Below are positions 1-64,000 of a stretch of DNA of 64,000 nt, piece by piece. The position numbers were made by a program, and so were the translations under genes. Each line of letters begins with the position of its first letter. Within the stretch, counting starts at the first letter, position 1. Source of the stretch: Deltaproteobacteria bacterium (lineage in GTDB: Bacteria; Desulfobacterota; Desulfobacteria; Desulfobacterales; Desulfatibacillaceae); contig JACRLG010000002.1 in the NCBI GenBank assembly GCA_016235345.1, positions 1 to 64,000 on the forward strand, read 5' to 3'. The notes beneath the pieces are model-generated. The model had not been told where the DNA came from. It was given only the letters and a program-made list of their open reading frames with translations, and made no database searches.

Positions 1-2517
1 GACCTTGCCGTCGCGGCCCCGCAGGAACTGCTTGGCGTGGCCGTCGTGGTTGGAGATGAGCCAGTCTATGACGTGCTCCCGCTGGATTTGCTCGATCTCC
101 AGGGTAGTGAGGTCGGAAGGGTCCATGCCCGAGAAATCGAACTTTTCCTTGAGGTCTGTCCGCCATTTCTGGATGGAGCCGAGGCGACCGTTAAGTGGAA
201 TGGTACGGACCTCCACGGCGTTGGGATCGATAAGCCTGCCGATCCTGTACGCGGCCTCCTCGCCGTGGGCTATGAACTCGTCCTCGGCCTTCCCGACCGG
301 CTTGAAGAGCCAGCGGTCGCCCGCCTCGTCGGTCCAGAACTCCTTTTCGTGGGCGCCGCCCACCTTGGCCTTGCCAGCGAGATTGAAGTTCCCCGACTTT
401 CCCTTTGCGAGCCAGGCCGAGTCAGCCTCGTCGAACTCGGAGCCTTTCTTGGAGAAAACCGGGGGCGCAGGTGGCGTGGGTTTCGGTGCGGGTGCTGGCT
501 TCGGCGGTGCGGGTGCCGGCTTCGGCGGTTCGGGCGCGGCGGCCTTTTTCTTGCCGCCGTGCTTTTCCGCCCAGGCCGCATGCTTGGTTTCGATGCCGGC
601 CTTGGCGGCCTCGATCTTGGCCGGGTCGGTCTCCGTGAACAGGGTGACCAGCTCGTCCTTGTTCGCCCACTGCCAGTGCTTGAGCTGGGTGTCCTTGGCC
701 AGGTTCTTCAATTCCCCGGCCTTCATGGACCCCACCTGGTCCTGGAAGAGCTTTTTCTTGAGGGCGAGTTCCTTGGCGTGGCCATGGAGCATCTCCTGGG
801 GAAGACCGGGCGATGCCGCGAGCGCCGATTCCGCTTCTTTGACCGCCGCGAGAAAGTCGCTGTATCCCGCCGGCGACTGGGGCAGAACCACCTTGGCAGC
901 AGCCTGCTCCACGGCATGCTTGGCCTTGGTGACAGCGGCCTTCTCCGCGGCTTCGACCGCTTCCTTCTTGGCCTTTTCCGCAAGTTCCTCGCCGGCGGCC
1001 TTTTCCAGAGCCTTGACGAGTTGCTGCTTGTTCTTGAGCGGGCCGATGTGGTGCTTCTTCTTGGCCTCGATCAAAGACGCGCCCTGCAGCCCCGTGTGAT
1101 CCACGCCGGGTTCAAGCTCGTCCAGGAGGTCGACCACGTCCTTTTTGGTCATGTTGAGCGAGACGCCCTTGGCCTTGGCCGCCTCCTGGAGCTCGGCCAC
1201 GGTGAGGTCGTGGAGGCCGCCGGCCTGAGGAACTTTCTTGATCTGCTCGGCAATCTGCTGGGCCTGCTTGAGGGACGCCTGTTTCTGGGCCAGGAGTTGG
1301 ACCAGATCGTCCTTGGTGCGGAGCAGGCCGATTTTGTGCTCCTTGAGCTTGGTGTCGAGCGCGGCTCCGGCCAGCGTGGAGTGATCCACGCCCGGCTCCG
1401 CGGCGTCCAGCAGCTTGACGAAATCGGCCTTGGTGCGGGCGATGGAGACGCCGTTCTGCTTGGCAAGGGTTTGGAGCTGCTTGGCGGTCAGGGTGTTCAG
1501 GTCCGAGATCTGTCCGCCCTCGAAGGCCGCCTTTAGCTTCGCCTCTTCTGCGGCCTTGGCCTTTGCCTGCTCCTCCAATGCCTGGGGCGGGAGGATGCAC
1601 GCCCCGGGTTCGTCCGCAGCCTTCGCCCCCAATTCGCCGCCGCAGATCACCAGGGGCCAGGCGACCACGCTTGTGCACCGGCAGTTGGGGTGGGCAGGCT
1701 GGCGGGGGAAGCGGGCCGTGTCGAACACCTTGCCGTCCAGGGGCCCGCAGACCGGGCAGACCCGCTCGTCCTCCATGGTCATCCATTCGAGCTTTTGGAC
1801 CCCGACCTGGTCGTGGAACTTGATCCGGCCCATGTTGTGGGAGCGCAGGACCTCGGTGCGGGCAATCACCTCCATGCGGTACTGGGCCTTGGTGAACACC
1901 TTGGAGCCCGCCTGGCGGAAGGATTCCGGGTCCTTGACCACGCGCCCGAGGTCCCGGACGATGTCCTCCACGCCCTTCCCGGTGGCCACGCCGCCCATGA
2001 CGACGCGCTTGATGCCGTCCGCCAGCTCGCGGTGCACATCTCCGGCCAGGACCAGGTTGTAATTCGTCATGAAGTCGAGAGCGTCGGTGTCCACCAGGGT
2101 GAAGACGCGGGTGGCGAGTTTGTCCATGCCTTCCGGGGTCAGGTCCCGGTAGAAGGGAAGCTGGGCCGAGGCGAACTCTCCGATGCCGCCGTAAATCCCC
2201 CGGCGGAACGATGCCTTGGCGGCCTTGCGGAAGCGCAGGGTCTGGTCCCGGCGGAGGCTCCCCGTGATCTCCCGGATGTCGGCCTGGAGCTTCTCCAACC
2301 CCTTGAGGGCCGCGAGCTTGTTGTCGGGAAGCGATCCGAGGCTCTTGTATCGGAGGATTGCGCGGCGCACCTCCTCCTCGGAAGCGGCGAGCATCGAGGT
2401 CAGTTCGGCGACCGTTTGTTCCGCGTAGAGATTCCGGGCGTGGACGCTCTTTTCCGTGGCCAGGCGTATGGCCTCGGCCTGGGTGGAAGAAGGCTTGGCC
2501 GCGAGCGCACCGATCAT
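1..2517 (-). CDS. MuF-type head morphogenesis protein fused to kinase-like domain (partial, runs off window)
   Basis: The frame is open for 839 codons from an ATG overlapping the portal stop (ATGA) to the window edge, so the C-terminus is missing. Residues about 160-300 match the phage Mu F-like minor head family, with C254-P-V-C257 followed by HPNC279-R-C281, a usual signature. Residues about 338-412 and 435-508 are two copies of a SAP-like helical repeat, each holding an E-P-G-V-D-H core. A Pro/Ala linker spans 660-690. From about 715 the sequence resembles a HipA/PI3-4-kinase-like fold: a W-L-F-K739-P strand (candidate ATP lysine) and an S-N-H824-D825-G-H-A-K catalytic-loop-like motif. The MuF part helps assemble the procapsid; the kinase-like part could modify a capsid or host protein (inference). 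Cotranscribed with portal. Confidence 0.85.
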   Translation of the reverse strand, partial: MIGALAAKPSSTQAEAIRLATEKSVHARNLYAEQTVAELTSMLAASEEEVRRAILRYKSLGSLPDNKLAALKGLEKLQADIREITGSLRRDQTLRFRKAAKASFRRGIYGGIGEFASAQLPFYRDLTPEGMDKLATRVFTLVDTDALDFMTNYNLVLAGDVHRELADGIKRVVMGGVATGKGVEDIVRDLGRVVKDPESFRQAGSKVFTKAQYRMEVIARTEVLRSHNMGRIKFHDQVGVQKLEWMTMEDERVCPVCGPLDGKVFDTARFPRQPAHPNCRCTSVVAWPLVICGGELGAKAADEPGACILPPQALEEQAKAKAAEEAKLKAAFEGGQISDLNTLTAKQLQTLAKQNGVSIARTKADFVKLLDAAEPGVDHSTLAGAALDTKLKEHKIGLLRTKDDLVQLLAQKQASLKQAQQIAEQIKKVPQAGGLHDLTVAELQEAAKAKGVSLNMTKKDVVDLLDELEPGVDHTGLQGASLIEAKKKHHIGPLKNKQQLVKALEKAAGEELAEKAKKEAVEAAEKAAVTKAKHAVEQAAAKVVLPQSPAGYSDFLAAVKEAESALAASPGLPQEMLHGHAKELALKKKLFQDQVGSMKAGELKNLAKDTQLKHWQWANKDELVTLFTETDPAKIEAAKAGIETKHAAWAEKHGGKKKAAAPEPPKPAPAPPKPAPAPKPTPPAPPVFSKKGSEFDEADSAWLAKGKSGNFNLAGKAKVGGAHEKEFWTDEAGDRWLFKPVGKAEDEFIAHGEEAAYRIGRLIDPNAVEVRTIPLNGRLGSIQKWRTDLKEKFDFSGMDPSDLTTLEIEQIQREHVIDWLISNHDGHAKQFLRGRDGKV

Positions 2518-4157
2518 TCCCCGCACTCCCGGCACGCGGTCTTACGGGAATCCGCTTCATCCTCGCGGCCGGGGCCGTTCTCCCTCGCGGCCGTCTTGGG
2601 ATCGAAGAATCGGCAGGCCGGGGTGTCGAAGAGGGTCTCGTTGCGCTGGACCCGGCAACGGTTGCGCTCCTCCTCGAAGTGCGAGCAGTCGTCGCAGATC
2701 TTGTCCGCCTTGTCCGCGTGGGCGAAGGGCCCGGCCCAAGACGCCTCGGCCCGGCTTCCCGTTGGATTCTTGGCCGGGTCCAGGCCGAGCATCTCCTGGG
2801 CCGTCTCGACGCCCATGATCCCGGCGGTCACCATATCGACGATAGGTTTGATCTGCTTTTCGTCGAGCAGGTCCACCGAGCGCTTTTCGCTCTCGCGGTT
2901 GGCGGCCTCGATGTCCGGGTCGAGGTCCATCTTCAGTTGCAGGCTCGAACGGCTGATGAGCTTGCGGTCGTAAAGCTCGATCAAAAGGCGCTTGAAATCC
3001 ACCGCGTCAGAGGGGTCGAGGTCGTTGAACAAATACTGGAGGGTCTTGTCCTCCCAGCCCTTGAGCTCCAGCCAGTCGTTGAATATCCAGTTCAGGATGA
3101 TCCGGGCCGCCTGCTTGATCTCCCGGATCATCACCAGCATCTTCTGGAGGCTCACCGAGGCCGTGGCGAAGTTCGGGCCGTCGCCGGCCACCAGTGACCG
3201 CGAGAGGCCGAGCGCCACGACGATGTCCTCCTTCACCTCCTTGACCTTGTCCTCGACGTTTAAGACCTGGCCCTCGGTGCCGTGCGTCTCGACCGTGACG
3301 TAGAAGGGTACGACCAGGCCGCTTTTCAGGTCCATTTTGTTGACCATGTCCCGGACCTGTTCGAGCATCTTCTGGTCGGGCATGACCATCTTCTGGCCGA
3401 ACGCACCGCCCACCTTGAGCAGCCGGAAAGGCGTGGCCCAGCGCTTGGCTATGGCCTGCTCGGCCCTGCGGTAGTCGCGTAAAAGTTCGATGGACTGGAA
3501 GGCGGGAAACACGAGCGAGTTGCCCCGCGGGGAAAAGGCCGGAGCGTCCCACTTGAGGTGGAGCACCTGCTCGACGGGAAGGGTCAGGCCGTCCGACGCG
3601 CCCGGGTTTTCCTCGGGGACCTGCTTGACCTCGGAGAGCCGCCCCTGGACGTACTTGACCTTGACCGAGACCGGGTTGACGCAGACCAGTTCTTCAAGGT
3701 CCTTGCCGTCCTTGGTGTAGCGTTTGAAGCCAACGGCGTCGCCCTTGACCAGGAGTTGGAGGACCATGTCCTTGACGAACCCGGAAATGTTCAGGCGCCC
3801 GACCAGGTCAACGGCCTCCAGCTTCACATTCTCGTCGTCGCCCGCGATCTTGATCTCGTCGCCCACGGCGAAGGTCCGCCAGGAGTTGACGCAGTTCTTC
3901 ACCAGCGGCTCTTCGAGGTAATATTCCCATGCCTTGCGCGCCCGGTCCTCCCAGGCCGCCGGAATGGCCTCAGAGGCATTGACCTTGCTGAACACGGAAG
4001 GGTCCAGAGCAGCGGCCGCGGCCAGGGGGACGAGCACCATGCCGTCCGCCTGGAGGGATGGTTCAACGCCAGCCGTGGAGACCTGGCTTTCGGGTGTCGG
4101 GTTGGATCGTGCTTCCACCGGAGTCCTCTCGGTTTGATGCCCTCGTGGGCGCGACAT
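2514..4157 (-). CDS. phage portal protein
   Basis: 547 aa, the usual length for siphovirus-type portal proteins that form the dodecameric ring at the capsid vertex and receive DNA from the terminase. The body shows the typical order: an N-terminal alpha/beta region with a W-R-T-F segment, a long middle helix region (YRRAEQAIAKRWATPFRLL, about residues 225-245) and a helical C-terminal region (GVETAQEMLGLDPAKN) resembling phage portal SPP1/HK97-type ends. The C-terminus holds four cysteines (CDDCSHFEEERNRC...C) that could bind a metal; this is unusual for portals. It lies directly after TerL and overlaps the head-protein start by 4 bp. The ATG used has no clear ribosome site; a later start at about residue 40 (MVLVPL) is possible. 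Confidence 0.85.
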   Translation of the reverse strand: MSRPRGHQTERTPVEARSNPTPESQVSTAGVEPSLQADGMVLVPLAAAAALDPSVFSKVNASEAIPAAWEDRARKAWEYYLEEPLVKNCVNSWRTFAVGDEIKIAGDDENVKLEAVDLVGRLNISGFVKDMVLQLLVKGDAVGFKRYTKDGKDLEELVCVNPVSVKVKYVQGRLSEVKQVPEENPGASDGLTLPVEQVLHLKWDAPAFSPRGNSLVFPAFQSIELLRDYRRAEQAIAKRWATPFRLLKVGGAFGQKMVMPDQKMLEQVRDMVNKMDLKSGLVVPFYVTVETHGTEGQVLNVEDKVKEVKEDIVVALGLSRSLVAGDGPNFATASVSLQKMLVMIREIKQAARIILNWIFNDWLELKGWEDKTLQYLFNDLDPSDAVDFKRLLIELYDRKLISRSSLQLKMDLDPDIEAANRESEKRSVDLLDEKQIKPIVDMVTAGIMGVETAQEMLGLDPAKNPTGSRAEASWAGPFAHADKADKICDDCSHFEEERNRCRVQRNETLFDTPACRFFDPKTAARENGPGREDEADSRKTACRECGE

Positions 4158-4166
4158 TCGCGCCGT

Positions 4167-4187
4167 GGGGCGGGGAAAGCCCGCCCC
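4167..4187 (-). other. 5' hairpin in portal mRNA leader
   Basis: Perfect 8-bp GC stem (GGGGCGGG / CCCGCCCC) with a five-base loop, placed at the predicted transcription start of the promoter at 4194-4222 and 10 bp before the portal ATG. It may stabilise the 5' end of the late transcript or hinder initiation; inference. Confidence 0.6.
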
Positions 4188-4193
4188 TGGGGT

Positions 4194-4222
4194 TATCTAC
4201 CGGAGGGGTGGAAGAAACGTCG
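4194..4222 (-). promoter_or_regulatory. phage-type promoter A (portal/head operon)
   Basis: Read on the minus strand: -35 CGACGT (4222-4217), 17-bp spacer ending CTCCGG, -10 TAGATA (4199-4194). It shares the extended -10 pattern CCGG-TANNTA and the 17-bp spacing with sites at 9654, 13759, 20579, 18345 and 26395. It lies between terL and portal and would start RNA near 4187. Confidence 0.6.
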
Positions 4223-4259
4223 GTGGTAGGGAAAAGGCAGGGTCTGGGCACTTCCAAGA

Positions 4260-5786
4260 TCAGATAAAAACCGGCTCGGTCGCCAGCGGCACCAGGGAGA
4301 CCGTCTCCTCGTTTACCTGGTCGAGATCGGCCTGCTCCCGGGCGAGCATGGCGCAGCGCACCGCGTCTATGATGTGGTCGTTGCCCTTGGAATAAACCAC
4401 GCGGCCGTCGTGCAGGGTGTAGGTGTGGGTCGTGAACTGATCCTCGATCTCCAGGTCTTCGATGGGGAAAACGAGCTGGCGGCGCTGCAGTCCCCCGGCG
4501 ATGAGGCTGGTCATGAACTCCTTTGTCCGCTTCCTGATCTCGTGTCCGTCGCGCACGGCCAGCGTGGTCATGCCTCCGAAGTCGTAACCGCGCAGGCGCC
4601 CCTGGAGAGCCAAGTCCTTGTACTTGTCCAGGGTCAGAAGTTCCTGCACGACCGCCAGGCCGTTGCCGCCGTTGTCCATGCCGATGCCCGCCGCGAGAAA
4701 ATACCGGTCCAAAAGGGCGATGGTCTGGGCGATGTGGGGATAGGCCACGTGCTCCATGTGGACCCGCAGGACCAGCTTGGTGATCCTGCGCTCGGGGAGC
4801 TCGACCTCCTGGAACACCACGATCTCAGTGGGGTCGTTGGTGTAGCCCAGGTCCCCGCCGATCCAGAAAATTCCGGTTCGGGGCGTGAGGTTCAGCAGCA
4901 TCTCCAGCCGGTCGTGGGATTCCTCCTCGGTGGCGCAGCCGCGCAGCTCGTCGCCGGTGACGACCACCTTCTGGTACTCCACCACGTCCTGGCGGCAGAG
5001 GTTCAGGTGCTCGACGTTGAACGCCCCATAGGAAGGCTTGCCGTGCTCGCCGGCCACTTCGTGCTGCCAGCCGGAGCTGTCCCGGCCGCCGTAAAACTCC
5101 AGCAGCTCGGCCTCGCGCTCCTCGTTCCAGGCGGGGTTCAGCCAGGACGGCCAGCGGAACACCCGGAACTGGCTCGACCCGGTGAGCCGGTAATAGGTCG
5201 TGTTCCGCAGGCCGTTGGGGGTGGAATAGATGCGCAGCCTGCCGCCGGATTTCAGGCACTGGCGCAGGGCCTTCCAGGACCGCTCGGTGAGCCACGCGCC
5301 TTCGTCCACCCAGACCCGGTCCACGTGCAGGGACCGGAACGCATCGCCGTAGGCCCCGGCCGGACGGAAGTAGAGGATCGCGCCGTTGGTGAATTCGAGC
5401 CGGAAGTAAGGCTTGCGGTGAATCTTGAGCTTGCCGTACTTGGTCACGGCGATGCTGGCCATGAGGTCAGAGTTGGCGTCGAGCTGGAACTCGATCTCCT
5501 CGATCAGCGTGTCGAGGTGCCCCTGGTGCGGCGCGGCCACGAGGCCCTGTCCACCGCGACGGGTGAAGGCGAATTGCAGGGCGTCCGTGGTCACGCATAT
5601 GCTCTTCCCGGCCTCACGGCCGTCCAGGTGTATGATGTTCCTGTCCGGGCAGAGCAGGTCCTCGGCCTGGTGGGGCCAATAGACCCGCTGCCCGCCGTCG
5701 CGGTTGCGCAGGTACGCCTGGCCCCAGAGGACCGGGTCCGCCAGGGTTTCCGCGAGCTTCCGCTCCTTTGCCGACATCCGCGCCAT
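4260..5786 (-). CDS. phage terminase large subunit (TerL)
   Basis: 508 aa counting from MARMSAKERK; the frame is open further upstream but this ATG shares one base with the stop of the preceding gene (TGATG), which decides the start. TerL is the packaging motor and headful/cos nuclease. Visible are the Walker-A-like G-R-E-A-G-K-S (residues 56-62) after a DGRE turn, a Walker-B-like V-D-R-V-W-V-D-E-G (about 160), and the C-terminal RNase-H-like nuclease acidic residues in G-G-D-L-G-Y-T-N-D (about 340), G-M-D-N-G-G-N-G (about 402) and D-H-I-I-D-A-V (about 478). It precedes the portal gene, the usual late-gene order. Family recognition is confident; packaging type cannot be told. Confidence 0.93.
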   Translation of the reverse strand: MARMSAKERKLAETLADPVLWGQAYLRNRDGGQRVYWPHQAEDLLCPDRNIIHLDGREAGKSICVTTDALQFAFTRRGGQGLVAAPHQGHLDTLIEEIEFQLDANSDLMASIAVTKYGKLKIHRKPYFRLEFTNGAILYFRPAGAYGDAFRSLHVDRVWVDEGAWLTERSWKALRQCLKSGGRLRIYSTPNGLRNTTYYRLTGSSQFRVFRWPSWLNPAWNEEREAELLEFYGGRDSSGWQHEVAGEHGKPSYGAFNVEHLNLCRQDVVEYQKVVVTGDELRGCATEEESHDRLEMLLNLTPRTGIFWIGGDLGYTNDPTEIVVFQEVELPERRITKLVLRVHMEHVAYPHIAQTIALLDRYFLAAGIGMDNGGNGLAVVQELLTLDKYKDLALQGRLRGYDFGGMTTLAVRDGHEIRKRTKEFMTSLIAGGLQRRQLVFPIEDLEIEDQFTTHTYTLHDGRVVYSKGNDHIIDAVRCAMLAREQADLDQVNEETVSLVPLATEPVFI

Positions 5787-6064
5787 CAGGACATCCTCGG
5801 CCTCAACGCGGAACCCAGGATCGCGCCGACGATCTCCACCAGCACGTTTTGCACCCCGGTCATTCCCTCTCGGTCGCGGATCACCCCCTCGACGCCGGCC
5901 TTGGCCCGGTCCAGATCGTCCCACTCCGGGTAAGCCTGCCGGGCCTCGTCGAACCTGGTCAGGGCCTCGTCAATCTTCCCGTTTGCCAGGTCCGCTCCGA
6001 GTTCCACGAGCTGCCGGCCCGCCTCGCGGACGGCCTCGCTGTTCTGTTCCAGGATTTCCTTCAT
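5786..6064 (-). CDS. hypothetical small phage protein (92 aa) upstream of TerL
   Basis: Starts at an ATG that overlaps the stop of the lipoprotein gene (ATGA) and ends in a TGATG overlap with terL, so the three are translationally coupled. The N-terminal two thirds are charged and helical (MKEILEQNSEAVREAG...), the last 25 residues contain a hydrophobic stretch (VQNVLVEIVGAILGSAL) that could be a membrane segment. No family recognised. A role in lysis or packaging is only suggested by position. Confidence 0.7.
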   Translation of the reverse strand: MKEILEQNSEAVREAGRQLVELGADLANGKIDEALTRFDEARQAYPEWDDLDRAKAGVEGVIRDREGMTGVQNVLVEIVGAILGSALRPRMS

Positions 6065-6351
6065 GGATTCACCTCCTTTTGGTTTGTTTCCTGCCCGGAC
6101 GCCCAGCGGTCTAGGGCTTTCATCACCGAAACCAGCCGCGTGCCGATGCCCGTGAGCCGCTCCCGGTCCGGGTGCTCCGAAGCCGCAAGGGCCTTGTTGG
6201 ACTCGGCCACGTACTCGGGCATGTAGCGGTTCGCCGTGTGCACGGCGTCCTGGATGCGTTGCGGCGGTCCCACGGTGACGCACCCGAAAACGGACGCCGC
6301 CAGGGACAAGACCAACAGAGCTTTCAAGACCGTTTCCATCTGCTTTCTCAT
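6061..6351 (-). CDS. small phage lipoprotein
   Basis: 96 aa with a type II signal peptide: Lys/Arg start, hydrophobic stretch LKALLVLSLAAS and lipobox V-F-G-C24, so the mature protein is probably anchored to a membrane by Cys24. The rest is short and helical. It begins the coupled chain lipoprotein-92 aa-TerL. Phages place outer-membrane spanin (Rz1-like) lipoproteins in lysis cassettes near terminase genes, so a spanin or superinfection-exclusion lipoprotein is possible, but it lacks the Pro-rich body of many Rz1 proteins and no endolysin is visible beside it. Confidence 0.7.
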   Translation of the reverse strand: MRKQMETVLKALLVLSLAASVFGCVTVGPPQRIQDAVHTANRYMPEYVAESNKALAASEHPDRERLTGIGTRLVSVMKALDRWASGQETNQKEVNP

Positions 6352-6492
6352 GGTTCACCTCCCGGCCCGCGTAGGGCCTCATCTTTCGCGTTGAATGTGC
6401 ATGAAACGCCTTGACTTCGGGCGTGGTCGAAGCCTGTATGTGAACTCAAAAAGGGCTTTAAATCCAGGCTGTTGAAACAAGGAGAACCCCAC

Positions 6493-6684
6493 ATGGCCAA
6501 AAGAACGAAGGAGAACGACCCCCAGGCGGCTTACCGGGAACAGCAGGAAAAGGTCGCCGGGTTGATGGACACCATCCGAAAGAAGCTGGACCGGCATGCA
6601 ACCGGAACGGTCAACTGGGGCCATGTCGGCGACCTCGGGCACGTCGAGGAACTGCTCGCGGAGATCAGCACATTCCTCGGTTGA
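6493..6684 (+). CDS. hypothetical 63-aa protein heading integrase cassette
   Basis: Starts at ATG (MAKRTKENDPQ) with an AAGGAG site 9 bases upstream; the frame is open slightly further upstream but without a better site. Highly charged and helical, no recognised family. It is the first of five genes on the plus strand inserted in an otherwise minus-strand phage region, 30 bp before the core-binding-domain protein with its own AGGAGG site. A TTGACT / TGTATG pair about 50 bp upstream could be its promoter. Confidence 0.6.
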   Translation: MAKRTKENDPQAAYREQQEKVAGLMDTIRKKLDRHATGTVNWGHVGDLGHVEELLAEISTFLG

Positions 6685-6714
6685 ACAACCACCACCAACA
6701 TAGGAGGAAAGATC

Positions 6715-7119
6715 ATGGCTGAATGCACGCTTCACGAGGCTGCGCAGGAGTACATCGAACACCTGCGCGCGCAGGGAAAGAAGGACCGGACGCTTTATAC
6801 GTACTCGAAGGATTTCGAGCAGATAGAAGCCTTCTTCGGCAAGGACCGCAAGCTCGCAACGATCCTGACTCCACACGTGGGGAAGTTCTTCAAGTCTGAC
6901 GCGCTCCTGAAGCTCCCCAACGGGAACGAGCGGGCCAAGCCCACGGTGGACAAGACCCGGCGCGTGCTCCGCATGTTCCTGGTCTGGGCCAAGGAGACCG
7001 GGCGCATCGAGAAGCTGCCCCTGCCCAAGGTCACCCCCATGGGCCGGAGCGCCAAGAAAGGAAACCAGAGCGATGACGAACACGTCGGCACCGAGGCTCC
7101 GGTTGTTGAGCAGCCCTGA
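6715..7119 (+). CDS. stand-alone integrase core-binding (SAM-like) domain protein
   Basis: 134 aa with a strong AGGAGG site. Residues about 5-110 resemble the N-terminal SAM-like core-binding domain of XerC/phage integrases (TLHEAAQEYIEHLRAQGK, RTLYTYSKDFEQIEAFFG, TRRVLRMFLVWAKETGRI), the part that wraps the core DNA site, but there is no catalytic domain. The gene overlaps the complete tyrosine recombinase by 47 bp in another frame, so the two are made together. It may act as an accessory subunit or a competitor for the recombinase site. It is not a frameshifted start of the next gene, since that protein has its own full core-binding domain. Confidence 0.8.
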   Translation: MAECTLHEAAQEYIEHLRAQGKKDRTLYTYSKDFEQIEAFFGKDRKLATILTPHVGKFFKSDALLKLPNGNERAKPTVDKTRRVLRMFLVWAKETGRIEKLPLPKVTPMGRSAKKGNQSDDEHVGTEAPVVEQP

Positions 7120-8038
7120 ACCGTTGGGAGCGCAGGAGCGGCCCGGGTTCGCAGACGCCCTGGAAGCCTTCGCAACAAGGCTCGCCGCCGAGGGCCGCTC
7201 GGGGAACACCATCAGCGCATACCTGCGCGACCTCTCGTGCATGGCGGGCGTGCTCTCTCGGTTGCATCCGGGAATCGCCCCGGACGCCGTGACCAGTGCC
7301 ATGCTCGACGAGGTCCTGACCTCGCCGGGGGTGGCGACCTCTGCTAAGGGTGAGGTCCGGTCGCCGGCGTCCATGCACCGATTCAAGGCCGCGGTCCGGT
7401 CGTTCTTCGCCTGGGCCACGCGAAGCGGCCTTGTCCGGGACAATCCGGCCGGGTCGCTGACCCTGCACAGACTCCCCCGCACGCCGCCCAGGTTCCTGAC
7501 CGAGGCCGAGAAGCGAAGGCTCTTGAAGGAGCTTCGGGGAAGGTCCACCTCGCCTGCCGTCCGGGACCGGGTCATCATCGAGTTGTTCCTGGGGACGGGT
7601 ATCCGTCTCCAGGAACTCGTCAACCTGGACATGGAGGACGTTGACCTCGACGCCAAGCACCTGCGCGTGGTCGCCAAGGGCGGGGTCCCCCAAGTGAAGT
7701 TCCTAAAGTCCACCCTGCGCTCCCTTCTCCGGACCTACTTAATTGAACGCCGACGCCAGGGCGACGGTGAATGCCGGGCCTTGTTCCTCTCGAACCGCGG
7801 GACCCGCGTGTCCCCGGGCCAGGTAGCCAACCGGGTCAGGTGCTGGCTCCGCAAGGCCGGGATCGAAAAGGACTTGAGCCCTCACAGCCTGCGGCACACG
7901 TTCGCCACCCACCTCTATGCGGCCACATCCGACCTGCTCCTGGTCAAGCGGGCCCTGGGCCACCGGGACATTTCCACCACGGAAATCTATACCCACCTCG
8001 TTGACGGCGCCCTGGAGGAAGCCCTCGAACGGCTTTAG
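7073..8038 (+). CDS. tyrosine recombinase / XerC-D-like integrase
   Basis: 321 aa. The N-terminal half (about 25-125) is a core-binding domain and the C-terminal half (about 140-321) the catalytic domain. All catalytic residues are present: R178 (GTGIRLQEL), K202, H271 and R274 (HSLRHTFATHL), H297 (LGHRDIS) and nucleophile Y306 (TEIYTHL). Such enzymes cut and rejoin DNA through a 3'-phosphotyrosine. It sits inside the phage late region on the opposite strand, beside a toxin-antitoxin pair, rather than at a prophage end, so it more likely belongs to a cassette inserted in the phage or resolves dimers than integrates the prophage. Confidence 0.92.
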   Translation: MTNTSAPRLRLLSSPEPLGAQERPGFADALEAFATRLAAEGRSGNTISAYLRDLSCMAGVLSRLHPGIAPDAVTSAMLDEVLTSPGVATSAKGEVRSPASMHRFKAAVRSFFAWATRSGLVRDNPAGSLTLHRLPRTPPRFLTEAEKRRLLKELRGRSTSPAVRDRVIIELFLGTGIRLQELVNLDMEDVDLDAKHLRVVAKGGVPQVKFLKSTLRSLLRTYLIERRRQGDGECRALFLSNRGTRVSPGQVANRVRCWLRKAGIEKDLSPHSLRHTFATHLYAATSDLLLVKRALGHRDISTTEIYTHLVDGALEEALERL

Positions 8039-8152
8039 TCTCTCGGACCTTGAATGCGAGCGTTTGAGGCTCGAAGGCGGCTCTTGACCGGGCCGCGTTT
8101 TTGTTCTATCTTTGTAGCAACATAGTATTAACCGAAATGGAGGGCTCGCCCT

Positions 8153-8380
8153 ATGATCAAGACACTTACCAAGCACGGAAACAGCCTGGCCCTGGTGATC
8201 GAGAAGCCCGTCCTGGAGCTTCTTGGCGCTGACGCCGGCACGCCGTTCGACGTGACCACCGACGGGCAGGTGCTTATCCTCTCCCCGGTCAGGGACGCTG
8301 ATCGGCAAGAAGCCTTCCAGGCCGCCCTCGACAAGGTGAACACCCGGTACCCCAAGGCATTGAAAAAGCTCTCGGAATAA
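8153..8380 (+). CDS. AbrB/MazE-type antitoxin
   Basis: 75 aa. The N-terminus (MIKTLTKHGNSLALVIEKPVLELLG) is the swapped-hairpin AbrB/SpoVT DNA-binding fold seen in MazE and VagC antitoxins; the C-terminal third is a charged tail that would wrap the toxin. GGAGGG precedes the ATG. The Doc-like toxin starts 3 bp after its stop, the usual antitoxin-first order in which the antitoxin also represses the operon. Confidence 0.85.
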   Translation: MIKTLTKHGNSLALVIEKPVLELLGADAGTPFDVTTDGQVLILSPVRDADRQEAFQAALDKVNTRYPKALKKLSE

Positions 8381-8383
8381 TCC

Positions 8384-8773
8384 ATGGACCCGAAATTCCT
8401 GAGCCTTGGCGAGGTGCTCGCCATCTACCGGGACCAGATCGCCCGTCACGGCGGAAGCCCCGGCATACGGGACATGGACCTCGTGAAATCCGCGGCCGCC
8501 ATGCCGTCCGCCACTTACGGCGGCGAGTTCCTGCACACGGACATTTTCGAAATGGCGGCAAGCTATCTCTTCCACCTGGTGAAGAACCATCCCTTCGTGG
8601 ACGGCAACAAACGGGCGGGGGTTGTGGCCGCGCTGGTCTTTCTCGATCTTAACGGTTATGACTTCACCGCCCCGGAAGACGATCTTGCCGAAATGGTTCT
8701 GGCCGTCGCCCGAGGCGAGATGGACAAGGCCCGGGTCGCGGTGTTCATCCGCGAATGGTCGAAGCCTTTCTGA
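8384..8773 (+). CDS. doc: Doc/Fic-family toxin (death on curing)
   Basis: 129 aa, the size of P1 Doc. The Fic-type active site is clear: H69-P-F-V-D-G-N-K-R77-A-G, here in the Doc form HxFx(D/N)GNKR. Doc kinases phosphorylate elongation factor Tu and stop translation unless neutralised by the partner antitoxin. The N-terminal helix and the IRDMDLVKSA segment are also typical of the family. It follows the antitoxin by 3 bp and would stabilise the element or act in abortive infection. Confidence 0.92.
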   Translation: MDPKFLSLGEVLAIYRDQIARHGGSPGIRDMDLVKSAAAMPSATYGGEFLHTDIFEMAASYLFHLVKNHPFVDGNKRAGVVAALVFLDLNGYDFTAPEDDLAEMVLAVARGEMDKARVAVFIREWSKPF

Positions 8774-9021
8774 GCCTTTCTGAAACTTACCCCCGCCTCT
8801 TCCAATGGAAATTTCAATCAAGAAAAATTTCCCCTTCCTCCGCAAACGCATTTGGAGTCTCCGCAGGAATCGATCGTAGGGTTTCCACCGGCATTGTTTG
8901 AAGGCCTCGAAGATTACGGATAACAAAGAAGGTTGGTTATACTGCATTCCACAACCGGTGACCGCCGGAGACCCTTGTGTTTCCGGGGCTGGTTTTTTCT
9001 CCGGCCTGGTGTTATCCGCAA
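8774..9021. other. intergenic region between toxin and terS-like gene
   Basis: Contains a short tandem duplication of GCCTTTCTGA across the toxin stop (about 8763-8782) and a weak CCGGA/TCCGG hairpin followed by a T-run near 8960-9000 on the plus strand, possibly the terminator of the cassette. Nothing else seen. Confidence 0.35.
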
Positions 9022-9552
9022 TCATTCTTCCGTTTTCTTTCGTCCAGTGGTCTTCTGCTCCGGCTCCTTGCGGGAATCCGCCAGCTTTTCCAGCAAGGTA
9101 GTTGCCCACTCCGCCGGGCTCGTCTCCGGTCCCTTGGCCGCCTCACCCTCCCTGGCGATCTTGGTAGCCTTGAGGTCCTTCAGGTGACAGCGGATCATCC
9201 GGTCCAGCTTTTCGGCCGCGTCCCAGTCGCCAGTCTCCTGGGCCCTGCCCAGCTTGAGGAAGTAGACCGCCACCAGCTCCACCTGCATGAAGTCCGAGCT
9301 CTTGTTGAACACGAAGTCCTGATAGAGTTGGCCGATGATGGCCTCGAACAACGGTCGCTCCTCCGGAGAGAGGAACCGGTCGGCATAGATGCCGTGGCGC
9401 AGGCTGTTCAGGTTCCCTGGAGGCGCGCCCCGGCCTTCCTTCTCCTTGGCGGCCTTGCGGACCTCCTCCTCGGGGGCGGCATTGCTGTGCCAGCGGTCGA
9501 GACGGGCCTTGCCGCTCTTGGTGATCTTTTTTTCGGCCTTGTCGTCGGGCAT
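9022..9552 (-). CDS. probable terminase small subunit
   Basis: About 176 aa from ATG (MPDDKAEKK); a GTG two codons earlier is also possible, and neither has a good ribosome site. The segment G-A-P-P-G-N-L-N-S-L-R-H-G-I-Y-A (about residues 43-58) is the hallmark of small-terminase-like and related phage proteins that bind packaging DNA; the rest is helical with a Lys/Glu-rich tail. In many phages this gene lies directly before TerL; here a plus-strand integrase/toxin cassette and two small genes separate them. Promoter B lies about 100 bp upstream. Confidence 0.65.
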   Translation of the reverse strand: MPDDKAEKKITKSGKARLDRWHSNAAPEEEVRKAAKEKEGRGAPPGNLNSLRHGIYADRFLSPEERPLFEAIIGQLYQDFVFNKSSDFMQVELVAVYFLKLGRAQETGDWDAAEKLDRMIRCHLKDLKATKIAREGEAAKGPETSPAEWATTLLEKLADSRKEPEQKTTGRKKTEE

Positions 9553-9652
9553 GGTCACACCAAATTTGATTTCATATCGAGGGGTTGGGGGCGGGAGGCG
9601 GATTTCGCAACCATTTCACGCCCACTCACACATCTTTCTGAACACCCCCTTG

Positions 9653-9931
9653 TTACCTACCGGAAGCCGGGCCGATCTGTCGGGCCTGATTTCCCTTCCG
9701 GTATTCCGCAAGGACCTGGTTGACCCGTCGGGTCGTCACTCCGGCCAGGGTGGATACCTCGGCGGTGCTTACGCCCTGTAGGTGCAGGGCGACCACCAGG
9801 TCCCGGCGCTCCTGATAGAAGCGGCCGGGCGCGGGTATCCAGAGCAGGCCGGAATAGTGTTTCTGGACCTCCTTGAGCAGCTCCGGGGGAAGGACGTCCT
9901 TCGCGTTGGCGTAGTTCTTTCTTTTCTTCAT
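9653..9931 (-). CDS. CD3324/Mor-like HTH protein
   Basis: 92 aa. The start MKKRKNYANAKDVLPPELLKEVQKH resembles the CD3324/Mor-type small regulators, followed by a helix-turn-helix (VVALHLQGVSTAEVSTLAGVTTRRVNQVLAEY, about 45-77). It probably controls phage transcription. The ATG overlaps the stop of the preceding 256-aa gene (ATGA). Its last codons overlap promoter B on the same strand, so read-through of this gene and firing of promoter B may interact. Confidence 0.75.
   Translation of the reverse strand: MKKRKNYANAKDVLPPELLKEVQKHYSGLLWIPAPGRFYQERRDLVVALHLQGVSTAEVSTLAGVTTRRVNQVLAEYRKGNQARQIGPASGR
9654..9682 (-). promoter_or_regulatory. phage-type promoter B (terS-like gene)
   Basis: Minus strand: -35 CGACAG (9682-9677), 17-bp spacer ending CTTCCGG, -10 TAGGTA (9659-9654). 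The spacer and boxes are nearly identical to promoter D. It lies at the 3' end of the HTH gene and about 95 bp upstream of the terS-like start. Confidence 0.65.
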
Positions 9932-10698
9932 TGCTTGGCCTCCGATTTTTTCAGCCAGGGCTGGTCCACGTCCGGGTTGTGAAAGCGCAGGACGTTTTTC
10001 CGCGGGGGCGGTCCGATGATCTCGATGTATCGTCGGGTAACCTCTCCGATGCGCTGGTTTTCTTCCAGGAAGCAGACCAGGCCGTAGTCCTCGCCCAATG
10101 GGAACCGGAACCTGCCTCGGTTTCGGTAGAGACGGGCCTCGGACCAGCCCAGGGAGAGCGCCCGATCCCGGACGGCGTCCACCTTGGCCACGGCGGAGGG
10201 CGGGACCAGATGATGGTTCGGCCAGTCCCCGTCCTTGGGGAACATGTAGGGCGGGGCTGCGGGTTCGCGTTGGATATGTGCACTGCGGCGGGTGAAGGTG
10301 GAATCTTCGGATACGGGGTAGAACGATCCGTTCTCGGGCGGGGCATAGTCCTTGGGGTCCAGCGACTTGACTGCGGCGAGAAGGCTTGCCTCGCCCAGAT
10401 GCTTCATGGCCCAGGCATGGATTTCGTTAAAGCGGGTCCGCAGCTCGTCGAAGGCCAAGGCGGGCAGCCTGCCGGATTGGGCCGCTTTCCTGGCGCACTC
10501 CATCTTATGCCTGAGCCATGCGTAGTATTCCGGGTCGAGCCGCCGGAAGCGGACTCCGCAGACTCCCACGTCCCGGGCGAAGTAGCGGGGTTTGTCGGTT
10601 TCCCAGGAGTCCAGTGTCGTTGCGATGAAGAGCGCCGGGGCAGGGTCTGCGTTCCCGGTGCGGGGCGCATCCATTACCGCGGCTTCGGAGGTATTCAT
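9928..10698 (-). CDS. hypothetical phage protein (256 aa)
   Basis: No family recognised. The protein is soluble, rich in aromatic and charged residues, with no signal peptide or membrane segment. AAGGA stands 8 bases before the ATG. It lies 66 bp downstream of the primase-helicase and overlaps the HTH gene by 4 bp, so it belongs to the replication operon driven by promoter C. The centre (residues about 55-85) contains a helical stretch (DPEYYAWLRHKMECARKAAQSG). Confidence 0.75.
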   Translation of the reverse strand: MNTSEAAVMDAPRTGNADPAPALFIATTLDSWETDKPRYFARDVGVCGVRFRRLDPEYYAWLRHKMECARKAAQSGRLPALAFDELRTRFNEIHAWAMKHLGEASLLAAVKSLDPKDYAPPENGSFYPVSEDSTFTRRSAHIQREPAAPPYMFPKDGDWPNHHLVPPSAVAKVDAVRDRALSLGWSEARLYRNRGRFRFPLGEDYGLVCFLEENQRIGEVTRRYIEIIGPPPRKNVLRFHNPDVDQPWLKKSEAKQ

Positions 10699-10763
10699 GG
10701 CGTTTTCCTTCGTGGTTCAGAGTTCCGGGATCTGCTGCATCGCCTGCTTCCAGACCGGAGGCT

Positions 10764-13649
10764 TCACGGCGGCTCGGGTTCCTCCGGCTCGATGCCGTCC
10801 GGGATCAGGGCAAGGTCGATCGGCCCGTTCCGGGAAATGGGGACCTTTGGGGACGTTGTGGGGACGTTGCCGATAAACGTCCCCATGGCTTCTTGTGAAT
10901 TATTACAAGCTGTTAGACAATTCATGGGGACGTTGGGGACGTTTGAGGTGGTTACGCACACCTGCGCATGCGCGGGCGCGCGCGTATATATTCGCGCGGG
11001 CGCGTGTGCGCGCTCACCCGCGTTGTAATCGCCTTCAACGTCCCCAACGTCCCCATTTTCAGCATAACAATTCGTTATTACTTCATTTACTTCGTGGGGA
11101 CGTTTGGACTGAACGTCCCCATAACGTCCCCAAAGGTCCCCAACGTCCCCATTTTCAAATCCATGACCAGGGCCTTCCTGGACGAGGGCGTAGCAGGCTC
11201 CGCCCTTGTGCTTGCCGTGCGTCATGACCCGCGTGACCCGCAAGCCGCCGAACATGCGGTCCCTATCGCGGCTGAGGGCGAAGCCCAGGCGGGTCTCCTG
11301 GGACCTGTAGGAGCCTTCCCCGCGCGCCGAAACCATCAGGTTGCGCGACTCACAGAAGTCATTCAAATCCGCCACCTTCATGGGCGCCGCGCCGAACTCG
11401 TCCCACCACTCGGACGTGAACTCCCGCCACACCTGGCCTTCGGCGTCGGCATTCTCATAGAGGTCCTCCAGGCTCCCCATGAAGCCGCGGATGCCGGCGA
11501 CGTCGAGGATTCCACCGATGACCCCGGACCAGCGCTCGAACGAGCCGAGCCTTTGAGCGAACATAGGGCATCCGGCCGCGATCCACGCACGCACGAAAAC
11601 GAGTACGGCCCGGACCAGCCGCGACCGGTTCTCCTTCGCCCATTCCACGACCTCGGGATGCTTGAAGCCGCTCCGCTGCCAAGGGCGGTCCACCCGCGGA
11701 TCAATTCGGATGCGGATGCAGCGCCGGGCGATTTCCATGGAGAGCGCCGGGTTGTTCCCCGTGACGAGCCATAGCGCACGATTCGGGAGCGTGAGCATGG
11801 CGGTCTTTCCCAGGAGCCGGTCCGTCCAGGATTCGGAGGTGATGACCGACGCGAGCGAGGGGCAGTCGAGTTTCTTGCGCTGGTCCGTGTTGTCGAGCAG
11901 GATGATGGGCCTTCCCCTGGAAAGCTCGGCCGTGAGCATCTTGCGGGCCTCGTCGTCCTGGGAGGCCAGGGTCCGTCCGTCGGACACGCTGCCGGTGGCC
12001 ACCAGGTAGATGAGGTTGCACAGAAGCCCCTTTCCGGAGCCGACCATGGGGGCCTCGACGAGGTGTATGGGCGTGCAGCCTTCGATCATGCGCCGGACAA
12101 AGGGCAGGATCATGGCAGCCACGACGTGCGTGCGGTCCGACTCGCCCACAAAAGGAAAATCCACCAGGAGTTCATCCATAAGGAGCGACCGCGCCTCTTC
12201 GATGTCTTGCGGTGTGGGCGACTCGGGAACATTGAGGTCTCCAAGGTCATCTTCCGGCTGGAACCACAGGCGCTCTGCGCGGTGATAGCCCGGCTTGGTG
12301 ACGAGATCTCCGGATGCTCCGAACAGGGGAGTCGTGGCCACGGAATCCAGCGGCGGTAACTTTTCGTCCGGGTAGACCAGCATGTCCCTGGCCACGTCCT
12401 TCACCGGCGAGGTGTCGATGCAGGCTTCGTCCGTCACGCGGACCCAGTCCGCCACGCGCGCCAGCATGCCGAAGACCGAGGACTCCTCCATCGGCTCGAT
12501 CTCCTGGCCGTGCTCGCCCGAGGAGAGGCGCACAAGCGCGCCCGAGCGCAGGAACAGAAAGGGATGGCGGCCCCCGGACGAGACCGAAGGATCGTTTTTC
12601 GCATGGACCGCGGCCCAGGAGTCCGCGATGATGTCCCGCAATTGCCGGTTGTTGACCTGAACCTCGGGCAGGTCACTCTTTCGCGGCTTGGGATTCGGTG
12701 TCTCCTTCTTTTTCGACTCGAAGGGCAAGGCGGTCTCGACCATGCCGGCGAGGGTCTTTTCGGGCGCTCCCTCCCGCCGAAGGCGCTTGTCCAGGTCTTC
12801 ATCGGCCGAAGGGACGAAGCGGACCCGGCATTGTGCGTTCAGCAGGGCCTTGCCCACCCTGGCCAGCCACTTGCGGCCAGCCTCGTCCGGGTCCGGGAAC
12901 ATCACCGCGTCGCGCCTGGCGAGGAGCAGTTGCAGCTCGCGCAGGAACTCCTTGGACGGCTGGGCCCCGGGGGTGGCCACCACGGCCTTCCAGCCCGCAG
13001 AAAGCGCCGCGGCCGCGTCGGCCTCGCCCTCCACAACGAGCACGGGGCCTTCCTGCCCGCCAGGAAAAGGCCACGGGCAGAGCAGCCCCTGCTTGGAACC
13101 CTGGATGCACTTGACCTTGCCGCCGTCCGAAAAGGGACGTCCGTCCGCCTGCCGCCGGCGTGTGCCGATCCGATTGCCGGAAGCGTCCCGCATGGGGAAA
13201 TGCACCTCGCGGGGCGCTTGAGCGTTGCGAGCCTCGGCACCGAGAGCACGCAGGGCTTCCGGCTTCCATCCGCGCACCCTGGCAAGCTCTTCTATGGCGT
13301 CCGGGGCCGGGCTTGGGGGCAGACCTGAACGTGACCCGCGGGACCCGCGGGAATCGTTCTTCCCTGCCAGGTCCTCCGGCGTGCGGCACAACACGAAGGC
13401 CACGGCCTCAACGAAGTCACAGCCGCGCACCTTGCGGGTCAGGGCGATGGTGTCCAGGGACTCGCCCGTCGCGTGGTCGTAAAAGATGTTCTTCTCGCCG
13501 CCCAACTGGCACGAAGGGTTCCTGTCCTCCCGGAACGGCGAGTGGAACGCCGTGCCCGCCCTGACCTGGGGCAGGCCAAGGCGCACCCACACATCAGCGA
13601 TGGAGACGTTCCGCGCGGCTTCGATCTGTTCGTCTTGGATTCGGGCCAT
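10764..13649 (-). CDS. phage replicative primase-helicase
   Basis: 961 aa. Residues about 15-80 resemble the DnaG/CHC2 N-terminal region (VWVRLGLP...FHSPFREDRNPSC...FYDHATGESLDTI) but without a full zinc ligand set. About 195-290 is a TOPRIM primase domain (VLVVEGEADAAAAL, then FPDPDEAG with the two acidic residues). About 500-750 is a helicase/ATPase domain with a Walker A G-S-G-K-G near 536 and a Walker-B-like I-I-L-L-D-N. The last about 130 residues are low complexity because the reading frame runs through the GGGGACGTT repeat field. It would prime and unwind DNA at the phage origin. Promoter C lies about 105 bp upstream. Confidence 0.88.
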   Translation of the reverse strand: MARIQDEQIEAARNVSIADVWVRLGLPQVRAGTAFHSPFREDRNPSCQLGGEKNIFYDHATGESLDTIALTRKVRGCDFVEAVAFVLCRTPEDLAGKNDSRGSRGSRSGLPPSPAPDAIEELARVRGWKPEALRALGAEARNAQAPREVHFPMRDASGNRIGTRRRQADGRPFSDGGKVKCIQGSKQGLLCPWPFPGGQEGPVLVVEGEADAAAALSAGWKAVVATPGAQPSKEFLRELQLLLARRDAVMFPDPDEAGRKWLARVGKALLNAQCRVRFVPSADEDLDKRLRREGAPEKTLAGMVETALPFESKKKETPNPKPRKSDLPEVQVNNRQLRDIIADSWAAVHAKNDPSVSSGGRHPFLFLRSGALVRLSSGEHGQEIEPMEESSVFGMLARVADWVRVTDEACIDTSPVKDVARDMLVYPDEKLPPLDSVATTPLFGASGDLVTKPGYHRAERLWFQPEDDLGDLNVPESPTPQDIEEARSLLMDELLVDFPFVGESDRTHVVAAMILPFVRRMIEGCTPIHLVEAPMVGSGKGLLCNLIYLVATGSVSDGRTLASQDDEARKMLTAELSRGRPIILLDNTDQRKKLDCPSLASVITSESWTDRLLGKTAMLTLPNRALWLVTGNNPALSMEIARRCIRIRIDPRVDRPWQRSGFKHPEVVEWAKENRSRLVRAVLVFVRAWIAAGCPMFAQRLGSFERWSGVIGGILDVAGIRGFMGSLEDLYENADAEGQVWREFTSEWWDEFGAAPMKVADLNDFCESRNLMVSARGEGSYRSQETRLGFALSRDRDRMFGGLRVTRVMTHGKHKGGACYALVQEGPGHGFENGDVGDLWGRYGDVQSKRPHEVNEVITNCYAENGDVGDVEGDYNAGERAHAPARIYTRAPAHAQVCVTTSNVPNVPMNCLTACNNSQEAMGTFIGNVPTTSPKVPISRNGPIDLALIPDGIEPEEPEPP
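10839..11150. repeat. GGGGACGTT repeat field (candidate replication origin or regulator site)
   Basis: Eleven exact copies of GGGGACGTT (five on plus at 10849, 10860, 10926, 10935, 11096; six inverted at 10876, 11037, 11046, 11112, 11123, 11142) plus two one-mismatch copies at 10839 and 11133. The copies flank a strongly alternating purine-pyrimidine core at about 10968-11015 with a TATATAT centre and short AT-rich stretches. The field lies in the 3' end of the primase-helicase frame. Iteron-like origins beside replication genes look like this; function is inference. Confidence 0.75.
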
Positions 13650-13758
13650 GGGTTTTGAAAACCTCTCAGTGGAACAGTTGGGACAGAGACGTCCTGCGGT
13701 CGTCCGCCCGGATAGGCGGGCACACCCATCCCGGGGCGTCCAAGCCGCCCTGCTCTCT

Positions 13759-13787
13759 TACATACCGGAGGGAGGGAAATTTTGACG
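13759..13787 (-). promoter_or_regulatory. phage-type promoter C (replication operon)
   Basis: Minus strand: -35 CGTCAA (13787-13782), 17-bp spacer ending CTCCGG, -10 TATGTA (13764-13759). Same layout as promoters A, B and D. Leader to the primase ATG about 100 bases. Confidence 0.6.
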
Positions 13788-13801
13788 AAAGCAGAGACGC
13801 C

Positions 13802-13831
13802 TTGAACTTTCAAGAAATAGTGTGGTATAAA
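13802..13831 (+). promoter_or_regulatory. sigma70-type promoter of TIR cargo operon
   Basis: TTGAAC (13802-13807), 18-bp spacer, TATAAA (13826-13831) with an upstream TGG extended -10. This is much closer to the housekeeping consensus than the phage-type promoters, so the cargo can be expressed by the host polymerase in the prophage state. Confidence 0.65.
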
Positions 13832-13978
13832 ATCATCAATTTCGGTCCGTTGGACATTTGCTGGAAAATGGAAGGTTTGTGAGAAGGGATTTTTTTATCT
13901 ATCGGATACACTAATGCCGCTTACAGTGGGCTAAGGGAGGCCGAAGTCCCATCGATATCCTGGCACAAAGAGGGTCTT

Positions 13979-14152
13979 ATGCCTATCCGCATAAGAAACA
14001 GCAATAGAGAGGTTCATGGACTGTGGCGGGAGGCTACTCAAGTAGTTAAGCCGATTTCTCTTCAGATTCCCGGAGCCTTTTTATACGAACACCGCAACGC
14101 AGTGCCGAGGGGTAGGCTGGTTGGTGTATCATTGGCTGGTCACCAAGATTGA
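13979..14152 (+). CDS. 57-aa protein directly upstream of TIR-GGDEF gene
   Basis: ATG with AGAGGG five bases upstream; 57 codons and a TGA that lies inside the ribosome site of the next gene, nine bases before its ATG, so the two are probably coupled. The protein is basic (MPIRIRNSNREVHGLW...) with no recognised domain or signal. Placement suggests a small partner, sensor or inhibitor of the TIR protein, but coding status rests only on the start signals and spacing. Confidence 0.5.
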   Translation: MPIRIRNSNREVHGLWREATQVVKPISLQIPGAFLYEHRNAVPRGRLVGVSLAGHQD

Positions 14153-14161
14153 GAGCATTAC

Positions 14162-15187
14162 ATGAGCCGAATATTCATTAGTTATGCCCATGAAGATTTC
14201 GATTGGGCGCATAGAATCTACACAGACTTGTTTGCACACGGTATCTCATGTTGGTTAGATAAGATGGACCTTTTGCCAGGTCAAAATTGGAACGCGGAAA
14301 TCCAAAAGGCGATTCGAAATTCGAAATATTTCATTGCCCTGATCTCTTCAAATTCAGTTGACAAGAGAGGTTATGTGCAAAAGGAACTTCGTCTTGCTAT
14401 GGAAGAGATGGAAAAAATGCCGTATGGTGGAATCTATTTAATTCCGGTGAGAATAGATGGGGCTGGCCCTCGTGACCAGCGGCTCGAATCCATTCAATAC
14501 TGTGACCTATTTCCAGATTATGACGTTGGTCTTCGAAAAATTTTAGAAGTTGTAGCACCAGAGCACTATTTTTTGCTGCAAGAGAAGTTTCCACTTGGTG
14601 GAGTCAGTCCCTCCACAGTAACCTATTCTTCTGCGCCGACACACGCGCCATCAGAAGAACTGAGACAATACTTAGACATCTCGATAGGTCTGGAACAGCT
14701 CCTAAAGACTGTACCTGATTTATTCAGAAGGTCAAAGATTGAGATGTGGACCGTTTGTATTGCTGATATCGATAATTTGACTCAGATTAATAAGCTCTGT
14801 GGAGCGCTTGTAGGAGATCGCGTCATTTGGAAAGTTGCTCACTACCTCAAATCGCGTCTTTCTCCAACTATACCTAAAGGGAGATGCGGGCATGATACAT
14901 TCTTTTTTGTTTTTCAGCATCTATCACATAGGGCATCGGAAGCCGCATGCTACGATTTCCATCGTCGTGTGTACGGATTCAAATGGGCTAAACTATCATC
15001 AAAGCTAAGACAAGTTTCATTAAGTATAGGATATGCCCCTCGAAAAAATTTTGAGCCGTTTAGTGATACTGTCATTAGGGCGGCTAATGCGATGAATTTT
15101 ACAAAGATGGAGAAGAATTATGTTTCCATGGCTGCTCCGTATCTCCTGGAGGGGGCGAGTAGAGTTCTCCGTAATTACTTTAGTTAA
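14162..15187 (+). CDS. TIR domain - GGDEF-like cyclase fusion protein (candidate anti-phage effector)
   Basis: 341 aa. Residues 1-130 are a TIR domain (IFISYAHEDFDWAHRI, CWLDKMDLLPG, IRNSKYFIALIS); E75 in VQKEL aligns with the catalytic Glu of NAD-cleaving TIRs. Residues about 165-325 read like a GGDEF/nucleotide-cyclase palm: D202 and D204 in C-I-A-D-I-D-N-L, the G-D219 of GALVGD, a signature R-C-G-H-D245-T-F in place of R-x-G-G-D-E-F, VSLSIGYA and an A-A-N-A-M...K315 end. The two metal-binding acids are kept while the second Gly and the Glu are changed, so a cyclase of different specificity or a ligand sensor is possible. No membrane segment. It lies with the 57-aa gene in an AT-rich island, convergent with recD2. 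Defence role is inference. Confidence 0.85.
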   Translation: MSRIFISYAHEDFDWAHRIYTDLFAHGISCWLDKMDLLPGQNWNAEIQKAIRNSKYFIALISSNSVDKRGYVQKELRLAMEEMEKMPYGGIYLIPVRIDGAGPRDQRLESIQYCDLFPDYDVGLRKILEVVAPEHYFLLQEKFPLGGVSPSTVTYSSAPTHAPSEELRQYLDISIGLEQLLKTVPDLFRRSKIEMWTVCIADIDNLTQINKLCGALVGDRVIWKVAHYLKSRLSPTIPKGRCGHDTFFFVFQHLSHRASEAACYDFHRRVYGFKWAKLSSKLRQVSLSIGYAPRKNFEPFSDTVIRAANAMNFTKMEKNYVSMAAPYLLEGASRVLRNYFS

Positions 15188-15205
15188 AAGGTTCCTCTTC
15201 GATAT

Positions 15206-17389
15206 TTACGAGAGAAGCAAAGATAGAAACGCTTTTCGGGCGTCCACCTGGCGGCGGGAGGCGCAATTTCTTATCCCCCAGCGGTCGCCGACCAGGATAG
15301 TGGTCTGCTTGGCGCGCGTGACGCCCGTGTAGAGCAGGTTCCGGTGGTGCATGAAGGAATGCGACTTGTGGACAACCACCACGGCGCAAGGGAACTCCGA
15401 GCCCTGGGCTTTGTGGATCGTCAAGGCATACGCGAGCTGGATGTCCTGCAGGTTCGGTGAACCCGCCTCGATCTCCACGGGAGCGCCGTCGAAGTCCATG
15501 GTCAGGGAACCGTCGCGTCCTACGTCGAGGATCACGCCCACGGCGCCGTTCATAACGCCGAGGTCGTAGTTGTTCCGGGTCTGGATGACCTTGTCGCGGG
15601 GTAGAAACCTTGGCCTGCGGCCTGGCGGGGTGGGCGGTGCCTCGACGTTCCAGTGCTTGCGCTGGATAAGCCTCTGCAGCGCGCAGTTGAGTTCGCGCGT
15701 GCCTAGCGGGCCCTTGTGAGTCGGCGTGAGAAGCTGGACGTCGTTCACGAGGTCGAACCCGAGGCGCTCCACGAGCACGTTTTCGAAGAGGTCCAGCACG
15801 AACCGCTGGGCGTCCCACTGGTCCGTGAACTGGTCCACCACATACCAGGCCCGGCGGCCCGAAGGCTCCGGGTCGCTGGTCTTGCGTACCTCGCCGTTCA
15901 ACACCGCGATGCAGTTCTCCTTGAGCACCCCCGCCTGCCGCACCACCCGGTCCAGGATCACCTTGGGAACGGCCCGCGATTGGATCAGGTCGCGCAGGAT
16001 GTTTCCCGGCCCGACCGGGGGCAGTTGGTTGTGGTCCCCCACCAGCACCACGGCGGTCCGTTCGAGGTCTATGGCCCTGAACAGGCGCCAGGCCAGGAGC
16101 ACGTCCACCATCGAAACCTCGTCCACCACGATCACGTCCGCGTCTATGGGATCGTCCGGTCCCTTGGCGTAGTCCCTGCCGTTGAAGCCCAGGAGCCGGT
16201 GGATGGTGGCAGCGGTTCGGCCCACGACCTGTTCCAGGCGCTTGGCGGCCTTGCCCGTGGGCGCGGCCAGCACGACGCTCAGGCCCCGTTCTTCGTACAG
16301 GCGGGTGATGGCCGAGACTGAGAAGGTCTTGCCACTTCCCGCCCCACCTGAGACGAGCGATATGGAATGGCTGAGCGCGGTGAGAACCGCCTGCCGCTGG
16401 CCGTCGTTTAGCTGCGGAGCGGTTTCCGCGACTATGCCGGGCAGTCTCTCCCGGTCGGGGAAGTGCGGGTTGGGTTTTCCCGCGTCATGGAAGACCCTGG
16501 CCAGGTCCTCCTCCATTTCGCGGATCTCCGGCTTGGCGACGAGGAACCTTCCGCCGTGGGAAACGCAGACCAGCACCTTCTCTTCGATGATCCGGTCAAG
16601 CGCGCGCTCAATGCGGTCCCGGCTGTCGAGCACGTCCATGACCAACAGCAGGTTGGCCTGGTCCACCAGGTCCTCGAACTCGATCCAGCAGTCGCCCTGG
16701 TCCAGGGCCTCGTTCACGCAGTGGAGGATGCCGGCGCGGATGCGTGCCGGGTCGTCCTTGGCCGTGCCCATTTTTTGGGCGATCTTGTCTACGCGCTTGA
16801 AGCCGAAGCCGCGGACCTCGCGCACGATGATGTAGGGATCGGCCTTGAGCAGGCCAAGAGCGTCGTTGCCGAACTTCTTCACCAGGCTCGTCACCTGGTG
16901 GTGGGTGAGTTCGAAGGCGGAAAGCCACGTGATCACCTTGTTGGTCTCGCGCGTCTTGAGCCATTCCGCGCGGACCTTGCGCATGGCTTCCAGGGGCAGC
17001 CTGGCGGCCTCGGCGATCCGCTCCGGCTCGTCGGTGACGACCCGGTCGAAGTCCCTGCCGAACCGCTCGGCGATCAGGCGGGCCTTGACCGGGCCGATTC
17101 CCTTCATCTCCGGGTGGTTGGCCAGGTAATGGGCGAGGCCGTCCGCGTCCAGGTCGAGGTCGTATTCCATGGCCTCAACATCGAACTGGCGGCCGTACTT
17201 CGGGTGGGTCACCCAGCGGCCCTTCAGCACGACCGGCTCGTTCTCACGGGCAAAGAGCCGCCCTGCGAACGGGACCTCGTCGCCGGATGTCGTGACAAGG
17301 CGCCCCGCGGAAAACCGAGACCCGGCGTAAAACACCGTCTCGACCCGGCCCCGGAGGGTCACGGGTCGGCTGTTCGTTCCTGGTTCCAT
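15206..17389 (-). CDS. RecD2-like DNA helicase
   Basis: 727 aa, the length of RecD2 (RecD not bound to RecBC). N-terminal OB-like domain (about 1-75), helix-hairpin-helix region (GIGPVKARLIAERFG, about 97-112, and GFGFKRVDKIA about 195), then superfamily 1B helicase motors with Walker A G-G-A-G-S-G-K-T (about 348), D-E-V-S-M Walker B (about 422), G-D-H-N-Q-L-P-P, and the C-terminal ALTIHKAQGSEF motif. It unwinds DNA 5' to 3'. The start overlaps the ERCC4 gene by 31 bp. It closes the phage recombination operon and converges on the TIR gene with 18 bp between stops. Confidence 0.9.
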   Translation of the reverse strand: MEPGTNSRPVTLRGRVETVFYAGSRFSAGRLVTTSGDEVPFAGRLFARENEPVVLKGRWVTHPKYGRQFDVEAMEYDLDLDADGLAHYLANHPEMKGIGPVKARLIAERFGRDFDRVVTDEPERIAEAARLPLEAMRKVRAEWLKTRETNKVITWLSAFELTHHQVTSLVKKFGNDALGLLKADPYIIVREVRGFGFKRVDKIAQKMGTAKDDPARIRAGILHCVNEALDQGDCWIEFEDLVDQANLLLVMDVLDSRDRIERALDRIIEEKVLVCVSHGGRFLVAKPEIREMEEDLARVFHDAGKPNPHFPDRERLPGIVAETAPQLNDGQRQAVLTALSHSISLVSGGAGSGKTFSVSAITRLYEERGLSVVLAAPTGKAAKRLEQVVGRTAATIHRLLGFNGRDYAKGPDDPIDADVIVVDEVSMVDVLLAWRLFRAIDLERTAVVLVGDHNQLPPVGPGNILRDLIQSRAVPKVILDRVVRQAGVLKENCIAVLNGEVRKTSDPEPSGRRAWYVVDQFTDQWDAQRFVLDLFENVLVERLGFDLVNDVQLLTPTHKGPLGTRELNCALQRLIQRKHWNVEAPPTPPGRRPRFLPRDKVIQTRNNYDLGVMNGAVGVILDVGRDGSLTMDFDGAPVEIEAGSPNLQDIQLAYALTIHKAQGSEFPCAVVVVHKSHSFMHHRNLLYTGVTRAKQTTILVGDRWGIRNCASRRQVDARKAFLSLLLS

Positions 17390-17838
17390 CGTCTCGATAC
17401 CTTCCGGTGATACCTGTGTAAAAAATCTTCAACGAACCGACAGGCGGCCTGCCTGTCCGAGCAGAAGAACACCGGGACGCCGAAGTCGATGACGATGGAA
17501 AGCACGGCCCCCAGGACGGCATTGGGGTGCACGCCGGAGCGGTAACGGCAGTCGAGCACATCCCGGAGGTCCGCCTCCACCACCACGCACGCGGCGGCGT
17601 ACCCGGAGAGGAGGCGCAGTTCCCTGGTGAAGCGTTTGCGGGACCGGATGACGGTGGAGACGAAATCCTCCAGGGTCTTTCGCTCCACCGCCACGGACTC
17701 CACGTGGCCTTCGATGGAGTAATCCCCGGCCGGGAGGGCGCGGCGGACGACCTCCGTGCGGCCGGGATCGAAGGCGTAGGGAAGTTGCTCCCTCGAGTCG
17801 ACTACGACGGTGATCCGGCCCACATCAGAACGGGGCAA
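17359..17838 (-). CDS. ERCC4-domain nuclease
   Basis: 159 aa made almost wholly of an ERCC4 (XPF/Mus81-type) nuclease domain. The motif is complete: V-V-V-D-S-R-E-Q near the start, G-D-Y-S-I, and V-E-R-K-T (about residues 51-55), giving the metal-binding GDX(n)ERKxxxD set. Such phage enzymes cut branched or flap DNA. The start is uncertain: a TTG overlaps the end of the DUF669 gene by 14 bp, and a GTG five codons later lies just past that stop. It sits between a single-strand-binding-type gene and a helicase, so it likely processes replication or recombination intermediates. Confidence 0.85.
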   Translation of the reverse strand: MPRSDVGRITVVVDSREQLPYAFDPGRTEVVRRALPAGDYSIEGHVESVAVERKTLEDFVSTVIRSRKRFTRELRLLSGYAAACVVVEADLRDVLDCRYRSGVHPNAVLGAVLSIVIDFGVPVFFCSDRQAACRFVEDFLHRYHRKVSRRWNQERTADP

Positions 17839-18319
17839 GGGCGTCTCGGGCCGCCGCGTCGTACTCGTCTCCGCCGTCCTCGAGCACGATGCGCCGGTTG
17901 ATGTAGACGTTCTCGTTGTCCCCGCGCGTGCGCTTGGTGACCTCGAGCTTCACGTCGATGAGCTTTTCCAGACTCGCCGGGAGCTCGGAGAGCTTTTCCA
18001 GGTCGAGGCCGCAGGTGTGCAGGTCGGTCTTGAGCCACTTGATGTTCTCGCGGGTGGCCATGACGTTGTTACGCCACAGGAGCCTTCCCCGGAACTTCGG
18101 AGCCAGGATGCGCAGGGTCCACTTGAGCATGGGGTTGCCCGAAGTCTGGGCCCGGGTCAGCTCTACCCGCTCCACGTTCACCTGGTACTTGCCGTCCGGG
18201 ATGGTCTCGAACTCCCGTTCCTCGACCTCGGCATGCGCGAAATCGTCGTCGAACTGGGCGAGGTCGATGTCCTCGGAGCCGCGGGGCTGGTCTAAATGTC
18301 CATAGTCTTCGTTCTGCAT
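17825..18319 (-). CDS. DUF669 family phage protein
   Basis: About 164 aa. Matches the DUF669 pattern: F-E-T-I-P-D-G-K-Y-Q-V near residue 35, a G-N-P-M-L-K-W-T-L-R-I centre, then a C-terminal VKLEVTKRTRGDNENVYINRR strand pair. DUF669 proteins sit with phage recombinases and nucleases and probably bind single-stranded DNA. Start chosen at MQNEDYGH because GGAGGA lies 8 bases upstream; an ATG five codons earlier overlaps that ribosome site. A candidate promoter (F) ends 19 bases before. Confidence 0.8.
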   Translation of the reverse strand: MQNEDYGHLDQPRGSEDIDLAQFDDDFAHAEVEEREFETIPDGKYQVNVERVELTRAQTSGNPMLKWTLRILAPKFRGRLLWRNNVMATRENIKWLKTDLHTCGLDLEKLSELPASLEKLIDVKLEVTKRTRGDNENVYINRRIVLEDGGDEYDAAARDALAPF

Positions 18320-18343
18320 GGTCTGTTCCTCCAATTATGGGGT

Positions 18344-19123
18344 CTATTTACCGGCGGGCGCGGGCTTCTTGTCCTGCGCGTCCCCCGGAGCCGGCACCGG
18401 TTTCGGGGCGCCGGCCTTGGCCCCGGCCAGCGGCTTGTTGAACGCATCGAGAAAAGCCTGGAAATCGAGGGCGATGGTGTCGGGGAGCCTTCCAGTGCGG
18501 TCGCCCGCCTCGTAATGGGGGCTGGGCTTGGTGCGCATGACTCGGCGGTAGACAGGCTTGCCGCTCTCGTCGCTCGTCACCTCCAGGTCGCAGAAGAGGA
18601 TCAAGTCCACCATGCCCAGCACGATCTTGCGGGCCTTGTCGGGGAGCGTAGGAACGATGCGGATGTGTTTGCCGGTCCGGGTCTCGATTTCCTTTTCCTG
18701 GGAGTGGGAGACCAGGAAAAGGCCGTAGGGCAGGAAGGCCAGCTTGGTGAGGACACGCTGGAACTCGTTGTTGATCAGCGCCCAGCCCTTGCCGTAGCCG
18801 AGGTCGGACTCGTGCTCGATCTTGAACTTGGCGCAGATGTAGTCGCTGCACATCCGGTAGGCGTTGTCCACCGTGTCAAGCACGATCGTTTGAAACGAAT
18901 GCTTGCCCTCGGCGATTTCCGCGCAGGCTGCAAGCAACTCTTCCCAGGACCGGATGGGGGCCTGGAACACGTCCAGGGAATTCAGGCCAGGTTCGGTGGC
19001 GAGAAACAGCGCGCCTTCGGACTTCGAGCACCAGGTCGATTTGCCGATCTTGCTTGGGCCGTACACCAGCACCGTGAGATCTGCGTGATCCTGCTTGGGG
19101 GGACTTTTTTTCGCGGGCAACAT
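18344..19123 (-). CDS. RecA-like phage recombination ATPase (Sak4-like)
   Basis: 259 aa from MLPAKKSPP, chosen for AAGGAG 7 bases upstream. Walker A G-P-S-K-I-G-K-S-T (about residues 23-31), Walker B T-I-V-L-D-T-V-D (about 80-87), and VSHSQEKEIETRTGKH typical of the phage AAA_24/Sak4 group of single-strand annealing and strand-exchange ATPases. The C-terminus is a Pro/Ala/Lys tail. Genes around it encode a PD-(D/E)XK nuclease and a DUF669 protein, the usual company of Sak4 proteins, so it probably pairs phage DNA ends during recombination. Confidence 0.8.
   Translation of the reverse strand: MLPAKKSPPKQDHADLTVLVYGPSKIGKSTWCSKSEGALFLATEPGLNSLDVFQAPIRSWEELLAACAEIAEGKHSFQTIVLDTVDNAYRMCSDYICAKFKIEHESDLGYGKGWALINNEFQRVLTKLAFLPYGLFLVSHSQEKEIETRTGKHIRIVPTLPDKARKIVLGMVDLILFCDLEVTSDESGKPVYRRVMRTKPSPHYEAGDRTGRLPDTIALDFQAFLDAFNKPLAGAKAGAPKPVPAPGDAQDKKPAPAGK
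18345..18373 (-). promoter_or_regulatory. candidate phage-type promoter F (DUF669 gene)
   Basis: Minus strand: -35 GACAAG (18373-18368), 17 bp, extended -10 CGCCGG-TAAATA (18350-18345). The -10 fits the shared pattern; the -35 is weaker and lies within the end of the preceding ATPase gene. Confidence 0.4.
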
Positions 19124-19149
19124 CTCGGTTCTCCTTTTCTGTGGGGTCT

Positions 19150-20166
19150 TCAAAAAGCCGGAGCATCTTCGAACGAGGCCTCGTCCCGCAGCTCTTCGTG
19201 CGGGGGGACTTTGCGGTAAAAGTTTTCGCTGATGTTCGTGCTGCCGTCGGCCCGGCAGAGCGGGAAGTAGGAGCACGGACGGTGGTAGTGGAAACAAAAG
19301 GCGGTGTTCTGGTAGAAGACGCCGCGCCTGCGGGCGTCCAGGAAGGCCTGGGTCAGTTCCCAGAGCTCGGACTGCAGGGTCTCGAACCGGTCGCGTGAGA
19401 GGTAGAGCATCTCCCTTTGGAACATGCCCGGCTCTGCGTACTTGGCGGCAAGCCGGTCCTGGAACTCATCGTCGCTTTCCGGGAGCCTGCGCTTGGCGCT
19501 GCTCTTGCCGGTCTTGGACTTGGCGATCAGTTCGGCCCGGCGGGCCTCGAACTCGGTTTCGGTCTCGCCGCGGCTCTGTTGAAGACGGGCCTTGACCAAA
19601 ATGTTGTAGAGGACGCCCGCGATTTTGATGCCGAGCGCCTGTTCAACGTAGCGGGAATAGAGGGTGATCTGGAAGTCGGTCCAGAGCCGCTCAAGGTAAT
19701 CCGCGTCCACCTGGGAGGCGGTCTTGTGTTCGAGGAGGAAGTGCTCATTGCCGATCCGGACGACGCCGTCCACCCTGCCGGCGAGCACGAAGCTCCTTGA
19801 CATAGCGCCGGTGGCCGGGTTGACGATGCTCCCCTCGAAGGTTTTCTCGAGGGCCACGACCTCGAATTCTTCGACCGGCCAGCAGGCGGCGTAGCCCTTC
19901 ATCATCGCCGAAGCCAGGTGCCAGTCCCGCCTCTGGTCCTCCTCCTGGGTGCGGTTCACGTAGGTTCGGTCGATGAAGTCGAGGACCGGCCCGAGGTCCC
20001 TGCCGTCGTGCCAGAGTTCCAGGCATTTGTGGATCACCGCGCCGAAGGCCAGGCTGTGTTCGCGTTCCAGGGGCACCAGCTCCCGGATGTAGCGCCACTC
20101 GCAGGCCTTGCGGCAGTTGCGGAACAGGCTCCACATGGAATAGGTGGTGGTCGTTTTCGATTCCAT
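19150..20166 (-). CDS. PD-(D/E)XK nuclease, Cas4/AddB-like with Fe-S cysteines
   Basis: 338 aa. Nuclease motifs G-R-V-D-G-V (Asp) and F-L-L-E-H-K-T (E-x-K) lie at about 125-145. One Cys pair near the start (F-R-N-C-R-K-A-C, about 16-20) and a C-terminal pair in C-F-H-Y-H-R-P-C-S-Y-F-P-L-C resemble the iron-sulfur clasp of Cas4 and AddB nucleases. It likely resects DNA ends to feed the adjacent RecA-like ATPase. The start ATG shares bases with the stop of the 104-aa gene (TGATG). No Cas genes or repeats are present, so it is not part of CRISPR. Confidence 0.85.
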   Translation of the reverse strand: MESKTTTTYSMWSLFRNCRKACEWRYIRELVPLEREHSLAFGAVIHKCLELWHDGRDLGPVLDFIDRTYVNRTQEEDQRRDWHLASAMMKGYAACWPVEEFEVVALEKTFEGSIVNPATGAMSRSFVLAGRVDGVVRIGNEHFLLEHKTASQVDADYLERLWTDFQITLYSRYVEQALGIKIAGVLYNILVKARLQQSRGETETEFEARRAELIAKSKTGKSSAKRRLPESDDEFQDRLAAKYAEPGMFQREMLYLSRDRFETLQSELWELTQAFLDARRRGVFYQNTAFCFHYHRPCSYFPLCRADGSTNISENFYRKVPPHEELRDEASFEDAPAF

Positions 20167-20480
20167 CACGCGGCCCCCGTTGCTTGGAGTTCCGGCCCGG
20201 CGGCGGGAGCGAAGCCCTCGCGTGAGACCTTGAAGGCGTCCTCGCCGAACTCGCGGGTGAGAAAGCCGGTGAAGATGCGGGCGATGGCGCGCCCGACCTC
20301 GGTCGCCGCGTCCACCACGCAGGAGCGTTTCTTCGGGTCCAGTTGGAAGGAGGCGTCGAGCCTCACCAGCGCTCGCCCATGCAGGCTCTCGGCGGCGAGC
20401 ACCGCCAGGAGCAGGGAGTCCTCCACGTCCCGGATCGGGACCTCGGAGTCGAAGTCGTATCGGTAAATTTCCCGGTTCAC
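20166..20480 (-). CDS. hypothetical 104-aa phage protein
   Basis: GTG start with GGAGG 7 bases upstream; stop overlaps the nuclease start (TGATG). No family recognised. The protein has an acidic start (YRYDFDSEVPIRDVEDSLLLAVLAAESLHG) and a region RLDASFQLDPKKRSCVVDAATEVGRAIARIF that looks like one compact alpha/beta domain. First gene of the recombination operon behind promoter D. Confidence 0.75.
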   Translation of the reverse strand: MNREIYRYDFDSEVPIRDVEDSLLLAVLAAESLHGRALVRLDASFQLDPKKRSCVVDAATEVGRAIARIFTGFLTREFGEDAFKVSREGFAPAAGPELQATGAA

Positions 20481-20578
20481 GGTTGAACCTCCATTTCGTT
20501 GTATGCTGTCCGTCGAAGGCGCGCCGGGGGCGAATGTCTTTTCGGCTTCTCCGCCGATTCGATCCGCCGCCCGCTCTA

Positions 20579-20607
20579 TACCTACCGGAGGCCGGCCCGG
20601 ACTGTCG
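20579..20607 (-). promoter_or_regulatory. phage-type promoter D (recombination operon)
   Basis: Minus strand: -35 CGACAG (20607-20602), 17-bp spacer ending CCTCCGG, -10 TAGGTA (20584-20579). Nearly the same 30 bases as promoter B. It begins 6 bp after the sigma-like gene stop and about 95 bp before the GTG of the 104-aa gene. Confidence 0.65.
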
Positions 20608-20612
20608 GAACG

Positions 20613-21182
20613 TCACAGGTAGTCCCGTAAACCGGCCTCCTCGAATATTGCGCGCAGCTTTGTGATGCTCTCGTAGATCACCGCGCGGGAAACGCCCGTA
20701 TCGCGGGCGATTTCGGCGACAGTCTCGGTCTTGAGCCGCCTGCACAGTTCGCGGAGTTTGGGCGGGAGCCGGGCCATGACCTTGTGAATGTCGATGAACA
20801 GGTCGTGGCGTTCGGTAACGGGACGGGCGAGTTTGCCGGTCCGCACCAGGTACTCTTCGAGGGCTATGAGGCCGCCTTCCTCGTCCTCCAGGTGATCGTC
20901 GAGCGAGCAAAAACAGATGCGGAAGTCCCGCATGCCTGCCTTGCGCGCCAGGATGATGTCCGCGATTTTGTGCGCCACCACGCGGGCGATGAAGGTGCGC
21001 GCGCCGGCACGGTCCGGGTCGTACTTGGGCATGCGCTGGATCAGGTCCAGGAGCATTTCCTGCTCCAGGTCGTCGCGATCCGACGGGGTGAAACCCGCCC
21101 TGCCGACCAGTTGCCGCGCCTTGTACTTGATGAGGTTGAGTGCATACCCGTCGAGAGCATCGAAACGATTGTCGGAACCCAT
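20613..21182 (-). CDS. phage-encoded sigma70-family-like factor
   Basis: 189 aa from MGSDNRFDAL with GAGG 6 bases upstream; the open frame upstream is GC-rich and not convincing. Residues 30-80 match sigma region 2 (DRDDLEQEMLLDLIQRMPKYDPDR... FIARVVAHKIADIILARK), and about 138-185 match region 4 with its HTH (LPPKLRELCRRL, TVAEIARDTGVSRAVIYESI). Region 3 is absent, so it is of the short ECF-like kind. It would direct RNA polymerase to special promoters; the shared CGACAG/CCGG-TANNTA sites in this element are obvious candidates. Confidence 0.82.
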   Translation of the reverse strand: MGSDNRFDALDGYALNLIKYKARQLVGRAGFTPSDRDDLEQEMLLDLIQRMPKYDPDRAGARTFIARVVAHKIADIILARKAGMRDFRICFCSLDDHLEDEEGGLIALEEYLVRTGKLARPVTERHDLFIDIHKVMARLPPKLRELCRRLKTETVAEIARDTGVSRAVIYESITKLRAIFEEAGLRDYL

Positions 21183-21208
21183 TTGAACCTCCTCGTGGCC
21201 GAGGGGGC

Positions 21209-21276
21209 GTGGGTGCCGACAAGGGCTGTGACCGGCCGGGAAAGCGTTGCAGGTGCACCGCGCGAGCGGCACCCAC
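21209..21276. repeat. inverted repeat in sigma-like gene leader
   Basis: GTGGGTGCCG (21209-21218) and its exact inverse CGGCACCCAC (21267-21276), 48 bp apart, upstream of the sigma-like gene. Could form a long leader hairpin or bind a dimeric regulator. Confidence 0.5.
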
Positions 21277-21360
21277 AACGCCTCCACTTCGTGGCCGGTT
21301 GGTTGTCAGGTACTGAAAAGCGAAAAGTTCAATTCAAAATCGGGGGGCCGGGCCCCGTTC

Positions 21361-21684
21361 TCAGGCGGCGTCCTCCTCGAAGCTCATTTTGAAGGGGAGT
21401 CCGTGTTTGACCTCCAGGGAGAGGATGGTCCCGCTACCCAGGGCCTCGATTTGGGCGAACAGGTCGCGCACCTCTTTCTTGAGTGTGAAATCCTGCTTGG
21501 CGGCCTCGGGACGCGGGCCGTTCTCGGAGCAGAATTTCACTTCCCTTACGACGCGGGGCCTTGGTTCCAGAACCGGCTCGCCGTCACGGACGATAAGCCC
21601 CTCGATGCAGCCGAAGTTGAGGCGCTGCATCAGGCCGATGAACTGCTGTTTCTGTTGGGTGAGGTTGCTTTTGGATGTGGTCAT
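21361..21684 (-). CDS. conserved-type small phage/element protein (107 aa)
   Basis: Start at MTTSKSNLTQQ, preceded by a GGAGG site. The sequence (QQFIGLMQRLNFGCIEGLIVRDGEPVLEPRPRVVREVKF, then E-N-G-P-R-P-E) has the look of a small protein common in elements with serine recombinases, but no function is known to me. It lies between the lysogeny-operon terminator and the sigma-like gene. Confidence 0.7.
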   Translation of the reverse strand: MTTSKSNLTQQKQQFIGLMQRLNFGCIEGLIVRDGEPVLEPRPRVVREVKFCSENGPRPEAAKQDFTLKKEVRDLFAQIEALGSGTILSLEVKHGLPFKMSFEEDAA

Positions 21685-21751
21685 TGTTCTGCCTCCTGAC
21701 TTGGGGTGATGTCGTGGAAGGCAGAATTCCAAACAGCGGTCCTAAAAACGC

Positions 21752-21784
21752 AAAAAAGGCCGCCAGGTTTTTCGCCTGCGGCCT
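21752..21784 (-). terminator. rho-independent terminator of lysogeny operon
   Basis: Stem GGCCGCAGG / CCTGGCGGCC (one bulge) followed on the minus strand by six T. It lies 44 bp after the stop of the 876-aa gene. Confidence 0.85.
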
Positions 21785-21827
21785 CATGGGGAAGGAAATA
21801 TTTTTTAAGAAATGTTTCTTTGGACTG

Positions 21828-24458
21828 CTATTTGGACTTGACTACGTTTTCGGCGAAACGAACGCCTTTTTTCCTACGGAACTCAACATTAACACCGAGG
21901 AATTTTCGAATGTTGGTCAGTTGCCGTTGCATGCGGCCTGGGTCTCCCGAAGCTGGAAAATACTCATCTTCCTTCCAAGCGCACGCATCCATGAAGGTTT
22001 TATGGCGAACCCAACCATAACCGATCTGGTCGAAGAGTATTTCGATGATCTTGGAGCTGTGGGTTTCCGTCCTGGAATAGAAGCGGCCTTTGTCCTCACC
22101 GTTCACGAACCAATGGACCTCGTCGCCGACTTCCTTACGTTCTATCACGAACCTGCCTTCTTCTGTCGTTGCGGTTTCAGGGGAAGGTTCGGGAGCGGGT
22201 TTCTGGACTACCTGCTTGTGGCTATCTGCAGAATTGGCTCTTTTGGCCATGGCATCTACTTCGGCCAATTTCTTATTCCAAGTGCTTTTAATGATTGCAT
22301 CATATTCGCTGATCTTTGCTGTGGCAAAATCAATGAATGTGCTCTCTTCTTGAGTGACTTCATAAATCTTTGTGCCGATAGATAGTTGTGTTCTCTCAAG
22401 CCAAAGGTCTACATTCTGAATACGCTGACAGATATCCTCTCCACCGATATCAAATTCATCCTGGTCCCATTGCATCAAAGCATCAATAAGGTCACTAATG
22501 ATTATAAAATTGCTTTCTTTATCAACAACTTCAGACATCGAAAAGCCATCAAAGCAAATCCGGAGCCTTGCTTGTATATTTATGAATAATCCTGCGATAG
22601 GATAAGGATTCAAAAATGCCACATGCTCAGTTCTGTTTATTAATGCTGTTCTACATAGATTCCAATATGTTTTGAGCATCTGAAAGTAGCGTCGCGGTTC
22701 AATAAAAGTTTGATCTCCAATTGGTGCCGGGAAACGACAATCGTTGATTTTTAACTGGATTATTTGATTTGCAATATTTTGAACCGGTTGGTTTGCTTCA
22801 GACATACAGTTTTTGATTAATGTACACATCATCATATTGATTTTATTTCTATCTTCACCTTGGTTTGTCGCGTCTGGGTGATTCAATAACATAACTGAAT
22901 AAAATATTGAAAGTTGTTCAACGGAGGGAAAATCGTCTATTTCCGGCTTAACATACAACTCATCTGCAATCTTTTTTAACAGCGGCTCAATTTTTAAAAT
23001 GGATTCAATATGCTGGACCAATGCATTATGAAGAAGCATTGCCTCATTATTATCTATAGCTTTTGTAAAGTAATATCGAATTCTAAAAAGATCCCGGAGG
23101 CTCATGCACGCAGTTACAGCAGTGGAAAGATTTGATCTGAACAACGGGCTACATTCCGGTCTATCCTCCTCAGAGGAATTTTTCATTTGCCATAATGATT
23201 GAGCTATTTCTTTGCCTTGCTTCAAAGCATTCAGAATTCTTCCGCTTTCCCATGGTGGGATCACTGGCATATCATCCTCAGAAAAACTTAAAAGCGCCAT
23301 TTCCCTGCATCGGGTTTCGATGCTGTATTCGCACACTTCCATCGAGGTCTCGATTATTGCGCACGGCACCGACGCGGTCTGTGGGCCTGCCCCACAGAAG
23401 ACAACTTCTGGATAGCAATCGATACCGTTGAGTTTAAGTGTAGCAACCGGCTTCACGGCAGAGTATGAGGCAAGCACCGGGAATTTCGATAATGCCTCGG
23501 TAATCAAGCAGGCCGGACATTTCCTATCAGCCGCTGACAACTCTGGAAGATATGAAAACGCCTCGTGAAGTTGCTTCTGGGCGGTGTTCCAATCCTTTGG
23601 TTGACCCTGGAATCCTGCATCATCCTGCAAGCAACCAGAAATCTTGCAGCAATGGAGATTGCAAAAGGACATACAAATCTCCTCAAGACATTTCCAGGCC
23701 CACCTTGCTGCTTGTTTGCGATTTTGGCCGGTCCTCGTCTCTACATCGAAGTGCGTTATCGAGATTTCGCAAGCTTGTGGGTTGGAATCCTGTTCATCGG
23801 GCGATTCAAGTAATGCATCAATAGCTGCCTTTTTCGCTTTGATCCTACCATGGGCGTTGAATGAAAAAATTTCCTTCATTGGAAAAAAATAAGCTTTGTG
23901 TTGACGAAGAGAATTTTCTGTATGCAGAGATAAGTGGCGGCGTGTCGGTGCCAGAAGAATAACTGGTTGATTATGCTGTAGAAATAAAAGATTGGCCACC
24001 TCTGAAAAGTTTGCGCTATCCTCCTGAAATGACAGATAAGCGGGAAATCGTTTGCCATCACGACAAACGAAATCCCCAAGGCGCCAAGTGTGGCTGCAAC
24101 CGTCAACCTTGCTTCCGCGGTGTTCGATTCCCAAGGCCGAGCAAACCTCCGTATTGAACCTGCCGTGATCGATTTTGTATATGAGCAGGTCCTGCGCGGA
24201 AAGTCGAACAGGCTCCGCCTCCCGCTCCTGGCAGACCGCCACGAGTTCATCGGGTGAATGCTCGACGACCTTCCTGGGGCAACCGAGTCCGCAAGCCGTC
24301 GGGCAGTCCACCGCCGAGGCGTGATCGCGGGTCAACCGGAAAAAGCGGCTCTTGAAAGCCTCGTACCTGGGCCAGGCACCGAGACGCAGGTTCCAATCGA
24401 ATAGTGCCGCCGCTTCGCCCGGGAGGTCTTCCAGCACATCCCATATCGGATCATCCAT
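21828..24458 (-). CDS. unrecognised 876-aa protein, Cys-rich N-terminus, possible C-terminal winged helix
   Basis: Start ATG overlaps the stop of the 388-aa gene by 8 bp; upstream in-frame ATGs lie inside that gene. Residues 50-78 hold C52-x3-C56-x3-C60-P-R-K-V-V and C76, a likely zinc site, followed by a helical region that may bind DNA. A second Cys/His-rich patch lies at about 275-300 and R-K-C-P-A-C near 325. The last about 80 residues (KIIEILFDQIGYGWVRHKTFMDACAW... FRRKKGVRFAENV) could be a winged helix. Codons from about residue 130 onward are much AT-richer than the first 130, so the gene looks chimeric. No catalytic motif is evident. Apparently cotranscribed with the prophage repressor; defence or exclusion role is inference. 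Confidence 0.75.
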   Translation of the reverse strand: MDDPIWDVLEDLPGEAAALFDWNLRLGAWPRYEAFKSRFFRLTRDHASAVDCPTACGLGCPRKVVEHSPDELVAVCQEREAEPVRLSAQDLLIYKIDHGRFNTEVCSALGIEHRGSKVDGCSHTWRLGDFVCRDGKRFPAYLSFQEDSANFSEVANLLFLQHNQPVILLAPTRRHLSLHTENSLRQHKAYFFPMKEIFSFNAHGRIKAKKAAIDALLESPDEQDSNPQACEISITHFDVETRTGQNRKQAARWAWKCLEEICMSFCNLHCCKISGCLQDDAGFQGQPKDWNTAQKQLHEAFSYLPELSAADRKCPACLITEALSKFPVLASYSAVKPVATLKLNGIDCYPEVVFCGAGPQTASVPCAIIETSMEVCEYSIETRCREMALLSFSEDDMPVIPPWESGRILNALKQGKEIAQSLWQMKNSSEEDRPECSPLFRSNLSTAVTACMSLRDLFRIRYYFTKAIDNNEAMLLHNALVQHIESILKIEPLLKKIADELYVKPEIDDFPSVEQLSIFYSVMLLNHPDATNQGEDRNKINMMMCTLIKNCMSEANQPVQNIANQIIQLKINDCRFPAPIGDQTFIEPRRYFQMLKTYWNLCRTALINRTEHVAFLNPYPIAGLFINIQARLRICFDGFSMSEVVDKESNFIIISDLIDALMQWDQDEFDIGGEDICQRIQNVDLWLERTQLSIGTKIYEVTQEESTFIDFATAKISEYDAIIKSTWNKKLAEVDAMAKRANSADSHKQVVQKPAPEPSPETATTEEGRFVIERKEVGDEVHWFVNGEDKGRFYSRTETHSSKIIEILFDQIGYGWVRHKTFMDACAWKEDEYFPASGDPGRMQRQLTNIRKFLGVNVEFRRKKGVRFAENVVKSK

Positions 24459-25617
24459 GCCGCCCGTTCCCATTGCCTGCGATGAAGCCCCTGAGTCCCA
24501 GCCATTTTTCAATGATCTCTCCGTCGTCGTCCCGCTTGAATTGCGCGCGGTTCCCGGAACTGAGGGTGATGGTCCGAGGCGTCTTGGAGTCCGCGAACTT
24601 GATGAGGAATTTCGCTCTCGTGAGTTTGCCGCCCGCCGGAAAGGTACGCTCGCGTTCCCGGAGAGACGCGAAAAAATCTTCCGATCTTCTGATGTCGTAA
24701 TCCTTCTGTGTACCGCCGTAAAAAATCTGAACCTCCTTCAATTTGACGGACTCGATTCCTTCGATGTCCTCGCATAGCAACGAGTCCTCACCGGTCCGCC
24801 GGAGCGGTTCGAGATCGAACCTGCTGCGCCGGTCGAAAAACTCGGAATCCCCGAAAACGTGGAGGCCGAACTTGGCGCGGTACAGTTCCCTTTCGCCCTT
24901 GGTCTCGGCGTTGATCCTGATTTCGCCGATGGAGGGGTTGTAGACCACGACGTCGTACCTTTCGGGCCGGAAATACTGACTGGCGGACTCGCCCTTGTCG
25001 ATCACCGATTCGCGGGTGTAGGGCTTGCCGTGCCTGACGATGAACATGACATAATCCGCCCTCGGGACCACATGGACCTTCGTGTATTTCCCGCGGCGCT
25101 TTTTGGCGAACCACTCGTCGAGATCCGCTCCCAGTGCGGCGAGGGTCTCTTCCGTCGGCTGCACGAAGGGAGGAACCGGGTCCGCTCCCGTCTTGAAGTA
25201 CTCGAAGGTCTTTCGTGACCAAAGCCGCTGCTCCGCATGGACCTTTTCTATGACCTCGGGCGCCTTGTTCCAGACCTGCACGGCGAGGTCTGCGAACGCC
25301 GCGTCCTCTCCGATTTCCACGTCCAGTTCGGAACCGGTGATCGCTTCCTGGATGGCGTCGAAGCCTTCCGGGGTCGAAATCTCGTTCACGTAGAACAGTG
25401 CCTCGGCCAGGTCCGGGGGAGTCGAAGAATCCGGAGTCAACAGGATGTGACCCAGTTCGCCGTAGTTCAGACCGTCCTCCGCGAGCGCGGGAGGGAGTTC
25501 CACGCCCCTGGTCTTGAAATAGGCTTCGTGAGGGGCGAGAAAGGCGAGGAGGTGTCTCCTGCCGATCCTTCTCAGCACCTCAGGCTTCGAAAAGCGTCGC
25601 ACGTTCAAAGTCGCCAT
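24451..25617 (-). CDS. unrecognised 388-aa protein, partner of 876-aa protein
   Basis: ATG with AGGAG 7 bases upstream, beginning 42 bp after the repressor stop. No known family. The first about 30 residues (MATLNVRRFSKPEVLRRIG) look helical and basic; the centre (RGKYTKVHVVPRADYVMFIVRHGKPYTRES, then YDVVVYNPSIGEIRINAETKGEREL) is rich in beta strands; the C-terminus is basic. GC content is that of the phage. The 8-bp overlap with the next gene indicates a fixed stoichiometric pair. Function unknown. Confidence 0.75.
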   Translation of the reverse strand: MATLNVRRFSKPEVLRRIGRRHLLAFLAPHEAYFKTRGVELPPALAEDGLNYGELGHILLTPDSSTPPDLAEALFYVNEISTPEGFDAIQEAITGSELDVEIGEDAAFADLAVQVWNKAPEVIEKVHAEQRLWSRKTFEYFKTGADPVPPFVQPTEETLAALGADLDEWFAKKRRGKYTKVHVVPRADYVMFIVRHGKPYTRESVIDKGESASQYFRPERYDVVVYNPSIGEIRINAETKGERELYRAKFGLHVFGDSEFFDRRSRFDLEPLRRTGEDSLLCEDIEGIESVKLKEVQIFYGGTQKDYDIRRSEDFFASLRERERTFPAGGKLTRAKFLIKFADSKTPRTITLSSGNRAQFKRDDDGEIIEKWLGLRGFIAGNGNGRHG

Positions 25618-25659
25618 CGGTCACTCCTGTCGTTTCCTGTGTTCAGTTGCCGCCCGTCT

Positions 25660-26286
25660 TCATCCTTTCCTTTTCCACCCTACGACCTTGCCCAGAACCA
25701 GCAGATCGTCCTCCGGCTTTATTTGGATCGGCTTCATGCCTGGATTTTCGGGCGCAAGCTCGATCAGCTCATCCTTAATTTTTAACCGCTTCACCGTGGC
25801 TTCGCCGTTCACGAGCGCCACGATGATGTCCCCGTTCTCGGCGATGGGCTGCCTGCGCACGATGATGAGATCACCGTCGCCGATCCCGGCGCCGATCATG
25901 CTTTCGCCCGAGGTCTGCAACGCGAAATACTTGCCTGACCTTATCGTGGACGCTTCAACGAGCACCTCGCCGATGATGTTCTCCTCGGCCAGAATGGGTA
26001 GCCCGGCGGCCACGACTCCCACCACAGGCACCGACACCAATGCCGCGACCATTTCCCTGGGCCGCCGGGCAATGCTGAGTCCCCGGGCCTTGTTTCCTTC
26101 GCGCTTGAGATATCCCTTGCGGACAAGCTGGTTCACCCGGTCGTGGGCGCTGGCGTGGCTTATGCCAAACGTTTCGCTCAACTCCTTGATGGTGGGCGGA
26201 AAGCCCCTTGAATCCACACACCTACATATTGCTTCCAAGGTCTCCCTCTGCAGGGGCGATATACTCTCGACCTTCGTTTTGCCCAT
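25660..26286 (-). CDS. LexA/S24-type prophage repressor
   Basis: 208 aa. N-terminal winged helix (residues 1-70; FPPTIKELSETFGISHASAHDRVNQLVRKGYL) and C-terminal S24 autoprotease: cleavage site A94-G95, Ser129 in S-G-E-S-M and Lys166 in A-T-V-K-R. The spacings (35 and 37 residues) equal those of E. coli LexA, so RecA-stimulated self-cleavage should work. It could be a second host LexA, but its place in the prophage with an operator in its own promoter argues for the lysogeny repressor, giving SOS-inducible excision. Confidence 0.9.
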   Translation of the reverse strand: MGKTKVESISPLQRETLEAICRCVDSRGFPPTIKELSETFGISHASAHDRVNQLVRKGYLKREGNKARGLSIARRPREMVAALVSVPVVGVVAAGLPILAEENIIGEVLVEASTIRSGKYFALQTSGESMIGAGIGDGDLIIVRRQPIAENGDIIVALVNGEATVKRLKIKDELIELAPENPGMKPIQIKPEDDLLVLGKVVGWKRKG

Positions 26287-26344
26287 GGTCTCTCCCGTTC
26301 TCCATAAAAGACGAAAAGGCCCTTACGGACCGTGATAACCTAAT

Positions 26345-26372
26345 TCTATAAACCTGATGTACATCAGGTCAA
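26345..26372 (-). promoter_or_regulatory. repressor promoter with 18-bp palindromic operator
   Basis: Minus strand: -35 TTGACC (26372-26367), 16-bp spacer, -10 TATAGA (26350-26345). The perfect palindrome ACCTGATGTACATCAGGT (26352-26369) covers the spacer and part of the -35, so the bound repressor would block its own promoter and lie about 25 bp from the rightward promoter E. Confidence 0.75.
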
Positions 26373-26394
26373 GAGAAAAATTTCGAGACGGTTC

Positions 26395-26423
26395 CGACAC
26401 GATGGGACTCCCCCCGGTAAGTA
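26395..26423 (+). promoter_or_regulatory. phage-type promoter E (integration module)
   Basis: -35 CGACAC (26395-26400), 17-bp spacer ending CCCCGG, -10 TAAGTA (26418-26423). The only rightward copy of the shared pattern; start of RNA about 58 bp before the 82-aa gene. Confidence 0.6.
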
Positions 26424-26487
26424 CAAAGCAGGCCCGCCATTGTGAGCGAGCCCGTGTCCCAACCTGACGATCTATCGGGGGTGTTTC

Positions 26488-26736
26488 ATGTCGGATTACC
26501 AGATTTCTTTGGATAAAGAAGGGCTTTGCGGAATTCCGGACTGCGGCTTTGGGCCCCGGGACCGGCTTTCCGGTGAGGCAATGCTCGAGGCTGCGGTATC
26601 CATTCTCGCCCTGGCGGTCCTACGCCGGAAAGCCGGAAAGGCTTTGAAGAAAAGTTCGAAGCCCATTTCGGAAGAATCTTCACCTGGAGGCAAAGAAGGA
26701 CTTGATTCGTCTCCGAAACAGAGCATTCATTCATGA
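26488..26736 (+). CDS. hypothetical 82-aa protein, start of integration module
   Basis: GGGGGTG lies a few bases before the ATG. The first 30 residues carry two cysteines (LCGIPDC), the middle is a hydrophobic then basic helix (EAMLEAAVSILALAVLRRKAGKALKK) and the end is a charged, probably disordered tail. Similar short genes often precede DUF2924-recombinase pairs; no function known. Confidence 0.6.
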   Translation: MSDYQISLDKEGLCGIPDCGFGPRDRLSGEAMLEAAVSILALAVLRRKAGKALKKSSKPISEESSPGGKEGLDSSPKQSIHS

Positions 26737-26768
26737 CAACTCGTCCGAGAACAAAAAAGGAGTAGAAA

Positions 26769-27296
26769 ATGAATGAGTTACGAGAGATGGACGCGGCGGG
26801 CAAGGTGCAGGACCGGACCCGCAATTCGGTCCTGCGCCAGATGTCCATGCTGCAATCCATGACCCTTGAAGAGCTTCGGGAGAAATGGCTGGACCTATAC
26901 GGAGGCGAACCGCCCAAGTACAAGAGGCTGTTTTTGATCAAGCGCCTGGCTTACCGCATCCAGGAACTTTTCTATGGCGGGCTGTCGGAACAGGCCAAGG
27001 AGCATCTGAAGAAGGTCGCGCAAAACGACCCCGTGGCCATGGTGAACCGCAAAATTCCGGAGGAACGCAAAACCGAAGATCGAATTCTGCCGGGAACACG
27101 GCTCGTGAGAATCTGGAACGACCGTCGATACGAGGTAATTGTCCAAGCGGAAGGCTTCGAGTACGAAGGCAGGATTTACAAGTCCCTGAGCGCCCTGGCC
27201 AAGGAGATCACGGGTACGAAGTGGAACGGGAAGGTGTTTTTCGGTGTGAAAAAGCCATACGGCAGAAAAGCCCTGGGAGGTTCGGATGCTGGATAA
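26769..27296 (+). CDS. DUF2924 family protein
   Basis: 175 aa, AGGAG upstream. The N-terminal helical part (LEELREKWLDLYGGEPPKYKRLFLIKRLAYRIQEL, about 35-72) and the C-terminal beta part (PGTRLVRIWNDRRYEVIVQAEGFEYEGRIYKSLSALAKEITGTKWNG) are characteristic. DUF2924 proteins are found directly before large serine recombinases in phages and islands and are thought to assist them. It overlaps the recombinase start by 11 bp, which fits. Confidence 0.88.
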   Translation: MNELREMDAAGKVQDRTRNSVLRQMSMLQSMTLEELREKWLDLYGGEPPKYKRLFLIKRLAYRIQELFYGGLSEQAKEHLKKVAQNDPVAMVNRKIPEERKTEDRILPGTRLVRIWNDRRYEVIVQAEGFEYEGRIYKSLSALAKEITGTKWNGKVFFGVKKPYGRKALGGSDAG

Positions 27297-28872
27297 CGCC
27301 AAGGTTACCGCTGGCAAAGGTAAAATCCTGCGTTGCGCCGTCTACACCCGCAAGAGCCATGAAGAGGGCTTGGAGCAGGAATTCAACTCGCTCGACGCCC
27401 AGCGCGAGTCTGCGGAAGCCTACATCGAAAGCCAGAAACTGCAAGGGTGGAGGCTTTTGCCCGACCGTTACGACGACGGCGGTTTCTCCGGCGGGACCAT
27501 GGATCGTCCGGCCCTCCAAAGGCTGCTGACCGACATAGACGCCGGCAAGGTTGATTTGATCGTGGTTTACAAGATCGACCGGCTCTCCCGCTCGCTCCTC
27601 GATTTCATGAAGATGATCGAGCTTTTCAACGAAAAGGGAGTGAGCTTCGTCTCGGTCACCCAGCACTTCAGCACCACCGACCCCACCGGCCGGATGTTCC
27701 TGGGAATCCTCATCACCTTCGCCCAGTACGAGCGCGAGGTCATCGCCGAGCGTATCCGCGACAAGGTTGCGGCCGCCAAGCGCCGGGGCAAATACTGCGG
27801 CGGGGTACCGATCCTCGGCTACGACGTTGACCGGGAAAGCAAGAAGCTCCTGGTCAATCCGGAGGAGGCCCGCCTCGTCCAATACGTCTTCCGGCGTTTC
27901 ATCCAGGTGGGGTCGGCCAAGAAACTCGCCCAGGAGCTGAACGACCAGGGATACCGGACAAAGGCGTGGACCACGAAGAAAGGCAAGGTGCGCGAGGGGG
28001 CCGAATGGAACACGGGGCACGTCTACCGGTTGCTGAACAACCGTGTTTACATCGGCGAAATAATCCACAAGGAGGCGAGCTACCCCGGTGAGCACGAGGG
28101 GATCGTAGATCGGCCGGTGTGGGACAAAGTACAGGCTATTCTCGCCGACAACAAGCCGGTCAAAATCTCCATGGCCAGGACAAAGATGGTTGCGCCGCTC
28201 AAGGGAGTGATCCACTGCGGGCACTGCGGATGCTCCATGGGCCCGACCTACACACGCAAGAAGGACCGAAACTACACCTATTATATCTGCGAGAAGGACG
28301 CCAAGCGGGCCGTCAGCCTTTGTCCGCTGAAACGGGTTCCGGCGGGCGACATCGAAAAGGCGGTCCTCGAACAAATGGGGGCCGTGTTCCGGACGCCGAC
28401 TTTGGTGGCCAAGACCTATTTCGCGGCCCGGGAAATCGAGGGTGCCGAAAAGGAACGGCTATCGAGGAAAAAGGCCCAGCTCGAAGAAGAATTGGCCAAG
28501 GTCCGCAGGCAGGCTATGGACCTGATGAAGCCTGGCAACGACATCGCCGGAAAGGGAGATCACCTCACGGCTATCAACAGCCGGGCCGTTGATCTTTCGC
28601 GCCAGCTTACCCTCGTGGCATCCCGGTGCTCGGCATACGACGGGCGGCCCATCACGGAGCAGGACGTGTCCGAGGCGTTCCAGAACGTGGAGGCTTTTTG
28701 GGAGGACCTGTTCCCGGTGGAGCGCAACCGCCTGATCCGGCTCCTGGTCAAGAAAGTGGAAATCCGGGAAACGGGGATAGACATGGAACTTGCGACCGGC
28801 GGCCTGACTGCGCTGATAACGGAACTGGCCGGGCTGGCATGCGAGGTGAACGAAAGAAGGGCCGTAAAATGA
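27286..28872 (+). CDS. large serine recombinase (probable prophage integrase)
   Basis: 528 aa. Resolvase catalytic domain (residues about 15-165) with nucleophile S24 in V-Y-T-R-K-S and the SLDAQRE, D-D-G-G-F-S-G and V-Y-K-I-D-R-L-S-R motifs; recombinase domain about 185-290; zinc-ribbon about 305-350 with four cysteines (C-G-H-C-G-C and C...C); C-terminal coiled coil about 390-430. Such enzymes integrate phage DNA between short attB and attP sites without a tRNA target. Being the outermost phage gene at the right edge supports this as the integrase, rather than the internal tyrosine recombinase. Confidence 0.93.
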   Translation: MLDNAKVTAGKGKILRCAVYTRKSHEEGLEQEFNSLDAQRESAEAYIESQKLQGWRLLPDRYDDGGFSGGTMDRPALQRLLTDIDAGKVDLIVVYKIDRLSRSLLDFMKMIELFNEKGVSFVSVTQHFSTTDPTGRMFLGILITFAQYEREVIAERIRDKVAAAKRRGKYCGGVPILGYDVDRESKKLLVNPEEARLVQYVFRRFIQVGSAKKLAQELNDQGYRTKAWTTKKGKVREGAEWNTGHVYRLLNNRVYIGEIIHKEASYPGEHEGIVDRPVWDKVQAILADNKPVKISMARTKMVAPLKGVIHCGHCGCSMGPTYTRKKDRNYTYYICEKDAKRAVSLCPLKRVPAGDIEKAVLEQMGAVFRTPTLVAKTYFAAREIEGAEKERLSRKKAQLEEELAKVRRQAMDLMKPGNDIAGKGDHLTAINSRAVDLSRQLTLVASRCSAYDGRPITEQDVSEAFQNVEAFWEDLFPVERNRLIRLLVKKVEIRETGIDMELATGGLTALITELAGLACEVNERRAVK

Positions 28873-29285
28873 ATCGGAAACCCACCATCATCGTGGCTGA
28901 AAACGGCAATCTCAATATCCACATCCCCATGCTGATAAGACGCATGCGGGGGAGGAAGAACATCATCGCGCCCGAGGCCCTGGACGGGGAAATCCCCGGA
29001 GCGCCGGTGCCCGTCCAGTCGGCGGTTGTCCAGGCTCTTGCCCGGGCCTTTTCCTGGGCCGAGTGCCTGGAGACCGGGCAGATCAAATCCATAAGCGACC
29101 TGGCGGCCCGCCTGGAAGTCGACGGCTCCTACGTTACCCGCATCCTGAAGCTGGCGACATTGGCCCCGGACATCGTCGAGAAGCTCATCAACGGCGAGGA
29201 ACCCGATGGGCTGTCACTCGCCAAGCTGACACAGGGGTTCTCGGAGGATTGGGAGGAACAGAGGAAAGCGCTTATCATCCGCTGA
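28869..29285 (+). CDS. hypothetical 138-aa DNA-binding-like protein after recombinase
   Basis: ATGA overlap with the recombinase stop. Residues about 62-115 (QALARAFSWAECLETGQIKSISDLAARLEVDGSYVTRILKLATLAPDIVEKLI) look like a ParB/KorB-type helix-turn-helix. Proteins of this size and HTH commonly follow DUF2924-recombinase pairs and may be directionality or accessory factors (inference). Last phage-type gene on the right. Confidence 0.75.
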   Translation: MNRKPTIIVAENGNLNIHIPMLIRRMRGRKNIIAPEALDGEIPGAPVPVQSAVVQALARAFSWAECLETGQIKSISDLAARLEVDGSYVTRILKLATLAPDIVEKLINGEEPDGLSLAKLTQGFSEDWEEQRKALIIR

Positions 29286-29383
29286 CGCTAACAATCGTCG
29301 GAACGCCGAAAACGAAGAAAATTGAGTGTGGATTCGAAATCTTGGTGCGATAAGTTTTTTTGCCTCCCCTATTCGGACAATTT

Positions 29384-30295
29384 TTAATGTCGATGAATGC
29401 CTGCCAACCTTCTCTTGATGGCTCTGTGATATTTTATCCTTGGGTATCCCATAATTAGGGCAACACCCATTTGATTCCTCTTTGATATGCCATATTTTTT
29501 CTTCAACTCATTGGAGTATTTCAGAAACGGCCCAACGGTTCCTATCATACATGTACCAAGACCTAAAGATTGGGCCGCCAGCATGGAGAAAGTTGCGGCT
29601 ATGGCAGGGTCCTGTGGGTCTGCGTAGGGTGATGTGTGGAAAAACAATACCGTAGGCGCGCCATAGAAAAGCCAGTCTTCTCCCGCCCTCATTTTCTCCT
29701 TGAGCACCTTTATCACGGGAAGTATGAACTTGGACATTACCTCGCTTGTTTCCTTGCCCATAAGAAATCTCATTGGAGCTATGGTCAGAGGGTAGAGCAT
29801 CCACTTGGACTTATCCATCATTTCAATGAGATCGAAAGCAAATGTCCGAACGTTTTGCCGCCCGGATATACAAAGCACCTCCAAATCCGTGGGGGGAATT
29901 CCCATAGGCGCCGCCGCGGCCGCATCCAACACCTTATTCAATATTTCATCTGGAATCTCCTTGTCTGCAAAATCGCGCACACTCCTACGGGAAAGCATTA
30001 GGTTTTGGAGTTCCTCCCAGCTTGCCCGATCTTCTTTTTCTGGGAGATGAATCATGTCTCCGGGGGACAGGTCCCTGCCCGTAACTTCAATACATCTGTT
30101 CGGGCATACTGCCATGCACTGGCCACAACCGAAACATCCGCCCAGGGCCGTGTCGGCAGCTACCAGAACCCGCTTCTCATTTATCGTGAGTACCCCTCCC
30201 TTGCAGACACCAGCGCAAAGCCCGCAATCGGAGCATTCCTTGCGGTCGATCAACACAACGGCCGATTCCTCGGTCCGAGCGGTCTTAATGCCCAT
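29384..30295 (-). CDS. ferredoxin-nitroreductase fusion protein
   Basis: 303 aa. The first 80 residues are a 2[4Fe-4S] ferredoxin (C-S-D-C-G-L-C-A-G-V-C and C-F-G-C-G-Q-C-M-A-V-C-P), the rest a nitroreductase-type FMN domain (NLMLSRRSVRDFADKEIPDEIL; AAAAAPMGIPPTDLEVLCI; SLGLGTCMIG). Such fusions are frequent in anaerobes and reduce unknown substrates with electrons from low-potential iron-sulfur carriers. It lies between the prophage edge and ssrA. Base composition is a little lower than that of later host genes, so it may be part of an older island at the ssrA 3' side. Confidence 0.88.
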   Translation of the reverse strand: MGIKTARTEESAVVLIDRKECSDCGLCAGVCKGGVLTINEKRVLVAADTALGGCFGCGQCMAVCPNRCIEVTGRDLSPGDMIHLPEKEDRASWEELQNLMLSRRSVRDFADKEIPDEILNKVLDAAAAAPMGIPPTDLEVLCISGRQNVRTFAFDLIEMMDKSKWMLYPLTIAPMRFLMGKETSEVMSKFILPVIKVLKEKMRAGEDWLFYGAPTVLFFHTSPYADPQDPAIAATFSMLAAQSLGLGTCMIGTVGPFLKYSNELKKKYGISKRNQMGVALIMGYPRIKYHRAIKRRLAGIHRH

Positions 30296-30680
30296 TTGTC
30301 TTTTCCTTTAAGCCGGTTGGCCAAAGATGGTCCAAATTCCAAGAATAAAATTTACAATAACCATTGCAGGAAATCAAAGTTGATTTCGTTTTCTTCCCCC
30401 CCATTCGGACCCGAAGTTCGAAAATTTGAAATCTCCTTTCTCTCTCCCTGGTACCGGACGCGGACATACCTCAACCGCCCGAAACGGAGATTTTACTCAA
30501 CTCATTGTTTTCAAACGATATCGGCTATCGGACGCGAATCGGACGAGGTCCGAAAGATGTGGAGAATAAGGGCGGAACGGAGAATAAAAGGCCCCGGAAA
30601 GGGGGAGAAAAGTCCGGGGGGAGAATGGCCGGCGGGGATGTGGAAGCGGCCAATACCCTTTGATTACACAAGAAAAACGA
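30296..30680. other. intergenic region between nitroreductase and ssrA
   Basis: About 385 bp without a convincing gene. It holds several CGGAC-rich short repeats (30,400-30,570) and a G/A-rich stretch (30,570-30,650) and looks like decayed DNA. No copy of the ssrA 3' end was seen here. Confidence 0.5.
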
Positions 30681-30719
30681 AACCCGTCTTCCGGAGGATT
30701 CTCGTCCGAAAGACGGGTT
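30681..30719. terminator. terminator after ssrA
   Basis: Perfect 10-bp stem AACCCGTCTT / AAGACGGGTT with T-rich runs on both strands; 14 bp beyond the CCA end of tmRNA, so it ends ssrA (minus) and could also stop plus-strand RNA. Confidence 0.85.
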
Positions 30720-30732
30720 TTTGTTTTCGATT

Positions 30733-31082
30733 TGGTGGAGGCGGCGGGAATCGAACCCGCGTCCGAAAATAATCCACGGTGGCGTCTACATACATATCCC
30801 GGTTGTCGTTGTTCGCCTTCGCGGAGTCATCCAGGCTAAACTCCTTGAAGGCTATCCTGTCTTGATTTCACTTTTCCGTCAACAGGCCCCCGGAAAAGCT
30901 ATCCCACTGTCCGCGTTCATTCCAGGCCCGTGGGCGAAGCCCGAAAGAACGTTGGCCTTAAGCGGCCAAGGCGTAGTTATAATCGTCTGCGATTATATTT
31001 ATTTCCACCCTTTTAACGAGTTGACGGAAAGCTCGGTATGCAGCCAACGCTTCATGATCCCCGTCGAAACCAGTTCGCCCCC
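30733..31082 (-). ncRNA. ssrA: transfer-messenger RNA (tmRNA)
   Basis: About 350 nt on the minus strand. The 5' end GGGGGCGAACTGGTTTCGAC and the 3' end with GGTTCGATTCCCGCCGCCTCCACCA pattern (T arm and CCA encoded) form the alanine-tRNA-like domain. The resume codon GCA (30990-30988) opens the tag ADDYNYALAA followed by TAA (30960-30958), so the added peptide is A-ADDYNYALAA. tmRNA with SmpB frees stalled ribosomes and tags the product for ClpXP. The tag fits Desulfobacterota. Confidence 0.96.
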
Positions 31083-31204
31083 AGGGATGAAGCCAAACGC
31101 CGTACCATTAAGCTAAGTCATTTACGGGCATCTGTCAAGCCGGGTTTAAAAACTAAAGGGAAACAACCGGAAACCTGTTGGCGGGCTGTTCGGGGCAGTG
31201 GGCG

Positions 31205-31255
31205 AAAAAAGGGCCTGGACTCAAACCTTAAAAGCGGTTCGTCCCAGGCCCTTTT
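31205..31255 (-). terminator. terminator of thiolase-acyl-CoA synthetase operon
   Basis: AAAAGGGCCTGGGAC / GTCCAGGCCC stem with about 20-base loop followed on the minus strand by TTTTTT, 27 bp after the thiolase stop. Confidence 0.8.
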
Positions 31256-31281
31256 GTATTCATGACGCAAGTGTTTTGGGC

Positions 31282-32457
31282 CTACACCTTTTCTATGGTG
31301 AGAGCCGCCGCGTTGCCGAAGGCTCCGCACAGGGAGGCCAGGCCGTATTTGCCTTCCGGCTTCTCGGTCTTCATGACGTTTAAAAGGGTGGTGATGATGC
31401 GCGCGCCGCTCTCTCCCAGGGGATGCCCAAGGGCCAGCGCGCCGCCCCACATGTTCACCTTCTCGAAGGGCGCGTTGTCGTTGTCGAGGCCAAGCTCCCT
31501 TATGCAGGCAAGGGACTGGCTGGCGAAGGCCTCGTTAAGCTCCACTGCCGCGATGTCCTTGGCCGTGAGGCCGGTTTTTGCGAAGAGCTTCTTCACGGCA
31601 GGGACCGGGCCCATGCCCATGAGGGTGGGGTCGCAGCCAGCCAGCACTCCGTAGTGGTACTTGTAGGAGTAGGAAAGGCCCATTGCGTCGGCCTTCTTGC
31701 GGCTCATGAGAAGAAGGGCGGTGGCTCCCTGGGTGAGGGGCGAGGACGTGGCGGCGGTGACGTTTCCGCCCGGCTTGAAGGGGCTTTGCATGGTGGCCAG
31801 CTTGGCCGGGTCCATCTTCTCGCGCACCCACTGGTCGCGGTCCACCAGGAAGGGCTGGCCGTTGTCGTCCAGGCCCATTATGGGCACGATCTCGTTTTTG
31901 AACTTACCGGCCTGGGTGGCGGTCCAGGCCTTCTGGTGGCTCCACACGGACATGTTGTCCATGTCGGCGCGGGCGATCTTGTATTCTTCCGCCACTTTTT
32001 CGGCGGTGGAGCCCATCATGAGGTCAAGGCCGTTGTAGCGCTTGCCCAGGCGGTGGGGAAAGTCGTAGTTAGCGCCCATGGGCACCTTTTCCATATCTTC
32101 CACGCCTGCGGCCAGCATGATTTCGGCCTCGCCCGTTTTAATGGCCCTGGCCGCGTGCATTATGGCGCTCATGCCGCTTGGGCACTGGTTGGTCATGGTG
32201 TTGGAGGGAACCGAGTCCGGGTAACCGCCCGCAAGCCAGCTTAAGCGTCCGATGTCCGTCTGAGCGCCTGATATATTTGCGCAGCCCACAAGTACTGCGT
32301 CCACGTCTTCGGGCTTCACCTTGGCGTTTCTGGCAAAAATGGCGTCGTAGCAGGCAGTGAGAAGATCATCCGGCCGAAGGCCCCTAAACCAGCCTTTTTC
32401 CGCGTGGGCGCGGCCATTGGGGGTGCGGACTGCATCGATGAATACGCATTCTTCCAT
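31282..32457 (-). CDS. thiolase family acetyl-CoA acetyltransferase
   Basis: 391 aa from MEECVFIDAVRTPNG, a typical thiolase start; upstream frame codons are leader. Active-site C92 in T-N-Q-C-P-S-G, G-H-P-L-G-E-S-G-A (His) near residue 345 and the second Cys in L-C-G-A-F-G-N near 375 (family: CxGxG). The NEAF-like motif N-E-A-F-A-S-Q is present. It cleaves 3-ketoacyl-CoA to acyl-CoA and acetyl-CoA, or works in reverse. It follows the acyl-CoA synthetase by 22 bp; together they activate and shorten fatty acids, and the crotonase at the window end has a fitting role. Confidence 0.93.
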   Translation of the reverse strand: MEECVFIDAVRTPNGRAHAEKGWFRGLRPDDLLTACYDAIFARNAKVKPEDVDAVLVGCANISGAQTDIGRLSWLAGGYPDSVPSNTMTNQCPSGMSAIMHAARAIKTGEAEIMLAAGVEDMEKVPMGANYDFPHRLGKRYNGLDLMMGSTAEKVAEEYKIARADMDNMSVWSHQKAWTATQAGKFKNEIVPIMGLDDNGQPFLVDRDQWVREKMDPAKLATMQSPFKPGGNVTAATSSPLTQGATALLLMSRKKADAMGLSYSYKYHYGVLAGCDPTLMGMGPVPAVKKLFAKTGLTAKDIAAVELNEAFASQSLACIRELGLDNDNAPFEKVNMWGGALALGHPLGESGARIITTLLNVMKTEKPEGKYGLASLCGAFGNAAALTIEKV

Positions 32458-32479
32458 GACTTGAAACTCCTTTTGATTG

Positions 32480-34324
32480 TTATGTTTGTTCTGCAAACTG
32501 CCTCGCAGCCTCTTCCCGCAGGGCCTTCTTGTTGATCTTGTGAACGTCGGTCTGGGGGATGGAATCGACGATTTTCACCACCTTGGGGACCGCGTACTTG
32601 GCGACCCTTTCCGAGAGGTACTTTTTGATGTCGTCTTCGGTGACCGGGCTCGGAAACCCGTCCTTCAGCTTCACGAAAACCGCCACGCGCTCGGAGCCTT
32701 CCCGTGCGGGGTCGGGAATGCCGATGGTGGCCGCAAGTTCCACCGCAGGGTTCTCGTAGAGGATGTCGTCTATTTCGCGGGAATAGACCTTGTAGCCGGA
32801 CACGATGATCATGTCCTTGGTGCGGTCAACGACGGTGAAGTAGCCGTCCTTGTCCACGGTAACCACGTCGCTGGTGTGGACGAAACCTTCGCCGTCCTTG
32901 CCGGTTCCTGGGGTGGGCCAGTAGCCCGTCATGGCCTGGGGGCCCCTAAGGAGAAGCTCCCCGCGCTTTCCCGAAAGAACCTCGTCCCAGGAAAGAGGCA
33001 TCATGGTGTTGACGTCCAGTATCCGAATTTCGGTGTCCGGGTAGGGGATGCCTATGGTGCCGCGCTTTTCGGTCTTGGAGCCGCCCTCCTTTTTTCCGGT
33101 GAAGGCCACCAGGAACGACATGGCTTTTGAAAGAACCGTGCCCACCACGCGGGGGCCGGCAAGGCGCAGAAGCCGGTTCAGGAGCCAGGCGTTTCCGGGT
33201 ATGGTGAGGAGGAAGGTGAGAACCTTGGCCACCGGACGCCCGCCCATCACGCGCAGCAGAAAGGACGTGTTGAGATGGGTGACCGGCCCCATTTCAGAAA
33301 GCCCGTAGCCCTCCATGATGCCTCCGCCCGAGGACTTCTCGAAATCCTTCTGGGCCGTGGGGGGCAGCGGCGCGGAGCCCGACATGCCGATGATTCCGGT
33401 GTTCTTCATCTTGTCGCCGGCGATTTTCATGAACTGGGTGGGTACGCCGATCTGGATCACGGGCTTTAAGGTGCGTATTATTTCCACCATCCGGTCGGTG
33501 TCGCGGGAATCGGGAACCAGAATCTGGTTCATGCCCATGAGTGTCATGGTGTGCATGACCACGTGGCCGTAGGAGTGGAAGAAGGGGACGCCCAGGATAA
33601 CCGAGGCGGCACCGGCCAGGAGCTTGCCGCCGCCGCCCATGAAGCGGAAGTTCTGGAGCGAGTTGGCCACGGTTCCCCTGTGGGTCAGCATACAGCCCTT
33701 GGGAAGGCCAGTGGTGCCGCCGGTGAAAAGAAGGGTTTCCAGATCATTGGCCGCGTCGAATTTGATGTCTGGCGGCTCTGGTGGGGTCTTTGCGATAAGC
33801 TCCGACATCCACAGGGCGTCGGAAATTTTGGAGGTCGGCGGAGGGGAGTTCAACGAATAATCGTCGAGCCTCGCCACTATTATATGCTCAACTCCCGCCG
33901 CCCTTGCGGACTCGCGGGCGGTCTGGAGGTTTTCATCAAGGCAGATGACGGCCTTGGGGCCGCCGGTCTTGAACTTGTGCACAAGGGCCGCCACCGGCTC
34001 CAGGGGGCTTGCCGGAATGTGGACAAGCCCTGCGCGGCTGATGGAGTAGTCGGATATGACGAAGGAGACGCTGGTGGGAAGGAGCGTCGCCACCCGGTCG
34101 CCCTTGACCAGGCCCAGCCGTGCAAGCGCTGTTGCGAAGCGGTCAACGTGGTCCTTGATCCCGGCGTAGGATATGAAGCGTTCGCCCTGGATGAAACCAG
34201 TCTTGGGATATTTGACCGCAGCCTCGTAAAGAAGTTCGTGAACCGGTATTTCGGGATAAGGTTCAAGGGTTTTGGGAATTCCGAATACCTCGTATTCCTT
34301 GTGCCACGGAAGCGCTTTAATCAC
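32480..34324 (-). CDS. AMP-forming long-chain acyl-CoA synthetase
   Basis: 614 aa from a GTG preceded by GAAAGGA; the open frame upstream runs through a repeat and is not coding. AMP-binding motif L-L-F-T-G-G-T-T-G-L-P-K-G (about 225-237), the G-Y-G-L-S-E-M-G motif (about 365), Y-F-T-V-V-D-R-T-K-D hinge (about 515) and the catalytic Lys in N-K-K near the C-terminus. It activates fatty acids with ATP and CoA at the membrane face. A hydrophobic stretch about 385-430 may contact the membrane. Operon with thiolase. Confidence 0.93.
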   Translation of the reverse strand: MIKALPWHKEYEVFGIPKTLEPYPEIPVHELLYEAAVKYPKTGFIQGERFISYAGIKDHVDRFATALARLGLVKGDRVATLLPTSVSFVISDYSISRAGLVHIPASPLEPVAALVHKFKTGGPKAVICLDENLQTARESARAAGVEHIIVARLDDYSLNSPPPTSKISDALWMSELIAKTPPEPPDIKFDAANDLETLLFTGGTTGLPKGCMLTHRGTVANSLQNFRFMGGGGKLLAGAASVILGVPFFHSYGHVVMHTMTLMGMNQILVPDSRDTDRMVEIIRTLKPVIQIGVPTQFMKIAGDKMKNTGIIGMSGSAPLPPTAQKDFEKSSGGGIMEGYGLSEMGPVTHLNTSFLLRVMGGRPVAKVLTFLLTIPGNAWLLNRLLRLAGPRVVGTVLSKAMSFLVAFTGKKEGGSKTEKRGTIGIPYPDTEIRILDVNTMMPLSWDEVLSGKRGELLLRGPQAMTGYWPTPGTGKDGEGFVHTSDVVTVDKDGYFTVVDRTKDMIIVSGYKVYSREIDDILYENPAVELAATIGIPDPAREGSERVAVFVKLKDGFPSPVTEDDIKKYLSERVAKYAVPKVVKIVDSIPQTDVHKINKKALREEAARQFAEQT

Positions 34325-34348
34325 GGATGAAATCCTTTCAGGCCATAA

Positions 34349-34472
34349 CAGGCTGTCGAAAAACGCGATCTGCTGTGTTGTGCATCGCCTCGCGGCTCGG
34401 TCACGTACAAAAGCGTACGCTCCCTCGCCACTCGCTCGCACGCCTTGCAGCTCATAGTTTTTCATCAGCCTG
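34349..34472. repeat. palindromic repeat element, copy R1
   Basis: About 124 bp with inverted ends CAGGCTGtcGAAAAAC / GTTTTTCatCAGCCTG and an inner GTAC palindrome (ACGTACaaaaGCGTAC). Related to copies at 34888 and 47944. Lies in the 5' leader of the acyl-CoA synthetase gene. Confidence 0.75.
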
Positions 34473-34887
34473 TTCGTGTCGAGTTTCTCAACAGGCTTAT
34501 AAGTGAAAAAAATAAGAAAGCCCCGGCGGCTTACGGTGAAAGGATTTCCGCCGCGCCCTCCGCCCCCCATGCAGCAGTCGCGGCCAGCAGTTTTAAAGGC
34601 TCGCCGCACAAGTTTAAAAACATTTGCCTTTTTCGTATCTTATCGGGACCGGCAGGTCAATGCCCGCCGACTCTTCCGAAACACCGGCCCGGCGGACGGC
34701 CCTTTATCCACCGTGGGCCGCCCGCCGGACTGCGCCGTCATATCAGGCGCATTGCAGCGTCTTATTCACCCCCTCAAATCGAGCCCCGTACAAGCGAGCT
34801 GAAAGCGATGAACTGCAAGGCGTGCGGGACGACGTCCACCCAGTCTCATCTTTTGCTTTTCCCACTCCCGCCCTGATCGAGTCTCGG
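34473..34887. other. intergenic region between repeat copies
   Basis: No gene seen. Positions about 34,787-34,832 carry a partial copy of the repeat family (AAGCGAGCTGAAAGCGATGA). The rest is GC-rich without recognisable signals. Confidence 0.5.
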
Positions 34888-35013
34888 ACAGGCGAGCTGA
34901 AAGCGATGAGCTGCTAAGGTTGGCGAGGAGGGCGGGAAGGACGCGTACTAAAAGTACGCGACGCGCCGCCCGACGATGCCTGACACAGCAGATCGCGCTT
35001 TCAGTTCGCCTGT
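34888..35013. repeat. palindromic repeat element, copy R2
   Basis: About 126 bp; inverted ends ACAGGCGAgCTGAAAGCG / CGCTTTCAGtTCGCCTGT and inner GCGTACtaaaaGTACGC. It abuts the stop codon of the SCP2 gene, so its hairpin may end that transcript. Confidence 0.75.
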
Positions 35014-35573
35014 TAGGTAAACAAAGGCTGGGTGCTCATGGCAAAGGCCATGTCGCCTTCGATCTTCATGAGCCCGGACATGAACAGGTTTACCGGGTTC
35101 TGTTCCTTGCGGATAAGGGCCGCCGAGTCGGTGGTCTTCATCCTGAAGGTGCATTTCGGGGCTTCGCCGCCGTTGAAGGTGGCGTTGATGGTGAAGATGG
35201 AGCCGTCGTCATTGGTAAGAACGGCGATCATGCTGCCTTTCAGGCGGTTCAGCACCTCGTACTTCTGCTTGGAAAGGTCGTTCTGGATGCCAAGGAGCAT
35301 GTCCAGGTTCTGGGTTGCGATCATGCGGTTAAGGTCGTCCTCGCTCACCTTGATGAGGACCATGGGGTTGTCTATGGCGGCCTCGGACACGTTGAAGTCC
35401 GCGCCGTCTTTCACGTCGTAAGAAACGATCTTGCCGGAAATGTCCAGAACCAGGGTGAAGCGGGTGCCGACCAGTTCGGCTGCGCGGCCCGACGCTGCGA
35501 TGACTTCCTTGGCCATCTTGGGGGCGAAATCGGTGAGAAGCGCATGGATGGATATGTCGGTGGGAACGTTCAT
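35013..35573 (-). CDS. SCP2 sterol-transfer family protein
   Basis: 186 aa. The pattern TRFTLVLDISGKIVSYDVKDG, the central D-N-P-M-V-L-I-K-V-S-E-D-D-L-N-R-M (about 68-85) and the C-terminal strand KCTFRMKTTDSAAL...P-V-N-L-F-M-S-G-L-M-K-I-E-G-D-M are those of SCP2 lipid-binding domains, where the last helix M-S-G-x-L-x-I-x-G-D is nearly invariant. It binds acyl chains or CoA esters in the cytoplasm. Next to acyl-CoA genes and a TetR regulator, it probably works in lipid metabolism. Confidence 0.85.
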   Translation of the reverse strand: MNVPTDISIHALLTDFAPKMAKEVIAASGRAAELVGTRFTLVLDISGKIVSYDVKDGADFNVSEAAIDNPMVLIKVSEDDLNRMIATQNLDMLLGIQNDLSKQKYEVLNRLKGSMIAVLTNDDGSIFTINATFNGGEAPKCTFRMKTTDSAALIRKEQNPVNLFMSGLMKIEGDMAFAMSTQPLFT

Positions 35574-35646
35574 CGAAAAGCCTCCTTGTTGAGTTTTGGT
35601 GCATGATTGAAAGGTGGTTTTTTGGACGCCGCCCCCGTGGAACCTG

Positions 35647-36225
35647 TCAGTCGGTTCCCAGCATCCCCTTTTTAAGGTCTTCGTTCACCGGCCTGTCGCC
35701 AAGCCAGATGCCGAAAACCGCGCGCTTGAATGTAAGGCCCGGAGATTCGCCCGCGTACCTGCCGTTTATGGTGCAGACGATTCCGCGACCGGGATGATAG
35801 ATCAAGTCCACTATGTCGTTTCTGTTCAGGGTCTTTGGCAGAAGGCTCAACAGGTGCGCTATGTTGTCCTTTATAGGGGCGGTGTTGCCCTTGGTGGAAC
35901 TCTCGAAGCCCTTGCCGAGCATTTCCGCCATGTCCTTGCCGTCAACCTTCTTGTAGACAAAGTGCATTCTTACGCCCATCACCTCGTCGCTCGAAACGAT
36001 GCGGTTCCAGTCGGAATCCCGTTTCTGGAGGTAAAGGGCGCACACGTAAATCTTGAAGCCGAACTTCTTCCGAAAGCCCGCGCCGTTCAAAACAAGCTGT
36101 TTAGAGCCCGCCGACAGAGAGTCGGGAAGTGTCACCGGGCCGAACACCCTTGCGGGCGCGCTTTTGGCCAGAAAGGAAAAAACGAGAAAAACTGCGAGCA
36201 AGGCCATAAATTTTTGACGCGTCAT
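35647..36225 (-). CDS. exported chalcone-isomerase-like protein
   Basis: 192 aa with a Sec signal peptide (MTRQKFMALLAVFLVFSFLAKSAPA). The mature part (LPDSLSAGSKQLVLNGAGFRKKFGFKIYVCALYLQ; MHFVYKKVDGKDM; GIVCTINGRYAGESPGLTFKRAVFGIWLGDRPVNEDLKKGML) matches the bacterial chalcone-isomerase-like family, which binds fatty-acid-like ligands rather than making flavonoids. It diverges from the TetR gene; the palindrome at 36298 lies between. Confidence 0.85.
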   Translation of the reverse strand: MTRQKFMALLAVFLVFSFLAKSAPARVFGPVTLPDSLSAGSKQLVLNGAGFRKKFGFKIYVCALYLQKRDSDWNRIVSSDEVMGVRMHFVYKKVDGKDMAEMLGKGFESSTKGNTAPIKDNIAHLLSLLPKTLNRNDIVDLIYHPGRGIVCTINGRYAGESPGLTFKRAVFGIWLGDRPVNEDLKKGMLGTD

Positions 36226-36264
36226 TGTGAATCACCCTTCTATCTAATTATGGTTGCTTGATGC

Positions 36265-36311
36265 TTGACAGCCGAAAATTGATATGACATTATCTAGACT
36301 GACATGTCAGT
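36265..36311 (+). promoter_or_regulatory. TetR-gene promoter with palindromic operator
   Basis: TTGACA (36265-36270), 17 bp, CATTAT (36288-36293), then the perfect palindrome ACTGACATGTCAGT (36298-36311) over the likely start point. It sits between the divergent chalcone-isomerase-like and TetR genes and is a natural site for the TetR protein. Confidence 0.65.
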
Positions 36312-36435
36312 TTATATATTTTCGGCGCCGGCCCTTGTCAACAAAAAAATTCCGCCCTTGCACGAAATCCGGTTAGGGATTAATGCTTACGGCGGTTCTT
36401 CTGATACACGAAACCGAGGGAAAGATCAAAACACA

Positions 36436-37125
36436 ATGAAACCCGAAGACAGAAAGGCCGTCATCCTGGAGTGCGCCAAGCGCCTGTTTTCCAAAAACGG
36501 CTATTTCGCCACCCAGATTTCGGACATCATCGAAGAAGCCGGTATAGCCAGGGGTACGGTTTACCAGTATTTCAAGAACAAGGACGACATTTTCATCACC
36601 CTTTTGGAGGACTACTACGCCAAGTGGGAAAAGGTGATGGAGGAGATCGACGGCGATCTGGACCTTGTGAATATAACCGCCCGGCAGTACCTGGAGTATC
36701 GGATCAGGAAGAATCTGAAATTTTTTGCGGACGACCGGGACCTTTGCAACATACTGCTTCGCATGGGCCTGGGCCTTCCGGGGCACCTGGAGGGGGTGGT
36801 GCGCCGGTTCGAGACGAGGATTTTGAACGTCACCATAAAGGATTTCGAGCTTGGCCAGCGAAACGGCCACGTGAAGCCGGGGCTTGATCTGGAGCTTGCC
36901 GCCAACCTGTTTTCAGGGGCGCTTTTACGGGCTGCATATTATTACTTCGGGCGCACCAGGAAAAACGCCGCCATAGTCGATGTTGAAAATGCCACCCGTC
37001 AGATAGCGGAAATAATCGCGCCGGGAATTTTCGTGCCCGATGAGTTTCTTCCGGCCTCCCCCTTCGGACCCGCCCAGGTCGCGCCGGGCGAACCGGCCGC
37101 ATCAGGCGAAAAGGGTAAAGCTTAA
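36436..37125 (+). CDS. TetR/AcrR family transcriptional regulator
   Basis: 229 aa from MKPEDRKAV; earlier in-frame ATGs lie in the operator region. HTH about residues 8-55 (AVILECAKRLFSKNGYFATQISDIIEEAGIARGTVYQYFKNKDDIF), C-terminal ligand domain of FadR/YsiA-like type. It may sense acyl-CoA and control the divergent chalcone-isomerase-like gene and the SCP2 gene (inference). Its 3' end overlaps that of the kinase-like gene on the other strand by 24 bp. Confidence 0.92.
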   Translation: MKPEDRKAVILECAKRLFSKNGYFATQISDIIEEAGIARGTVYQYFKNKDDIFITLLEDYYAKWEKVMEEIDGDLDLVNITARQYLEYRIRKNLKFFADDRDLCNILLRMGLGLPGHLEGVVRRFETRILNVTIKDFELGQRNGHVKPGLDLELAANLFSGALLRAAYYYFGRTRKNAAIVDVENATRQIAEIIAPGIFVPDEFLPASPFGPAQVAPGEPAASGEKGKA

Positions 37126-37764
37126 TTCCAGCGGGCACCGGGTTCCGGGCGAGCTCATTTGGGCCTTTATAACAGGCAGCCAGAACGAAAGGCTCTCCTT
37201 TTTCTGATCCGAAAAAAGCGCCGGGGCCTGGAAATCGCCGTCCAGGCCGATTATCACGCCGCCCCCCTCCCTGCGGACCGAAAGATTCAGGGCCACATCC
37301 TTCCTCGCGGTTTCCATCACGCTTTCAAGGCTTAGAAAAAGCACCAGCAGAAGCCCGAAGGGGTCGGTGGCGCAGGCGATGGGCTCCTGAACCGGCGATA
37401 GGCCGAGCCGGAAGCCCCGCCTTTCCACGAACCTGAAGGAAAGCGCGCAGAAGAAGTCGAGCTCCTCCCAGAGGTTCACTTCCTTCAGGGGCTCATCCGC
37501 GCTGTGGGCGAACCTGTTGAGCCTCTTGGCGATGACGTCGGCCCGCTGAATCTGCTCTGCCATTTTGGAGGAGAGCCTCGTAAGTTGGGCCGGGTCGAGA
37601 ACCCTGCCTTTCTGGGCCGCCAGCCCCAGGTCCCCGAAAAGGCCCGCGATCTCTGAAATCACGGCCAGAACGTTTTTCATCTCGTGGGAGATGGAGGCCG
37701 CCATGCGGCTGAAATATACCAGCCCTTCGCGGGCCGGGTCGCTGCCTTCCGGGTTTCGGTTCAT
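37102..37764 (-). CDS. degenerate histidine-kinase-like protein
   Basis: 220 aa. An H-box is present (S-I-S-H27-E-M-K-N-V-L-A-V-I-S) followed by a dimerisation helix, but the ATPase half (FGLLLVLFLSLESVMETARKDVALNLSV... GGGVIIGLDGDF) lacks clear N, G1 and G2 boxes. It may be a phosphotransfer (Hpt-like) or scaffold protein in the signalling operon rather than an active kinase. It follows the stand-alone receiver gene by 71 bp. Confidence 0.75.
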   Translation of the reverse strand: MNRNPEGSDPAREGLVYFSRMAASISHEMKNVLAVISEIAGLFGDLGLAAQKGRVLDPAQLTRLSSKMAEQIQRADVIAKRLNRFAHSADEPLKEVNLWEELDFFCALSFRFVERRGFRLGLSPVQEPIACATDPFGLLLVLFLSLESVMETARKDVALNLSVRREGGGVIIGLDGDFQAPALFSDQKKESLSFWLPVIKAQMSSPGTRCPLELSFTLFA

Positions 37765-37835
37765 TTGGGCCGCCGATTTTTTTTGGATTGGGTGAATGGA
37801 GCGAAGGCCTGAAACATCGACCAGTCATGGGGTTT

Positions 37836-38228
37836 TCAAACGTTCTTCCCCGCCTCGATGGCCGCCATCTTCATTTTTTCCACAAGCACGTCTATTTTTA
37901 CGGGCTTCATGAGGTAAAACGAGGCTCCGGCGGCCCGGCCCGCGTCCCGGTCCTCCTCCGAACCGTGCCCGGTGAGAAAGACGAAACCGGGGCCGGGGGA
38001 TGTCTCCTTTATTTTCTGCATCACCGAAAGGCCGGAGACGCCGGGCATTTTCATGTCCAGGACGATTACGTCGTAGGCGACTGCGGCGGCCATCTCGACG
38101 GCCTTTTTTCCGTCGGTGGTCCAGTCCGCCTGGATGCCCCGGAAAAAAAGGCGTTCCGCCAGGGCCGAGACCAGCTCGCCTTCGTCGTCAACAAGTAAAA
38201 CCCTCATGGCTTGGCCTTCGGTCATCAT
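37836..38228 (-). CDS. stand-alone response regulator receiver
   Basis: 130 aa consisting of one REC domain: acidic pair V-D-D-E near 14-16, phosphorylation site V-I-V-L-D58-M-K-M-P, T-G-H and K109-P. No output domain, like CheY or Spo0F. The ATG overlaps the sensor-kinase stop (ATGATG), so the kinase is the likely phosphate donor. Confidence 0.9.
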   Translation of the reverse strand: MMTEGQAMRVLLVDDEGELVSALAERLFFRGIQADWTTDGKKAVEMAAAVAYDVIVLDMKMPGVSGLSVMQKIKETSPGPGFVFLTGHGSEEDRDAGRAAGASFYLMKPVKIDVLVEKMKMAAIEAGKNV

Positions 38229-39994
38229 GTTTTGCTCACTGGATTCGTTTTTATCGGAAGAGTTATCGTGAACGTGGTGCCAAGGCCGACCTGGCTTTCC
38301 ACCTCTATGTTGCCCCCCAGCTTTTTTACTATGCCGTAGGTTATGGAAAGCCCAAGCCCGGTTCCCTTGCGGCCCTTGGTTGAAAAGAAGGGCTCGAAGA
38401 TGCGCTTTATGTTTTCTCGGCTTATGCCGCAACCGTCGTCGCTGATTTTTATGGCCACGAGGTTTTCGCCGGTGCGCGAAATGGATATGCCGATGTTCCC
38501 ACCTTCCTCCACGGCGGCGAAGGCGTTGTTGATTATGTTGAGAAAGACCTGCTGGAGCTGGCCCCGGTCGCTCTCGATGGCCGGAAGGTCCTCCTCGGCC
38601 ACGAGATTTGTCTTGATGTTCCGGTACTGGGACTCCTTGTCCAGAAAGCCCAAAACCTCTTTCACCAGAGGCTCCAGGTAGAGGGTTTCGGTTTTTACGT
38701 CGATGTGCCGGGCAAAACCCAGAAGCCTGTGGGTTATCACCGAACAGCGCTCCACCGATGCCATCACCGAATCGGCAATTTCGGTCACCTTGGCCCGGTG
38801 GGGAAAGTCCGGGGACACCATCATCATGTCCTTTAAAAGTCCGGTTTTTTCGCCGATTATGGCCAGGGGGTTGTTGATCTCGTGGGCGACCCCGGCTGCG
38901 AGGCGGCCAAGGCTTGCCAGCTTGTTGGTGTATTCGGCCTTGTGGAGAAGCACCTCCCGGCGCTTGTCCGCCTCGTAAATGCGGGCCACCATCTTGGTGA
39001 AAACCGCGAGTACCACGCAAAGTATTCCCAGAACGGACAGGATGAAGAAAATCACCAGTTTCTTGCGAAGAGACACCCATCCCGAAAAAAAGTCGGGCGT
39101 GGTTTTTGCCAGCACGAAGACAAAGGGCGAATCCACCACCGCGTGATAGCCGATGGTGAGACGCCTGCCCGTTCCATCCTTTGTCCTTACCGTTTCGGGC
39201 TTTTCCGAGGGCGGCGGGAGAGCCAGCGGGTACGTTCCCAATATTGGGCCGTAAAGCCTTGACGGCGTCTGGAGCCTGCCCGCAAGGCTCACTATGAATG
39301 CGTCGGAACTGTCCTTTTCCGTGGCCGAGCGGGCCAGCTCGTTGAACACGTCGGTATCGATGGTGGCCCGCAAAATGAAAAAGTCGCCGTTTGGCTTCTC
39401 ATGGCGCACCGCTATGATGAAATGCGGATAATTGCGGTATCCCTTGAAGACCTCGCTTACATATTCGCCGCGAATGACGGTTTCCTTGAACCATTCCTGG
39501 TTCTTGTAATTTTTTCCGGTAAGGTTGTACGGCCCTACGTAAACGTGCTGGCTGCCGTCGGAATCGATGAGCCCGATATCGATGAAGCCTCCGAAGGCCC
39601 TTTTAAGATTGACCAGTATGTTCCCAAGCATCGGGCGGGAGGCCATTTCTTCGGCGCTATGCTCGGAAACCACGAACCTTAGGGCGCTTTTTCTTTCGGA
39701 GATGAAAAAGGAGACGCTGCGGGCGGAATTTCCGGTCAGCCTTTCCAGGGGAGCCACCATTTCGGAGGCCAGGGCGCGGTGGTACTCGTAGAGATTGATT
39801 ATGGCCATGATGGCCAGGGGCACGATGGAGACTCCCACCGTCATCACCACCGTGATCAGCCACATGCGGCGGTAGTTGCGTATCGGGCGAGGGCCGTCGG
39901 ACTCCTTTTCGGGCCTTTTCCAGAAATCGGGAACAAGACGGTTCATTATGCCCATGACGGTCTTTCGCAAGCCAGGTGGGAAAGACACCGGCAA
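38225..39994 (-). CDS. membrane sensor histidine kinase with extracytoplasmic cache-like domain
   Basis: 589 aa. TM1 about 44-70, a periplasmic region about 71-310 with dCache features (ISERKSALRFVVSEHS; EYVSEVFKGYRNYPHFIIAVRHE; FILRATID), TM2 about 311-335, then HisKA (G-V-A-H-E-I-N-N-P-L-A-I near 370) and HATPase (N-I-I-N-N-A-F-A-A-V; D-D-G-C-G-I; G-T-G-L-G-L-S-I). It would sense a small ligand outside and phosphorylate receivers of the operon. The first codon is TTG; ATG 13 codons later (MGIMNRL) is an alternative start. Confidence 0.9.
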   Translation of the reverse strand: MPVSFPPGLRKTVMGIMNRLVPDFWKRPEKESDGPRPIRNYRRMWLITVVMTVGVSIVPLAIMAIINLYEYHRALASEMVAPLERLTGNSARSVSFFISERKSALRFVVSEHSAEEMASRPMLGNILVNLKRAFGGFIDIGLIDSDGSQHVYVGPYNLTGKNYKNQEWFKETVIRGEYVSEVFKGYRNYPHFIIAVRHEKPNGDFFILRATIDTDVFNELARSATEKDSSDAFIVSLAGRLQTPSRLYGPILGTYPLALPPPSEKPETVRTKDGTGRRLTIGYHAVVDSPFVFVLAKTTPDFFSGWVSLRKKLVIFFILSVLGILCVVLAVFTKMVARIYEADKRREVLLHKAEYTNKLASLGRLAAGVAHEINNPLAIIGEKTGLLKDMMMVSPDFPHRAKVTEIADSVMASVERCSVITHRLLGFARHIDVKTETLYLEPLVKEVLGFLDKESQYRNIKTNLVAEEDLPAIESDRGQLQQVFLNIINNAFAAVEEGGNIGISISRTGENLVAIKISDDGCGISRENIKRIFEPFFSTKGRKGTGLGLSITYGIVKKLGGNIEVESQVGLGTTFTITLPIKTNPVSKT

Positions 39995-40023
39995 ATGCGG
40001 CGTTCGTTTTTCCCGGGGCCTGT

Positions 40024-41235
40024 TCAGCCCCTCTTTTCACGCGCCTTCTCGTTGGCAAGGCGCATGGTTTCGGCAAGCACATCGATATTGACCGGTTTTT
40101 CCAGGTAGGCGAAGGCCCCCAGCTCCCGGCACACTGCCTCGTCCCTGGCCGAACCATGACCGGTCAGGATTATCACCTCCACCCTGGGATGGTCCTGCTT
40201 CACCCGCCGCAGAACCTCTATGCCGTTCATGCCCGGAAGGTTTAAGTCCAGTAGCATCACCTCCGGCTCGTCGTCGCAGACGAAGCTGATGGCGTCTTCT
40301 CCATTATACACCACGGCGCTTCCCACGTCCCGCATGGAAAGCCTGTCCGAAAGGGTTTCCACGAACTGGCGCTCGTCGTCCACCAGAAGCACCCGGCTTG
40401 GCAGGGAAAAATCAGCCTTGCGATAGATGTCTGGCTTGTGGAATTCCGGCCCCACCTTCACCGTAACCGATTTGACGCCCGAAAGCCCGGTAACAGTGGT
40501 TTTTATTTCCTCTTCCAGCCTGGAAAGCATCAGCACATGCTGGTTTATGGTTACGGTGACGGCCCCGTTCTCCGCCGTGACCGCAACGTCGTGGCCTTCG
40601 GCTGCAAGAGCCGCCGCAACGTGCGCCGAAAGCGCGAAATCGGCGGCCTTGGCCATCGACTGGCTGGTTGCCAGCACCACGTCCTTGCGGGCGTTGGCTA
40701 TGATCATGTCCGCCGCTTCTTTGGGCGAATGCCTGTCCATTGAAAGGGTGATGTCGTAGAGGCTGGCGGCGAAAGGGTCGCTGAGGCCCAGGTGACCGGC
40801 GAGGCTTAAGAGCCTTTCGTCGTCGCGCTTGATTTCCTTCTGGGCCGTGGCTTCGTCAAGGCCCTCGTTTTTGGCCTGGGCCAGCCTGAAGTCGTGGGAA
40901 GCGGAAATGCATACCGAAAGCACGTGGGGAACGGCCCGTGGAAAAAGCAGGGCCGCGTTTCCCGTAACCACCAGCCGGTCCTTTTGAACGAGTTCGGACA
41001 CGGCGACGGCGGCGCGGCTTATATTGATCTCCCTTTCCCTGGTGAACCGGTTGAAGGCCGAAACCTTGCCGGACAGGGTTTTGAGAATTTTTTCAGGCGG
41101 TACGTTGAAGCGCCTGGCCGCCAGCGCCGCCACTTCGGTATCGCCCGCAAGGTCGCAGCCAAGGCCATTGGCGATGATTCCGGCCAATTCCGATACCTTG
41201 CAGTGGGAGGGTGCGAAAACGGAAATTATTGCCAT
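40024..41235 (-). CDS. cytidylate-kinase-like / BON-like / receiver fusion protein
   Basis: 403 aa. Residues about 1-185 resemble the cytidylate-kinase-like family (MAIISVFAPSHCKVSELAGIIANGLG...; RDDERLLSLAGHLGLSDPFAASLYDITL) but the P-loop is degenerate (FAPSHCKVSE), so catalysis is doubtful. About 205-265 looks like a BON domain (VAVTAENGAVTVTINQHV...GLSGVKSVTVKV). About 283-400 is a receiver with V-D-D-E, L-L-D-L-N-L-P and K-P. Probably a phosphorylation-controlled nucleotide sensor. It lies 50 bp after the SulP gene and 29 bp before the kinase. Confidence 0.8.
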   Translation of the reverse strand: MAIISVFAPSHCKVSELAGIIANGLGCDLAGDTEVAALAARRFNVPPEKILKTLSGKVSAFNRFTREREINISRAAVAVSELVQKDRLVVTGNAALLFPRAVPHVLSVCISASHDFRLAQAKNEGLDEATAQKEIKRDDERLLSLAGHLGLSDPFAASLYDITLSMDRHSPKEAADMIIANARKDVVLATSQSMAKAADFALSAHVAAALAAEGHDVAVTAENGAVTVTINQHVLMLSRLEEEIKTTVTGLSGVKSVTVKVGPEFHKPDIYRKADFSLPSRVLLVDDERQFVETLSDRLSMRDVGSAVVYNGEDAISFVCDDEPEVMLLDLNLPGMNGIEVLRRVKQDHPRVEVIILTGHGSARDEAVCRELGAFAYLEKPVNIDVLAETMRLANEKAREKRG

Positions 41236-41285
41236 TTGGAAAGTCCTTGTCTCGCGGGCGTAGGGTTTCCCGGCTCGTTATCAGT

Positions 41286-43859
41286 CTATTTCTTCCCGCT
41301 CTTGGTCTTGGCCGTGGCCGCTTCCATCACGGAGGTCAGTTTCTCGATGTCAACGGGCTTTTCGAGATAGGCGAAGGCTCCCATTTCCATGACCCGTTTT
41401 TCATCCTGGGCCGAGCCCTGGCCGGTCAGAACTATGACCTCAACTTCGGGATGCCTTGTCTTTACTTCCTGCAAGACTGCGAATCCGTCAACTTCCGGCA
41501 TCCGAAGATCCAGAATCATCACCTCCGGGGTTTCCATGGCGACCCTGGAAAGGGCCGATCTGCCGCTTGTGGCTACATGTGTCCCATAGTCGCGCATGGC
41601 GAGCCTTTGGGACAGGTTCTCCACAAAATCGGCCTCGTCATCCACAAGAAGGATTCTGGAGAGCTTTTTCCAGTCCTCGGCCTTGAGGCCCCCGCCCGCC
41701 GCAGAGGCCAGGAGGCACACCGTGGTTAAGGGGCAGTCGGTTTCGTCGGAATCCTTGTGCGCGTCGCCCCAGATGGCCTCTATGGCCATTGCCTGGAGGG
41801 GATAAATGCTGTCCTCGCCTATGGTCTCGTAAAGGTGGGTGCGGCGCATGACGGCAAGGACGTTTTCCTTCACCCCGGAAAAGCAGATTTTCACCCCGGC
41901 GCTTCTCACCCTGAGAACCAGGAGGGACAGGGCCTCCTCGCCCGATGCGTCCATGTCGTTTATGCCGTTGGCGACTATTAAGATGTGTTTCAGCCTTGGC
42001 ATGGAGCGCATCCGGGCGGTTACCTGGTCTTCCAGGAAACTTGCGTTGGCGAAAAAGAGCGGCCCGTCGAAACGGATCACCGCTATGTGCTCGCAGTCCT
42101 TGAGTCCGAAGCACTTGGAGTCCCGCAAAGAGCGGTCCGGGTGCATGGCGAGCGTGGCCACGGTGGGCCTCATGCTTTTGTAAAGGAAGACGCCCAGGGA
42201 AAGCGCCACGCCCACGAAGATGCCCTTGTCCAGGTGCGGGGCGAAGGCCAGGGTGGCCAGGAAGGTGATGATTGAAATCGCGCCGTCGTACCACTGGGCC
42301 TTCCAGGCGTGAACGAAACCCGAAACGTTGACGAGGCCGATAACCGCCATCATGATGACGGCGGCCAGCACCGACTGGGGCAGATTATACAGGAACCTGG
42401 TGAAAAACAGCAGGGTGATTAAAACTATCAGGCTTGTGACCACCGACGACATGCCGGTGACGGCCCCTGCCGACAGGTTTACGGCGCTTCGGGAAAAGGA
42501 GCCCGAAACCGGGTAGCTCTGGGAAACGGCCCCCACCATGTTGGCGATGCCCTGGCCGATAAGCTCCTGGTTGGGGTCCAGGCGCTGCCCGGTCTTGGTG
42601 GCCATTGCCTTGGCTATGGAGATCGCTTCCATGAAACCCAGTATGGCGATTATCGCGGCAAAGGGCAAAAGCTTCATCATGGTGGAAACAGAGGCATGGG
42701 GCAGCCTGAAGGAGGGCAGTTCAGCCGGAATCTCTCCCACAACCGCTCCTCCGCCGATCATGGTGACTCCGCCGTCGGGCTTGCCGGACGAGTCGAGGGC
42801 CTTGTCCTTCAACAGCTTATTGCCCACCTTTAAGCGGTAAACGTTGGACTCCACCGGCTCGCCCGTCGCCTTGTCCTTGAACTCGAAGGCCGTGGTTCCG
42901 TCCGGGCGCTTCACAAGAAGGAAGAGCATGGAGCGCATCTCCTCCCGGTACTTGGCGGCAAACTCCTTGGCCTGGGCCGAGCGCAGGGCCAGCACCTCGA
43001 CGTTGTTGACCAGTTCAATGTGCGCCATGGAATGTTTGCCGTGCTTTTTTGCAGCCTCGTCCACCTTCAGGGAGAGCGCCGTGTTGAGTTTTCCGATTTC
43101 CTCTATGGAGTTCACCTGGGCGTTGAAGGCGGCTACAAGGGCCTGGGTTTCGGCGGGAAGCTCGGCGAAGGCGGCCTTTTTGTCATGTTTGAAGCCCATG
43201 AATGAGGCCGCCGTAACCGCCAGGACAACAGCCACCAGCACGTTGGGTATGCGCGGGTTGATCTTCCGAAGGCTCCACATAAGGCCGAAGGCAATTATCC
43301 CCATTATGAGGCTCGGCCAGTGTATATAGACTGCTGCGGCCTCCACCACCCTTATTATGGTCTCGTAGTGATGCGGGGCGTTATCCACGTAAACCCCGAA
43401 AAAGGACGCAAGCTGGCTTGTTGCTATGATGATGGCCGCAGCGTTGGTGAAGCCGTTCACCACCGGGTGGGAGAGGAAATTCACCACCAGCCCCAGCCTC
43501 AGCACCCCCAAAAGGAACTGGAACAGGCCCACCACCACTGCGAGAACGATTGCGTAGGCGATGAAATCCGGGCTTCCGGCGGTGGCCAGAGGGGCGAGGC
43601 TGGCCGAGGTCATCAGGCTCACCACCGCCACCGGGCCGGTGGCAAGCTGCATGGATGAGCCGAAGAGCGAGGCCAGCATGGGCGGCAGGAGCGCGGCGTA
43701 AAGCCCGTAATAGGGCGGAAGCCCGGCAAGCTGTGCGTAGGCCATCGACTGCGGGATCAAAACCAGGGCCACGGTGATTCCGGCTATGGCGTCGGCCTGG
43801 AACTTGGCCTTGGAGTAGGATGCGAACCAGGCGAGAAATGGAAAGATACGAGTGAGCAT
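41286..43859 (-). CDS. SulP anion transporter with STAS and C-terminal receiver domain
   Basis: 857 aa. About 10-225 and 370-560 are SulP/SLC26 membrane helices (IAGITVALVLIPQSMAYAQLAGLPPYYGLY signature). Between them lies an unusual hydrophilic insert of about 140 residues. A STAS domain follows (about 590-700; F-D-G-P-L-F-F-A-N; D-A-S-G), and the last about 125 residues are a receiver with V-D-D-E, I-L-D-L-R-M-P and K-P. SulP proteins carry sulfate, bicarbonate or dicarboxylates; the receiver suggests that transport, or signalling from it, is controlled by phosphorylation. First gene of a five-gene operon. Confidence 0.9.
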   Translation of the reverse strand: MLTRIFPFLAWFASYSKAKFQADAIAGITVALVLIPQSMAYAQLAGLPPYYGLYAALLPPMLASLFGSSMQLATGPVAVVSLMTSASLAPLATAGSPDFIAYAIVLAVVVGLFQFLLGVLRLGLVVNFLSHPVVNGFTNAAAIIIATSQLASFFGVYVDNAPHHYETIIRVVEAAAVYIHWPSLIMGIIAFGLMWSLRKINPRIPNVLVAVVLAVTAASFMGFKHDKKAAFAELPAETQALVAAFNAQVNSIEEIGKLNTALSLKVDEAAKKHGKHSMAHIELVNNVEVLALRSAQAKEFAAKYREEMRSMLFLLVKRPDGTTAFEFKDKATGEPVESNVYRLKVGNKLLKDKALDSSGKPDGGVTMIGGGAVVGEIPAELPSFRLPHASVSTMMKLLPFAAIIAILGFMEAISIAKAMATKTGQRLDPNQELIGQGIANMVGAVSQSYPVSGSFSRSAVNLSAGAVTGMSSVVTSLIVLITLLFFTRFLYNLPQSVLAAVIMMAVIGLVNVSGFVHAWKAQWYDGAISIITFLATLAFAPHLDKGIFVGVALSLGVFLYKSMRPTVATLAMHPDRSLRDSKCFGLKDCEHIAVIRFDGPLFFANASFLEDQVTARMRSMPRLKHILIVANGINDMDASGEEALSLLVLRVRSAGVKICFSGVKENVLAVMRRTHLYETIGEDSIYPLQAMAIEAIWGDAHKDSDETDCPLTTVCLLASAAGGGLKAEDWKKLSRILLVDDEADFVENLSQRLAMRDYGTHVATSGRSALSRVAMETPEVMILDLRMPEVDGFAVLQEVKTRHPEVEVIVLTGQGSAQDEKRVMEMGAFAYLEKPVDIEKLTSVMEAATAKTKSGKK

Positions 43860-43965
43860 TGATATCGGGTCCGGAAGATGTAGGGGTTATGGGCAGTTAC
43901 ATGGATGAATTTCCCCGCTTAACCGGCGATGAAACAAATTGAAACTATTGGGAAAATTCCTGGAG

Positions 43966-43995
43966 ATAATAGAAGGCGGGGAAAAACCCTGTCAA
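43966..43995 (-). promoter_or_regulatory. promoter of SulP signalling operon
   Basis: Minus strand: TTGACA (43995-43990), 18-bp spacer, TATTAT (43971-43966), about 100 bp before the SulP ATG. Confidence 0.65.
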
Positions 43996-44111
43996 GGAAA
44001 AAAGGGTAATTGGGAAAAAATTTGGAACAAAATGAGTCACGTCTCAGGGGCGAAAAAAATTGCTTTGCTTGCCCGGCCATGACAGTGCGTAAATCATTGC
44101 AACCTTGTATG

Positions 44112-44666
44112 TCAAAAATTTCTTGGCTTGCAGATGACCTCTCTTATCTTGATGTCAAAGACGTCAGACTGGTTGGCGGGTTTCAGAATCAGGGCCGCGT
44201 CCGCGCCCCTTGCGGAGCCGCCTATGGATACGACATCATTTCCTGTAAGCACCCCGGCGTCTGCGGCCATTATGGCCACCTCCACCGCCACCTTGACGCC
44301 CTGGCCGAAAAGCCGCAGAACCTCGGCCATCACCAGCACGGGATACACCCCTGAAAACTTCTTGGCGAATGAGCGCTCCACGCCCGACAGGGCATGGGTG
44401 GCCTGCACCACCTTCGCCCCACGGGTTTCCAGAACGGCGCGGGCGTCGGGCGGCATCAGGGTCTCGAAGGGTTTCCTGAATCCGCAGTGGTAGGTTACGG
44501 CGATCACCGAAAAACCGTCGAAAACGTCCAGCACCCTGTTGGCCGTGGCCCCCGTGGTGGTGGCCACCACCACTTCTTTCAGGCCCAGTTCAACTGCGCG
44601 TTCATGGGCGAGCCGGATGGCCGCGTCGGTGTTTTCTTTTCCGGGTGAATCGAACAGGTTGTTCAT
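44112..44666 (-). CDS. pyruvate-kinase C-terminal-like protein
   Basis: 184 aa, GGGAGG before the ATG. The sequence (ENTDAAIRLAHERAVELGLKEVVVATTTGATANRVLDVF; VIAVTYHCGFRKPFETLMP; V-V-S-I-G-G-S-A-R-G-A-D-A-A-L-I-L-K-P-A) matches the alpha/beta domain found at the end of pyruvate kinase and as a separate protein in archaea and deltaproteobacteria. It lacks the catalytic barrel, so it does not make pyruvate; a regulatory ligand-binding role is likely. Confidence 0.85.
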   Translation of the reverse strand: MNNLFDSPGKENTDAAIRLAHERAVELGLKEVVVATTTGATANRVLDVFDGFSVIAVTYHCGFRKPFETLMPPDARAVLETRGAKVVQATHALSGVERSFAKKFSGVYPVLVMAEVLRLFGQGVKVAVEVAIMAADAGVLTGNDVVSIGGSARGADAALILKPANQSDVFDIKIREVICKPRNF

Positions 44667-44823
44667 GTCCGCCTCCCTTGGGTATCAAGTATTGGGAATG
44701 CCTTATTTTAATCCTGCGGCCTGGCCTATGGCAAGGAATTCCGGATGTCGGCCAGTGCTTGCGGCGGATTAGGTAATTATCGGTTTCAAACCACGAAACC
44801 GCTGTCGCAGCCAGGATGGCCGC

Positions 44824-44871
44824 AAAAAAAAGAGGAAGCGCCCCTGGTATTTAATCTTCGGGCGCTTCCTC
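44824..44871 (-). terminator. terminator of secreted repeat protein gene
   Basis: 12-bp perfect stem GAGGAAGCGCCC / GGGCGCTTCCTC, followed on the minus strand by eight T; 40 bp after the stop. Confidence 0.9.
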
Positions 44872-44910
44872 ATGAACGGGGCCTGGATTTATGGTCCGGG
44901 CTGCGTCAAA

Positions 44911-46164
44911 CTACATCAGGGTATTGATGAAGCACTTGGGAACCACCGGGGCGGGCGGAATGACCGCGCCCACTTCGTAGCGCCATATCACTCCGGCTCC
45001 CGCGTTGCCGCCCGCTTGGGTAATGCCGTAAAGGTAGGAGCCGGACAGGATGGGCGTTTCGGCATTCGGCCAGAAACCGTCGGAGCCTGCCACTGAAACG
45101 AATTCGTGAACAAGCGCAAATCCGGTCCCGTCGGTGGCGATGGAGAAAAGAACGCCGCTGTCGGCATCCCCGCCGAATTGAGTCGTGCCGTAGAGCTTCC
45201 CGTTCCTAAGCGCGAGTCCGCCGTATGGGCTTGATCCGTCGTTAACTCCTCCGGCGAATTCGTGCATAAGGGTGAAGCCGGTTCCATCCGTGTTCATGGA
45301 AAAAACGACGCCGAGGTCGGAGTCTCCGCCGGTGGGGGTCATGCCGTAGAGCTTGCTGCCAGAAACCAGAACCGAGGAGTACGGATTGTTTCCGTCGTTC
45401 ACGCCCCCTGCAAACTCGTGAATAACGGTGTAAGCGGAGCCGTCCTTGTTCATCGAGAAAACGACGCCCCTGTTGGAGTCGCCCCCCTCGGAGGCCATGC
45501 CGTAAAACTTGGTTCCGGAAAGGGTCAGGGAACCCATGGGGTATTGGCCGTCGTCAACACCGCCCGTGAAGCCGTGCAGAAGCTGAAAACCGGTTCCGTC
45601 GGTCTTGACGGAAAAGATCGCACCTTTATAACTCACCGGCCACTGCGGATTTTGTTGTGCCATGCAGTAAATCCTGCCGTTGTCAAGAATGGGGGTTCCC
45701 ACCGGAAATGCCGGGTCTGCCGGATCAAGGCCGAAGTCGTAAACCAGGGAAAATCCGGTCCCATCGGTGTTCATTGACCAAATTACACCACCGTTTGTTG
45801 TCCCTCCGAAGGTGGTTACGCCGTAAAGCTTGGTGCCGGAAAGTACCGGCGCTCCCTGCGGGTCCGCGCCGTCAGGCCCGCTGAAGCTGAAAAGCTGGGC
45901 GTAGCCGGTTCCGTCGATATTCGTGGAAAAGATGCTTCCCCGGTTGTTCGCTCCGCCGGTTGTCGTCATGCCATATAGCTTCGAGCCATCCGTGGCCATT
46001 TGCTGGCATGTTGAACCGGATCCTTCCAGAGGCTGGTCCTGCAAGTTATGAAGGATGGTGTACTTGGGGTCGGGGACCGGTCCCGGAATGGCCAGCAGGC
46101 CGGCCGCCGTTACGCACAGAGCGCAAAAAACGGCCAGGGTCAAAACGATTCTCTGTTTCATCAA
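44911..46164 (-). CDS. secreted beta-propeller-like repeat protein (Gloeo_Verruco-type repeats)
   Basis: 417 aa with signal peptide (MMKQRIVLTLAVFCALCVTAAGLLA). Seven repeats of about 50 residues, each with K-L-Y-G-x-T-x-x-G-G, G-V-x-F-S-M-N-x-D-G-T-G-F and a L-x-H-x-F end, as in the TIGR03803 extracellular repeat family. Probably a propeller on the cell surface or in the periplasm; ligand unknown. AAGGAG precedes the ATG. A single gene between two terminators. Confidence 0.88.
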   Translation of the reverse strand: MMKQRIVLTLAVFCALCVTAAGLLAIPGPVPDPKYTILHNLQDQPLEGSGSTCQQMATDGSKLYGMTTTGGANNRGSIFSTNIDGTGYAQLFSFSGPDGADPQGAPVLSGTKLYGVTTFGGTTNGGVIWSMNTDGTGFSLVYDFGLDPADPAFPVGTPILDNGRIYCMAQQNPQWPVSYKGAIFSVKTDGTGFQLLHGFTGGVDDGQYPMGSLTLSGTKFYGMASEGGDSNRGVVFSMNKDGSAYTVIHEFAGGVNDGNNPYSSVLVSGSKLYGMTPTGGDSDLGVVFSMNTDGTGFTLMHEFAGGVNDGSSPYGGLALRNGKLYGTTQFGGDADSGVLFSIATDGTGFALVHEFVSVAGSDGFWPNAETPILSGSYLYGITQAGGNAGAGVIWRYEVGAVIPPAPVVPKCFINTLM

Positions 46165-46437
46165 TATCTCCTTTTGAATTGAAATGTTGAGCCAATACCA
46201 ATGCGGCTAATGGGTTGATTTCCGTCTGTTTAACCAAAAGCGTCCGTGACTGATCAGTGCCCGAGACTGTGATGAGGAAGGCACCGATATGCAAACAGGG
46301 CCTTTAGCCCAATAATTTTCTTATTTTTATAATATTAATTGTAGGCTCACAAGAATTAATTTGGTATTAGCGGATAACTGCTGAACAAAGTGAAAATTAT
46401 TTTTATTAAAGAATAACTATTTGTAATTGCAATAAAA
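46165..46437. other. AT-rich intergenic region
   Basis: Between the repeat-protein start and the thiE terminator. No gene. The part near 46,320-46,440 is strongly AT-rich. Presumably holds the promoter of the repeat-protein gene; no clear boxes picked out. Confidence 0.5.
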
Positions 46438-46480
46438 CAGAAAGGCCCCGCAAGTTTTTAAGCCTTACGGGGCCTTCTGC
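46438..46480 (-). terminator. terminator of thi4-thiE operon
   Basis: CAGAAGGCCCCG / CGGGGCCTTTCTG stem (one mismatch-bulge) with T-rich tail on the minus strand, 28 bp after the thiE stop. Confidence 0.85.
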
Positions 46481-46508
46481 AAAAAGCGGGATATTTCCTA
46501 GGGCTCTC

Positions 46509-47138
46509 CTAAGAGGCCTGATGCCTTCTCCAGATGCCCATAAGAAGCGCAATGGCGGCTTCCGGGTTTGGGGACTTGTTCACCGCACGAACCACGGCGA
46601 AGTTTCGCGCGCCATGCGAAATGACATCCGGCAGGTTTTTTTCGTCGATTCCGCCTATGGCCACCGCCGTGAGGGGGGATGAGCGGATGATTTCGCCCAT
46701 CCTTTCAAGCCCAACCACCGGGTCCGGGTTTTCCTTGGTGGGGGTTGAAAAGACCGGGCCGACGCCTATATAGTCGGGCGCAAGGAGTCGCGCAGCCTTC
46801 TCCTGGTCCTCGTTGTGGGTGGAAAGCCCGAAGATTTTTCCGGGGGTTTTCCAGATGGACCGGGCCTCTGCAATATCCATATCCTCCTGGCCCAGGTGCA
46901 CCCCGTCGGCGTCGGACTCCATCGCCACCCTCAAGTGGTCGTTCACGATGAAAACGGTTCCCGTGCCTGCGGTTATTTTCCGGAGAGCAAGGGCGGTCTT
47001 CAGCACCTCTGCTTCCGGGCGCTTTTTGATGCGAAGCTGAAGATACCGCACACCTTGCAACACCGCCGCGCGGGCGCAGGCCCCGTAACCCGCCACAGGG
47101 TCGGTGAGAATGAGGTAGAGACCGAATGCGTCAGGCAT
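46509..47138 (-). CDS. thiE: thiamine-phosphate synthase
   Basis: 209 aa, the standard ThiE TIM-barrel length. Landmarks: LQLRIKKR near 36, V-N-D-H-L-R-V-A (about 66-73), [10 protein letters not shown] (about 78-87), G-L-S-T-H-N (about 102), [14 protein letters not shown] (about 120-133) and A-I-G-G-I (about 164). It joins HMP-diphosphate and the thiazole carboxylate phosphate to give thiamine phosphate. The start overlaps the thi4 stop by 8 bp; both are downstream of a TPP riboswitch. Confidence 0.95.
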
Positions 47139-47901
47139 TCAAATCCTCCAGGATCATCTTTGCCACCTTGCGGCCCGAAAGGAACATCCCGCCGAAAATG
47201 GGGCCCATACGGAATCCGCCGGAGACGTTGTTGGCGGCCATGCCGCTTGCGTACAGGCCAGGGTAGAGGCGCTTGGTGTTCTCCACGGTGGAAGCCTCGC
47301 CAAGCTCCATCCACATGGGCTTTTCGCCCATTATTCCGCCGGTTTCGGTGTCAAGGCGGATTCCGGCCTTTTTTGACGCGACGTTGCAGATTTCAGCAGG
47401 ATGCCCGGTTCCGTCCACAACGGCGCGGGTCATGATGACCAGGGGGTCGACGTGCAGGCCCTCGCGCAGAACCGATGTCCAGTTCACAACAAGCCCGCAG
47501 ACCCTGTTCTCCCGCACCGCGATGTCTTCCACGGAAACCGAGTTGAAAAAGGTGACCCCCGCCTTTTTCGCGCCGAAGATGAGCCCTGAGGCCACCTCCA
47601 CGGAATCCGCCGTATGGTAGCCGTCTCCGGCTGGGGCGTAGGAGATGCCGAAATCGTCCAGTATGGGAAGCGCCTCGTCCTGCACCACTATTTCATTGAA
47701 GAGCATTCCGCCGCCCCAGACTCCGCCGCCCGGCGCGAGCCTGCGCTCGAAAATTGCCACTTTTTTTCCGGCCTTTGCAAGGTCGCGGGCGGCCACGAGG
47801 CCGCTTGGCCCTGCCCCCACTATGGCCACGTCGATTTCAAGGTTGGCCTTCAATTTTTTGAAGTAGGAGTTGACGATTGCCAGGGTGATTTTTTCTTCCA
47901 T
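47131..47901 (-). CDS. thi4: sulfide-dependent ADP-thiazole synthase (Thi4, His type)
   Basis: 256 aa. FAD/NAD-type fold start [14 protein letters not shown] (about 25-38), then E-R-R...G-G-G-V-W-G-G-G. In yeast Thi4 the sulfur comes from a Cys in the segment before M-D-P; the matching place here is G-L-H150-V-D-P, so His replaces Cys, as in archaeal-type Thi4 that uses free sulfide with iron and turns over repeatedly. This fits a sulfidogenic anaerobe. It makes the thiazole half of thiamine from NAD and glycine. Riboswitch-controlled. Confidence 0.93.
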
Positions 47902-47943
47902 CGGTTTTCCTTTCCTAACGGCCTGTCATAAAACTGGCTGTAA

Positions 47944-48064
47944 GGCCTGGCTAAAAACGATGAAATGCAAGGAGTGTGAAAAGCCAATGAGCAAGCGTAC
48001 TTTTTCGTACGTGGCGGAATTGGCTTTGAAGCACGACACCGCAGTTCGCGTTTTTGGACAGGCC
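47944..48064. repeat. palindromic repeat element, copy R3
   Basis: About 121 bp; inverted ends GGCCTGgctaAAAACG / CGtTTTTggaCAGGCC and inner GCGTACtttttcGTACG. Lies in the mRNA leader between the TPP riboswitch and thi4. Confidence 0.75.
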
Positions 48065-48111
48065 GAAAAAAAAAGGTTCCCGTATGGGAACCCGTAAGGC
48101 CTACGCCTTTT

Positions 48112-48195
48112 TCCGGAGCCAGGTTCCCTACGCCGGTATTAGCCGGATCAGGTTCAATGGGTATGATCTCAGCCCGAAGTTTTCGGGCACCCCAA
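48112..48195 (-). promoter_or_regulatory. TPP riboswitch (THI element)
   Basis: Minus strand shows the conserved THI-box parts in order: GGGGTGCC, GGGCTGAGA, ATACCC, GAACCTGATCCGG, TAATACCGGCGTAGGGA. Thiamine diphosphate binding would shut off the downstream thi4-thiE genes, which start about 210 bp further on. Confidence 0.95.
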
Positions 48196-48593
48196 AGGCC
48201 GGAGAAATTTTCTTTTCCTTTCTGACACGAAAAACATGGCCTGTAAAGAATTTTTTCCCGGAATGGCCTATATAAAAAGAGAAAAGTAAAACTCAGAACA
48301 TGAAAACCAAGTGTTTTCAGGCAGGAGGAAAGAGCTATCACTTCTGATAGTCAAGATTGAGTCAATGTTTTCCTCAGGAACTGTTTCAAACAAACTTCGG
48401 GCAGATATTGTCCGCGTGGGCCGAATGATCTTTCGCAGACAGCGCCTCGACTCAAAGCAGCTTGCTTTCCGGGGCCTTAAGGGCTATCCTCGCCCTGTTT
48501 GCAATGGCGGAGCATCCGGCCAAAGATGTCCTGTATCAAAAGGCTTGCCGATGGTCCGCAAGGATTCTTAAAACATAAGTCCCGGAATGGCCC
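48196..48593. other. intergenic region between riboswitch and RND adaptor
   Basis: About 400 bp. Part near 48,200-48,300 is AT-rich and presumably carries the thi promoter. An open frame at 48,311-48,571 (plus) has no start signal or recognisable product and is not called. No clear promoter for the RND genes was identified. Confidence 0.45.
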
Positions 48594-49745
48594 ATGAGAT
48601 TTCTTTCAATGCTGTTGTGTACGGTTCTGGCGCTTACGGCTTTTTCCTGCAAAAAACAGGCTCCCGAAAACCAAAAGCCCAAGGAACGCCCGCCCGCGCT
48701 GATTTCGGCCAGCCCAGCCGAAGCGCGTGAAATTCCGGTGCGCCTTACGGCCATCGGAACCGCCGAGGCCGTGTCCACGGTTTCAATTAGCAGCCGGGTG
48801 GAGGGGGCCATAGAGGCCGTCCACTTCACCGAAGGGCAGGACGTGAAAAAGGGCGACCTTCTCTTCACCATGGACCCAAAACCATTCCAGGCGGCCCTTG
48901 ACGGGGCCCTGGCCAACCTCGCGCGGGAAAAGTCCCTTCTTGAGCAGTACCGAAGGGACCGGGACCGGGCCGAATCAATCTATAAGCAGGATTTCATAAG
49001 CAGGCAGGACTACGACGCAGCTGTGACCAAGGCGGCTGCCCAGGAATCGGTGATAGCCTCCTATCAGGCTGCTGTTGACCAGGCGAAGCTGAAGCTCGAT
49101 TACTGCGCCATAAGAAGCGCAGTTTCGGGCCGCACCGGAAGCCTTGCCGTAAACGCCGGAAACGTGGTGAAGGCCGACCCGGCGAGCGTGCTGGTGGTGA
49201 TAAGGCAGATGGAGCCGATAAACATACGGTTCAGCGTACCCCAGAAGGAGCTTTCCGCCATCAGAAAGGCCGCAGCCTCCAACACCTTGAAGGTCACGGC
49301 CAGGGTTTCGGGCGGCCCAGAGGAAGGACAGGGCGGCAGCCTGGCCTTTCTGGACAACCAGGTGGACGCATCCACCGGAACAGTGATGCTGAAAGCCGTC
49401 TTCCCCAACAGGGACCGCTCCATGTGGCCGGGCCAGTTCGCGGACGTGACCCTCGATATCGCCACCATCAAAGACGCCGTGGTGATCCCGGCCAGGGCGC
49501 TCCAGAACGGCCCCAAGGGCCCCATCGTGTTCAAGGTGGCAAAGGACATGACGGTGGAAGTCTTTCCGGTGGTCCCTGGCGAAACCCTGGGCGAGGACAT
49601 GGTGATAACCGAAGGCGTTCTGCCCGGCGACCTCGTCGTCACGGAAGGGCACCTTACCTTGAAGCCCGGAGCCAAGATCAAGCTGGCCGAAGGCCTGCGG
49701 GGCGCGGAGTCCGAACCGGGCGCGGCTGGGAAGGCCTCGCACTGA
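48594..49745 (+). CDS. RND efflux periplasmic adaptor lipoprotein
   Basis: 383 aa. Lipoprotein signal with lipobox T-A-F-S-C19. Membrane-fusion pattern: lipoyl halves around R-V-E-G-A-I-E-A-V-H-F-T-E-G-Q-D-V-K-K-G-D-L-L (about 68-90) and the matching SGRTGSLAVNAGNVV (about 180), a coiled hairpin between (EKSLLEQYRRDRDRAESIYKQDFISRQDYDAA), then beta-barrel and MP domains (WPGQFADVTL; VPARAL-type IPARALQNGPKG). It links the inner-membrane pump to an outer-membrane channel. The pump gene follows after 75 bp; no TolC gene is adjacent. Confidence 0.93.
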   Translation: MRFLSMLLCTVLALTAFSCKKQAPENQKPKERPPALISASPAEAREIPVRLTAIGTAEAVSTVSISSRVEGAIEAVHFTEGQDVKKGDLLFTMDPKPFQAALDGALANLAREKSLLEQYRRDRDRAESIYKQDFISRQDYDAAVTKAAAQESVIASYQAAVDQAKLKLDYCAIRSAVSGRTGSLAVNAGNVVKADPASVLVVIRQMEPINIRFSVPQKELSAIRKAAASNTLKVTARVSGGPEEGQGGSLAFLDNQVDASTGTVMLKAVFPNRDRSMWPGQFADVTLDIATIKDAVVIPARALQNGPKGPIVFKVAKDMTVEVFPVVPGETLGEDMVITEGVLPGDLVVTEGHLTLKPGAKIKLAEGLRGAESEPGAAGKASH

Positions 49746-49820
49746 CAAAGAGGGACGGCCCCCGTTGAACAGGATCAGCCTGTTTCAGATTTTTCTTTCA
49801 GGAATGCGAAACGAGTCGCC

Positions 49821-52800
49821 ATGAGCCCCACAGAGCTTTTCATAAAGCGGCCCGTAATGACCACTCTGGTCAGCGTGGGCATGTTGCTTTTCGGAGTGAT
49901 GGGCTATCTGTTCCTCCCGAACAGCAATCTTCCGGCCATAGATTACCCCACCATCCAGGTGTCGGCTTCCCTTCCGGGCGCGAGCCCGGAAACCATGTCA
50001 ACCTCGGTGGCCACGCCTCTTGAGAAGCAGTTCTCGGCCATAGACGGCCTGGCATCCATGAGTTCCACCAACATCACGGGCCAGACATCCATCACCCTTC
50101 AGTTCAACCTCACAAGAGACATCGACTCGGCGGCCCAGGACGTCCAGAGCGCCATTTCGGCGGCAAAGCTGCCTGCGGCCATGCCCAACCCGCCCAACTA
50201 CCGGAAGAGCAACCCCACCCAGAGCCCGGTCTTTTTCATCTCCATGTATTCGGACACCATGCCCCTTTACCGGGTGAACGACTACGCCCAGACCCTGGTG
50301 GCCCGCCGGATTTCAACCATCAAGGACGTGGCCCAGGTCAACGTTTACGGCGAGCAGAAATACGCCGTTCGGGTGCAGCTCGATCCAACGGCCATGACCT
50401 CGGTGGGCGTGGGCATAGGCGAGGTGGTGTCGGCGGTGCAGGAGGCCAACACCAATCTTCCTTCCGGCACCCTGGACGGCGAAAAGGGCGGGCTCACCAT
50501 CCAGGCACCGGGACAGCTCACAAGGGCCCTCCAGTACCGGGACATCATAGTCAGCTACAGAAACGGCTCTCCTGTGCGGATAAGGGACGTGGGCGACGCC
50601 GTGGACGGGGTGGAATCGAACAAAAGCGGCACCTGGTGGAAGGACCGCCAGGTCCTGATGCTGGCCATACAGACCCAGCCCGGAGCCAACACCATAGAGG
50701 TGGTGGACGCCATAAAAAAGGCCCTTCCCCACATACGCGGCGAGGTGCCTAACGCCATAACCCTCGAAGCGGTCTACGACAGGAGCCTCACCATAAGGGA
50801 GAGCCTTAACGACGTGCAGTTCACCCTGCTTCTGGCCGTCATCCTGGTGGTGGGGGTGGTCTTCATTTTTCTGCGCAACATCAGGGCCACCATCATAACG
50901 AGCCTTGCGGTCCCCATGTCGCTCATCACCAGCTTCGCCGTGATGTACCTGCTGGACTACAGCCTGGACGCCCTCTCCCTCATGGCTCTCACCCTCGCAG
51001 TGGGCTTTGTTGTGGACGACGCCATCGTCATGCTGGAAAACATAGTCCGCCACGTAGAGATGGGAAAAAAGCCCATGGAGGCCGCCATAGACGGAGCCAG
51101 GGAAATCGGCTTCACCATCATCTCCATGACGCTCTCCCTGTGCGTGGTCTTCCTGCCGGTGGTGCTCATGACCGGCATGGTGGGCCGCATACTCCAGGAA
51201 TTCGCCGTCACCATCACGGTGGCCATCCTGGTTTCAGGCTTCGTCTCCCTTTCCCTCACCCCCATGCTGGCAAGCAGGTTTCTGGGCCATTACGGGCATC
51301 ACGAGGAAGGGAAAGGCCCTAAAAGGAAAAAAATTCTCGTAAGCATATACAACCGAATTCTCGTTTTCGCCCTTGGGCACAAATTTCTCACCATAATCAT
51401 TTTCTTAGGCACCCTGTGGGGCACGTTCCAGCTTTTCGGCATGGTCCCCAAGGGATTCATACCCCCGGAGGACCGGGGAATCTTCATGTGCCGAACCCGC
51501 GCCGACCAGGGCATCAGCTTTTCCGCCATGAAGGAGAAGATGGCGGCCCTCGCGGACATCATAGGCAAGGACCCGGACGTCACCTTCGCCATGCCGGTCA
51601 TAGGCCGGGACGCCTCAAATTCCGCCATGCTGGTGGTGAGGCTGAAACCCCTCGATCAAAGGAAGCGAAGCGCCGACGACATAATCGCCGAGCTCAGGCC
51701 CAAGGTTTCGGGCATTCCGGGGCTTGCCGTCTTCATGATGAATCCGCCGCCCATAGATGTCGGCACCAAGCGCACCGAGGCCGCCTACCAGTACACTCTC
51801 CAGGGCACCGATACTCGAAAGCTCTACGCGGTGGCGGAAAACCTCACCGAAGAGATGCGGAAACTCCCTGAAATCATGGACGTCACCAACGACCTTCTTC
51901 TGGATAACCCGGAAATGGAAGTGGTGGTGGACCGCGACCGGGCGCGCGCCCTGGGGGTGAGCCCGGAGGACGTTCAGGCCATCCTCTACTCCGGCTTTTC
52001 GTCCAGGCAGATTTCCACCATAGACGCGGCCAGCGACGCCTACAAGGTCATCGTGGAGCTTTTGCCCGAATATCAGAAATCCCCGGACGTCCTTAGCCTT
52101 CTTCACGTCAGATCGAGCAGCGGGGCGCTTGTTCCCTTATCCGAAATAAGCGGCATAAGGCGAACCTTCGGCCCCTTGCAGGTGAACCATTCGGGCCAGC
52201 TTCCATCGGTAACCGTAAGCTTCAACACCAGGCCCGGAGTGGCCCTTTCCTCGGCCACGGAATCCGTTGAAAGGCTTGCAGCAAAAGTGGTTCCCCCTGA
52301 TGTCCCGGCAAGGTTCGAGGGCACGGTGGAGGCTTTCAAAAGCTCCATCACGAGCCTCCTTTTCCTGCTCCTGGCCGCAATCGCGGTCATTTATCTCATA
52401 CTGGGCATTCTCTACGAGAGCTTCATACATCCCCTCACCATACTTGCGGGCCTGCCTTCGGCGGCAATGGGAGCCCTGGCCGCGCTTCTGGTCTTCAAGG
52501 CGGAATTGAACCTCTACGGTTTCGTGGGGGTGATCATGCTCATCGGCATCGTGAAGAAAAACGCCATCATGATGATAGATTTCGCCCTTTCAGCCGAGCG
52601 CAGCCAGGGAATGAGCGCGCAAGACGCCATCCACCAGGGCGCGCTGACACGGTTCCGGCCCATCATGATGACCACCATCGCCGCCTTCATGGGTATTTTA
52701 CCAGTCGCCCTGGGCTACGGGGCCGGGGGGGAGGCAAGGCGTCCCCTGGGGCTGGCTGTCTGCGGGGGTCTTGTGGTATCACAGATGGTGACCCTTGTGA

Positions 52801-52940
52801 TAACACCCGTGATCTACGTATTTTTCGACAGCGTGAAAACCAGGCTTTTCCCCAGGAAATCCGCAAGCCCCGATCTTACGGATGCGTCCGTGCGAAAAGC
52901 CGTGAATCTTACCGCCAATACCCAGGGAGAAGAGCCATGA
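49821..52940 (+). CDS. RND efflux pump inner-membrane transporter
   Basis: 1039 aa, the length of AcrB/MdtB-type hydrophobe-amphiphile efflux pumps. TM1 (FIKRPVMTTLVSVGMLLFGVMGYLFLP), large periplasmic loop, TM2-TM6 near 335-500 with the family motif A-L-T-L-A-V-G-F-V-V-D-D-A-I-V-M-L-E-N, where the two Asp carry protons, a second loop, and TM8-12 (GVIMLIGIVKKNAIMMIDFAL). It exports drugs, lipids or bile-type compounds with proton entry. The stop overlaps the next gene's ATG (ATGA). Confidence 0.95.
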   Translation: MSPTELFIKRPVMTTLVSVGMLLFGVMGYLFLPNSNLPAIDYPTIQVSASLPGASPETMSTSVATPLEKQFSAIDGLASMSSTNITGQTSITLQFNLTRDIDSAAQDVQSAISAAKLPAAMPNPPNYRKSNPTQSPVFFISMYSDTMPLYRVNDYAQTLVARRISTIKDVAQVNVYGEQKYAVRVQLDPTAMTSVGVGIGEVVSAVQEANTNLPSGTLDGEKGGLTIQAPGQLTRALQYRDIIVSYRNGSPVRIRDVGDAVDGVESNKSGTWWKDRQVLMLAIQTQPGANTIEVVDAIKKALPHIRGEVPNAITLEAVYDRSLTIRESLNDVQFTLLLAVILVVGVVFIFLRNIRATIITSLAVPMSLITSFAVMYLLDYSLDALSLMALTLAVGFVVDDAIVMLENIVRHVEMGKKPMEAAIDGAREIGFTIISMTLSLCVVFLPVVLMTGMVGRILQEFAVTITVAILVSGFVSLSLTPMLASRFLGHYGHHEEGKGPKRKKILVSIYNRILVFALGHKFLTIIIFLGTLWGTFQLFGMVPKGFIPPEDRGIFMCRTRADQGISFSAMKEKMAALADIIGKDPDVTFAMPVIGRDASNSAMLVVRLKPLDQRKRSADDIIAELRPKVSGIPGLAVFMMNPPPIDVGTKRTEAAYQYTLQGTDTRKLYAVAENLTEEMRKLPEIMDVTNDLLLDNPEMEVVVDRDRARALGVSPEDVQAILYSGFSSRQISTIDAASDAYKVIVELLPEYQKSPDVLSLLHVRSSSGALVPLSEISGIRRTFGPLQVNHSGQLPSVTVSFNTRPGVALSSATESVERLAAKVVPPDVPARFEGTVEAFKSSITSLLFLLLAAIAVIYLILGILYESFIHPLTILAGLPSAAMGALAALLVFKAELNLYGFVGVIMLIGIVKKNAIMMIDFALSAERSQGMSAQDAIHQGALTRFRPIMMTTIAAFMGILPVALGYGAGGEARRPLGLAVCGGLVVSQMVTLVITPVIYVFFDSVKTRLFPRKSASPDLTDASVRKAVNLTANTQGEEP

Positions 52941-54097
52941 ACGCAACGGTTTCGGTTTTGAAGTGCGACACCTACGCCCCGGACGTGCTTGAAGCGAGGC
53001 TTTACGAGAGTCTGGCCAACATCGGCTTCGACCCGGAGGGTTTTTCGGGCAAAAACGTGGTGGTGAAGCCCAACCTCCTTATTCCTGCGGCTGCGGACAG
53101 GGCCATCACCACCCACCCGGAATTTTTCCGGGCAGCGGTTCGCATAATAAAGAAATACGGCGGAAGGCCGGTGCTGGTGGAATCGCCCTCCATCCACTCT
53201 TTGGAAAAAACCCTCAAAAAAACCGATTTCGGAAAAATCGTCGAGGACGAGGGCGTGGAAGTGGCGGACGTGAAGGAAACCCGCACCCTGGTCTTTGAAG
53301 ACGGGGTGAAATTCAAGAATATCGATATTTCAGCAGCCTACTTCGACGCGGACATAATTGTGAACCTGCCGAAGTTCAAGACCCACGGGCTGACCTACAT
53401 GACCGCCGCCGTGAAGAACCTTTTCGGGACCATTCCGGGGCTGGCCAAAAGCCGCATGCACGTGAAACTTCCGGGGGCCGACGAGTTCTGCGAATTTCTC
53501 ATGGACCTTTACGGCGGCATAACCCAGGGCTTTGAAAAGCCAAAGACGGTGATCCATCTCATGGACGCCGTGCTTGCCATGGAGGGCGAAGGCCCCGGAA
53601 CGTCGGGAACCCCCAAGCCCATGAACGCCATATTCGCCTCCTTCGACGCTGTGGCCATAGACTGGGCCGCCACCACGGCATCGGGGCTCGACCCCAAAAA
53701 GGCGTACACGGTCGTCAAGGGCTTCGAGCGCGGCTACGGGGTGGCCTCGCCCTCGGAGGTGATTCTCGTGGGCGCGCCCATTTCATCCCTCGGCATAAAG
53801 CCACTTGCGCCGTCGCGGGGCACTTTCATGTCCAACATGGTGCGCTGGCCCTTTACGTCCAAACGCTTCAAAAACCTGGTTCTCGACCGGCCCATGCCAG
53901 GGGAGGGCAAGTGCACCCTGTGCTACCAGTGCATGAAAATCTGCCCGGCCCAGGCCATAAGCCAGGCTTCAGGCGTCAAAAAGACGCCCTCCTACGATCA
54001 CGACAAGTGCATACGCTGCTACTGCTGCATGGAGGTCTGCCCGGAGGCGGCCATATCCAAGAAGCACGGGGCGCTCCAGTGGCTCATAAGGCTGTGA
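52937..54097 (+). CDS. DUF362 protein with C-terminal 2[4Fe-4S] ferredoxin domain
   Basis: 386 aa. The DUF362 part (residues about 1-300) has V-V-K-P-N-L-L (about 38), H-P-E-F-F-R-A-A-V near 60, N-L-P-K-F-K-T-H (about 146-153) and A-A-V-K-N-L-F-G. About 320-375 holds two clusters: C-T-L-C-Y-Q-C-M-K-I-C-P and C-I-R-C-Y-C-C-M-E-V-C-P. Such proteins are common in anaerobes; function unsettled. ATGA overlap with the pump gene suggests coexpression, which is an unexpected pairing. Confidence 0.9.
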   Translation: MNATVSVLKCDTYAPDVLEARLYESLANIGFDPEGFSGKNVVVKPNLLIPAAADRAITTHPEFFRAAVRIIKKYGGRPVLVESPSIHSLEKTLKKTDFGKIVEDEGVEVADVKETRTLVFEDGVKFKNIDISAAYFDADIIVNLPKFKTHGLTYMTAAVKNLFGTIPGLAKSRMHVKLPGADEFCEFLMDLYGGITQGFEKPKTVIHLMDAVLAMEGEGPGTSGTPKPMNAIFASFDAVAIDWAATTASGLDPKKAYTVVKGFERGYGVASPSEVILVGAPISSLGIKPLAPSRGTFMSNMVRWPFTSKRFKNLVLDRPMPGEGKCTLCYQCMKICPAQAISQASGVKKTPSYDHDKCIRCYCCMEVCPEAAISKKHGALQWLIRL

Positions 54098-54406
54098 AGA
54101 TTTTATTTGAAAATGGTTCTTAACAGTTTTCAGCGCACCAGAAAATGAGATAGGGGCTTTCCTTCCGGGAACGCGGGGCGTCCCGTCGGCATTATACTGC
54201 AAAAGCTGGCGTGACGCCTGCGCTCCCAGGCAAAAATGGCCTGGCCGACTGTCGGTGACGACTGCTCTTTTACATATGTGTTCGCCCTGGTCTGCCAGGC
54301 GGAAACCCTTTACAGCCGGAAATTTTTGTGCGACAACCGGCCCGAAATGTCAGCAGACGGTTAGGAATCCGTTAGGAAAATATCGGGCCAAAATCGGAGG
54401 ATCGCC
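54098..54406. other. intergenic control region before phosphate uptake genes
   Basis: 309 bp without a gene. Near its right end TTAGGAA occurs twice 11 bp apart (within about 54,361-54,379), one helix turn, as a regulator might bind. A CTGTCGGTGACGACTG stretch near 54,250 is only a poor Pho-box match. Confidence 0.4.
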
Positions 54407-55036
54407 ATGTTAGGCTTTTTCATGCCCAAGGATGACCTGTTTTTCGAGCGCTTCAACCAGATAGCGCTCCTTATAACCGAAGCCACCGCAAGGCTCAAAA
54501 CAATGCTGGACGAGGGGGCCTCCTTCGAGGAGCACGCAAAGCACATAAAAGCCCTCGAAAGGCAGAGCGACGAGCACATCCACGCCGCCTTCCAGCACCT
54601 TCACAAGACCTTTGTCACCCCCTTCGACCGCCAGCACATCCACAAGCTGTGCAAGCGCCTGGACGACATCCTGGATTTGACCGAGGCAGCCGCCACCCGG
54701 ATCGAGCTTTACCTGCCAAGGGAAATGAACCAGGACGCCAGGGAGCTTTCCGTCATCCTGGTGGAATGCGTGAAAAACGTTGCGGAAATGGTGGTCCTTT
54801 TGAAGGACGTCAAAAAGCACACGGAACGGATCAACGAACTTTCGGGCGAGATTCACAGGCTTGAAACCCTGGCCGACGACGTGCGCAGAAAGGCCATAGC
54901 GCGGCTTTTCCGGGAAGAGGATGACACCAGGGAGCTCATCAAGTGGCGCAGCATCCTTGAGCACATCGAACGGGCCACTGACCGCTGCGAAGGCGTGGCC
55001 AACGTTGTGGAAGCCATAGTGCTGGAAAACTCGTAA
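54407..55036 (+). CDS. DUF47 (PhoU-like) phosphate transport regulator
   Basis: 209 aa, all helical, the TIGR00153/DUF47 pattern (FFERFNQIALLITEATARLKTMLDEG; DEHIHAAFQHLHKTFVTPFDRQHIHKLCKRLDDILDLTEAAA; the C-terminal E-H-I-E-R-A-T-D-R-C-E-G-V-A-N). The T-P-F-D-R and D-R-C-E-x-V-A-N residues are conserved in the family and bind metals. DUF47 proteins are encoded with PiT transporters and are thought to control them. GGAGG precedes the ATG; PiT follows after 62 bp. Confidence 0.93.
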   Translation: MLGFFMPKDDLFFERFNQIALLITEATARLKTMLDEGASFEEHAKHIKALERQSDEHIHAAFQHLHKTFVTPFDRQHIHKLCKRLDDILDLTEAAATRIELYLPREMNQDARELSVILVECVKNVAEMVVLLKDVKKHTERINELSGEIHRLETLADDVRRKAIARLFREEDDTRELIKWRSILEHIERATDRCEGVANVVEAIVLENS

Positions 55037-55098
55037 AGCCGGGCGTCTTGCCGAAGACGTTCTGCCGGCATGAACCCTGAACGGGATACGCCAGATCA

Positions 55099-56130
55099 AT
55101 GACAACCATATTCATAGTAGTGATCTTCACGGTTATCGTCGCACTCATCTTCGATGTAATAAACGGATTTCACGACGCGGCCAACTCAATAGCCACAGTG
55201 GTCTCCACCAGGGTGTTAAGCCCCAGGATGGCGGTCCTGTGGGCCGCCTTCTTCAATTTCATAGCCATGTTCGTGTTCGCCCCCAAGGTGGCCGACACCG
55301 TCAGCAAGATAGTGGTCATAACGGGAAAGGACCCCGTCTATGTCTACGTGGTTCTGGCAGGGCTTCTCGGAGCCATTGTGTGGGACCTCCTAACATGGTG
55401 GTGGGGGCTTCCCACCAGTTCCTCCCACGCCATAATCGGCGGCTTCGTGGGGGCCGGAATCGCCCACAACGGTTTTTCCGCCATTCACTGGCACAAGGTT
55501 CTGGTTACCGCCGAATACATCCCCCTGGCCCCGCTAATGGGCTTTGGCCTGGGTTTCATAATCATGAACCTCGTGTTCTGGCTTTTCAAAAAGTGGAAAC
55601 CGGCCACAGTGGACCGCTTTTTCCGGGTGGGCCAGCTTTTCTCGGCGGCCCTCTATTCCCTGGGCCACGGCGGAAACGACGCCCAAAAAACAATGGGCAT
55701 CATAGTTGCCCTTCTGGTTGCCGGAGGAATTTTCAGCCCGGACGTTAAACTGTCGCTTATGGACGGCAAAACGCTGTGGATAATTCTGTCGTGTCACGCG
55801 GCGATGGCGGTGGGCACGGCCTGCGGCGGATGGCGGATAGTGAAGACCATGGGCATGAAGATAACCAAGCTGAAGCCCGTTGGCGGGTTCTGTGCTGAAA
55901 CCGCCGGGGCCGCTACCCTTTTTCTGGCCACCCACTTCGGCGTCCCGGTCTCCACAACCCACACCATCACCGGCTCAATAATAGGCGTTGGCTCCACCAC
56001 GAGCTTTTCCACCATACGCTGGGGCGTTGCCCGAAATATCGTCTGGGCGTGGCTCCTTACCATCCCCATGTCGGCCCTGGTTTCAATGGCCTGCCTGTGG
56101 GCTTTCAAGCTCTTTGTTCCGGGCTTGTAA
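55099..56130 (+). CDS. pit: inorganic phosphate transporter, PiT family
   Basis: 343 aa, about ten membrane helices. The two inverted PiT signatures are present: D-V-I-N-G-F-H-D-A-A-N-S-I-A-T (about 16-30) and A-L-Y-S-L-G-H-G-G-N-D-A-Q-K (about 180-193), plus PTSSSHAIIGG and PVSTTHTITGSIIG. It takes up metal-phosphate or phosphate by ion symport. Operon with the DUF47 gene; a strong terminator follows. Confidence 0.95.
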   Translation: MTTIFIVVIFTVIVALIFDVINGFHDAANSIATVVSTRVLSPRMAVLWAAFFNFIAMFVFAPKVADTVSKIVVITGKDPVYVYVVLAGLLGAIVWDLLTWWWGLPTSSSHAIIGGFVGAGIAHNGFSAIHWHKVLVTAEYIPLAPLMGFGLGFIIMNLVFWLFKKWKPATVDRFFRVGQLFSAALYSLGHGGNDAQKTMGIIVALLVAGGIFSPDVKLSLMDGKTLWIILSCHAAMAVGTACGGWRIVKTMGMKITKLKPVGGFCAETAGAATLFLATHFGVPVSTTHTITGSIIGVGSTTSFSTIRWGVARNIVWAWLLTIPMSALVSMACLWAFKLFVPGL

Positions 56131-56156
56131 CCTGTTGTACCTTTTCCATTGCGTAC

Positions 56157-56210
56157 CAAAAAAAGCCGGATGCCTTCATTGAAACCAGTGAAGGCATCCG
56201 GCTTTTTTTG
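56157..56210. terminator. bidirectional terminator between PiT and FrhB-like genes
   Basis: 15-bp stem AGCCGGATGCCTTCA / TGAAGGCATCCGGCT with A-run and T-run on either side; ends both convergent transcripts. Confidence 0.93.
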
Positions 56211-56216
56211 GTTTTT

Positions 56217-57323
56217 TCAGGCGGGATTTACGAGGGTTTCGCGGTTTTTTACGGCAAGCTCCTTTTTCCTGGCGCTTTTTTCGGTAGCCCTTGCAAGAAC
56301 CGCTGCGGCGGCCTGCGATACTTCAGACGGGGAGAGTTCCTCCAGGGCGCCGTCGTCCTTGGTCCAGTTGAAAACCGCCCTCCCAAGGGGAGTCCTTGCT
56401 ATCACCCCCGTGTAACCTTCGGGTGCGCCTATGCCGCCGAAGGAGATGTCCGCGTATTCGGCCGCGTAGTCGTCACAGAACCTGCAGGCGTAGCGCCGCA
56501 TGAAGGCTATGTCCTCAAGGGCTATGGTTCTGATTTCCCCGGATTCCAGGTGGATCATGAGCCCGTCCTTGACGTTTATCCTCCTCACGTCCTCCCACTT
56601 GAAGCCGCCCATGCTCTCCAGCTTCTTTCTTTGTTCCGGGCCGAACAGGAAGTTGCCGGAGCAGAAAAGGCCCAGAAGGTAGGCGATGGAATCCGTTGGC
56701 ACTATGGACAGCGCCTCCATCTTCCTTATGGTCTTTATCTGGCAGGGAGAGCCCACAAAGGCCACCCTGCGCGCCCCCGCCTTGGCCATGGGCCCCAGCA
56801 TCCCCACCGATGGCACGAAAGTGGAGTAGGTTTCGGAAAAAAGCCTCATCCCGTGGGAAGCGTCGAAATGAAAGCCTGCGGCTTCGATGATTTCCGCCCG
56901 CGAGCGGGCGAGAAAGGGCTCGCGCAGAAAAAGCCCAGCCTGGCGGGTAACGATGGCCCCGTCTATGCGGCCTTCGTCGTACAGGTGGGCCAGAATGGCC
57001 GTAACCACCCCGCCGTCTGTGGCGTTTGAGAGTATCTTGCGGTCAGTGGCCCGGGCCGCCGAAACGCCCAGCACCCTGCCCGAAGGCGGCTGCCAGGATA
57101 TGCTTTTCCGGGCCTCGTTATCCAGTTCGCCTATTTCCGGGCATATCATGTAGCAGATGCCGCATTCTATGCACTTGTCCCGGTCTCCGAACTTGGGGCA
57201 TCCATCCGGCCCTATTGTCAGCGCGCCGAAATTGATGGCGGTGCAGAAGGTTACGCATCCGCCGCAGTGATGGCAAAGTCCGGGCTTCTGGACCTCTTCC
57301 ACCAGGCTTTCAAAGGTCTTCAT
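56217..57323 (-). CDS. FrhB-family iron-sulfur flavoprotein (F420 hydrogenase/dehydrogenase beta-subunit type)
   Basis: 368 aa. Two N-terminal clusters (C-H-H-C-G-G-C-V-T-F-C and C-I-E-C-G-I-C-Y-M-I-C-P), then the FrhB/FdhB N and C domains (SNATDGGVVTAILAHLYDEGRIDGAIV; RVAFVGSPCQIKTIRKME; FMRRYACRFCDDYAAEYADISFGGIGAPEGYTGVI). These subunits pass electrons between iron-sulfur centres and FAD with F420, NAD(P)H or other partners. It stands alone here, so the partner is unknown. Confidence 0.9.
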   Translation of the reverse strand: MKTFESLVEEVQKPGLCHHCGGCVTFCTAINFGALTIGPDGCPKFGDRDKCIECGICYMICPEIGELDNEARKSISWQPPSGRVLGVSAARATDRKILSNATDGGVVTAILAHLYDEGRIDGAIVTRQAGLFLREPFLARSRAEIIEAAGFHFDASHGMRLFSETYSTFVPSVGMLGPMAKAGARRVAFVGSPCQIKTIRKMEALSIVPTDSIAYLLGLFCSGNFLFGPEQRKKLESMGGFKWEDVRRINVKDGLMIHLESGEIRTIALEDIAFMRRYACRFCDDYAAEYADISFGGIGAPEGYTGVIARTPLGRAVFNWTKDDGALEELSPSEVSQAAAAVLARATEKSARKKELAVKNRETLVNPA

Positions 57324-57462
57324 GATAAGGCCCTCGCAAGCAAAAATTATTGGGGGAAAAATTGGAGCGAAACCCGCCCCGGCTAACCGGGGCCATGCCC
57401 GAACCGCTCAGCTTATTGGGAAGGGAGGTTTCCTGACGGCGATCAATATACAACAATATTCA

Positions 57463-58599
57463 TTATAACCCGGAACCGGGGCTTACGGGAAGAAGAATCC
57501 AGAAGGTGTTTCCCTTTCCGGGATGGCTTTCAAGCCCGACCCGTCCCCCGTGGGCCTCTGCGGCGGCCTTGCAGAAGGGAAGCCCAAGGCCCGTGGAATA
57601 GGACTTTTTCATGGCCCGGACCATGGTGGCCCTGTACTTGTCGAAAAGCATCTCATGGAACTCCGGCGGGATGGGCGGCCCGTCGTCGCGCACCCTCAAC
57701 ATGAAAAAACCGGGCTCCTCCCGCAGGCCCACCCGCACGGTGGCCCCATCGGGGACGATCTTCACTGTGTTGCCCACCAGGGCCTGCACCATGCGGAAAA
57801 GCACCTCCCTGTCGGCGCGCACCATCGCGCTTCCCGGAAAGGGTTCGCTCACCAGGGCGCAGTTGGTGGTCATGTCCCTCATGCCCTTTACCGCCTCGCG
57901 GGTTGTAGCGGCAAGGTCGACATCAGAAAGGGTGAGCGAAATCCGCCCGGTTTCCAGCTTGTGCAGGTCCAGCATGGAATTCACCATGAAGCCCATCCAC
58001 TTCACCGACTTCACCGATTCATCTATAAGGGAGATGGTGTCGTCGGACAGGGCATCGCGGGCCTCGCCGTAAAGGTATTCCATGGAAAGGCCTATGGCGG
58101 TGAGCGGCGAGCGCAGGTCGTGAATCACCATGTTGATCATGGCGTCGCGCATGGTCTCCGACTTGCGGAGTTCCTCGTAGCTTAAGGTCAGGGCCCTTGC
58201 CTTCTCCACAAGGGCCAGGTGGGTGGCGAGCCTGGCCCTCACCTCGTCCGCCTGAAAGGGTTTGGTGATGTAGTCGACCCCGCCCGATTTGAAGGCCTTC
58301 ACCTTTTCTGCGGTTTCGTTATAGGCGCTGATGAAGATGACGGGTATGGAAGCCGTTCCGGGATCGCTCTTCAAGGCTTCGCAGACCTCGTAGCCGTCCA
58401 TTTCGGGCATGTTGATGTCCAGAATGATCAGATCCGGCGGATCCGACTTTACAGCCTCTATTGCCTCCCTGCCGGAAATGATGGGCGTGGCCTTGTAGCC
58501 CCAGTCGCGCAACATCTTGGCCTCGATCCGCAGGGTTATGGGATCGTCGTCAACCACGAAAATATTTCGGGGAGTCTCGATGTCGATCTGGTCGTTCAT
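57463..58599 (-). CDS. receiver-histidine kinase hybrid, soluble
   Basis: 378 aa from MNDQIDIETP, with AAGGA 8 bases upstream. Receiver domain about 12-130 (F-V-V-D-D-D; L-I-I-L-D-I-N-M-P; T-K-P), then HisKA (M-V-I-H-D-L-R-S-P-L-T-A, about 160-172) and HATPase (V-R-D-D-G-P-P-I; Y-S-T-G-L-G-L-P-F-C). No membrane segment. Receiver-first kinases act as intermediates that take phosphate from another kinase or change state before autophosphorylation. Single gene. Confidence 0.92.
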   Translation of the reverse strand: MNDQIDIETPRNIFVVDDDPITLRIEAKMLRDWGYKATPIISGREAIEAVKSDPPDLIILDINMPEMDGYEVCEALKSDPGTASIPVIFISAYNETAEKVKAFKSGGVDYITKPFQADEVRARLATHLALVEKARALTLSYEELRKSETMRDAMINMVIHDLRSPLTAIGLSMEYLYGEARDALSDDTISLIDESVKSVKWMGFMVNSMLDLHKLETGRISLTLSDVDLAATTREAVKGMRDMTTNCALVSEPFPGSAMVRADREVLFRMVQALVGNTVKIVPDGATVRVGLREEPGFFMLRVRDDGPPIPPEFHEMLFDKYRATMVRAMKKSYSTGLGLPFCKAAAEAHGGRVGLESHPGKGNTFWILLPVSPGSGL

Positions 58600-58685
58600 G
58601 GAGCTTCCTTTTGGACTTCGTCCGCCGGAACCGGGTGAAAATACCGTATCGTTTCCACTCTCCCGCAAGGCAGGCAACAAAGCCC

Positions 58686-58714
58686 AATATACTACAAAGG
58701 CTTTGCTTAGGCAA
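58686..58714 (-). promoter_or_regulatory. promoter of receiver-kinase gene
   Basis: Minus strand: TTGCCT (58714-58709), 17 bp, TATATT (58691-58686), about 90 bp before the start codon. Confidence 0.6.
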
Positions 58715-58933
58715 CTGGTTTGACTTTTTTTGGGGCCTTATTAAGCGGAGCATGGTTCTTTTCCATTTTTCCGAGAGTCCGGCAAATGTAAGAAATGCAC
58801 CGATCTTCCTCCACCGCCAATTTCAGGAAAACGAAAAATGAATATAAATTGCGCTTTCGGTAATAACATAACCGTTTTCAATTTCGACACACGGCACAAA
58901 CTGCCATAGTCCCCGAACGCCTTTTGAAGGCTC

Positions 58934-58970
58934 TTTTGACAAGAAGCCCCGAAAATGGTAGTTGTCAAAA
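58934..58970 (+). promoter_or_regulatory. inverted repeat over TPR-gene promoter
   Basis: TTTTGACAA (58934-58942) and TTGTCAAAA (58962-58970) are exact inverses; TTGACA within the left arm could be a -35 box, with a weak -10 (TAGTTG) 17 bp later next to the right arm. Looks like a repressor site. Confidence 0.45.
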
Positions 58971-59002
58971 AATGTCCATTCCCATTCATGGAGGAACCAT
59001 TC

Positions 59003-61015
59003 ATGCGGTTCGGCCCCGCCCTTAATGCCGGAAAGCCATGCGGAATCCTGGCCCTGGCGCTCTTAGCGATGCTGTCGGCCCTGATTTTCTGGTCCTGCGC
59101 CTCCACCTCGCCCCTGGCGGAGGCCGCGCGCAAGGAAATGGAAGAGCAGAAAAAAGCCGCCGGGGCTCCTCCCAAGGCGGCGTCCGGGCCGGTCAGCCCT
59201 CCCGGAAAGGATGCGCCGGGCCAGCCCGGCGAAGCAACCCCGCCGCAAGAGGCTGCGGTAATCGACAAGAAGCCCCAGAAATACGGGATATATATCTACC
59301 GGGACGGCAAGTTCATCCCTCTTCCCACCGTCAACGTGAATTATTCGGGGGTCTGGTTTCCCATAAGCCTCACGTCCAAAAAACTCGCGGCCAATTACGT
59401 CTCAGCCGAAGACCTGAAGGACCTTCAAACCTTCAGGGAAGACGATCTATTGTGCATCCACTACAAGAACGCGGCCAAAAGGTCCTGGTTTTATTACCCC
59501 CTCACCCGTTTCGCCCGGAGCGACTTTCCGGGTTCCATAGAATCCGAAATTTGGGAAAGGCCCGCAGGCCATTACCTGGGCTTTTCGGCCATAGGCCCCC
59601 CCCAGGCCCTGAAGGGCCTTTTCGGAAAAACCCTGGAGGACGGCTACCGCTTCGATCAGCAGCGCATAAAGCCCGAAGACATAGTTTACCAGGATTCGGC
59701 CATACTCTTTGCACGGCTTGCGCCCGCCCCGGGGCTCGCCATCAGCCGCTACATCATAACCAGCAGATCGGTCAGTTTCGGCGAGGTGAAGGACTACCAG
59801 GACCTCCTGTCCCAGGTCGCGGACGAAGGCGTGGTCCTCGACCTGGCCCAGGCGGCGGCGATGGAAAATTTCGAGGGCCTTAGGGATTCCATCGAGCGCT
59901 ACAACGAGGAATCCTCGGTGCGCTACATTCTTCACCAGAAGGAATTCACCCTCAAAAAAAACCAGATCATCGACACCGGCATAATGGTGAACGAGCCAAG
60001 CCACATCCGCTTCATATCGGACGCAGACTTCAACATCGTCCTTCGCCCCGGCGAATGGGACGACCAGGGCGGATGGATGCCCGCCGACCAGCCCTTCGGC
60101 AAGGAGGGCAGGGAATTGCCGCTCTTTAAGGGGACCTTCGCCCATCCCGTGCAATACAGGCATTTCGCCCTTCGTTACGAACGCACCACCCTGGGCACCC
60201 AGGTGAGGCTACAGGGGATTTCCGACGGGGCCAAGGTGACGATAATCTACAGCCCCATGTTCTGCTACCAGGACTCCTATCACAACCACGTGAAACAGGG
60301 CTACGAGTACCACAACCAGGGCAGGTACGGGCAAGCGGTGGCCGAGTACCAGGCGGCCCTGAAGGAGTTGCCCGAATACCCATACGCCTTGAACAACCTG
60401 GCCTGGCTTTACGCCACGGCCACGGACCCCGCCTTCAAAGACCCCAAAAAGGCCCTGGAACTGGCCATCGAAGCGGCCCGTTTCAGGCCGGTGAAGCCCT
60501 ATATCCTGGACACCCTCTCCCTTTCCTGGTACCTCAACGGGGACATTGAAAAGGCCATCGAGTTTCAGCAGGCCGCGTCCACGGCGGTTGCCGATTCGGA
60601 ATCCTATTCCCAGGTTTACGCGGATCGCCTCAACCAGTACAGGGAAGTCAAGGAGAGGCTCGCCAAGGCCCAGAGGGCGGAGGAGGACTTGAAGTACAAG
60701 GACGCCCTCGATGAACTGGAAAAGGCCCTTCAAATAATGCCCCAGAGCATCGACGCCCTTAGCAGGATGGCGTGGATATGCGTCACGGCGAGGGACAAGG
60801 CCTTCATCGATCCCAAAAAGGCCCTGGAGCTGGCCCAGAAAGCCTATTCCATCGCTCCCGATTCGGCCCTGGCCTGCGATACGCTGGCCGAGGCGCTCTT
60901 TGTAACGGGCAACCGGGAAAAAGCCCTTGAAATGGCCAGGAAGGCATGGTACCTAATTCCCCTTAGCGACTACTACAAGTCGCGGGCGGAGCATTTCGCC
61001 GCAAGGAAAAAATGA
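59003..61015 (+). CDS. TPR-repeat lipoprotein
   Basis: 670 aa from MRFGPALNAG with GGAGG 8 bases upstream; an earlier ATG overlaps that site. Lipobox I-F-W-S-C33. A Pro/Ala/Lys linker (about 50-95) precedes a large beta-rich region (about 95-440) of unknown type, then two blocks of tetratricopeptide repeats (about 445-535, YEYHNQGRYGQAVAEYQAAL...; about 570-660, EDLKYKDALDELEKALQ...). Each block has the same P-K-K-A-L-E-L-A core. Likely an outer-membrane or periplasmic scaffold. Not recognised beyond domains. Confidence 0.85.
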   Translation: MRFGPALNAGKPCGILALALLAMLSALIFWSCASTSPLAEAARKEMEEQKKAAGAPPKAASGPVSPPGKDAPGQPGEATPPQEAAVIDKKPQKYGIYIYRDGKFIPLPTVNVNYSGVWFPISLTSKKLAANYVSAEDLKDLQTFREDDLLCIHYKNAAKRSWFYYPLTRFARSDFPGSIESEIWERPAGHYLGFSAIGPPQALKGLFGKTLEDGYRFDQQRIKPEDIVYQDSAILFARLAPAPGLAISRYIITSRSVSFGEVKDYQDLLSQVADEGVVLDLAQAAAMENFEGLRDSIERYNEESSVRYILHQKEFTLKKNQIIDTGIMVNEPSHIRFISDADFNIVLRPGEWDDQGGWMPADQPFGKEGRELPLFKGTFAHPVQYRHFALRYERTTLGTQVRLQGISDGAKVTIIYSPMFCYQDSYHNHVKQGYEYHNQGRYGQAVAEYQAALKELPEYPYALNNLAWLYATATDPAFKDPKKALELAIEAARFRPVKPYILDTLSLSWYLNGDIEKAIEFQQAASTAVADSESYSQVYADRLNQYREVKERLAKAQRAEEDLKYKDALDELEKALQIMPQSIDALSRMAWICVTARDKAFIDPKKALELAQKAYSIAPDSALACDTLAEALFVTGNREKALEMARKAWYLIPLSDYYKSRAEHFAARKK

Positions 61016-61021
61016 TCCGAG

Positions 61022-61043
61022 GCAAGGCCGCTGCCCGGCCTTT
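61022..61043 (+). terminator. weak terminator after TPR lipoprotein gene
   Basis: AAGGCCG / CGGCCTT stem with five-base loop followed by TTCG; T-tract short, so efficiency uncertain. Confidence 0.4.
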
Positions 61044-61073
61044 TCGCCTTTCGATACGAGGCGGAATTTTTTC

Positions 61074-61102
61074 TTGACAGGATCACGGCATTGGCATATA
61101 AG
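61074..61102 (+). promoter_or_regulatory. rplM-rpsI promoter
   Basis: TTGACA (61074-61079), 17-bp spacer, TATAAG (61097-61102): near-consensus sigma70 promoter, 32 bp before the rplM start. Confidence 0.85.
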
Positions 61103-61133
61103 CCGCCGATTGCCATATTGAAGGAGCATGGTC

Positions 61134-61583
61134 GTGAAGAAATACACATTGAGCGCAAAAAGCTCGGACAATCCGGGAAAATGGTACGTGGTGGACGCCC
61201 AGGGCATGGTTTTGGGAAGGCTCGCATCCGTGATTGCATCCCGCATCCGTGGAAAAATGAGCCCCCTTTTCACTCCCCACGCCGACGCCGGAGACTGGGT
61301 GGTTGTGGTCAACGCCGAAAAGGTGGTGCTCACGGGCCGCAAGCTTGCCCAGCAAACCTATTACACCCACAGCGGCTATCCGGGCGGCTTAAAGAGCATC
61401 ACCGCCCAGAAATTGCTGGTGAAGCGGCCTGAGGACGTAATCAAGTTCGCGGTAAAGGGAATGCTTCCCAAAAACCGCCTTGGCCGGGTTCTCAACAAGA
61501 AACTCAAGGTTTACGCGGGGCCGGAACATCCCCACGCGGCCCAGCAGCCCGAACCGTGGACCATCACCGAGGCCCAGCGTTAA
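61134..61583 (+). CDS. rplM: 50S ribosomal protein L13
   Basis: 149 aa from GTG ([10 protein letters not shown]), chosen because AAGGAG lies 7 bases before it; an ATG two codons earlier stands almost on the ribosome site. L13 pattern: [15 protein letters not shown] (about 17-31), [11 protein letters not shown] (about 54-64), H-S-G-Y-P-G-G-L (about 80), [10 protein letters not shown] (about 109-118), and V-Y-A-G-P-E-H-P-H. Early-assembly protein of the large subunit. rpsI follows 61 bp downstream, the usual bacterial pair. Confidence 0.97.
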
Positions 61584-61644
61584 GAGCCCGGTTAAACCCA
61601 AGTATTTGAACGGGCCTTTCCGCCCCCAGTAAAAGAGGCACATA

Positions 61645-62040
61645 ATGACCCAGGAAAACGTTTTCTACGCCACGGGCAAACGCAAGACCTCCGTTGCACG
61701 GACCTGGCTCAAGCCCGGAAACGGCGTCTTCACTATCAACAACCGGGCCGTGAACGATTATTTCACGGTCGAAAGCGCCAGAGTCCGCGCCCTCCAGGCC
61801 CTTGCCCTCACCAACACCAAGGAGGCGGTGGACGTGAAGGTCATGGTTGCCGGAGGAGGCTCCACGGGCCAGGCCGGAGCCATCCGCCACGGCATCACCA
61901 GGGCTCTCATGGCTTGGCAGCCTGATCTCCGCACCGCCCTCAAGAAGGCCGGTTTCGTCACCCGCGATCCACGCATCAAGGAACGCAAGAAGTACGGCCA
62001 GAAGGGTGCACGCGCAAGGTTCCAGTTCTCCAAGCGCTAA
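61645..62040 (+). CDS. rpsI: 30S ribosomal protein S9
   Basis: 131 aa. Typical start [12 protein letters not shown], then [19 protein letters not shown] (about 71-89), [24 protein letters not shown] end, whose last Arg reaches the P-site tRNA. Operon with rplM. Confidence 0.98.
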
Positions 62041-62080
62041 GTTTTCGGAAGTTTTCCATAAAAATCGGTTTCCAGGGGAG

Positions 62081-62117
62081 AAGGGAAAGGGTCGAAAAGG
62101 CTTTTTCCCTTTTTTCC
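62081..62117 (+). terminator. terminator of rplM-rpsI operon
   Basis: AAGGGAAA / TTTCCCTT stem with about 15-base loop followed by a T-rich run, 41 bp after the rpsI stop. Confidence 0.7.
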
Positions 62118-62152
62118 GTTCTAAGCGGCTTTTCAATTCAGGGGATGGCGAC

Positions 62153-63196
62153 ATGAAATCCATCAGGGCGGCGGTTCTGGGCGCAACGGGTTATGCCGGG
62201 GCGGAGCTGGTGAGGATTCTTTCCGGGCATCCGAATGTTCTGCTTACGTATTTGAGTTCCCGCTCCTACGCCAGTAAGCCCATAGCCTCGGTGTTTCCGG
62301 CCTTTGCCGGGGTGGTGGACTTAAAATGCCGGGAAATGGACCTAAAGGCCATATCAGACTCGTCCGACGTGGTCTTCATAGCCCTTCCCCACAAGATTCC
62401 CATGTCCGTGGCCCCGGAGCTTCTGGCCGCCGGGAAGAAGGTGGTGGACCTTTCCGCCGATTTCCGCTTCAGGAATCTTTCCGTCTACGAGGCCCATTAC
62501 CAGCCCCATACGGCGAAGGATGCTGCGAAGGACTCGGTCTACGGGCTTTGCGAGATAAACCGGAAGGACATCAAAGAGGCAACGCTTGTGGGAAACCCAG
62601 GCTGCTACCCCACAAGCGCCCTTCTGCCCCTTATCCCGTTTATCGGAGAGGGCCTTCTGGACGAAGCATCGATAGTGATCGACTCCAAGAGCGGGGTGTC
62701 GGGCGCGGGCAGGAGCCTTGCGCTTTCGGCGCATTTCTGCGAGGTCCACGAGGGTTTTTCCGCCTACAAGGTGGCGGCCCACCGGCATGAGCCGGAAATC
62801 GAGGAAAATCTCTCCATAAAGGCGAAAAGGCCGGTGACCATCACCTTCGTGCCCCACCTGGTTCCCATGAGCCGGGGGATGCTCACCACCTCTTACGCGA
62901 AACTGGCCAAGGGCCTTACCACCGATCAGGCCAACGAGCTTCTGTCCGGCTATTACGAAAAAAGCCCCTTTGCGCGGGTGTGCGCAACGGGGAATCTGCC
63001 CCAGACCAGGAACGTGCGCGGAACCAATTTCTGCGACATGGCCGCAAGGGTGGATTCCCACGCTGGCCGCCTGATACTCGTAAGCGCCATAGACAACCTG
63101 GTGAAGGGCGCGTCCGGGCAGGCCGTGCAGAACATGAACCTCATGTTCGATCTTCCCGAAACCGCCGGGCTGGACGCCGTGCCGTATCCTCTTTGA
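62153..63196 (+). CDS. argC: N-acetyl-gamma-glutamyl-phosphate reductase
   Basis: 347 aa from MKSIRAAVLGATGYAGAELVRIL, the canonical ArgC start with NADP-binding G-A-T-G-Y-A-G. Active-site C151 in G-N-P-G-C-Y-P-T-S, and H-R-H-E-P-E-I (about 203-209) with the substrate-binding residues; F-V-P-H-L-V-P-M-S-R-G near 225. Third step of arginine synthesis. No other arg genes are adjacent. The frame is open upstream through rpsI but GGGGATGGCGAC gives the only sensible start. Confidence 0.96.
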   Translation: MKSIRAAVLGATGYAGAELVRILSGHPNVLLTYLSSRSYASKPIASVFPAFAGVVDLKCREMDLKAISDSSDVVFIALPHKIPMSVAPELLAAGKKVVDLSADFRFRNLSVYEAHYQPHTAKDAAKDSVYGLCEINRKDIKEATLVGNPGCYPTSALLPLIPFIGEGLLDEASIVIDSKSGVSGAGRSLALSAHFCEVHEGFSAYKVAAHRHEPEIEENLSIKAKRPVTITFVPHLVPMSRGMLTTSYAKLAKGLTTDQANELLSGYYEKSPFARVCATGNLPQTRNVRGTNFCDMAARVDSHAGRLILVSAIDNLVKGASGQAVQNMNLMFDLPETAGLDAVPYPL

Positions 63197-63222
63197 GCAC
63201 CCGCCAAAAACAACGGGGGGTT

Positions 63223-63243
63223 CGGGGGGCCTTCGGCCCCCCG
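63223..63243 (+). terminator. GC hairpin after argC
   Basis: Perfect 9-bp stem CGGGGGGCC / GGCCCCCCG with a TTC loop; a TTTTT run comes 15 bp later, so it may act as terminator for argC. Confidence 0.6.
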
Positions 63244-63285
63244 GCCGCCGGAGGCGCTTTTTACTGTTTAGATTGCAACTTGGTA

Positions 63286-64000
63286 TTACTCGCCCTTGAA
63301 AACCGGCTTGCGCTTTTCCACAAAGGCGCTCATGCCCTCGAAGCGGTCCTTGGTGGCGAATGTGACAACCATGGCCTCGCGCTCGAATGCAAGGCCGGCC
63401 TCCATGGTGGTGTCCCCGGCCATCTTGACGGCGGTCTTGGCCCGCTGCACCGCAAGGGGGCCTTGGGCGGCTATGGTCTTCGCTATCTTCATGGCCTCGT
63501 CCATGAGGCTTTCCGCCGGGTAGACGTGGTTGACGAGCCCGATGCGAAGGGCTTCGGCGGCGTCTATCATGGCCCCGGTGTAAATTAGCTCCGCCGCCAT
63601 GCCCTTGCCGAAAAAGCGGGGCGCGCGCTGGGTGCCGCCGAAGCCGGGAAAAATTCCCAGGCCCACTTCGGGAAAGCCGAACTTCGCCTTTTCCGAGGCC
63701 ACCCGAAAATCGCAGGCCAGGGCCAGCTCGCAGCCGCCGCCCAGGGCGAAACCGTTGATGGCCGCAATCACCGGCTTTTCAACGGTCTCGATCACGTAAA
63801 GCGCCCTTTGGCCGCCCGCCACGAAGCTGCGGAAGGAGACGAGGTCCATGTCCTTCATCTCCTTTATGTCGGCCCCGGCCACGAAGGCTTTTCCAGCGCC
63901 TGTGACAACGATCACGCGCACGGCGGGGTCAGCGCCAAGGCAGAGCGCCGCATCGGCAAGCTCTGCAAGCACGTTGGTGTTTAAGGCGTTCATGGCCGAA
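63286..64000 (-). CDS. enoyl-CoA hydratase/isomerase (crotonase), N-terminus beyond window
   Basis: 238 codons visible, frame open to the window edge (S-A-M-N-A-L-N); about 20-25 residues are missing, since the family starts before the R-P-x-A-M-N-A-L segment. Crotonase motifs: A-F-V-A-G-A-D-I-K-E-M (oxyanion hole), N-G-F-A-L-G-G-G-C-E-L-A-L-A-C-D, and F-P-E-V-G-L-G-I-F-P-G-F-G-G-T-Q-R with the catalytic Glu. It hydrates enoyl-CoA in fatty-acid or butyrate-type pathways. Confidence 0.94.
   Translation of the reverse strand, partial: SAMNALNTNVLAELADAALCLGADPAVRVIVVTGAGKAFVAGADIKEMKDMDLVSFRSFVAGGQRALYVIETVEKPVIAAINGFALGGGCELALACDFRVASEKAKFGFPEVGLGIFPGFGGTQRAPRFFGKGMAAELIYTGAMIDAAEALRIGLVNHVYPAESLMDEAMKIAKTIAAQGPLAVQRAKTAVKMAGDTTMEAGLAFEREAMVVTFATKDRFEGMSAFVEKRKPVFKGE

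What the first reader, a model, noticed from the sequence alone, without database searches (positions are those of the whole stretch)
21752..26372. Repressor-linked pair of unknown proteins (388 and 876 aa) that looks like a lysogen-expressed exclusion or defence system
Leftward from the autoregulated repressor promoter come the repressor, 42 bp, the 388-aa gene, an 8-bp overlap, the 876-aa gene and a clear terminator. Genes cotranscribed with a prophage repressor are typically expressed in the lysogen and often protect it against other phages (known for lambdoid and other temperate phages). Neither protein has a family I recognise; the 876-aa one has a Cys4-like site and a possible C-terminal winged helix.
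Basis: partly seen in the sequence, partly recalled or inferred. Interest (0 to 1): 0.82.

Follow-up and report, generated by a model that had tools for sequence, protein, structure and literature searches.

The report
Repressor-linked, swappable prophage gene cassette
Behind the repressor gene of a bacterial prophage sits a pair of genes whose first protein is predicted to fold like the DNA-clamping proteins RdgC and RexA, in a slot where related prophages carry different genes, which suggests a Rex-like system that protects the lysogen or tunes its switch.

Summary
The anatomy is as described: LexA-like repressor, 42 bp, 388 aa, 8-bp overlap, 876 aa, terminator. Neither protein hits Pfam, NCBIfam or PADLOC. 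Relatives (83 loci, some near-identical) show a coupled two-gene unit; 60 of 83 lie beside serine-recombinase/DUF2924 genes. The AlphaFold model of the 388-aa protein (pLDDT 88) matches RdgC (Z 11.8) and kinetochore CENP-L/N proteins (Z 8-9.6). Lambda RexA, the exclusion protein made from the cI transcript, is published as having this fold, so the order repressor, RdgC-fold protein, partner, terminator resembles cI-rexA-rexB. But the partner is not a membrane protein. The 876-aa version is a chimera: its AT-rich middle is a separate gene elsewhere. The slot is exchangeable: of 80 loci picked by a neighbouring gene, 49 carry exactly one of seven occupant classes (31 unassigned), among them QatC-like proteins; one is empty; one keeps a 388 stub before a QatC-like cassette; a sister prophage shares 89% and 97% DNA identity on either side of a replaced stretch. 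This favours accessory, immunity-type cargo over a core phage function. Lysogen expression and defence are not shown; the promoter looks self-repressed, and a related repressor is adjacent in 19 of 76 loci.

The parts
26343..26372 (-). Promoter-like site of the repressor unit (TTGACC-18-TAGAAT)
   Evidence: 10 of 12 matches; consensus match only
26353..26368 (.). Putative operator, perfect 16-bp palindrome between -35 and -10
   Evidence: single copy in window; single exact 14-base copy in own genome; 14 of 27 upstream stretches, control 0 of 27
25660..26286 (-). LexA/S24-type repressor, 208 aa
   Evidence: TIGR00498 171 bits, cut-off 111
24451..25617 (-). 388-aa protein; residues ~130-387 model as RdgC fold, residues ~1-130 an extra helical part
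21828..24458 (-). Gene 2, 876-aa chimeric partner
23775..24458 (-). Gene 2 conserved N-terminal part (aa 1-228): Cys cluster C52/C56/C60/C76 and weak PD-(D/E)XK-like core
   Evidence: model is of relative L003
22194..23774 (-). AT-rich insert (aa 229-755); a separate gene in other prophages (L005, L105, L106, L157, L194)
21831..22193 (-). Gene 2 C-terminal part (aa 756-876), possible winged helix; no Pfam match and no relative in the loci searched
   Evidence: winged helix only by analogy with the C-terminus of relative L003
21752..21785 (-). Intrinsic terminator after gene 2 (GC hairpin + T6)
21641..24069 (.). Segment without DNA similarity to sister prophage L002 (89% identity upstream, 97% downstream)
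21361..21732 (-). Small conserved gene bounding the slot on the early-gene side
20613..21182 (-). Sigma-70-like protein used as independent marker of this prophage type

Best explanation
An exchangeable, repressor-linked prophage cassette that works like lambda's rex region without being RexAB. The 388-aa protein is predicted to be an RdgC/RexA-fold DNA-embracing protein. Gene 2 is its translationally coupled partner: a Cys-cluster/PD-(D/E)XK-like core and a swappable C-terminal DNA-binding domain; in this prophage an extra module has been fused into it. Made from the repressor's self-regulated, DNA-damage-responsive transcript, the pair would sit on DNA, recognise the DNA or replication intermediates of incoming phages, and through gene 2 block them or abort the infected cell. 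Shown here: anatomy, family, predicted fold of the first protein, chimerism, slot exchange. Inferred: co-transcription, DNA binding, complex formation, trigger, effect.
For: Model of the 388 protein matches RdgC over residues 130-387 (VIA Z 11.8 and 11.3; Foldseek E 7.9e-5) and phage RdgC proteins in BFVD. RexA is published as sharing the RdgC fold and as made from the cI promoter (PMC11077077); the annotated lambda region shows cI, rexA and rexB in line. The slot varies: 49 of 80 sigma-selected loci carry exactly one of seven occupant classes (19 388-type, 15 distant 388-type, 8 QatC-like, 3, 2, 1, 1), none two at the thresholds used, 31 unassigned. Empty slot in L190 behind an S24/LexA repressor; 33-codon 388 stub ahead of a QatC-like cassette in L165. 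Breakpoints with flanks 67-97% identical in DNA in five pairs of prophages. QatC match E 2.6e-53 in PADLOC and 6e-61 in NCBIfam, below its curated cut-off. Terminator-like hairpins after gene 2 in 26 of 74 loci against 0 of 74 internal controls.
Against: No known defence or exclusion family matches either protein. No profile similarity to RdgC or RexA. Neither protein was found in the 50,697 phage or 72,556 plasmid records searched, and no copy was shown to lie in a defence island outside a prophage; 23 of 83 loci, short contigs among them, show neither recombinase nor DUF2924 and are undecided. A related repressor is adjacent in only 19 of 76 loci with room; a sigma-like gene follows within 3.5 kb in 50 of 58, which also suits an early-gene role. 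Gene 2's fold matches are weak (Z at most 7.1), no acidic or lysine column is invariant in the canonical set, and some gene 2 proteins lack the cysteines. The QatC-like cassettes have no demonstrated Qat partner set.
Confidence: 0.5

Rival explanations
1. Lysogeny-switch module: the RdgC-fold protein modulates RecA-stimulated cleavage or DNA binding of the adjacent LexA-type repressor, and gene 2's DNA-binding C-terminus regulates the early (sigma-like) genes, so the pair sets when the prophage induces.
For: E. coli RdgC is reported to reduce RecA-dependent LexA cleavage and RexA to bias the CI/Cro switch (PMC11077077); phage 434 Hex, made from the repressor mRNA, blocks RecA-stimulated cleavage of the 434 and P22 repressors (abstract of PMC3564112). 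The repressor is LexA-like with a putative operator in its own promoter, so the unit should be SOS-responsive. Several occupants end in HTH or winged-helix domains, some shared between otherwise different occupants.
Against: The slot can be empty (L190) or filled by QatC-like proteins, so this function would have to be dispensable. No second copy of the operator in the window, so no sign that the early genes share control. Hex does not protect lambda repressor or LexA.
Confidence: 0.3
2. Core phage DNA metabolism: an RdgC-like protein and partner act in early replication or recombination of the phage itself.
For: RdgC fold; in most loci with room the pair precedes the sigma-like gene (50 of 58), and in the window and several relatives this leads into RecB-like, AAA_24, DUF669, ERCC4 and helicase genes; RdgC proteins occur in many phages.
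Against: Replaced or absent in sister prophages whose early genes stay similar; a terminator-like hairpin follows gene 2 in the window, its sister L002 and 24 other loci of 74.
Confidence: 0.12
3. Selfish stability unit: a toxin/antitoxin- or partition-like pair that keeps the prophage in the lineage (the CENP-L/N resemblance reflecting DNA tethering).
For: Structural match to kinetochore DNA-binding subunits (Z 8.0-9.6); coupled two-gene format; a small gene that I recall as ParB-like is a frequent neighbour, though Pfam does not name it.
Against: The kinetochore match is shared by RdgC and RexA and is thus not specific; no toxin or antitoxin family hit.
Confidence: 0.06

Closest known systems
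Lambda RexA/RexB (and RexAB of P. putida prophage P1)
   Same: In lambda two genes directly behind the CI repressor on the same strand (in P. putida two further genes intervene); first protein with the RdgC-type fold (published for RexA; predicted here)
   Different: 388 aa with an extra N-terminal helical part against 279 aa for RexA; no profile similarity; partner is not a four-helix membrane protein but a larger protein with a Cys cluster and a DNA-binding-type C-terminus
RdgC (PF04381), E. coli and phage copies
   Same: Predicted fold over residues 130-387 of the 388 protein (Z 11.8)
   Different: No sequence-profile match; N-terminal extension; coupled partner gene; the host has its own separate RdgC relative
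CENP-N/CENP-L, yeast Chl4/Iml3
   Same: Same fold class in the 388 model (Z 8.0-9.6), with CENP-N/Chl4 matches starting at model residue 66-69, inside the helical part
   Different: Eukaryotic kinetochore; no functional link
Prophage antiviral hotspots (P2/P4-type, PMC9122126)
   Same: Constant flanks, variable content, at least one occupant class related to a defence family
   Different: Here the slot lies, in the window, behind a LexA-like repressor, and breakpoints can fall inside a gene between its N-terminal module and its C-terminal DNA-binding module
QatC of the Qat anti-phage system
   Same: QatC-like proteins occupy the same slot in sister prophages
   Different: Not in the window; in L167 it carries a C-terminal domain shared with some gene 2 proteins; of L167 only the two slot proteins were scanned, and no other Qat component matched

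Membership tests
RexAB exclusion system | Two genes downstream of a CI-type repressor on the same strand | tested here: met
RexAB exclusion system | RexA homology (fold or sequence) | tested here: inconclusive
   388 model matches RdgC, which is published as RexA's fold relative; hhalign with lambda RexA 0.2%; RexA's own structure is not among the rows shown
RexAB exclusion system | RexB: small membrane protein with four predicted transmembrane helices | tested here: not met
   highest 19-residue hydropathy of gene 2 is 1.17 against 2.39 for RexB; 876 aa
RexAB exclusion system | Excludes superinfecting phage | not testable with these tools
   needs plating
RdgC (PF04381) | Match to the family by sequence | tested here: not met
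   (hhalign 0.6%)
RdgC (PF04381) | RdgC fold | tested here: met
   Z 11.8, 223 residues, rmsd 5.8; predicted model only
RdgC (PF04381) | DNA ring dimer and RecA inhibition | not testable with these tools
   biochemistry needed
PD-(D/E)XK nuclease (gene 2) | Fold | tested here: inconclusive
   Can2 Z 7.1, EndoMS 6.4, FokI 5.4, all below 8; model is of relative L003, not of the window protein
PD-(D/E)XK nuclease (gene 2) | Conserved acidic and lysine catalytic residues | tested here: not met
   no D, E or K among invariant or nearly invariant columns of 32 canonical sequences
OmpR-type winged helix (gene 2 C-terminus) | Fold | tested here: inconclusive
   BaeR Z 6.6, VanR 5.7 for L003's C-terminus; the window's own C-terminus is a different type, was not modelled and has no Pfam match
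Prophage defence hotspot | Constant flanks with alternative contents | tested here: met
Prophage defence hotspot | Contents are proven defence systems | tested here: inconclusive
   QatC-like in 8 of 80 loci, below the NCBIfam cut-off; no convincing defence match for the other occupants scanned
Qat system | QatC in the window pair | tested here: not met

The most novel reading that the evidence does not exclude
A plug-in immunity platform of temperate phages: a slot behind the LexA-type repressor in which RdgC/RexA/CENP-N-fold DNA clamps pair with effectors made of interchangeable N-terminal modules and interchangeable C-terminal DNA-binding tethers, with QatC-like enzymes as alternative plug-ins; the window's 876-aa protein is one effector caught with a second module inserted.
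Probability: 0.3. Interest if true: 0.8.

Novelty: new variant of a known kind. Interest (0 to 1): 0.64.

Why it matters
It would extend the Rex principle (an RdgC-fold DNA-binding protein on the repressor's transcript) from lambda, a P. putida prophage and actinobacteriophages to a group of prophages of Deltaproteobacteria, Alphaproteobacteria and others, found here mainly in metagenomes, with a non-membrane partner instead of RexB. The slot gives a way to look for immunity genes by position: several occupant pairs have no known family. It also makes the open question about Rex testable, exclusion or switch control, because sister prophages with different or no occupants are natural controls.

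Tried and rejected
Family libraries with single proteins gave nothing convincing for the pair: no row at E up to 1 in Pfam, PADLOC and NCBIfam, three weak PHROG rows for the 388 protein (best E 0.013). All 48 members of the 388 alignment in PHROGs gave one weak hit of one member to an unnamed family; 11 distant members gave none in Pfam. PDB sequence profiles gave only weak rows for the 388 protein (best E 0.02) and none for gene 2. My first reading from the neighbourhood table, that the pair is a core early-gene component, was dropped after the reciprocal search by the sigma-like gene. Alignments A5 and A6 did not align L005's copy of the insert, so the 876-aa protein itself was not folded; the second model is of the canonical relative in L003. 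A relative search with the insert alone found no confirmed viral contig; its 327-aa relatives came from the slot survey. For gene 2 Foldseek gave no E of 0.001 or below. RexA's own structure did not appear among the rows shown for the 388 model, which says nothing either way. In the slot survey 31 of 80 loci stayed unassigned: many have little sequence upstream of the sigma-like gene, but L162, L181, L185, L203, L223, L224, L227, L228 and L231 have 4.5 kb or more; I looked at ORFs of L162, L203, L223, L224 and L227 and could not assign them. L190 is one of the 31 and is the empty slot. Alignment A8 had a row in the wrong frame and was replaced by A9; A11 was made and not used. The sigma row was misregistered and is not used. 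Eight literature searches listed no paper whose title or abstract start describes this pair or slot; only four papers were opened, in part.
Full report
What is there. Reading leftward: a LexA-type repressor, 42 bp, a 388-aa ORF, an 8-bp overlap, an 876-aa ORF, and a hairpin with six T. The promoter-like site carries a perfect palindrome between its -35 and -10 boxes. Of 27 distinct upstream stretches of related repressors (own copy included) 14 hold CTGA-N6-TCAG, 10 of them 76-81 bases before the start, against 0 of 27 stretches further upstream. The window has one copy (0.73 expected) and the exact 14-mer occurs once in the own genome. The repressor therefore probably represses its own promoter, so the transcript need not be strong in the lysogen and may rise after DNA damage. 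The surroundings are a prophage: portal, terminase, primase, helicase, ERCC4-type nuclease, PD-(D/E)XK nuclease, AAA_24 and DUF669 on one side, DUF2924 and a resolvase-type serine recombinase on the other. The window begins at the contig start, so the far end of the prophage is not seen.

The family. The 388 protein had 13 relatives among genome contigs, 70 among viral contigs with a profile (9 with the single sequence), and 13 of 389 genomes of its class, the own genome included. None was found among the phage and plasmid records searched (gene 2). In 92 of 102 loci with a 388 match gene 2 was found too, on the same strand and normally overlapping (this set contains the window, re-fetched copies and near-identical contigs; the 10 without include incomplete or broken copies). 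Of 83 relative loci 60 show a recombinase or DUF2924 gene. A sigma-like gene follows on the same strand within 3.5 kb in 50 of 58 loci with room; a repressor related to the window's lies directly upstream in 19 of 76 with room.

The 388 protein. AlphaFold2 with 48 sequences gives pLDDT 88. Foldseek's best rows are CENP-N and RdgC (E 1.5e-5 to 1.4e-4) and phage RdgC-type proteins; VIA-align puts RdgC first (Z 11.8, 223 residues, rmsd 5.8) and Chl4, CENP-L, CENP-N and Iml3 next (8.0-9.6). Adams et al. 2024 (PMC11077077; abstract, introduction, two result sections, discussion and passages read) report that lambda RexA has RdgC's fold with domain similarity to IML3 and CHL4, binds DNA non-specifically, is made from the cI promoter, and both excludes T4rII (with RexB) and biases the CI/Cro switch. 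The lambda record shows cI, rexA and rexB in line. Sequence profiles do not link the 388 family to RdgC or RexA, so this is a structural resemblance.

Gene 2. Its first ~216 residues are conserved. Most relatives are about 300-440 aa, with a C-terminal domain of several types, some of them shared with other slot proteins. The model of a canonical relative (L003, pLDDT 85) gives weak matches to PD-(D/E)XK folds (Can2 7.1, EndoMS 6.4, FokI 5.4) and, for the C-terminus, to OmpR-type winged helices (BaeR 6.6); no catalytic residues are conserved and some gene 2 proteins lack the cysteines. In the window the middle (aa 229-755) is AT-rich. It matches a separate third gene behind gene 2 in L005 (36% over 543 columns), in G234 (39%) and in G354 (L106), and a stand-alone 327-aa gene directly behind an S24 repressor in L194 and in the same place in L157. 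The 876-aa protein is thus a fusion of a gene 2 with another slot gene. Unlike RexB it has no strongly hydrophobic stretch.

The slot is exchangeable. Choosing loci by the neighbouring sigma-like gene, not by the pair (best 80 of 82 kept), 49 of 80 carry exactly one occupant class and none two at the thresholds used: 388-type 19, distant 388-type 15 (homologous by hhalign 99%, E 3e-18), QatC-like 8, and others 3, 2, 1, 1; 31 are unassigned, many too short. L190 has an S24/LexA repressor followed directly by the small gene, an empty slot; L165 keeps the first 33 codons of a 388 gene before a QatC-like cassette. The distant 388 proteins have a gene 2-like partner (hhalign 96.5%). The window and L002 are 89% identical in DNA from the promoter to gene 2 codon 130, without detectable DNA similarity for about 2.4 kb of the window, then 97% identical; in protein, gene 2 stays recognisably related up to about residue 212. 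L008 and L167 are 95% identical from just behind the cassette; L157/L158 (84-85%) and L033/L213 (67-72%) resume similarity inside the last slot gene, at its C-terminal DNA-binding part; L165/L082 flank the replaced stretch at 72% and 86%. QatC, named by PADLOC and NCBIfam as part of the Qat anti-phage system, matches at E 2.6e-53 and 6e-61 but below NCBIfam's cut-off. Terminator-like hairpins close the unit in 26 of 74 loci, 0 of 74 in internal controls.

Interpretation. A gene set that sister prophages exchange or lack while keeping their early genes is accessory. Its place behind the repressor, its RexA/RdgC-type fold and the QatC-like alternatives make an immunity function the best guess, working like Rex but not a RexAB member, since the membrane partner is missing. 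The main rival is control of the repressor or the lytic switch, for which RexA, RdgC and Hex (PMC3564112, abstract read; Hex does not protect LexA) give precedents, and to which the self-repressed, LexA-type promoter is well suited. Both could be true at once, as discussed for RexA. A recent P. putida RexAB system (PMC12894663, abstract and one result section read) and prophage hotspots (PMC9122126, abstract read) are the nearest published parallels I saw.

Noticed in passing
G000:C28:227546-228004: The host genome carries a separate RdgC-family protein (PF04381, 38.7 bits), on another contig than the prophage.
   Followed up: no
L165:1422-4526: First 33 codons of a 388 gene ending in a stop, followed by a 262-aa gene and a 700-aa QatC-like gene: a fossil of cassette replacement.
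   Followed up: partly
L167:7203-9305: QatC-like protein whose sequence also matches gene 2 proteins of L002, L006-L009, L035 and others, by inspection in the shared C-terminal domain.
   Followed up: partly
L160:4330-6733; L213:3916-5728; L174:2489-4018: Further slot occupants; the L160 and L174 proteins without any Pfam match, the L213 proteins with SAP (weak) and Rrf2 matches.
   Followed up: partly
L003:10250-10837 (also L018, L019): A different third gene of about 195 aa behind gene 2, no family hit in Pfam or NCBIfam.
   Followed up: no
L013:439-3387: 982-aa TIR/NB-ARC/TPR protein near a Magnetococcales copy of the element.
   Followed up: no
   Followed up: no
L006, L007, L008, L009: 388 proteins identical in 386-388 of 388 residues in contigs labelled as four different phyla or families; probably one mobile element mis-binned in metagenomes.
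   Followed up: partly
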